From positions 1 to 23,751 of the IMG/VR virus record IMGVR_UViG_3300021425_000194: 23,751 nt of DNA; one strand, given 5' to 3'. This document shows, one piece after another, positions 1-23,751 of the stretch. The translations under genes were made by a program, and so were the position numbers. Numbering within the stretch: position 1 is the stretch's first letter; each line of letters opens with the position of its first letter. This DNA is from a virus. Below the pieces are notes generated by a model, which was given only the letters and a program-made list of their open reading frames with translations, was not told where the DNA came from and did no database searches.

Positions 1-180
1 GCAGCAGCAGGTAGATTCATTGTAGCATGAAACAACGCTTCATGTGCTTCTGCTACGTTTTCTGGCGTTGTTTTCACGTATTCTTCGGTAGTGTTTTTCA
101 GGTTCTTTTTCAAGGCGTTCTAACATCTCCTCCATGTAAATGAATTTAGGTTCTTTCTCAATGAATTTGAGCAGTGTCAT
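1..180 (-). CDS. 62: gp62-like clamp loader small subunit, N-terminal part, apparently frameshifted
   Basis: The gene starts at an ATG (180-178) that overlaps the gp44 stop as ATGA, the place expected for gp62, the small subunit of the T4-type clamp loader. Frame 1 reads MTLLKFIEKEPKFIYMEEML and onward but degenerates after about residue 25 and stops at 40-42 (46 residues). A second frame, opened by a one-base shift at either of two A5 runs (minus strand; plus positions 106-110 and 94-98), stays open to the window edge and reads sensibly, with segments such as NTTEEYVKTTPENVAEAHEA. Removing one A joins both parts into one continuous protein. A sequencing or assembly error, a real mutation or programmed frameshifting could each explain this. 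The gp62 name rests mainly on position after gp44; T4 gp62 is longer and the rest lies outside the window. Confidence 0.6.
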
Positions 181-1121
181 TTAAATTCACAACTCATCAT
201 GATCTCTGTCAGGCAAGCAAGTAGATTGACTTCCTGATCTGGGACAACAGTAATGTCCTTCATATACTTGGCAATGATAAGCACTGCCTCAGGAATAGAA
301 GCAGGTTTCAGAACCTCATACAAACTATCATAGATTTTACGCATCACCATGCTGGGATCATTATCTAGATGCTGAACTACCCAGTTCTTGACTGTAGTGA
401 ATTCTTTTTTCTTTAGCGATGCCAAGAGTGCATCCAAATTAACATCAGCAACATCCACAAGGATAGCAGACGAAATACTACCAGTAGCGGCATACCGTTG
501 GCACTCGTTAATAAGGCGACGCCAATCAGGGTAATAACGCTTAGTAAGCTTAGCAAGAACTTTATCTTCATACTTGATCTGCTCATGATTCAGAATGGTT
601 TTCAGGCGAGTAAAGAACTCACCCTGAAGACCAGTTGCCTGTTCAGGTTTGATTCTGAAATCAACAACGGTGCAACGTGAATGCAACGGTTCAATAATCT
701 TGTTAATGAAGTTGCAAGTGAAGATGAAACGACAGTTACCGTGGAACTCCTCCACAGCGGTTCTAAGGGACAGTTGCACGTCGTTAGTGGTGTTGTCTGC
801 CTCATCGATAATAACGACCTTGTGGGACGCCCCAGAGGTCAGAGAGATGGTTGTGGCAAACTGCCTCACACGGTTCCTCACGGTGTCTAGGAAGCGTCCT
901 TCGTCCGATCCGTTGATGACGATGTAAGAGGCACCAATCTCCTCACACAGCGCCTTAGCGATGGTAGTCTTGCCGACTCCAGCAGTGCCACTCAGCAGCA
1001 GGTTAGGGAGTTCTCCTTGATTGACAAATCCCTGAAAGACATTTTTGATGCTATCAGGGAGAATGCAGTCTTCGACAATATTGGGTCGATACTTTTCAAC
1101 CCACAGAAATTCTTTACTCAT
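177..1121 (-). CDS. 44: gp44 sliding-clamp loader ATPase subunit
   Basis: This 314-residue protein matches the AAA+ clamp loader ATPase of T4-like phages (T4 gp44 is 319 residues). With gp62 it loads the gp45 clamp onto primer-template DNA for the phage polymerase. Visible motifs: the N-terminal VEKYRP segment typical of RFC/gp44 proteins (residues 8-13), Walker A GTAGVGKT at 45-52, Walker B IIDEAD at 104-109, a sensor-1-like FTCN at 134-137 and the SRC motif at 148-150 that carries the arginine finger. The C-terminal region has the helical collar pattern. The start overlaps the upstream stop by one base (TAATG) and the stop overlaps the gp62 start (ATGA), indicating translational coupling within the clamp/clamp-loader operon. 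Confidence 0.96.
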   Translation of the reverse strand: MSKEFLWVEKYRPNIVEDCILPDSIKNVFQGFVNQGELPNLLLSGTAGVGKTTIAKALCEEIGASYIVINGSDEGRFLDTVRNRVRQFATTISLTSGASHKVVIIDEADNTTNDVQLSLRTAVEEFHGNCRFIFTCNFINKIIEPLHSRCTVVDFRIKPEQATGLQGEFFTRLKTILNHEQIKYEDKVLAKLTKRYYPDWRRLINECQRYAATGSISSAILVDVADVNLDALLASLKKKEFTTVKNWVVQHLDNDPSMVMRKIYDSLYEVLKPASIPEAVLIIAKYMKDITVVPDQEVNLLACLTEIMMSCEFK

Positions 1122-1594
1122 TAATTAAAAAGCTCACGGGGTTCATAAATTTGTTCAATAGTTCCTGTCTTCATTGTAGTAGAAGAAACTCGTATAGTGC
1201 CACGATCATATGAGTCACTACCTGATGCAGATTTTATAGTGTAATGTACCTTCTTATTATAGAGAGCACAATAATTTAAGACCCACAGGAAAGCAGAGGC
1301 ATCTACTGGATGATCTGGATCTCCTGTTATAACCATAGTATCCATATTATATGTCATAACAAAATGACATCTATTTGGTTTCAACCAATCTGGAAATCTT
1401 TTGTCTTGAGTCCAAGCACAATAATATCCTTTACAAACATCAGGTCTGCTAGGATCATTAAAGATTCCACAACCATCACAGGTTACATGAGGACAAGGAT
1501 TTTTAGGATAAATCTCATGCTCATTCACCTTTACGGTCAATGTTCCCTGACAACATAAACTACAGTCACCACATTCTCGAAAAGTTTGACTCAT
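1121..1594 (-). CDS. Cysteine-cluster protein resembling YkgJ/UPF0153 family
   Basis: A 157-residue soluble protein whose first 60 residues hold nine cysteines: CGDCSLCC at 8-15, then Cys34, a CDGC at 39-42, and RPDVCKGYYC ending at Cys59. This spacing, with an IF..PSRP segment before the last pair, resembles the YkgJ/UPF0153 'putative zinc- or iron-chelating' cysteine cluster. The remainder (from about residue 65) is a basic and aromatic domain with no motif I recognise. The family's biochemical role is not settled; metal or Fe-S binding is an inference from the cysteines. The gene overlaps speD by ATGA and gp44 by one base, so it is translated with the clamp and clamp-loader genes. No signal peptide or membrane segment is visible. 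Confidence 0.7.
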   Translation of the reverse strand: MSQTFRECGDCSLCCQGTLTVKVNEHEIYPKNPCPHVTCDGCGIFNDPSRPDVCKGYYCAWTQDKRFPDWLKPNRCHFVMTYNMDTMVITGDPDHPVDASAFLWVLNYCALYNKKVHYTIKSASGSDSYDRGTIRVSSTTMKTGTIEQIYEPRELFN

Positions 1595-1926
1595 TGTAAA
1601 GGTCTTACAAAAGATTTACAAATGATGTCTTGAGCATTGAACATTATTTTCATATACTCTACACCCTTCTTAGGTTTTGTATGCTCTCCACAAGTAAAGA
1701 TATCACACACTGCCATTCTCTTTTCTGGCCAAGTATGAATACTAATGTGAGACTCAGCAAGCATGGCGACACAAGTTACACCCTGAGGATCAAACTTATG
1801 TGAGTGCAAAGCAAGCAAAGTTGATTTGCACTTACCTGCTGCTGCATATACAGTATCCCTTACAAAACCTTCATCATCTAAAAGAGATGAGTTGCACTCT
1901 TTAAGAGTGAAGAGAATGTGTTTCAT
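1591..1926 (-). CDS. speD: S-adenosylmethionine decarboxylase proenzyme SpeD
   Basis: This 111-residue protein is a prokaryotic class 1B AdoMet decarboxylase, which makes decarboxylated AdoMet, the aminopropyl donor for spermidine. The signature LAESHISIHTWPE runs from residue 56 and is followed by DIFTCG at 75-80. By analogy with the Thermotoga enzyme, self-cleavage between Glu58 and Ser59 would make the pyruvoyl group, with His64 and Cys79 as catalytic residues; all are present. It is slightly shorter than typical bacterial SpeD (about 120-130 residues), with the deficit at the C terminus. It sits between gp45 (TGATG overlap) and the cysteine-cluster gene (ATGA overlap). No speE-like aminopropyltransferase is in the window, so the product would have to be used by a host enzyme. 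Confidence 0.95.
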   Translation of the reverse strand: MKHILFTLKECNSSLLDDEGFVRDTVYAAAGKCKSTLLALHSHKFDPQGVTCVAMLAESHISIHTWPEKRMAVCDIFTCGEHTKPKKGVEYMKIMFNAQDIICKSFVRPLQ

Positions 1927-2597
1927 CAGGGTTCAAGGGCGATGTAGTAAATCAGATCGAGATTGGTGTTACTCCATTCTGAGATGAGGTGTTTGGATAC
2001 CTTGACAGTATAGTCCCCAGGTAGCAAACGAATGTTCTCAATCTTAACATCAAGAGAATAGGTGCCAGTAGAACAACCTGCAACCGTGAGATCGTAAGTA
2101 TTGCTGGTATCATTTTCCTTGTCACGGAGAATAAGTTTGATAGTATCTAGTCCTTCTTCGGACTGGAATGTAAGGTCGGGGAGACTATAAACAGCAGATG
2201 CTTTCTGCAATTGAATAAGTTCTTCCCCTGTCAAATTAAACTGGAGATCAGCACCAGGAAAATTTACATTCTTTTCTGGAGCACTCTTGAGCGTAATTTC
2301 TGGATCCGAGAAATAATACTTAGCAGACTGACGCCCCCCACGGATAGAAACAAAATCGCTAGAGGTAAATTCGAGCTGAGGATCATTAAAAAGAGAGATC
2401 CCGCTAAGAAACTGACTGAGATCATAAATTGCGAAGTCAGCAGGAAATACTTCCTCGCCAGTGAATTTTGCGAGAATGTTCTCCGCATTGCTAATAGTTC
2501 GTACTGTGCTTCCCTTTCGGAATACGATGGAGGAATTGATTGTCGAGAAGTTCTTGAGGACATCTAGGGTTTTTTTAGAAAGGATAACTTTGCTCAT
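1926..2597 (-). CDS. 45: gp45 DNA polymerase sliding clamp
   Basis: At 223 residues this matches the length (T4, 228) and character of the T4-type processivity clamp, a trimeric ring that tethers the DNA polymerase. In T4 it also acts as the mobile activator of late transcription together with gp55 and gp33. The N terminus (MSKVILSKKTLDVLKNFSTI) and the downstream FRKGSTVRTIS segment are characteristic of gp45. The protein is acidic, with alternating beta and helix patterns as expected of a clamp. The start overlaps the upstream gene stop by four bases (ATGA) and the stop shares a base with the speD start (TGATG). The only sigma70-like promoter I can place for this operon lies upstream of cobS at 4174-4201. 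Confidence 0.92.
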   Translation of the reverse strand: MSKVILSKKTLDVLKNFSTINSSIVFRKGSTVRTISNAENILAKFTGEEVFPADFAIYDLSQFLSGISLFNDPQLEFTSSDFVSIRGGRQSAKYYFSDPEITLKSAPEKNVNFPGADLQFNLTGEELIQLQKASAVYSLPDLTFQSEEGLDTIKLILRDKENDTSNTYDLTVAGCSTGTYSLDVKIENIRLLPGDYTVKVSKHLISEWSNTNLDLIYYIALEP

Positions 2598-2881
2598 TGA
2601 GGATAGGTTTCTTTGATGGAGGACTTGTCGTTGAAGTGGAGAAGAAGCAGAGCGTAGTGAAGGATCTTGATGATATCACGACGGGCAGTTCCCTTCTTAT
2701 CATAGCGGGAAGCATACTTGAGGATGTTGCTTCGGCAAAATGCCTCAGCATCTCCACATGCTTCAATCAAGTCTAACGTTTGAATGCTGTCGTTACCAGC
2801 AGAGTAGTGTTGTCCATAAGTTCCAGAAATGTAATCACGTAGCTCTTGGAGTAGAGCATCTTCATTATATTTGTTTGCCAT
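2594..2881 (-). CDS. DUF3310-like small phage protein
   Basis: This 95-residue protein has the pattern of the phage DUF3310 family: a QHYS-type segment, then LDLIEACGDAEAFCRSNILK, followed by KYASRYDKKG and a helical LHYALLLL segment. The family's usual layout is IDVIE...FC.GN..KY..R...KG...D..K...YL, and most of these positions are present here. DUF3310 proteins are common in phages and sometimes annotated as nucleotide kinase-like, but no P-loop is visible and I would not assign an enzyme activity. The upstream stop and this start are directly adjacent (TGA then ATG) and the stop overlaps gp45 (ATGA), so it is made with the clamp. Confidence 0.75.
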   Translation of the reverse strand: MANKYNEDALLQELRDYISGTYGQHYSAGNDSIQTLDLIEACGDAEAFCRSNILKYASRYDKKGTARRDIIKILHYALLLLHFNDKSSIKETYPQ

Positions 2882-3058
2882 TCACTTGTCCCAGATAAGT
2901 CGAATATTACTATGGTAGCATTCTTGAACGTTGCCGTCAAGATCTTTGACAAACAACTTAAGACCCTCGCCACCTAGGATCTTTACCGTCTTGCCACTGT
3001 CAAGAGTGGCAAGATGATTTACATATCCGTGAAATTTTTCAGAACGGAGCATCGGCAT
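2882..3058 (-). CDS. Small conserved-looking protein of 58 residues, unknown function
   Basis: The open frame extends upstream to 3130, but the best start is the ATG at 3058: an AGGAGG Shine-Dalgarno sits six bases before it, inside the end of cobS. The gene therefore overlaps the cobS 3' end by 20 bases in another frame. The protein (MPMLRSEKFHGYV... ending ...SNIRLIWDK) alternates short hydrophobic and charged strands and looks like a small beta-rich fold. I do not recognise a family. There is no membrane segment or cysteine motif. Its position between cobS and the DUF3310/gp45 genes and its strong ribosome binding site argue that it is expressed. Confidence 0.75.
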   Translation of the reverse strand: MPMLRSEKFHGYVNHLATLDSGKTVKILGGEGLKLFVKDLDGNVQECYHSNIRLIWDK

Positions 3059-4151
3059 TGTCTTCCTCCTGTTGAACGCCAGCATCAATTTTATCATACA
3101 GTTCGATGAAAGATTGCTTAGTCTCATCATCGAAACGATTTACACAAACCTTGATCGCTTTCATACGGTCACCCCAGATAGCAAATGCTCGCATGATATG
3201 AACAAGGCGACGGGTGGAAATCACTTCATCAATACCACCATCCTTAAAGGTCTTACGGATAATGTCTGCCCAGTTAGCAAGGTTCTCACAGAAGTCATGG
3301 TCAGCAACAGCGAGAGAGGCAGCAACCTTCTGCAGAATCTTGCTTTCAATAGCAGGGGTGGGATACTCCTGCTCAAAGGTCAAGGCAAAACGCTCAAGGA
3401 ATGCTTCGTTGAGAACATTAGTGCCGATGAAACGACCATCATCACTGCCCTTACCCTTGGTGTTGGCAGTAGCAATCACATTAAAACCAGCAGCAGGTTG
3501 GATATACTTACCAATCTTCTTCAGGAAGATACCCTTACCCTCAAGAATAGATTGCAGACACAGGATCTTATTGGATGCCAGATCAACTTCGTCTAGAAGC
3601 AGCACAGCTCCGCGTTGAAGAGCCTCCACGACGGGTCCATTGTGCCAGACAGTTTCGCCATTAACAAGACGGAAACCACCAATAAGATCATCCTCGTCAG
3701 TCTCAATGGTAATATTGACACGAATCAACTCTCTATTTAGAGCAGCACATGCTTGCTCAACAGAGAAAGTTTTACCATTACCTGACAAACCAGTAATGAA
3801 AGTCGGGTAGAAGATACCAGATTGAATGATCTTCTTCACATCAGAGAAGTTCCCGAACGGGACATAATTGCCATCTTTGCTAGGAACAAGGTTCTGATCT
3901 TCCTGATCGGTAACACAAATAGCAGGAGCAGCTGCTGGTGCTTGATAGGACTGCTCCAGTTTCTCCTGAACCGTCAGATTCCAAGTGCCACGCTTGACAT
4001 AGAAATCACGCAGACGCTTGACAGCAGTGGCATAGGTCACTCCAAAATTATCAGCAGCAGAACGGACATGATCAGCATTGATGTCGTTACCGTAGGTCTC
4101 GGACAGGTAAGAGGTGAGTTGGGAAGTGGTCAGGTCGGACTTAGCAGGCAT
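3039..4151 (-). CDS. cobS: CobS-like AAA+ chelatase ATPase
   Basis: A 370-residue AAA+ protein of the CobS/MoxR class, widespread in T4-like cyanophages as cobS, named after the small ATPase subunit of aerobic cobaltochelatase. Walker A GLSGNGKT is at 121-128, Walker B LLLDEVD at 184-190, a sensor-1 region VIATANT at 225-231 and NEAFLERF with a likely arginine finger at 248-255. The N-terminal 65 residues form a helical domain and 66-100 an Ala/Pro-rich linker. The start at 4151 is preferred over the longer frame (to 4277) because it follows GAAAG at suitable spacing and lies just behind a sigma70-like promoter. It is encoded near a CobT-like VWA protein, so an ATPase/VWA complex is likely. 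Whether it serves cobalamin or chlorophyll metal insertion, or something else, cannot be told from sequence. Confidence 0.9.
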   Translation of the reverse strand: MPAKSDLTTSQLTSYLSETYGNDINADHVRSAADNFGVTYATAVKRLRDFYVKRGTWNLTVQEKLEQSYQAPAAAPAICVTDQEDQNLVPSKDGNYVPFGNFSDVKKIIQSGIFYPTFITGLSGNGKTFSVEQACAALNRELIRVNITIETDEDDLIGGFRLVNGETVWHNGPVVEALQRGAVLLLDEVDLASNKILCLQSILEGKGIFLKKIGKYIQPAAGFNVIATANTKGKGSDDGRFIGTNVLNEAFLERFALTFEQEYPTPAIESKILQKVAASLAVADHDFCENLANWADIIRKTFKDGGIDEVISTRRLVHIMRAFAIWGDRMKAIKVCVNRFDDETKQSFIELYDKIDAGVQQEEDNADAPF

Positions 4152-4173
4152 GGTGTCTTTCGTTGATGTAGTT

Positions 4174-4201
4174 ATTATAGGGCAAAAGGCGGTGATGTCA
4201 G
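4174..4201 (-). promoter_or_regulatory. Sigma70-like promoter for cobS and the clamp operon
   Basis: On the minus strand a perfect TATAAT (plus 4174-4179) is preceded at 16 bases by CTGACA (plus 4196-4201), one mismatch from TTGACA. Transcription would start about 15 bases before the cobS ATG. The -35 overlaps the stop codon of the 45-residue ORF. It would let cobS, gp45, speD, gp44 and gp62 be transcribed by unmodified host polymerase, independently of cobT. Confidence 0.7.
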
Positions 4202-4335
4202 GGGGTGGATGGACGGTTTGGCAACTGGTCTCCCAAGTAAGAACTCGGGACAATTTCTCGCCACACATCCCCATCAAAAATATATAACTTTTTTGTATTT
4301 TTGTCTAGGAAAATATCTCCAGTAGTGTAAATCAT
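4198..4335 (-). CDS. Unlisted 45-residue ORF between cobT and cobS
   Basis: A short reading frame begins at an ATG (4335-4333) that overlaps the cobT stop as ATGA and ends at TGA (4200-4198). GGAG lies eight bases before the start, inside cobT. The product begins MIYTTGDIFLDKNTKKLYIF, continues with DGDVWREI and ends in a Pro-rich tail NRPSTP. The motif of Gly-Asp, Lys-Leu-Tyr-Ile-Phe-Asp-Gly and a Trp resembles the short beta repeats seen in phage fibre or collar proteins, but the likeness is only by eye. Exact coupling to cobT, a ribosome binding site and a protein-like composition make it a probable gene. Its function is unknown; an accessory to the CobS/CobT pair is speculation. Confidence 0.7.
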   Translation of the reverse strand: MIYTTGDIFLDKNTKKLYIFDGDVWREIVPSSYLGDQLPNRPSTP

Positions 4336-6470
4336 GCGATGTACTCCACAAAAGAGTTAAGGAGTTTTTTGTTGGTGGATTTGGAACCCAGCATTTTCTT
4401 GAATGCTTTAGAGATCTCACCTTTCTTAGCACCAGACTCTACATCAAACTCAGTATCAGCATCAATAGCGTTGTTGCTGATAGCGTAGAGAGCAGTGTAG
4501 CTCTTAGGGAAAGGAATGACAGCAGACTTGTTCTTCTTCCACTGCTTCTGGACTTGATCGTAGTGGGCAAGACTAGCATAGGTGCCGACAAAACTAGACA
4601 GACCGTTACCACCCATGATACGGAAACCAAGAACATTCACACCAGCATTACGATCACGCAGTTGCTGGATAAAAGTGTTAGTCATCTCACCCCAACCATC
4701 ATTCATAGAATATACACGACCTGTGCTGCGATCACGAAGGATAGTGTTGTAATCAAGACGACGGGGACGCACATAATACTCATCAGTGTGATCGTTATAA
4801 TACTTGCGACCATAAGAACTATTACATGCTTCACCATCAGTCAGGATGCAAACATTGACCTTCTGAAGATCATTCTGTTTCTTGAACTGAGGGATGATGT
4901 AGTTGAGCATCACGATACCCTCATTCAAGGGAGTACCAGACAGAGTTACACCAGTGGTGGTGGGATAACAAACATGATAGGAATAAGCATATGCCTCACG
5001 ATACAGGTTCAGGCACTGGCGCTCATAATCTCTAGAGTTAGAACGAGAAGAAACCATGTTCATCAGGTGGAACATATTTTTCTGAAGGAAGATCTTACCC
5101 TCTTCACATCCAGTTTTAGCAAACCATTCCTCGTTAGAGATATATTCGTCCTTGCCTTCTTTGATACGGCGAACAGCATAGAACTCATTGGTGAAAGCAT
5201 ACACCTCAAACGGGATCTGGACTTTCTTACAGAAGGCAGTCAGGTTTAGCAGTTGCTTGACAGTCGCCAGGATCTCACGCTGCATAGAACCAGACCAGTC
5301 AAGCAGGAACAGCAGACCATGGTTCTTGCCGTCAGGAACAACGGTTACTTTCTTAAAGATGTCATCACAATACTTATAAGTATGAAGCTTAGTAGTATCA
5401 AGAACACCAGTCTTAGATTGACCAGCACGAGCGTAAGCGTCAGCAGACTTACGGCACTCAAACTCTTTAACAAGATAGCTTACCTCTTTCTGCGATTGCT
5501 TACGAAACTCCATATAAGATTTATCTACATCATCGTAGCGATCAGAGCGGTCAATCTTATCACCACCAGCAAGGAAGACTTCGCGTTGTTCATCAATCCA
5601 GTCATGAACTTCAGTCCAGTCAGCAATGTAAGTAGGGAGATCAACACTCTCAGGGATCTCAACATACACAGGATTGTTAGCAAAACGATCAGTCAGTTTC
5701 TCAGCAGCACGATCAAAGTTACTCTGAGTTTCAGAACCTTCTTCGCCTGGTTCATCATCAACAATATCTTCCTCTTTCTGTTGCTGCTGTTGCTGCTGAC
5801 CAGAAGGACCAGAAACTTCGCTAGTCTCTTGACTCTGCTGCTCAGATTGTTCGTCATCGATGCTTTCACTTTCACCTTCCTGTTGTTCAGCAACAGGCAT
5901 TTCTTGGGGTGCTTGCTCCTGCTGCTTCTCTTGCTTACTGAAGTTATACACATCAACAGCAATCTCACAGACCTCAGCAAAGGTCTCAGCAACATCAGTG
6001 CGAGCGACGAACACCTGCTCCTCAATAGAGAAAGGGATCATGGCACTAGCACCAATCTTGAAGTGGAGATTGATACGGTCGATCAGACTAAAGGTATTCA
6101 GGTCCTCGCCACCAATACCAAAGAAGTCAGCATCATTCAGTTCTTTATAACCACCAGCAAAAGACTTACGCAGACCAGGATACTTACGCTTCATCAGTTT
6201 CTCAATACGAGCATCTTCAATCACATTGATGAAGTCTTTGGGGCACTTGTGCTCAGCAGTCCAGTCTTCGTTGGGGGTGAAGAGAGCATGACCCACCTCA
6301 TGACCCACCAGCATATCATAGACGACGCCTGAAGCACGATCCCAGTTAGGCAGCGTCAGCACACGACGCTCAACGTCAAAGGACGCTGTAGAGACTTTAC
6401 GGTGCTCTACAATGAGGTTCTCGGTAGCGAGTAGGCGGGCGAGGTTACCCTTGATCTCTTGGGATGACAT
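4332..6470 (-). CDS. cobT: CobT-like VWA protein with N-terminal HExxH motif
   Basis: A 712-residue protein in three parts. Residues 1-180 contain GHEVGHALF with HEVGH at 57-61 and a second acidic helix (NVIEDARIE, 82-90), an arrangement like gluzincin metallopeptidases. Residues 180-250 are a Gln/Glu-rich disordered linker with a seven-Gln run (225-231). Residues 380-640 form a von Willebrand A domain with the MIDAS elements DWSGS (391-395), the SGTP threonine (Thr513) and the Asp of LTDGE (Asp545). The VWA part resembles CobT of cobaltochelatase, and the nearby CobS-like ATPase fits a MoxR/VWA-type complex. No large chelatase subunit is present here. The start follows a terminator by about 30 bases without a strong ribosome binding site. 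CobT-like is secure; peptidase activity is an inference. Confidence 0.82.
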   Translation of the reverse strand: MSSQEIKGNLARLLATENLIVEHRKVSTASFDVERRVLTLPNWDRASGVVYDMLVGHEVGHALFTPNEDWTAEHKCPKDFINVIEDARIEKLMKRKYPGLRKSFAGGYKELNDADFFGIGGEDLNTFSLIDRINLHFKIGASAMIPFSIEEQVFVARTDVAETFAEVCEIAVDVYNFSKQEKQQEQAPQEMPVAEQQEGESESIDDEQSEQQSQETSEVSGPSGQQQQQQQKEEDIVDDEPGEEGSETQSNFDRAAEKLTDRFANNPVYVEIPESVDLPTYIADWTEVHDWIDEQREVFLAGGDKIDRSDRYDDVDKSYMEFRKQSQKEVSYLVKEFECRKSADAYARAGQSKTGVLDTTKLHTYKYCDDIFKKVTVVPDGKNHGLLFLLDWSGSMQREILATVKQLLNLTAFCKKVQIPFEVYAFTNEFYAVRRIKEGKDEYISNEEWFAKTGCEEGKIFLQKNMFHLMNMVSSRSNSRDYERQCLNLYREAYAYSYHVCYPTTTGVTLSGTPLNEGIVMLNYIIPQFKKQNDLQKVNVCILTDGEACNSSYGRKYYNDHTDEYYVRPRRLDYNTILRDRSTGRVYSMNDGWGEMTNTFIQQLRDRNAGVNVLGFRIMGGNGLSSFVGTYASLAHYDQVQKQWKKNKSAVIPFPKSYTALYAISNNAIDADTEFDVESGAKKGEISKAFKKMLGSKSTNKKLLNSFVEYIA

Positions 6471-6502
6471 GCTGGTCTTGCGTTGATGCCATTAGTATAT
6501 AC

Positions 6503-6527
6503 AAAAAAAGAGGACCCGAAGGTCCTC
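6503..6527 (-). terminator. Intrinsic terminator abutting the gp46 stop codon
   Basis: On the minus strand a perfect 7-bp stem (GAGGACC / GGTCCTC) with a TTCG tetraloop is followed by seven T. The stem begins on the base after the gp46 stop codon (6528-6530). It should end the gp55-gp47-gp46 transcript and insulate cobT. Confidence 0.93.
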
Positions 6528-8258
6528 CTATTCCAGTTCAGCAACTGTCTGCTGGATGACGGAGAAGTTCTTTTCCTTCACCGCTGTCAGTGTTCTATCA
6601 AACTTGCCGTCTAGATTCTCACGATGACTAATGACATACACATTAGAGTTATCATCAAAGTTACGGAGGATCCAACTTAGATCCATACCACCCTGTTGAT
6701 CTAGAGAACTATCAAAGATCTCGTCTAGTATAAGAAGGTTAGTATCCACAGAATTCTTGAGCTTAGCAATACTTCTCCAAGTAAGCAGCAGAGCAATATC
6801 AATACGAGATTTTTCTCCCTCACTGAAACTATCATATGAAAACACGTCACGATATCTAGATTTAATGATCTCCTCAAAGTTCTCATTCAGCGTGAAATTG
6901 ACATAAAAATCCATACGCTGGAGATATTGGTTGATCATCTGGTTCATCGCTGGGAGATAGGTCTTGATGATCCTGGTCTTGATCCCGTTGTCTTTCAACA
7001 ACTGCGATGCTACTAATAGTGTATCACGGTCTTTCTTGTATTCGGCATAGGTCTTGCCAAAATCTTTCTTTTCTGTAATAAGTCCTTCGAGTTTTACAAA
7101 CTCTGCTTTCTTGTCTGGACTACTTCCCTCTAGTTCTTTGATCTCTCCTTCGATATCAGAGATGAGTTTTCTGACTGAACTAATCTGGTAATTAGCTTGA
7201 GAAATAGAAGCGTTGAGTTTAAGTACATCTTGCGATAGTCTTGAGAATTCATTTTCTCTTTCCTCTTCTTTCGAGATAGCATCTAGCAGATCTTCAATAC
7301 CAGTCTGCAGATTGGTTAGTTCGCCTTCACCTTCAGCAATCTTTTCCTGTCTAAACTCTTCACTCAGGTCTTGAGTGCAGGTGGGGCAGACATGATTATC
7401 AGTAAAGAATGAATGTTCTTTCTGACAAGATGAAAGTTTTGATTGTATCTTAAAGAGAAAAGTGTTTAACTTCTTCAGTTTTGTTGCACTATTCGACAAC
7501 TCTTCCATCTCTTTAGAATATCTTTCGACTTCAGAAGTCAGACGCGCAATTTCTGTGTGCTGATCGTTTTCATTTTGTAACAATTCAGTGATCTTATTTT
7601 CTTTGCGAGTGATCTCTTCCTTAGTCTTCTTCTCCAGTTCAAGCATATACTTTTTCTGAAGATCGATCTTCTCTTCTAGAAGATGTATTTGATAATCAAG
7701 TGTCTTGATTTCTTCATTGTTCTCCCTAACTTTATCTTTGAGAAGAACATTCATCGTAGAGAACACTTGAATGTCAAGAATGTCTTCGATGATCTCGCGT
7801 CGCTGTGCTAGAGGCAGACGCATGAATGGAACGAATGTAGAAGAACCGAGAACTACAATCTGTGTGAAAGACTTGTAGTTCATCTTGAGAACATTGCTCT
7901 CAAAGTTCTTCTGCTGTTCTACCAGTGAGCTCTCTTGATTCCACAGGTTGCCATTACAGTAGATCTCAAATACGTTTGGTTTGATCCCCCGAACCACTTT
8001 GTATTCTTTCTTACCGATGCTAAATTCAATTTCTGTTACACAATCTTTTTCGTTGATACTATTAACCAGCATTGGTTTATTGATCTTACGAAATGGTTTG
8101 CCAAACAACGAAAAAGTAAGAGCATCTAGAATGGTGCTCTTACCAGCGCCGTTTGACCCGACGATCAGATTAGTTTTGGATGCTTGTAAATCAACTTCAC
8201 TAAACACATTGCCCGTCGAAAGAAAGTTCTTCCAACGAATCTTCTTAAAAATAATCAT
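6528..8258 (-). CDS. 46: gp46 recombination nuclease subunit (SbcC/Rad50-like)
   Basis: A 576-residue SMC-like ATPase that pairs with gp47 as the T4 Mre11/Rad50-type nuclease processing DNA ends for recombination-dependent replication. Walker A GSNGAGKS is at 34-41, the zinc hook CPTC at 291-294 sits at the tip between two long charged coiled coils (about 175-285 and 300-400), the signature FSEGEKSR starts at 478 and Walker B LLILDEIFD is at 508-516, followed by the H-loop ISHR. Length is close to T4 gp46 (560). The ATG overlaps the stop of the DUF3110-like gene (ATGA), and a terminator starts directly after its own stop. Confidence 0.97.
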   Translation of the reverse strand: MIIFKKIRWKNFLSTGNVFSEVDLQASKTNLIVGSNGAGKSTILDALTFSLFGKPFRKINKPMLVNSINEKDCVTEIEFSIGKKEYKVVRGIKPNVFEIYCNGNLWNQESSLVEQQKNFESNVLKMNYKSFTQIVVLGSSTFVPFMRLPLAQRREIIEDILDIQVFSTMNVLLKDKVRENNEEIKTLDYQIHLLEEKIDLQKKYMLELEKKTKEEITRKENKITELLQNENDQHTEIARLTSEVERYSKEMEELSNSATKLKKLNTFLFKIQSKLSSCQKEHSFFTDNHVCPTCTQDLSEEFRQEKIAEGEGELTNLQTGIEDLLDAISKEEERENEFSRLSQDVLKLNASISQANYQISSVRKLISDIEGEIKELEGSSPDKKAEFVKLEGLITEKKDFGKTYAEYKKDRDTLLVASQLLKDNGIKTRIIKTYLPAMNQMINQYLQRMDFYVNFTLNENFEEIIKSRYRDVFSYDSFSEGEKSRIDIALLLTWRSIAKLKNSVDTNLLILDEIFDSSLDQQGGMDLSWILRNFDDNSNVYVISHRENLDGKFDRTLTAVKEKNFSVIQQTVAELE

Positions 8259-8521
8259 TCTTCAGGATCATCAGGGGGAATCAAAAAATCGTCAGGGGTA
8301 ATAATAGAAAATTTATGACCACGTTCCTGACATGCTGTAATTATAACATGGTCTTCGACTTCTACAATCTGCATTGGTGGGTAATCTTCATCATCCTCCA
8401 ACATCATAAGGTATCTGTCTGCATCATCTTCTTCCTCAAAGATAGGAATAACCCTGTCTTCATCTTGATCAAAGACAGAATATACGCCATCAGGATGATT
8501 TTCTAGAGTTACGATGAACAT
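8255..8521 (-). CDS. DUF3110-like small acidic protein
   Basis: The frame can be read from a TTG at 8545, but the ATG at 8521, one base after the gp47 stop, is the natural start and gives 88 residues (MFIVTLENHPDGVYSVFDQD at the N terminus). The pattern FEEEDDADRYLMMLED followed by a short PPMQIVEV segment and a C-terminal ITACQERGH closely resembles DUF3110, a small family found mainly in cyanobacteria, where the core reads roughly FEDEDDA.RYA.LLEAQDF. That suggests a host-derived gene. The protein is very acidic and soluble, and the function of DUF3110 is unknown. It is wedged between the two nuclease subunits gp47 and gp46 with an ATGA overlap to gp46. Confidence 0.75.
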   Translation of the reverse strand: MFIVTLENHPDGVYSVFDQDEDRVIPIFEEEDDADRYLMMLEDDEDYPPMQIVEVEDHVIITACQERGHKFSIITPDDFLIPPDDPEE

Positions 8522-8522
8522 G

Positions 8523-9563
8523 TCAGACAACGTTACAACTTTCAATATATAGAGTTCGCATCAGACCTTTGAGATCTGATTTATCTACGGACATTTCTAC
8601 TTCATCAATATACTCATTGAGTAAAGTCAATGTGTCTTTTGCGGAGATTTCAATGTCGGTTTTGTCGTCTTCATCGACCAGAGTTTCTACAACTTTGACA
8701 TCATGTGCGCCTACGTTGTAAAGACGATCAACCAATGTTTCAAACATTTGGTAGTCTCGCTTTTCATTGACAATGATCTTGATGAACTTGTCTTTATAAT
8801 CAGACACATCTTGTTTGTTGTAGTCCAAACTGGTGTCGTCATAAAAGATTTTGTCGAAGATCTCGTAGGGATTTGCGACAAACTTAAGCTTATCACTTTC
8901 AGTATCGTAGATATGGAATCCACGGCGGTCTTTATAATCATTCCAATAAATCTGGTAAGGGTTGCCGAGATACTGAACATTCCCTTTCTTTGACTTGTGA
9001 TGGAAGTGTCCAGACCACACACGCTGGAAACGATGAAACAAAGTAGGATCCATACCGTGATCCATCTTCATTCCTGGTGTCACCTCAAATCCTGTGAGTT
9101 CAAGATGACCACAGCAGATATCTGCTTCACTTGTTTCTAAACGTCGAAAGACTTCTTCTTGATTCTCTTTATTAATCCAAGGCAACATCAAGAATACTTT
9201 CTTACCCATTAAAATTTCTTTTGGTTCAGAATAAACTCTGATGTTCTGGTAGTTTTCTAGAAGAAGTTCTGGTGAGTTAATACGATTAGTATTCTTATAG
9301 TACGTGCAGTGGTTTCCCAACAGCATGTGAACTTCGTAGTCTTTTAGTCTCTCGAAATAATTTTCACGCACACGATGAAAAGTATTAAAGTCCATAGACT
9401 TTCGATTATCAAATGTGTCGCCTAGATCAAAGACGACTTTGATATTTTCTTTCTCAAGCGTTGGAAAAAATACATCATCGTAGAACCTCTGGAAATAGTT
9501 CCAGAATGCTAGAGAACCTTTGCGACCATCAAGATGCTGGTCTGTGATTAGAGCGATCTTCAT
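8523..9563 (-). CDS. 47: gp47 recombination nuclease subunit (SbcD/Mre11-like)
   Basis: A 346-residue calcineurin-like phosphoesterase, the nuclease partner of gp46 (T4 gp47 is 339 residues). The five phosphoesterase motifs are in order: DQH at 8-10, the GDTFDNR region with Asp49, GNH at 83-85, GHLE with His153, and SGHFHH at 184-189. The C-terminal 90 residues match the capping and gp46-binding part. The start overlaps the preceding small gene (ATGA) and the stop is one base from the next ATG. In T4 the gp46/gp47 complex resects DNA ends and supplies 3' tails for UvsX/UvsY; here uvsY and uvsW lie just upstream in the same orientation. Confidence 0.97.
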   Translation of the reverse strand: MKIALITDQHLDGRKGSLAFWNYFQRFYDDVFFPTLEKENIKVVFDLGDTFDNRKSMDFNTFHRVRENYFERLKDYEVHMLLGNHCTYYKNTNRINSPELLLENYQNIRVYSEPKEILMGKKVFLMLPWINKENQEEVFRRLETSEADICCGHLELTGFEVTPGMKMDHGMDPTLFHRFQRVWSGHFHHKSKKGNVQYLGNPYQIYWNDYKDRRGFHIYDTESDKLKFVANPYEIFDKIFYDDTSLDYNKQDVSDYKDKFIKIIVNEKRDYQMFETLVDRLYNVGAHDVKVVETLVDEDDKTDIEISAKDTLTLLNEYIDEVEMSVDKSDLKGLMRTLYIESCNVV

Positions 9564-9787
9564 AATTTACCACCAACTATTCCATCAAATGTTTTGGAAG
9601 TGCGGCAATTTGCCCAGTTAGTAGCGACACCTTCCATGTGGAATCTCGTTCCCGCCACGACAACTTCTTTCGTAAGTCCTGTGATGAGAGCCTTGCCATC
9701 CTCACCAAAGCTATTCCACGTTCCAAATCTTGTCTTTGCAACTCTGAATTTTCCATAGGGTGTTTCATACCATTCATAATCACTCAT
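9560..9787 (-). CDS. Small unknown protein between gp55 and gp47
   Basis: A 75-residue protein starting MSDYEWYETPYGKFRVAKTR, rich in aromatic and charged residues with no membrane segment. Both ends overlap neighbours by ATGA (gp55 stop and gp47 start), the strongest evidence that it is translated. The sequence alternates short strands and contains TWNSFGEDGKALI and a C-terminal NWANCRTSKTF segment; I recognise no family. A parallel frame at 9577-9783 has poorer composition and no coupling and is taken as a shadow. By context it is expressed with the late sigma factor and the recombination nuclease, but nothing ties it to either function. Confidence 0.8.
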   Translation of the reverse strand: MSDYEWYETPYGKFRVAKTRFGTWNSFGEDGKALITGLTKEVVVAGTRFHMEGVATNWANCRTSKTFDGIVGGKL

Positions 9788-10293
9788 CGGTTCATTCTAG
9801 TTTCAATATTTTCTTTGATGCTACCCATGTCAGAATAGGAAGCGTTCATACCTGACATACTACCATCATATGTGTCAGTATGCATAACTTCGTCATATCC
9901 TGAACGCTCTAGGATCTTTCCTTTGATCTCTAGTTGCTTTTTCTCTTTCTGAATGCGGCGTAGGAAAGCGTAGTAAATGATTTGAGTGAAGTAGGCAAAC
10001 GGGTTCTTTGATTTCTCAGGATCAAAGTTGTCAATATACTGGAGGCAGTTTTCAATGCCGTCGCAGATCATGTCCTCACGGAACATGTAATTGACAAAGT
10101 TTGGTTTGTAAGACAGGTGGGTGGCAATCTTCAAGAAGCATTCTCCAAGGTAGTTTGTGACACGAGGTCGCGGTTTGCCTAGTTCTTTTGCACGTTGAAC
10201 TTTACTGCGATATTCAGTAATGGCAGCAAGGAAGTCCTTGTTATTAACGTAATATTCTGTTTGCTTTCTTTTTGCCATTACTGTGTATGCCAC
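9784..10293 (-). CDS. 55: gp55 late-transcription sigma factor
   Basis: This 169-residue protein aligns by eye with T4 gp55 (185 residues), the minimal sigma factor that recognises TATAAATA late promoters. Shared features are YYVNNKDFLAAI near the N terminus, the EDMICDGIENCL segment, NFDPEKSKNPFAYFTQ and the basic FLRRIQKEKKQLEIKGK, matching sigma region 2-like parts of gp55. Two starts are possible: GTG at 10293, preceded by AAAGG at six bases, and ATG at 10278, which has no ribosome binding site at normal spacing. I chose the GTG on that evidence, though the ATG gives a more T4-like N terminus. A near-consensus sigma70 promoter lies 27 bases upstream, so it should be expressed by host polymerase early in infection. 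The stop overlaps the next ATG (ATGA). Confidence 0.93.
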   Translation of the reverse strand: MAYTVMAKRKQTEYYVNNKDFLAAITEYRSKVQRAKELGKPRPRVTNYLGECFLKIATHLSYKPNFVNYMFREDMICDGIENCLQYIDNFDPEKSKNPFAYFTQIIYYAFLRRIQKEKKQLEIKGKILERSGYDEVMHTDTYDGSMSGMNASYSDMGSIKENIETRMNR

Positions 10294-10319
10294 GGTTTGC
10301 CTTTCAATATCATAAAGTC

Positions 10320-10348
10320 AGTATAACAGTTTATACTTCTCTTGTCAA
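10320..10348 (-). promoter_or_regulatory. Near-consensus sigma70 promoter for gp55
   Basis: Minus strand TTGACA (plus 10343-10348), exactly 17 bases, then TATACT (plus 10320-10325). Initiation would fall near 10313, about 20 bases before the gp55 GTG. It would drive gp55, the 75-residue gene, gp47, the DUF3110-like gene and gp46 down to the terminator at 6503-6527. Confidence 0.85.
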
Positions 10349-10351
10349 AGC

Positions 10352-10380
10352 TTGACAGATCCTCAGAAACTTAGTAGAAT
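10352..10380 (+). promoter_or_regulatory. Candidate antisense sigma70 promoter, back to back with the gp55 promoter
   Basis: Plus strand TTGACA (10352-10357), exactly 17 bases, then TAGAAT (10375-10380). Its -35 is three bases from the -35 of the opposite gp55 promoter, making a TGTCAA-AGC-TTGACA dyad. Transcription would run rightward, antisense to the 132-residue gene at 10414-10812 and possibly uvsW. No plus-strand gene follows. This is sequence match only. Confidence 0.45.
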
Positions 10381-10413
10381 AACTCTGTCAAGGGTTCAAG
10401 AGAGGTATAGCTA

Positions 10414-10812
10414 TTAGCTTTTATTAAAGATATCTTCTAGAGTTTTTTTCATCTCTTTTACTGAACCTAAGTATCCAGAACCTCTTGGTAATTTATTCCC
10501 TCTACCAGCTAGCGACTTTCCGCTCTCTAGTTTGTGGAGGGTTTTTTCATAGAACTCTACAATCTCACCCTCAATCTCAATCATGGTCATTATGTGATCT
10601 CGTTTGATAACAAACATTGTATCGAATGTAGCAGAGATCCATTCTTTTAATGAAAACCCAGATACTTCCATTTGACCTTTTCGTTGTCTAGCATTCTCTA
10701 CCATGAGAGGACGTTCTAGCATAACTTTATCTTCTTCAGAAAGATAACAAACTTTGGATATTAATTCTTCACCTGATAATAATTTTACTGTTGCATAAAA
10801 TTCTTCTTCCAT
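10414..10812 (-). CDS. Unknown 132-residue protein downstream of uvsW
   Basis: Starts two bases after the uvsW stop with MEEEFYATVKLLSGEELISK, then VCYLSEEDKVMLERPLMVEN. The N-terminal 85 residues alternate strand and turn in a way that recalls small beta-barrels such as Sm/LSm proteins (the VKLLSGEELISKV segment is similar in style to an Sm1 motif), but this is a visual impression only. The C-terminal 40 residues are a basic Gly-rich stretch (LAGRGNKLPRGSGYLGSVKE) and a short amphipathic helix. No membrane segment or catalytic motif. It is the last gene of the gp3-uvsY-uvsW run and its stop lies about 65 bases before the gp55 promoter. A plus-strand promoter candidate points into its antisense strand. 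Confidence 0.8.
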   Translation of the reverse strand: MEEEFYATVKLLSGEELISKVCYLSEEDKVMLERPLMVENARQRKGQMEVSGFSLKEWISATFDTMFVIKRDHIMTMIEIEGEIVEFYEKTLHKLESGKSLAGRGNKLPRGSGYLGSVKEMKKTLEDIFNKS

Positions 10813-10814
10813 AT

Positions 10815-12287
10815 TTAATTTGCTCTAAGGTTTACTTTTATAACCTCATACTTAAAGTTCTCTTCATTGTAAATTGTAACTCTTTCATTTAAATGACGAA
10901 GGGTGTAATTCTGTCCGCCGATGTCATCAGCGATATCGTATAAGGTTGCGATGTCTTTTCCTTCGCCTTTCCTGAGGACACGTCCGATGGACTGAAGATT
11001 GCGGATGCGCGACTTACTAGGGGAAGCAAAAATAATGTTGTGTAATCGTTTAATGTTAATACCAGTAGAGAAAGTTCCGTAAGATGCGATGATAACAGCG
11101 TTGTTCTCAGTCTCAGTAATCTGTCGGACTTCTTCTCGGTCTTCTACATCAGTCCCACCATGAACAAAAAACAATTTCCGTTCGGGGTCTATGGTGTTAT
11201 TTATCAAGTCATAAAGTGGTTCCCCATGCTTCTCGATATAGTTAAACAACACAAGAGTATTTCCTTCTATATCTTTGACTAGATTTTTAATAAGGTTATT
11301 TCTACCTTTATGCTCTACTAGATAATCCATTTCATCATGATATGATTCAAAGTATTGCGGCGCGTGCTTACATAGCAACACTTTGATTCTAAACTTGCTA
11401 AGATATCCTTCTCTGATTAGATCATCTGTTTTAGTCACACGCTCACAGTTGCCAAACAATCCTTCTAGGACCCACTTGTGTGTCTTGCTACCGTCAAGTG
11501 TGCCTGTAAAACCAAAGCGATACTTTGCGTTATGCAACTTTGTCATGATTCCTGTGAGGGACTTTGACTTAAATAGGTGTGCCTCATCACCGATAACACA
11601 GTCAATGTCATCAAAGTATCTTTTGGGGAACTTGTAGATGGATTGCCAAGTGGAAATAATGATTGGTTTGTCAGTATTCTTATCTTTGCCCGAATAAATC
11701 TTATGCACATGATCGTCAGCATTCCATCCGTAGTCATTAAAGTCATTGACCATCTGTTCTACCAGGGACGTAGTAGGGACGATGATGAGCGTCTTCTTGT
11801 TGGTAGCAGTATAGTATCTGACGAGGGAATAGATCATCAGAGATTTACCACTCCCCGTAGGAGAAAGAAGTAGTTTGCGGTTGTTTTTTACTGCTTCATA
11901 GACCGCACGGTACTGATAGTCGCGTGGAGTAATTCCCGTTCTGGTGATCTTATCCATAAAGGTTTTGATGCCAGCAGGAGAAACAAAATCATTTGTCTCT
12001 TCAACTTCTCCATACCAATCATTCTTTTCATACTCAATAGTATATTGTCTTTCGTCTGCCCAAACTTTTAGGTGCTCCATCAATCCACCATAAAGTTCGC
12101 CTGTACCTGGGGAGTACAGACGAATCGTTCCATCCCAATACTTATACCTCGGATTCTTCTTTAAGAATTTTGCTTCGGGAACCTCAAAAGAAAAATAGTC
12201 TGAAAGTTCATGATGAACATGAGGCTCAGCAGACTGAATAGTCACATAGACTTCATTCTTCTTTTTTACAGATAGGCAGGTCATCAT
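10815..12287 (-). CDS. uvsW: UvsW helicase
   Basis: A superfamily 2 RNA/DNA and branch-migration helicase that in T4 resolves R-loops, ending origin-type replication and promoting recombination-dependent replication. With the start at 12287 it is 490 residues (T4 UvsW 587). Motif I PTGSGKS is at 143-149, motif II DEAH at 234-237, motif III-like FTGTLDG follows at 260-266, and SIGRVLRKGEG gives motif VI near the C terminus. The N terminus (HHELSDYFSFE) matches the small T4 UvsW N-terminal DNA-binding domain. The ORF could extend to a GTG at 12311, but the ATG at 12287 overlaps the uvsY stop as ATGA and fits the T4 N terminus. The T4 C-terminal region appears shortened here. Confidence 0.95.
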   Translation of the reverse strand: MMTCLSVKKKNEVYVTIQSAEPHVHHELSDYFSFEVPEAKFLKKNPRYKYWDGTIRLYSPGTGELYGGLMEHLKVWADERQYTIEYEKNDWYGEVEETNDFVSPAGIKTFMDKITRTGITPRDYQYRAVYEAVKNNRKLLLSPTGSGKSLMIYSLVRYYTATNKKTLIIVPTTSLVEQMVNDFNDYGWNADDHVHKIYSGKDKNTDKPIIISTWQSIYKFPKRYFDDIDCVIGDEAHLFKSKSLTGIMTKLHNAKYRFGFTGTLDGSKTHKWVLEGLFGNCERVTKTDDLIREGYLSKFRIKVLLCKHAPQYFESYHDEMDYLVEHKGRNNLIKNLVKDIEGNTLVLFNYIEKHGEPLYDLINNTIDPERKLFFVHGGTDVEDREEVRQITETENNAVIIASYGTFSTGINIKRLHNIIFASPSKSRIRNLQSIGRVLRKGEGKDIATLYDIADDIGGQNYTLRHLNERVTIYNEENFKYEVIKVNLRAN

Positions 12288-12757
12288 TGTCCATTTACGA
12301 ATTTCTCCCACTCAATGGCACTCTTGATCTGAAAACCTCTATTAGAAATTTGCTTCATGACTTGATCTAACCAGTAAAGCATCTGGTCTAGATATTTGAT
12401 CTTTGCCTCAAGGTTGATGATCTCGTCATCTGCCTCAAGATAAGTTTTCATTTTTTCTGAAGTCTTGATGCTTGATCCAAATGGTTTAGAGGCGTAAGTT
12501 TTTGCGTCTGCTTCGCCTGAGTAATACTCACGTTTCTCTTTTACCATCTTACGGATCTGAAATTCCAGCGAGGTTTTGATCTGCTGAATGTCAGTGTAAT
12601 GGTTTAAGTATTTATTATGTTGGAAAGGGATGTCTAACGCGAGTTGTCCCAGATCTGTGGTATATTGTTTGTTCTTAAATTGAAAATCAACGGCACTATC
12701 TTCTGCCCATTGTTCTCTTAAATTGTCAAATTTATCACGAAGGTTGTCAAAATTCAT
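12284..12757 (-). CDS. uvsY: UvsY recombination mediator
   Basis: At 157 residues (T4, 137) this matches UvsY, which loads UvsX recombinase onto gp32-coated single strands. Similar segments are the basic KREYYSGEADAKTYA block, the SEKMKTYLEADDEI block and the ISNRGFQIKSAI block near the C terminus, in the same order as in T4. The protein is highly charged and helical, as expected. It begins with an ATGA overlap on the gp3-like gene and ends with an ATGA overlap on uvsW, so the mediator and the helicase are translationally coupled. The partner recombinase uvsX is not in this window. Confidence 0.88.
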   Translation of the reverse strand: MNFDNLRDKFDNLREQWAEDSAVDFQFKNKQYTTDLGQLALDIPFQHNKYLNHYTDIQQIKTSLEFQIRKMVKEKREYYSGEADAKTYASKPFGSSIKTSEKMKTYLEADDEIINLEAKIKYLDQMLYWLDQVMKQISNRGFQIKSAIEWEKFVNGQ

Positions 12758-13275
12758 AGAGGTTTGTTATTCTTATCATTAATAAAAAACTGCTGATGCT
12801 TGAACACAACCTCAGCGGTAATATATTCTACATCAGTAATTGTAGCATCAAATTGCAAACCAGAAAGACTTACTGGAAAAATGTTTCTAAAGTCTATGAT
12901 ATATGCAGGATTGTATTGTGATGTAACAATGTGCAATTGTCCATCGGTATAGATATCATCCTCTGCAGTCGTGCGAGACATTTTATCTGCGTTACCATTA
13001 TCACGAATCCACTTATAGATGCTGTTGTAATTTACAAGATCTTCATCTACAATAAAACGCACAGAAAAATCCCCGAACGTTACTCCGCCACCTGGGGTAA
13101 TAGGCAAGTTTCTAAAAGGACTTGCTACCTCAATAGTTGGCATTGTAACGTCGGGGACATTTGCTGTTTGACAAAAGAAATCCACTCCCTCAAACTTTTC
13201 TAGTTTAAGGAGATAACCAATTGGATTCAGGAAATTCCTATTAGTAGGTTGCTCCTTATACCATTCAGCGGACAT
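12754..13275 (-). CDS. 3: gp3-like tail completion / tail-tube-fold protein
   Basis: A 173-residue protein between the head genes and uvsY/uvsW, the position where T4-like cyanophages carry gp3, the proximal tail tube completion and sheath stabiliser (T4 gp3, 176 residues). The sequence has tail-tube character: NFLNPIGYLLKLEKFEG, CQTANVPDVTMPTIEV, a FRNLPITPGGG loop and a strand-rich C terminus. The CxxxxxP then P-loop layout echoes the CKSAALPGSN region of this phage's own gp19, consistent with the shared tube fold of gp3, gp19 and gp54. A GGGAAG ribosome binding site lies six bases before the start. The gp3 name rests on length, fold type and gene order rather than close T4 similarity; a baseplate tube initiator is the alternative. 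Confidence 0.68.
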   Translation of the reverse strand: MSAEWYKEQPTNRNFLNPIGYLLKLEKFEGVDFFCQTANVPDVTMPTIEVASPFRNLPITPGGGVTFGDFSVRFIVDEDLVNYNSIYKWIRDNGNADKMSRTTAEDDIYTDGQLHIVTSQYNPAYIIDFRNIFPVSLSGLQFDATITDVEYITAEVVFKHQQFFINDKNNKPL

Positions 13276-13297
13276 GTCAACTTCCCAAGCTACCTAG

Positions 13298-13305
13298 TAT
13301 TTAGG
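13298..13305 (-). promoter_or_regulatory. Possible late promoter before gp3
   Basis: Minus strand CCTAAATA, six of eight matches to the T4 late consensus TATAAATA with the TAAATA core intact, 22 bases before the gp3 ATG. It overlaps the stop codon of the preceding small gene. Weak on its own; it gains some weight from similar motifs before other structural genes in the window. Confidence 0.35.
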
Positions 13306-13483
13306 GGTTGTTTGGATCGAGACCTAGATCAATAAGATACTCTCTCCACCAGTCTGGATCTTTTTTCTGTTTCCAATCTGGAACTGGACGCCCTTGTTCA
13401 GAATACCATTCTAACAAAGCAGCATCAATCTTCTCTGAGATTTCCAATTGCTTAATCCTCTTCTGTAGAATGTCCATTCGCAT
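13301..13483 (-). CDS. Small soluble protein, 60 residues, unknown function
   Basis: The open frame reaches back to 13564, but the first 27 codons lie under the upstream gene and read as out-of-frame sequence. The ATG at 13483, with GGAAGA about eight bases before it, gives a 60-residue protein beginning MRMDILQKRIKQLEISEK and ending in a Trp-rich part, KKDPDWWREYLIDLGLDPNN. An ATG two codons later is an equal alternative. The first half looks like an amphipathic or coiled helix, and the second half contains DWKQ and DPDWW. No family recognised. It overlaps the end of the upstream membrane-protein gene by 32 bases and is the last gene before gp3. Confidence 0.7.
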   Translation of the reverse strand: MRMDILQKRIKQLEISEKIDAALLEWYSEQGRPVPDWKQKKDPDWWREYLIDLGLDPNNP

Positions 13484-13655
13484 TGATGATTTCTTCCAAC
13501 TGTTTCCGAATATCCGCAGAACGTTTCTTATCACGCTCCGTATGTTTATATCCATATTTACCATGGAAGATAGCGTGACCTTGACAAATCATTGTCATAC
13601 CAAATCCAAATAGGAGTACAACTCCTATCCATTCTATAATGTGATCTTGAGCCAT
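13452..13655 (-). CDS. Small membrane protein, 67 residues
   Basis: Begins MAQDHIIEWIGVVLLFGFGM with one predicted transmembrane helix (about residues 8-28), then a His/Lys-rich hydrophilic part (KYGYKHTERDKKRSADIRKQ) and an acidic end. This topology, a short N terminus, one membrane helix and a charged cytoplasmic tail, is common to many phage inner-membrane proteins and some holins, but no diagnostic motif is visible. There is no clear ribosome binding site; translation probably depends on coupling to the upstream gene, whose last 22 bases it overlaps. Membership of a run of small late genes after gp23 is the main clue. Confidence 0.68.
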   Translation of the reverse strand: MAQDHIIEWIGVVLLFGFGMTMICQGHAIFHGKYGYKHTERDKKRSADIRKQLEEIINANGHSTEED

Positions 13656-13870
13656 GGGAATATAGGATCGATTACTCCAATGAGTCGAAGGAGACCCTCA
13701 GCAAAAAGTGCAAGAACAACCCAACCAACACACATACTGATAATCGAAGCATTACGATTGTGTTTTCGTATGGCAGCATCAATCATCTCCTGAACTTCTT
13801 CTTTCGTCACAGTCTCCTGTGTCTTCGTTGTACCAAAAATCTTCCCAATCTTTTTTTGAATTTGTGACAT
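13634..13870 (-). CDS. Small membrane protein, 78 residues, C-terminal helix
   Basis: Residues 1-42 are hydrophilic and helical (KTQETVTKEEVQEMIDAAIR), and residues 43-70 (ASIISMCVGWVVLALFAEGL) form a membrane helix, with a hydrophobic end IDPIFPWLKITL that may dip into the membrane. The ATG at 13870 follows a GTGGGAAG sequence at very short spacing. The first 92 bases overlap the upstream 61-residue gene in another frame, an unusually deep overlap for this phage. A second membrane protein follows. The order soluble coiled region then C-terminal membrane anchor suggests an inner-membrane protein facing the cytoplasm. Function unknown. Confidence 0.68.
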   Translation of the reverse strand: MSQIQKKIGKIFGTTKTQETVTKEEVQEMIDAAIRKHNRNASIISMCVGWVVLALFAEGLLRLIGVIDPIFPWLKITL

Positions 13871-13964
13871 CTTCCCACTCAGGTTCGTATAAGGGACATG
13901 GTTCTTCCATCAAAGTTTCAACTTTCATTTCGATAATTTTTTTATAAAGTTTGTCTAGTTCCAT
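13779..13964 (-). CDS. Small acidic protein, 61 residues
   Basis: The start has one of the best ribosome binding sites of the region, AGGAGG seven bases before the ATG. The protein begins MELDKLYKKIIEMKVETLME and continues with EPCPLYEPEWEDV and several Trp/Asp pairs (KKDWEDFWYNED), ending in a charged RRSSGDD tail. It overlaps the upstream gene by ten bases and the next gene by 92. The N-terminal half (outside the deep overlap) has the most protein-like composition; the C-terminal 30 codons share DNA with the following gene and may be poorly constrained. No family recognised. Confidence 0.68.
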   Translation of the reverse strand: MELDKLYKKIIEMKVETLMEEPCPLYEPEWEDVTNSKKDWEDFWYNEDTGDCDERRSSGDD

Positions 13965-14143
13965 TCGTCATCCTCCTCTTCATAATCCCAGATTTCATAG
14001 GGACCCTGTTGCATACGTTTCAGTCTTTCAGTTTCAGATCTAAAAGAGATCGTTTCTGAAAACCATATCGCTAGTTTCATTACAATGAAGACCGCTGCTA
14101 ACGGTGACAAACATAGTAGTAATACTAGGGAGGATTGATTCAT
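13955..14143 (-). CDS. Small membrane protein, 62 residues, N-terminal helix
   Basis: Starts with ATGA overlap on the upstream 48-residue gene. Residues 5-28 (SLVLLLCLSPLAAVFIVMKL) form a strong hydrophobic helix that could be a membrane anchor or an uncleaved signal, followed by a basic segment (FRSETERLKRMQQG) and an acidic end with EEEDDE. Positive charge after the helix favours a cytoplasmic C terminus. There is a Cys at residue 11 but no typical lipobox. Unknown family; one of three small membrane proteins encoded in a row downstream of the major capsid gene. Confidence 0.68.
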   Translation of the reverse strand: MNQSSLVLLLCLSPLAAVFIVMKLAIWFSETISFRSETERLKRMQQGPYEIWDYEEEDDEWN

Positions 14144-14286
14144 GAGTATTCGTTGATGGCGTCTAGCACCTTGTTAAGGGCATCATGGTATCCGTCATGC
14201 CAGTCTCCTGACTTGTCAGAGTGTTGCCCGTCATACAGTGCTGTCTTCATTTTATAAACTCGGGACAAAATGTCAACCTTATCCAT
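14140..14286 (-). CDS. Small 48-residue protein downstream of gp23
   Basis: A longer frame runs upstream into gp23, but that part is a shadow of the capsid gene. The ATG at 14286 has GAGAGG four bases before it and gives 48 residues beginning MDKVDILSRVYKMKTALYDG and ending YHDALNKVLDAINEYS. It is helical and mildly acidic, with a His/Asp-rich centre (QHSDKSGDWHDGYHD). It is the first gene after the gp23 terminator and so heads the small-gene cluster; the next start overlaps its stop (ATGA). No family recognised. Confidence 0.7.
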   Translation of the reverse strand: MDKVDILSRVYKMKTALYDGQHSDKSGDWHDGYHDALNKVLDAINEYS

Positions 14287-14321
14287 TCGACCTCTCGGCA
14301 TAAATTTACAGATGCTTCTTC

Positions 14322-14329
14322 TATTTAAG
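14322..14329 (-). promoter_or_regulatory. Possible late promoter after the gp23 terminator
   Basis: Minus strand CTTAAATA, keeping the TAAATA core of the T4-type late motif, just downstream of the gp23 terminator and 36 bases before the ATG of the 48-residue gene. A promoter here would explain how the small-gene cluster is expressed beyond the terminator. Two mismatches in the first two positions, so weak. Confidence 0.35.
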
Positions 14330-14332
14330 CAT

Positions 14333-14357
14333 AAAAAAAGGGACCCCGCAGGGTCCC
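14333..14357 (-). terminator. Intrinsic terminator downstream of gp23
   Basis: On the minus strand a perfect 7-bp stem (GGGACCC / GGGTCCC) closed by TGCG is followed by seven T, 20 bases after the gp23 stop codon. It closes the structural-gene transcription unit. Confidence 0.95.
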
Positions 14358-14377
14358 TGTGTTGATATGAAAACAGA

Positions 14378-15802
14378 TCACATGAGGTTCTTGACAAGAA
14401 CACGTCTGTAATACTGGTTTGCAGATGCGGTGAGTGTCTCAGCATCTGGAGTACCAGCGGATGCTTCCACGAATGGGTTGCTGACCATACCGTAACGAGT
14501 CTTGAAGCCAATCTTAGGCTGGAAGGTGTTAGGATCGATCGAACGTAGCATCTGGAGGGGTACATATGGGCAGTAGAATAGACCTGCGTCATATGGGGAG
14601 GAACCCTTATAACCAACAACATAGTAGTGGTTGCTGGAAACGTTAGCGGAATAAGGATCAACATAGACCTTGATTCTGCCGTTCATGGTTCCGACTAGGA
14701 GGTTGCCAGTGTCATCAACTTCGCCTACGGAAGGACCGCCTGCGCCGCTTAGACCTGAGGAGTAGTCGAGGGTGCCACTCATAGCAAGAGCAGAAGCAAC
14801 ATCAGCAGAAGTGATGATGAAGTTGCCCTTTCCTCTACGAGTCTGCTGAGCGATAGCGTTAGCGTCGCGCTCAACTTGGAACATTAGACCCTTGAACTTT
14901 TCAACTGACCAACGACCGTTGGAATCAACGTCGAGGTCGAAGATACCAGCGTTAGCAACGTTGTTCTGAGCACCAGGCTTAGCAACGGTATAAACGGTAC
15001 GAACGACTTCACGGTTGATTTCAGCAAGGATCTCGCTAGAAAGAAGGTTAGCGAGTTCTTGCTCAGCATCAAGACCATGGATTGCCTTGAGGTCTTGTGC
15101 TAGTTCTAGAGTGTATTCTGCTTTGAGAGCTCTGGTACGTGCTTGTACCGAAGTCTTCTCGATGCTGAATGACATCTCATTGAACAGGGTTGAACCTGAA
15201 CCTAGAGTTTCAGCATTCTGTCTTTCGATGCCTCTGAGACCACGCTCATAGGTGCCACCGTCGTTAAGAAGACCAGGGTTAGCATCGGTAGTACCACCGT
15301 CGCCCTTAGGATTAACGTCGTCGGTTCCAAGAGGATCGTTGTCATATACACCAGCACCAGCAGAAGATGCTGAGAAGTTGACATCAGGCTCGTTGTAGAG
15401 TGCCTCACGACCAGTACGAAGACCAGTGTCATCGACTGCCTGATAGTGTGACTTCATCGCAAAGATTAGTCCAGTAGGACCGCTCATTGGTTGAACGCCA
15501 CAGATGTCGTATGCTACGAGGTTAGGCATAGCACGACGGATTAGGGAGATCATTACAGGATCGAAACCTGCAAGACCACCAGTTTGGGTGCCAAGTGCGC
15601 TACCAGATAGTGCGTTAGCACCGATTGCTCCAACGGTGTTGGATGCTTCTTGTAACATACCACGCTCTTCGCGTAGTTGCTTTTCGGTATTTTCTAACAG
15701 TACAGCGGTAACAGCCTTTCTATAGTTGTCTTTGATGGCACCAGCGCCTTCATGACCTAGAACAGGGTTCCACTTTTCTGTTAGAGCTTGTGCGTTAAAC
15801 AT
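14378..15802 (-). CDS. 23: gp23 major capsid protein precursor
   Basis: This 474-residue protein is the T4-type major head protein (T4, 521). Characteristic segments include RRAMPNLVAYDICGVQPMSG, the LELAQDLKAIHGLDAEQELA block, EINREVVRTVY, GKGNFIITSADVASAL, and near the C terminus FQPKIGFKTRYGM. The prohead protease gp21 cuts after L/I-x-E motifs; LQE at 50-52, in the same relative place as the T4 site, would release a 52-residue N-terminal propeptide. The region around residues 115-190 is Gly/Asp/Ser-rich and may be the variable insertion domain. A GGAG ribosome binding site lies seven bases before the ATG. An intrinsic terminator follows. Codon use and length give no sign of disruption. 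Confidence 0.97.
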   Translation of the reverse strand: MFNAQALTEKWNPVLGHEGAGAIKDNYRKAVTAVLLENTEKQLREERGMLQEASNTVGAIGANALSGSALGTQTGGLAGFDPVMISLIRRAMPNLVAYDICGVQPMSGPTGLIFAMKSHYQAVDDTGLRTGREALYNEPDVNFSASSAGAGVYDNDPLGTDDVNPKGDGGTTDANPGLLNDGGTYERGLRGIERQNAETLGSGSTLFNEMSFSIEKTSVQARTRALKAEYTLELAQDLKAIHGLDAEQELANLLSSEILAEINREVVRTVYTVAKPGAQNNVANAGIFDLDVDSNGRWSVEKFKGLMFQVERDANAIAQQTRRGKGNFIITSADVASALAMSGTLDYSSGLSGAGGPSVGEVDDTGNLLVGTMNGRIKVYVDPYSANVSSNHYYVVGYKGSSPYDAGLFYCPYVPLQMLRSIDPNTFQPKIGFKTRYGMVSNPFVEASAGTPDAETLTASANQYYRRVLVKNLM

Positions 15803-15836
15803 TTTTAGCTCCGTTTAAAAAGTAGTTTGATAATAA

Positions 15837-17000
15837 TCAGGATTGCCAGCGATTGAGTGCGCTGAGGTATTGTGCCATTGCTGGGGATACCTCTTCGCCT
15901 GCTCCTTCAACTGGAGTTTCATCAGCAATTTCTGCGGGTGCAGAAGCTGACTCTTTAAAGTAAGACTCCTTAATGGTCTTGACCTTCTTGGAGAATGACT
16001 CTTCAGAGACAAACTCTAGACCCTCAGCAAGTGCTGCGAGTTTTTCTTTCTGAGTATCTGCTAGTCCTTCCGAAACAGTGTTCAGAATGTTGATTTTTGC
16101 AGTCTCATTAAGACGATTTTGTAGTTTCACGTTAGCTTTGACCTGTTCGTCAAGGCGTGTTTCCATCTCACGAATAGATTCAGCCATACCTTCTACCACA
16201 TCGACTTTCTCGTCGGGGATAGCGATATAGTGCTCTTCAAAGAGACCCTTGAGACCTGCAATGAAGTCTTCAGTGATCTCATTTCTAATTCCACGGTCAA
16301 TAGCAACTTGGTTTTGCTCCATCCATTGACCGATGGCGTAGTTCACTGTGCCATCTACTTCCTCGGAAAGTTCTGCCTTAGCAGTTTCTACTTGCTTTTC
16401 GAGTTCGTTAGCAAAGTGCTCTACAAGTCTGTCATACTCTTCTGAAAGTTTTGCTTTTACAGCAGCCTCAAAGATTGTCTTTGCTTTTTCAGCAAACTCT
16501 TCAGAGAGTTCTGTGCCTTCTAGAAGTGCAGCAACATCTGCGGACATATCGATCTCAAAACCTGCTTTGATTGGATATGTTACGTTGCCACCCATCTGAG
16601 TGCCGTATGCTACATCAGCACCAACTGAAGGTTGGGTGCCTTGATCACCTGCATCTTTCTTAGATGCCAACTGAGGATCACCAGAAATTTGCGAGATGGG
16701 TGCTGCCGCCTTAGCGCCAGGATTCTCTTCACCATCCTCATCATTGTCATGAAGAGGACCAGAGGTTGAACCGCCTAGATCTGCAGGAGCAGATTGTCCA
16801 GGAGCAACCGATGGTTGTACTGTTGGTGCAGGATCCTTGCCGCCAGCCTTTGCAGTCTGAACGTCAGAAACCTGAGAGGGATCACTACCAGTGCCAGGGA
16901 TAACGTTAGCAGAAACCGTTGGCATTGGATCGCCAGCTTCTACAATCACCTTTTGCTCGGTAACGAACTCCTCAAATTTTTCGTTTAGCATATCTGACAT
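15837..17000 (-). CDS. 22: gp22 prohead scaffold protein with long N-terminal extension
   Basis: The core (about residues 150-350) matches T4 gp22, the internal scaffold digested by gp21 after assembly: acidic and Ala-rich coiled helices with WMEQNQVAIDRGIRNEITED and LKGLFEEHYIAIPDEKVDVV, followed by the ESF.KKVKTIKES part. The protein is 387 residues against 269 in T4; the difference is mostly residues 22-148, a Pro/Gly/Ser/Asp-rich low-complexity stretch likely to be disordered. Several L/I-x-E motifs, for example ALLEG near 159-162, could be gp21 sites. A GAGGTAAA ribosome binding region precedes the ATG, and a CATAAATA late motif lies about 40 bases upstream. Confidence 0.92.
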   Translation of the reverse strand: MSDMLNEKFEEFVTEQKVIVEAGDPMPTVSANVIPGTGSDPSQVSDVQTAKAGGKDPAPTVQPSVAPGQSAPADLGGSTSGPLHDNDEDGEENPGAKAAAPISQISGDPQLASKKDAGDQGTQPSVGADVAYGTQMGGNVTYPIKAGFEIDMSADVAALLEGTELSEEFAEKAKTIFEAAVKAKLSEEYDRLVEHFANELEKQVETAKAELSEEVDGTVNYAIGQWMEQNQVAIDRGIRNEITEDFIAGLKGLFEEHYIAIPDEKVDVVEGMAESIREMETRLDEQVKANVKLQNRLNETAKINILNTVSEGLADTQKEKLAALAEGLEFVSEESFSKKVKTIKESYFKESASAPAEIADETPVEGAGEEVSPAMAQYLSALNRWQS

Positions 17001-17040
17001 TTGAGTTTACCTCGTAATTTCCGTATAATTAATCTAAGTT

Positions 17041-17048
17041 TATTTATG
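17041..17048 (-). promoter_or_regulatory. Late promoter before gp22
   Basis: Minus strand CATAAATA, seven of eight matches to the T4 late promoter TATAAATA, 40 bases before the gp22 ATG and in the gap between gp21 and gp22. gp55, encoded in this window, is the factor expected to read it. Confidence 0.65.
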
Positions 17049-17051
17049 AAA

Positions 17052-17693
17052 TCATAACTTTCCGAGAAAATCCTCAAACACTTTGAGGGTTCTCTCTTCT
17101 AGATCACGACGAGATCCGTCGATGTATCTGCGGTATTTATCAACTTTTGCTTCTTTGAGAATTCCATTTTCCCAAACCCACTCTTTACCTTCCATAATTC
17201 CATTGACAAATGCGTCAGGTGCGGAAGGATCTGCTACGATATCAGCAGCAGTGGTTAGCATAAAGTCATCGCGAACGACATTGCAGTCTTCACGTTTTTC
17301 GATGCTTCCCATACCACGAGAGGAAACACCTAACTGAACTCCTTCGCCAAGTAAAGACTTTGCGATGTTACCCATAGGGGTATCAAGAATTTGTGCCTTG
17401 CCAATGAAGTTATTACCCTCAGCGCGGAGACTAGTAATTCTGTGAGACACTCTATCAAGGTTAATAGTAGGACCATCGGGGTGACCGAGTTCTCCTAAAG
17501 CACGCTTGGTTCTTACATACTCTTCGTTGTATCTCTCTACCTCGCGGTCGAGAACTTCGAATGGGTACATGCGACCGTTGCGATTCTTGATCGCACCTTG
17601 CAGAAAAACACCTTCAATATACAGAAGTTTTTTTCCGTCTTTTTCCTCAGTGAGGACTTTAACGTCTTCAATCGTTTCCGTTATCAGTTTCAT
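17052..17693 (-). CDS. 21: gp21 prohead core protease
   Basis: With the start at 17693 this is 214 residues, almost the same as T4 gp21 (212). It is a serine protease with the herpes assemblin-type fold that matures the prohead by cutting after L/I-x-E. Conserved parts are LYIEGVFLQGAIKNRNGRMY near the N terminus, ALGELGHPDG with the catalytic His71, LGVSSRGMGS with the catalytic Ser at 124/125, and DPSAPDAF at 155-162. The frame continues to 17822 upstream, but that part lies within gp67 and is out-of-frame reading. The gene overlaps the gp67 3' end by 26 bases; no good ribosome binding site precedes it, so coupling to gp67 is likely. Confidence 0.95.
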   Translation of the reverse strand: MKLITETIEDVKVLTEEKDGKKLLYIEGVFLQGAIKNRNGRMYPFEVLDREVERYNEEYVRTKRALGELGHPDGPTINLDRVSHRITSLRAEGNNFIGKAQILDTPMGNIAKSLLGEGVQLGVSSRGMGSIEKREDCNVVRDDFMLTTAADIVADPSAPDAFVNGIMEGKEWVWENGILKEAKVDKYRRYIDGSRRDLEERTLKVFEDFLGKL

Positions 17694-17880
17694 CGGTAGT
17701 TTCTGTTTCGGTAGGTTCATCAAAGAATGAATTCGCAACGACCTGTTTGTATTGTGCCATAGCATCAGATGCTTTAGCAAATAAAAGATCGTGAATAGCA
17801 TCAATAGCAGATGCTCTATCACTATCGTTAATTTTATTTACAATACTTGCAACAGTATTTGTTTCAGTTTGGTCTGACAT
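17668..17880 (-). CDS. 67: gp67-like prohead core protein
   Basis: A 70-residue protein between the portal and the prohead protease, the place of gene 67 in T4. It has the same two-part design: a helical N-terminal half (ASAIDAIHDLLFAKASDAMA, then QYKQVVANSFF) and a strongly acidic end (DEPTETETTDETDNGND). T4 gp67 (80 residues) is an internal core peptide precursor cut by gp21, with a helical part ending ...IARNFL before an Asp/Glu-rich tail. The tail here is shorter and Thr-rich. The identity rests on position and this design, not on long identity. No Shine-Dalgarno is seen before the ATG; an AATAAATA late motif ends 20 bases upstream. Confidence 0.75.
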   Translation of the reverse strand: MSDQTETNTVASIVNKINDSDRASAIDAIHDLLFAKASDAMAQYKQVVANSFFDEPTETETTDETDNGND

Positions 17881-17899
17881 AATATTAATTCAGTATATT

Positions 17900-19603
17900 T
17901 TATTTATTAGATGAAGAAGGTTTAGGCATTGCGCGTGCTTTTTTAATCTCACGATCTACGCCATCGTCAGCAGCTTCTGCTTCTCTTTCCGCGCTATCGT
18001 CTGCCTGCATACCAGCAATCTCTGGTTGGAAAGCAGTGTTTTGTGCGGTCATCGTATCCAGCATATTCTGTTGAGCAGGATCAGCAGCAAGTCCAGAAGC
18101 AATTTCTTTCTTTATCTGTTTATCCATTTCTACATATTCCTTATCTTTCTGTCCTAGGATATGACGGCGGACATACTCAACAGAGAAATATTTTCCAACA
18201 AAAGGATCCATTTGAGTTACAGACATCATACGTTGGTTCATCATTTCAATTTCTTTCAGTTCGTTGAAATGATTGTCAAAGAGATAATCGTATTGGATAT
18301 GCTCTTTCATATCATCCCAATCTTCAGGTGAGATGATACCCTTGAGAATTAGTTGTGTCTTGAGAATATCGTGGAAGAGTTCGCTAAATCTCTTACGTAG
18401 TCTTCCGATGAACTTTGTAAATTTAAGTTCGTCTCTAAGGACCTCAGTGGTTTTACCGAGATTGAATCCTTTATTATCGTCTGTAAGTCTAGAAGGAGGA
18501 AGATTGAGAGAGTTATAAAGTTTCTTTTTAAAATACTCAACGTCTTTAAGTTCGCCAAGGTTCTGTCCGCCAGGTAGTGTGGTAATTTCAGTTCCACGAC
18601 CACCCTCTCTACGAGGCAACCAGAAATCTTCTAGCATACTCATGTGCTTTTTATCGTCGCGCATCTCACCAGTGTTTGCGTCATACACTAGCTTGTTGCG
18701 ATAGCGAGACATCACATCACGTAGGTATTGTTCTGCCTTTACCTTAGGCAAGTTACCTACATCGATGTAGAAAATTCTACGCTCAGGTGCGCGTGATAGT
18801 CTGTAGATAACAAGTGAATCCTCAATCATTCTGAGTTGATTGAGTGACTTGATTGCCTTATGAAGGAAACCAAGAACCATTCTCTTGTTAAGATCTTGGA
18901 GTCCTGAAGGAACAAAAGTGATGCTATCAACTGCCATCTTCACGCCTTGTGAAAGTGACATGTCACCAACTGGTCCTAGGACACCACCCTTATAAAATCC
19001 TTTTGGATTGTATAGGTAGTAATCAACAAACGTTCCATATTCATACTCAAGCGCCGTGCCTTTGATTGCTGCACGAGCTAGAGAATCTTTTGGAGTGTTG
19101 TCGATTTTTTGACGGACCTTCTTGATCTTCATAGGATCAATGTAACGAAGTTCCGTAATACCTTTCTTTGGATTGTCTAGGTCAATGACCTTATGATAAA
19201 ATAACCTTCCATCAATATACCAAGTTCTAACAATCTCATGTGCGCGATTGTCAAAATTCAACAAACGTTTGATGTAATCAAACTCGTCGCGAACTCTTTT
19301 CTTTACTCCAGCGCCAACTTCTAGATTATCTAAATTTATTTCTACAGGTGAATCGTAAGCATCACTTACGATAAACTCATTTACAACTTCATCAACAGCA
19401 CTATCCACTTCAGGGTGAATTGCCATGTCACGATAACGACGGATCATCTCAAACTCATTACGAGCTTGATTATCCGTATCTACATACGTTCCATAATACC
19501 CACCCGCTGCAACAGCGATGGGTTCATCAGCAGAAGGAGGGACAGGGGATTGCCCCTTCTGTCCCTCCTTTCTGTTAATCTGGAAGCCAAATAACTGACT
19601 CAT
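17900..19603 (-). CDS. 20: gp20 portal vertex protein
   Basis: A 567-residue protein matching the T4-type portal (T4, 524), a dodecamer at one head vertex that nucleates prohead assembly, forms the DNA channel and docks gp17. Typical segments include NEFEMIRRYRDMAIHPEVDS with DEVVNEFIV, RLFYHKVIDLDNPKKGITEL, RLSRAPERRIFYIDVGNLPK and the RYRNKLVYDANTGEMRDDK block, followed by EDFWLPRREGGRGTEITTLP. The C-terminal 90 residues are acidic and Gln/Ala-rich. This gene is widely used as a cyanomyovirus marker. No Shine-Dalgarno of normal strength precedes the ATG; instead a perfect 10-bp hairpin and a GATAAATA late motif lie directly upstream. Confidence 0.97.
   Translation of the reverse strand: MSQLFGFQINRKEGQKGQSPVPPSADEPIAVAAGGYYGTYVDTDNQARNEFEMIRRYRDMAIHPEVDSAVDEVVNEFIVSDAYDSPVEINLDNLEVGAGVKKRVRDEFDYIKRLLNFDNRAHEIVRTWYIDGRLFYHKVIDLDNPKKGITELRYIDPMKIKKVRQKIDNTPKDSLARAAIKGTALEYEYGTFVDYYLYNPKGFYKGGVLGPVGDMSLSQGVKMAVDSITFVPSGLQDLNKRMVLGFLHKAIKSLNQLRMIEDSLVIYRLSRAPERRIFYIDVGNLPKVKAEQYLRDVMSRYRNKLVYDANTGEMRDDKKHMSMLEDFWLPRREGGRGTEITTLPGGQNLGELKDVEYFKKKLYNSLNLPPSRLTDDNKGFNLGKTTEVLRDELKFTKFIGRLRKRFSELFHDILKTQLILKGIISPEDWDDMKEHIQYDYLFDNHFNELKEIEMMNQRMMSVTQMDPFVGKYFSVEYVRRHILGQKDKEYVEMDKQIKKEIASGLAADPAQQNMLDTMTAQNTAFQPEIAGMQADDSAEREAEAADDGVDREIKKARAMPKPSSSNK
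17901..17908 (-). promoter_or_regulatory. Possible late promoter before gp67
   Basis: Minus strand AATAAATA, seven of eight to TATAAATA, ending 20 bases before the gp67 ATG and overlapping the gp20 stop codon. It could start a short-leader transcript of gp67 and gp21. Part of the match is forced by the final codons of gp20, which lowers the weight. Confidence 0.4.
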
Positions 19604-19615
19604 GATTATCTATTC

Positions 19616-19638
19616 AATAGTTGGACGTTCCAACTATT
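19616..19638 (-). other. Perfect hairpin between gp19 and gp20
   Basis: AATAGTTGGA and TCCAACTATT form an uninterrupted 10-bp inverted repeat with a three-base loop, filling most of the 37-base gap between gp19 stop and gp20 start. No T run follows, so it is not a standard terminator. It may stabilise or process the mRNA, limit readthrough, or control the gp20 start, which has no good ribosome binding site. Confidence 0.75.
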
Positions 19639-19642
19639 TATC
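19635..19642 (-). promoter_or_regulatory. Late promoter candidate before gp20
   Basis: Minus strand GATAAATA, seven of eight to TATAAATA, 31 bases before the gp20 ATG. Its last four bases form the first part of the adjoining hairpin, so initiation would fall inside the hairpin and remove one arm from the transcript. Confidence 0.5.
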
Positions 19643-20270
19643 AGACTACAGTTCTGCTACTTGCGCCAGTGCTGTTAGGTGCTCCTGCTGCTTCAGAGTT
19701 GGAAGGTCCAGCGGTGAAGTAGGAATACTGCCACTCAACAGTGAATTCAGCAATCTGATCATTGCTATCATAAGCAAGATCAATTTGAGAAACGTTGGTT
19801 GGGAAGCAATGATGGAGTTTATAAGTTCTGATTGCAGAACCACCTTCCTCAGCATCTTTCTCTAGTTGTGTAACATAGAGATTTGCCATATATCCTGTTG
19901 CAGTGTCATCAGGGAGGAATCTTGGAGCAGTATTAGCTTCGTGGGTGTTGATGCTATTTGCCCAATCTTCGAATAGAGCACGGATTTCCATGTCTCTATC
20001 TGCAAAGAAAGTAGCAGACCAAGTATCGAAAGTGCGATCACCAGCGATCTTGACTGTTCTTCCTCTGAAAGGAACTTCGATGACGCCTAGGTTAGAACCT
20101 GGGAGTGCTGCTGACTTACAAAGAATGTTTGTAAGACTTTTATCGGTTGAGCTGAAGTTGCCAGCTTCATCAGATCCATTTCCAGGGAACTGAATATCAA
20201 CCGAGAACATATTGGGCTTAATGCCCTGTCCAATAGTTTGGAGAAACGACGAAACGTTATTGGTTGCCAT
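19641..20270 (-). CDS. 19: gp19 tail tube protein
   Basis: A 209-residue protein with the T4-type tail tube signature: IKPNMFSVDIQFPG near the N terminus, CKSAALPGSNLGVIEVPFRG, VKIAGDRTFDTWSATF and the C-terminal CFPTNVSQIDLAYDSNDQIA (T4 has the same VAGDRTFD.W.V and PTNVGELQLDWDSNNEI). Hexamers stack to form the inner tube through which DNA passes. It is longer than T4 gp19 (163) through a 20-residue insert after ADRDMEIRALFEDW and a Ser/Ala/Gly-rich tail of about 25 residues after the last strand, which could decorate the tube end or lumen. An AGAGGTAAA ribosome binding region precedes the ATG. Confidence 0.97.
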   Translation of the reverse strand: MATNNVSSFLQTIGQGIKPNMFSVDIQFPGNGSDEAGNFSSTDKSLTNILCKSAALPGSNLGVIEVPFRGRTVKIAGDRTFDTWSATFFADRDMEIRALFEDWANSINTHEANTAPRFLPDDTATGYMANLYVTQLEKDAEEGGSAIRTYKLHHCFPTNVSQIDLAYDSNDQIAEFTVEWQYSYFTAGPSNSEAAGAPNSTGASSRTVV

Positions 20271-20306
20271 TGTTATTTACCTCTTAATGTTTTTTTGTTA
20301 ATAATA

Positions 20307-22211
20307 TCAGCGACCTACTACTTCAGCAAACGAGACGCCAGTCTTCGTTGCAGTAACTGTAACAGTTACATAGTTAATTGAGCGGGTTGGCTTGAGGTAG
20401 AGTTCAGCAACAAACTCATTTCTATCGATAACTTCAGGAGTGTTGTTAGACTCATCACAAACAACCAGATAATCAGTTAGACCTCTGCGTGCCTGTACGG
20501 TCGAAAGATAAGAAGCAATCGCAGCATTGAATCCAGCGCGAGTGGTTGCGTCGTTCTGCTCAAAGAGTACAGACTCAGCAAGTCCTCTTGCTCTCTTCTC
20601 GATGTTGAGGAAGAGACGGCGAACATTGATTCTGTCAAATGCACTAGGTGAAGCAAGACCAGTCTTGTCTCCAAAGAGAACAGGACCAGAACCAGGGAAG
20701 GAAACAACAGGGTTGATTCTGTTGGTGTAGAGATCGTCACGTTGCGTCTTATTAGGATTGAATGCTAACTTAACAACGTTCTGAAGACCACCGCGATTTA
20801 GACCCGCTGGTGAGAACCAATCGTCTTGTGCAATTGAAGTTGAAACACAAACACCAGCAACATCACCGTTGCAACCAACATAACGATACTTATCGTTAAA
20901 ACGGTCATAGGTGTATTTGACACCACTGTCTAGAACAACATAGGAGCTTGAAGCAATGTTGCTGAAGAAAGAAAGTGTGTTTTCTAATTGTTGTGCTGGA
21001 GTTAATGCAGAACCACCAGAGGTTGCAACTTGAGCACCAGTCCATGGCGAGATGAAAGCGACACAATCTTTTCTGCTATTAGCAACAGCAGCAACTGCTT
21101 GTGCTTTAGCAATTGTATCATTCTCATTAGCAGCATCGCCACCCATTAGAATAAAATCAACTTCGGTTTCTTCTGTGTCTAGGAACAAATCATATGCCGC
21201 TTGAACTTCACCAGCAGAATATGCGTAGTCATCAGTACCACCTGATAGAGCGCCACCTGCGGTAGGTAGGATTCTTGCCAGAGCAAGAGGAGCAGCAGAA
21301 GTAGCACCATAAGATGCTGCTGTAGCACCAGGATCCTCACCAACAGTTGTTACTTCAGCAGCACTGAGAGCAGCACCAGCATAAATGTAACCCGAATACT
21401 CATTAACATAATCCTTCCAGTAAGTTGAGTTTCCTTCTGGAGACTTACCATCAGTTAGTTTTGAGAGATAAGTCATTCTCTCAACGATGGTATTCGATGC
21501 TGTATCAACAACTGCAACATGAACTTCGTCATATGAGAGGAAACGCTCAGCAGCATATGCTGAAGTTCCAGGACGTGGAGCAATTGCTTTATAGGTTAAA
21601 CCTGTGTCAGCAATTGTTTGTGAGTTGTAATCCCAAGCAGTTGCGGTATCACCACCAGCAGGAGTTGGAGTGGTTGTTCCAACAACATGTAAAGTTGTTG
21701 TGGTTGGAGCAGCAACAACTTCGTATGCTACAAGAGCAGAATCGGTGTATGTTCCACCAACAGATAGTGAGTGGGGTGATGCTGTGGTGATAACCCAATC
21801 AGCACCGCGATCAACGATTACAACACGAAGATCGTTGCCATCAGCACCAGCGTAACGAGCAGCGAACTTCTCGGAAGTTACACCAGCGTCGAAAGCATCC
21901 TTATCACCGATAAGAACACCGCTACCACTTTCGGTAGCATTTAGAACTCCAGTTGCTGCTCTAACAACTGCGAGTTGTCCGCCGTAGCGGAGGAATTCGG
22001 AAGCAACCAACCAATCGCCAGCGTTAGCCTCTGATGGTGTGCCGAACGTATCGATTAGTTCTCTTTCAGAACCGATATTTACAATTTTGCCTACTGGTCC
22101 AGTGCGGAATGAAGAAGCAACAGCACCACGAATGGAGCTAGCACCTACGATAACAGCATTGGAAAAATCACGTTCTCTAATAACAACACCAGGCGAGACT
22201 TGACTTGCCAT
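20307..22211 (-). CDS. 18: gp18 contractile tail sheath protein
   Basis: A 634-residue tail sheath subunit (T4, 659). The N terminus MASQVSPGVVIRERDFSNAV is the classic sheath start, followed by SFRTGPVGKIVNIGSERELI and the GDWLVASEFLRYGGQLAVVR segment. The C-terminal domain carries DRINVRRLFLNIEKRARGLA and VFEQND-type residues and ends in NRNEFVAELYLKPTRSINYV plus a final strand, the part that lines the tube. The middle (residues about 95-320) is the variable, surface-exposed region, with Thr/Ala/Gly-rich stretches. An AGAGGTAAA ribosome binding region lies before the ATG; the 36-base gap to gp19 contains a T-rich plus-strand run but no terminator stem. Confidence 0.97.
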   Translation of the reverse strand: MASQVSPGVVIRERDFSNAVIVGASSIRGAVASSFRTGPVGKIVNIGSERELIDTFGTPSEANAGDWLVASEFLRYGGQLAVVRAATGVLNATESGSGVLIGDKDAFDAGVTSEKFAARYAGADGNDLRVVIVDRGADWVITTASPHSLSVGGTYTDSALVAYEVVAAPTTTTLHVVGTTTPTPAGGDTATAWDYNSQTIADTGLTYKAIAPRPGTSAYAAERFLSYDEVHVAVVDTASNTIVERMTYLSKLTDGKSPEGNSTYWKDYVNEYSGYIYAGAALSAAEVTTVGEDPGATAASYGATSAAPLALARILPTAGGALSGGTDDYAYSAGEVQAAYDLFLDTEETEVDFILMGGDAANENDTIAKAQAVAAVANSRKDCVAFISPWTGAQVATSGGSALTPAQQLENTLSFFSNIASSSYVVLDSGVKYTYDRFNDKYRYVGCNGDVAGVCVSTSIAQDDWFSPAGLNRGGLQNVVKLAFNPNKTQRDDLYTNRINPVVSFPGSGPVLFGDKTGLASPSAFDRINVRRLFLNIEKRARGLAESVLFEQNDATTRAGFNAAIASYLSTVQARRGLTDYLVVCDESNNTPEVIDRNEFVAELYLKPTRSINYVTVTVTATKTGVSFAEVVGR

Positions 22212-22237
22212 GTTTTTACCTCTTAGATATCAAATTT

Positions 22238-22255
22238 ATCTAAATCTATTTAGAT
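22238..22255 (-). promoter_or_regulatory. AT-rich palindrome with late-promoter-like core before gp18
   Basis: ATCTAAAT and ATTTAGAT form a perfect 8-bp inverted repeat with a two-base centre, 27-44 bases before the gp18 ATG. Within it the minus strand reads TCTAAATA (plus 22247-22254), seven of eight to TATAAATA. A late promoter for the sheath gene is the simplest reading; a weak hairpin is the alternative. Confidence 0.45.
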
Positions 22256-22291
22256 TTTCAGCTTGTTCAGAGGTGGTGAGCAATGCATGAA

Positions 22292-22522
22292 CTACCAATC
22301 TGGATATCCCCAATCAGCAAATGGATCTCTCTTCTTTCTAGACTCCATCACTCTTTTGACGGTACAGTCCTTACATTCGTATGCATATGCTGATGGATGA
22401 CCTTTTTTATTTTTTCTTGTCAAGTAAAATTCAGAGATCAAATCTTTCTTCTTTCCACAAGATCTACATACCCTTTCTCTGAAAAGAAGGTGTTCCAGAC
22501 TGAACTGATCCCCAATATCCAT
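22292..22522 (-). CDS. Small zinc-finger-like protein after the terminase gene
   Basis: The frame extends upstream into gp17, but the ATG at 22522 shares a base with the gp17 stop (TAATG) and gives 76 residues. It has two Cys pairs, CRSC near residue 19 and CKDC near residue 50, separated by a basic loop (GKKKDLISEFYLTRKNKKGH), an arrangement of a C4 zinc finger as in phage HNH/endonuclease VII-like and recombination proteins. No HNH catalytic histidines are evident, so a nuclease activity is not supported. The rest is basic (KRVMESRKKRDPFADWGYPD). DNA or RNA binding is likely. Its coupling to gp17 suggests a role in packaging or late gene control. Confidence 0.78.
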   Translation of the reverse strand: MDIGDQFSLEHLLFRERVCRSCGKKKDLISEFYLTRKNKKGHPSAYAYECKDCTVKRVMESRKKRDPFADWGYPDW

Positions 22523-23751
22523 TAGTAGTTCCACATATAACTGACTTCTTCTTGTTTGTCTCCATATTCCCACAGAGAACCATCTGCATCAACGAAGGTA
22601 TCGTCACCCATACCATCATCAATAAACCCAAAAGGAGCCATGTCTTGCTCAATCTGATTTCTTTGTTCTTCATAAATTCTCCTTCTAATATCTTGGTCGG
22701 TCATTTCTTTAAAGTATTCCTGCATGACTAACCATGCAAAGAGAACCATACACATCACAAGGTCATCATGGTATCCTTCATCTGCTTCCCATGCTTGTTT
22801 CTTCTGCACAAATGTGGTAAGCTCTTGGAAGATCTGGAAGTCGTTGAATAGTAATTTGTCTTCCTCAATAATTGCTTTGAGGTTAGCGCAACCAATCTTC
22901 TTGACGGTCACGCTCATCTTCACACCTAGTTGTGTTTTGTTTCCTGAGAATCCTTGTCCGACGATCTGACCCGCTCTGCCACGCATAGCACACATAAGGA
23001 CGTTAGGATACTCAAGATCGTAATTGAGAGTTGCAGCAATACTATCTCCAATATCATTGACTTCTACCAGAACGTATGGGTTATTATATTCTTTGCAAAC
23101 TTGAAAGATTACCGAGGGAAACAGTACAGGTTTAATCTCATTATTTCTGTACTTTGCAACGATCTTATACGGCATCGTGGTGATATCAAACACGATAAAA
23201 GCACTGTAGTCACCACCGATTCCTCTGGCAACGTCCACAGTAATAATATATTCGTGATCCTTTTGCACTCTCTCATACACGTCAAGTCCTGCATTGCTCG
23301 CTATGGGATCGTGGAATGGGATGTTTTGTAGTTTGGATGGACTGATAAGTGTATCAGCAGATCCAAGGAAGTCGCACTCAAACTCCTGTGCGAACTGTCT
23401 TGGAGATGTGTTCTTGATTGTTTCTTCTTTCCACTTGGCGTCCCTTCCTGGGACCTGCGACCAATGGACTTCGTTTGTAACATAATCATTCTTTCCACGT
23501 CTAGCATCTTCCCACATCTTATAGAAGTGGTTCATGCCATTAGGCGTAGAGATAATAATTACTTTCGTTGATTTACCAGAAGTAATAGTAGGATAAACAG
23601 AGGCAAAGAATTGCTCCGCAACATGGTTTGGAACGAAGGCGAATTCGTCGAGGAAGAGAATGTTAAACGACATGCCTCGGACAGCACTCGCAGACGTAGA
23701 AGCTGCCAATATCTTACTGCCATTTTCTAACTCCACATTACCTTTGTTCCA
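22522..23751 (-). CDS. 17: gp17 terminase large subunit, C-terminal part
   Basis: The reading frame stays open to the window edge; the GTG at 23736 is an internal valine codon, and upstream residues WNKGN continue the protein, so the N-terminal part with Walker A lies outside. What remains covers the end of the ATPase domain, with Walker B ILFLDEFAFVP and the coupling motif IISTPNGMNHFYKMW, and the complete nuclease domain. The RNase H-like catalytic acids are in place: TVDVARGIGGDY (first Asp), VLVEVNDIGDS (Glu), and EGYHDDLVM (final Asp). In T4-like phages gp17 packages DNA through gp20 and cuts it at headful. The stop overlaps the next ATG (TAATG). Confidence 0.97.
   Translation of the reverse strand, partial: WNKGNVELENGSKILAASTSASAVRGMSFNILFLDEFAFVPNHVAEQFFASVYPTITSGKSTKVIIISTPNGMNHFYKMWEDARRGKNDYVTNEVHWSQVPGRDAKWKEETIKNTSPRQFAQEFECDFLGSADTLISPSKLQNIPFHDPIASNAGLDVYERVQKDHEYIITVDVARGIGGDYSAFIVFDITTMPYKIVAKYRNNEIKPVLFPSVIFQVCKEYNNPYVLVEVNDIGDSIAATLNYDLEYPNVLMCAMRGRAGQIVGQGFSGNKTQLGVKMSVTVKKIGCANLKAIIEEDKLLFNDFQIFQELTTFVQKKQAWEADEGYHDDLVMCMVLFAWLVMQEYFKEMTDQDIRRRIYEEQRNQIEQDMAPFGFIDDGMGDDTFVDADGSLWEYGDKQEEVSYMWNY

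Follow-up and report, generated by a model that had tools for sequence, protein, structure and literature searches.

In a marine T4-like Synechococcus phage, the promoter of gp55, the gene for the late sigma factor, is packed against a conserved sigma70-type promoter that faces the opposite way with no gene in front, and a palindrome on the predicted start site of this second promoter is best read as the operator of a small regulon, through which a putative regulator would choose between the two promoters at gp55. The window, i.e., the whole stretch of DNA analysed (23,751 nucleotides), comes from a phage with relatives at about 90% identity (S-RSM4, S-WAM2 and S-H9-1), and the gene order on its minus strand is uvsY, uvsW, a gene for a 132-residue protein, gp55, a gene for a 75-residue protein, gp47 and gp46. 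The gp55 gene (positions 9784 to 10278, minus strand; phrog_234, E 1.1e-69) starts with the ATG at 10278, and an in-frame GTG is located upstream at 10293. Its promoter (10320 to 10348, minus strand) is formed by TTGACA (10348-10343), a 17-bp spacer and TATACT (10325-10320), the latter preceded by TG, with a start at about 10313; it carries no start-site palindrome. The gene-less promoter (10352 to 10380, plus strand) is formed by TTGACA (10352-10357), a 17-bp spacer and TAGAAT (10375-10380), and its predicted start is at about 10387. Each promoter matches 11 of the 12 consensus bases, and the initial annotation, which had described divergent sigma70 promoters with -35 boxes 3 bp apart, was correct in every hexamer. 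It was also correct in describing the plus promoter as having no gene ahead of it and lying antisense to the 132-residue gene and then to uvsW: no plus-strand ORF of at least 50 residues exists between 9838 and 11383.

Both promoters have the sequence features of sigma70 (SigA) promoters, i.e., TTGACA, a spacer of 16-18 bp and a TATAAT-like -10 box. A T4 middle (MotA) promoter was rejected for this locus, since a canonical TTGACA is present and not a MotA box at -30. When the window was searched for the strict pattern TTGACA-N17-TANNNT, two sites were found in the 23.7 kb and both are this pair; 0.44 sites are expected by chance, and at least two sites appeared in 8 of 100 shuffles. From the window alone the pair is therefore only mildly improbable, and its conservation in relatives, which is far stronger evidence, decides.

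For this comparison, gp55 loci were gathered without using the promoter as bait and were combined with those of nine named phages, which gave 271 distinct upstream regions. The antisense promoter was present with at least 10 of the 12 consensus bases in 262 of these regions, versus 80 of 1355 shuffles (6%), and its TTGACA was exact in 241. The gp55 promoter reached the same threshold in 236 regions. The initial annotation had proposed that relatives be examined for conservation of both spacers, and had named as refuting the case in which they keep only the gp55 promoter; that case does not apply. The spacers are mostly of 17 bp (255 of 271 for the antisense promoter, 211 of 271 for gp55), and the antisense promoter is kept at least as well as gp55's own, so that, by the measure of conservation, the plus promoter is a real element. 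Its predicted starts in relatives are at 63868 (plus strand) in S-RSM4, 84439 (minus strand) in S-PM2 and 123698 (minus strand) in Syn9. The gp55 loci of Pelagibacter phage HTVC008M (TTGACA-17-TATAAT), Stenotrophomonas phage DLP6 (TTTACA-17-TATAAT) and Sinorhizobium phage phiM12 (TTGACA-16-TATAAT) also carry it. No such promoter was found within 350 nt upstream of gp55 in T4, KVP40 or Vibrio phage D508, and in KVP40 and D508 a different annotated gene lies ahead of gp55.

The geometry of the pair was analysed in the 229 loci in which both promoters were scored. In the window the -35 boxes abut, 3 bp apart, as TGTCAA-AGC-TTGACA (10343 to 10357), and the initial annotation had suggested that this dyad might be an operator that chooses the direction of transcription. 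As a conserved operator the dyad was rejected, because the gap between the -35 boxes varies among groups of relatives: it is 2-7 bp where they abut, as in the window, -7 where a single -35 is shared (TTGWCAA, or TTGACAA read both ways) and -16 where the promoters are interleaved. The operator idea itself survives, with the palindrome at 10381-10396 as the candidate. In 94% of the 229 loci fewer than 80 bp separate the two predicted start sites, and the gp55 -35 box overlaps the antisense promoter or sits inside it in 141 of them; in HTVC008M the gap is wider and the two promoters do not overlap. By this geometry, the conserved object is a packing too tight for two polymerases, and therefore binding at the two promoters should be mutually exclusive. 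Given the footprint size of RNA polymerase, the host enzyme would be expected to hold one promoter of the pair at a time. The start-to-start distances in these loci cluster at 54-55, 63-65 and 72-78 bp; the clusters, near 54, 64 and 75 bp, are separated by steps of roughly one helical turn.

The start-site palindrome, AACTCT-GTCA-AGGGTT (10381 to 10396, plus strand), lies directly 3′ of the antisense -10 box and is centred on the expected +1 (10387). The initial annotation had pointed to a third TTGACA on the minus strand (10386-10391); this hexamer exists, but it is not a -35 box, given that no -10 box is found at 16-18 bp from it (the hexamers there are TTTCTG, TTCTGA and TCTGAG), and it corresponds to the centre and right half of the palindrome. 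In many relatives the letters of the third TTGACA differ and the palindrome is kept. Among phages the arms change together, with the pairs AACCT/AGGTT, AACTG/CAGTT, AACAG/CTGTT, ACCCT/AGGGT, TGTAG/CTACA and GTTAT/ATAAC. When the right halves were exchanged among sequences, in permutations that ignore phylogeny, the mean Watson-Crick stem was 2.86 versus 2.10 (z 8.3, 0 of 500 shuffles), and with one row per left arm z was 7.2. The three non-cyanobacterial phages HTVC008M, DLP6 and phiM12 have perfect 5-bp arms of their own (AGGCA/TGCCT, TCAGG/CCTGA and CAGGA/TCCTG, respectively). A chance origin of the palindrome is unlikely, because distant phages have independent arm sets. The P-SSM3 group on its own gave no covariation signal, and the palindrome of ACG-2014d is degenerate.

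The same box recurs at one or two other promoters per genome. Complete genomes were searched for TTGACA-N17-TANNNT followed by TGT, with the arms left free, and in most of the named phages the gp55 locus and one or two further places matched. Within a genome the left arm was often the same: AACCA three times in S-RIM2, AACAC three times in S-RIM14, and two copies each of AACAA in ACG-2014d, AACTC in S-PM2 and in S-RSM4, AACAC in Syn9, and AGCAA, AGGTT or AAGCT in metagenomic genomes. An exact left-arm match within the genome was observed in 9 of 22 genomes, where 1.08 were expected (P about 5e-5); in G007 the boxes differ within the genome. Despite the identical box, most copies have spacers that bear no relation to one another (1-9 matches of 17 in seven of nine genomes), with 11 of 17 in S-PM2 and 15 of 17 in G001. 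Copies in phiM12 and G001 also share their spacers, and duplication explains part of the box sharing, in only some cases such as phiM12. HTVC008M and DLP6 carry the box at the gp55 locus only, so a trans-acting factor is not needed there. Elsewhere, a trans-acting factor encoded by the phage would be expected to leave such a phage-specific word at unlinked promoters.

The other copies drive genes in the sense direction: genes of the phrog_718 kind in S-RIM2, S-RIM14, S-IOM18, ACG-2014d and Syn9, cpeT in S-RIM2, phrog_507 in S-PM2 and phrog_558 in S-RSM4. When IMG/VR was searched for exact copies of the 16-nt version AGCAATGTGGCGCTTT following a TTGACA-17 promoter, 38 stretches matched, of which one group lies at gp55 loci and about two dozen lie ahead of a conserved ORF of 62 residues. 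A host regulon was rejected, since the AAC..GGTT promoter pattern is almost absent from prokaryote genomes (15 matches in 257 Gb, two of which, filed under Prochlorococcus and Rhodopirellula, are gp55 loci and hence phage DNA). No regulator was recognised among the small proteins encoded downstream of the second copies: they showed no DNA-binding family or fold, and for the 62-residue protein (model pLDDT 74) the PDB gave no informative structural match, none being better than E 0.04.

Several further observations were made at promoters of this or a similar pattern. At the 62-residue phage ORF (MNLQNPSE..ALDKI..DLYNKKV..; non-gp55 loci L601-L636, and L540) the leader box is strictly conserved, and the ORF has no PHROG match and a weak match to Pfam DUF7294. 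Ahead of four non-gp55 promoters of the same class (L083, L114, L124 and L147) there is a conserved stretch, ACCCAAATATCGT...GTCG.GTGACAAAGACCAC-TTGACA, which is possibly a structured RNA or a repeat. In two metagenomic phages (L542 and L544) a helicase-like ORF (411-417 residues) lies behind the second copy of the box. In Bacillus-group genomes (L587, L588, L590 and L595) a TTGACA-17-TAAACT-AACGATGTAAAGGTT promoter precedes a conserved 110-residue ORF with a helix-turn-helix-like stretch; this pattern is similar but probably unrelated.

We propose, as a reading that stands a little short of an even chance, that a strong host-type promoter makes a short non-coding antisense RNA and excludes the gp55 promoter, and that the palindrome is the operator for a phage regulator that also acts at one or two other promoters. 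Initially, polymerase would go to the antisense promoter, whose RNA would run against the end of the Sm-like gene (the 132-residue gene), and gp55 would be kept low. After the early genes have been expressed, a phage factor at the palindrome, or a changed polymerase, would shut the operator-bearing promoters, the polymerase would pass to the gp55 promoter, and late transcription could begin. As in repressor-operator systems, the palindrome is placed where it could block polymerase, and the site is repeated at several promoters of one genome. The sequences themselves show that the promoters are conserved and closely packed, that the palindrome covaries and that the box is shared within genomes; we infer the transcription, the mutual exclusion in vivo, the action as repressor rather than activator and the effect on gp55 timing. 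The arrangement resembles the Pr/Pc conjugation switch of pLS20 (PMC4207663), and phage repressor operators generally, in having divergent overlapping promoters and a candidate direction-selecting operator. It differs from these systems in that the phage is lytic and T4-like and one side is non-coding; its palindrome, placed over the start site, changes from one phage to the next.

In another reading, which is possible though we consider it rather unlikely, the RNA is itself the product and works as a cis-antisense RNA, repressing or destabilising the Sm-like mRNA and the uvsW read-through into gp55, and the box only times this RNA with other early genes. CfrI, the cis-antisense RNA proven in S-PM2 (Millard 2010; described in PMC2984593 and PMC5931967), is the one experimentally known antisense RNA in T4-like cyanophages (PMC2984593), and the RNA predicted here is likewise non-coding and antisense to genes of a T4-like cyanophage. 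The locus of CfrI is a different one, however, at psbA and a homing endonuclease gene, whereas the present promoter faces the 132-residue gene and uvsW, stands close against the gp55 promoter and was found at nearly all loci tested. The antisense direction and the lack of an ORF fit this explanation: in the relatives the promoter also faces a coding gene with no ORF of its own, phiM12 being the exception, no conserved plus-strand ORF begins 10-120 nt past the predicted start, and a hidden plus-strand protein was rejected on this ground. The window also provides a plausible end for the RNA, which would be about 160 nt long (10387 to 10549, plus strand), as a weak intrinsic terminator lies 156 nt downstream of the start (stem at 10522-10542, about -10.5 kcal/mol, followed by TTTTTTC). 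The terminator is not generally conserved, however: one was found within 450 nt in 83 of 226 clusters (mean 0.44 versus 0.27 in shuffles), and as a conserved feature it was retained only in part. Nor was there a conserved RNA fold (z -0.50 versus -0.47 in a control region; -2.34 for the window's own RNA), and an Rfam search of the locus gave nothing above chance. Moreover, a cis-antisense RNA leaves the tight packing with the gp55 promoter unexplained. In the phiM12 locus, a 50-residue ORF follows the plus promoter, between gp55 and the gene in the Sm-like position, and the antisense unit may sometimes be coding.

It is improbable that the locus is an R-loop replication origin of the T4 oriF type, in which a non-coding RNA annealed in an A+T-rich stretch would prime replication, here beside uvsW (10815 to 12311, minus strand; phrog_16, E 3e-126), the next gene on the antisense path. 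The T4 origins oriF (at uvsY) and oriG are about 100 bp long and consist of a promoter and an A+T-rich unwinding element, and UvsW removes R-loops (PMC3016281); as in those origins, the promoter here lies near recombination genes and its RNA need not code. The first 24 nt of the predicted RNA are rich in G (31%, with 9% C), and the stretch from +13 to +72 is 70% A+T versus 66% further downstream. This enrichment is small, however, there is no MotA box, and the same element is found at ordinary coding leaders. GC-skew extremes were not at the locus in S-PM2, S-RSM4, Syn9 or S-RIM2, so that strand composition, which is a supporting and not a defining feature of such origins, lends no support to this reading.

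We also give little credence to a cis action of the palindrome, in which the non-template strand or the nascent RNA would fold into a hairpin at initiation and no protein-binding operator would be involved. In the main group, allowing plus-strand G-T pairs explains the covariation better (z 7.2) than allowing A-C pairs (z 3.8), and genomes with a single copy exist, as a hairpin would allow. On the other hand, a start at +7 after the -10 box leaves the left arm outside the RNA, the CREM2 group has no G-T preference, and a hairpin does not predict that the exact letters are common to unlinked copies in one genome. That two ordinary promoters lie together by chance and the plus one is spurious is very improbable. 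Promoter-like sites are indeed frequent in the window (23 per 11 kb, a frequency matched by shuffles), but the near-universal conservation of sequence, spacing and position already refutes pure chance, and the box behind a TTGACA-17 promoter was found only 2-3 times per genome in whole-genome scans of S-PM2, S-RIM2, S-RSM4 and Syn9.

Part of the regulon may already have been seen. A 'novel regulatory element' of early genes was reportedly described in the T4-like cyanophage Syn9 by Doron in 2016; Syn9 carries the present promoter-box element twice, and the two could be the same element, in which case the regulon part is partly known. For the antisense promoter of the gp55 locus, no description was found in the literature searched, which leaves most subscription journals outside.

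In cyanophages motA and asiA are missing, and according to a review it is unclear how their early and middle transcription is controlled (PMC2984593). The non-coding promoter that nearly all these loci keep beside the late sigma gene, with its candidate phage-specific operator that recurs at one or two other genes, offers a testable handle on this control and may be a hidden element that times the late phase of infection, and the phages that carry it form a natural series for the co-evolution of operator and regulator. Current annotation around gp55 in these phages overlooks this conserved, putative second unit of transcription. More broadly, and with doubt prevailing, T4-like phages outside the T4/KVP40 group might share an ancient undescribed module, in which a non-coding promoter is locked against the late-sigma promoter and a phage-specific operator/regulator pair evolves fast. 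If so, operator specificity would differ from lineage to lineage, much as immunity types do in temperate phages, and would set the time of late transcription in lytic marine phages.

The gene overlain by the predicted antisense RNA (10414 to 10812, minus strand) matches phrog_471 (E 7.7e-40), which PHROGs labels 'methylamine utilization'. A PDB sequence search with its 132-residue product gave no useful match. Against Pfam Sm_like the product scored 28.6 bits (E 1.6e-6), just below the cut-off of 29.4, and the S-CREM2 counterpart is annotated as an Sm-like RNA-binding protein. Across cyanophages, phrog_471 is, by these matches, better described as a candidate for an Sm-like fold than by its present label.
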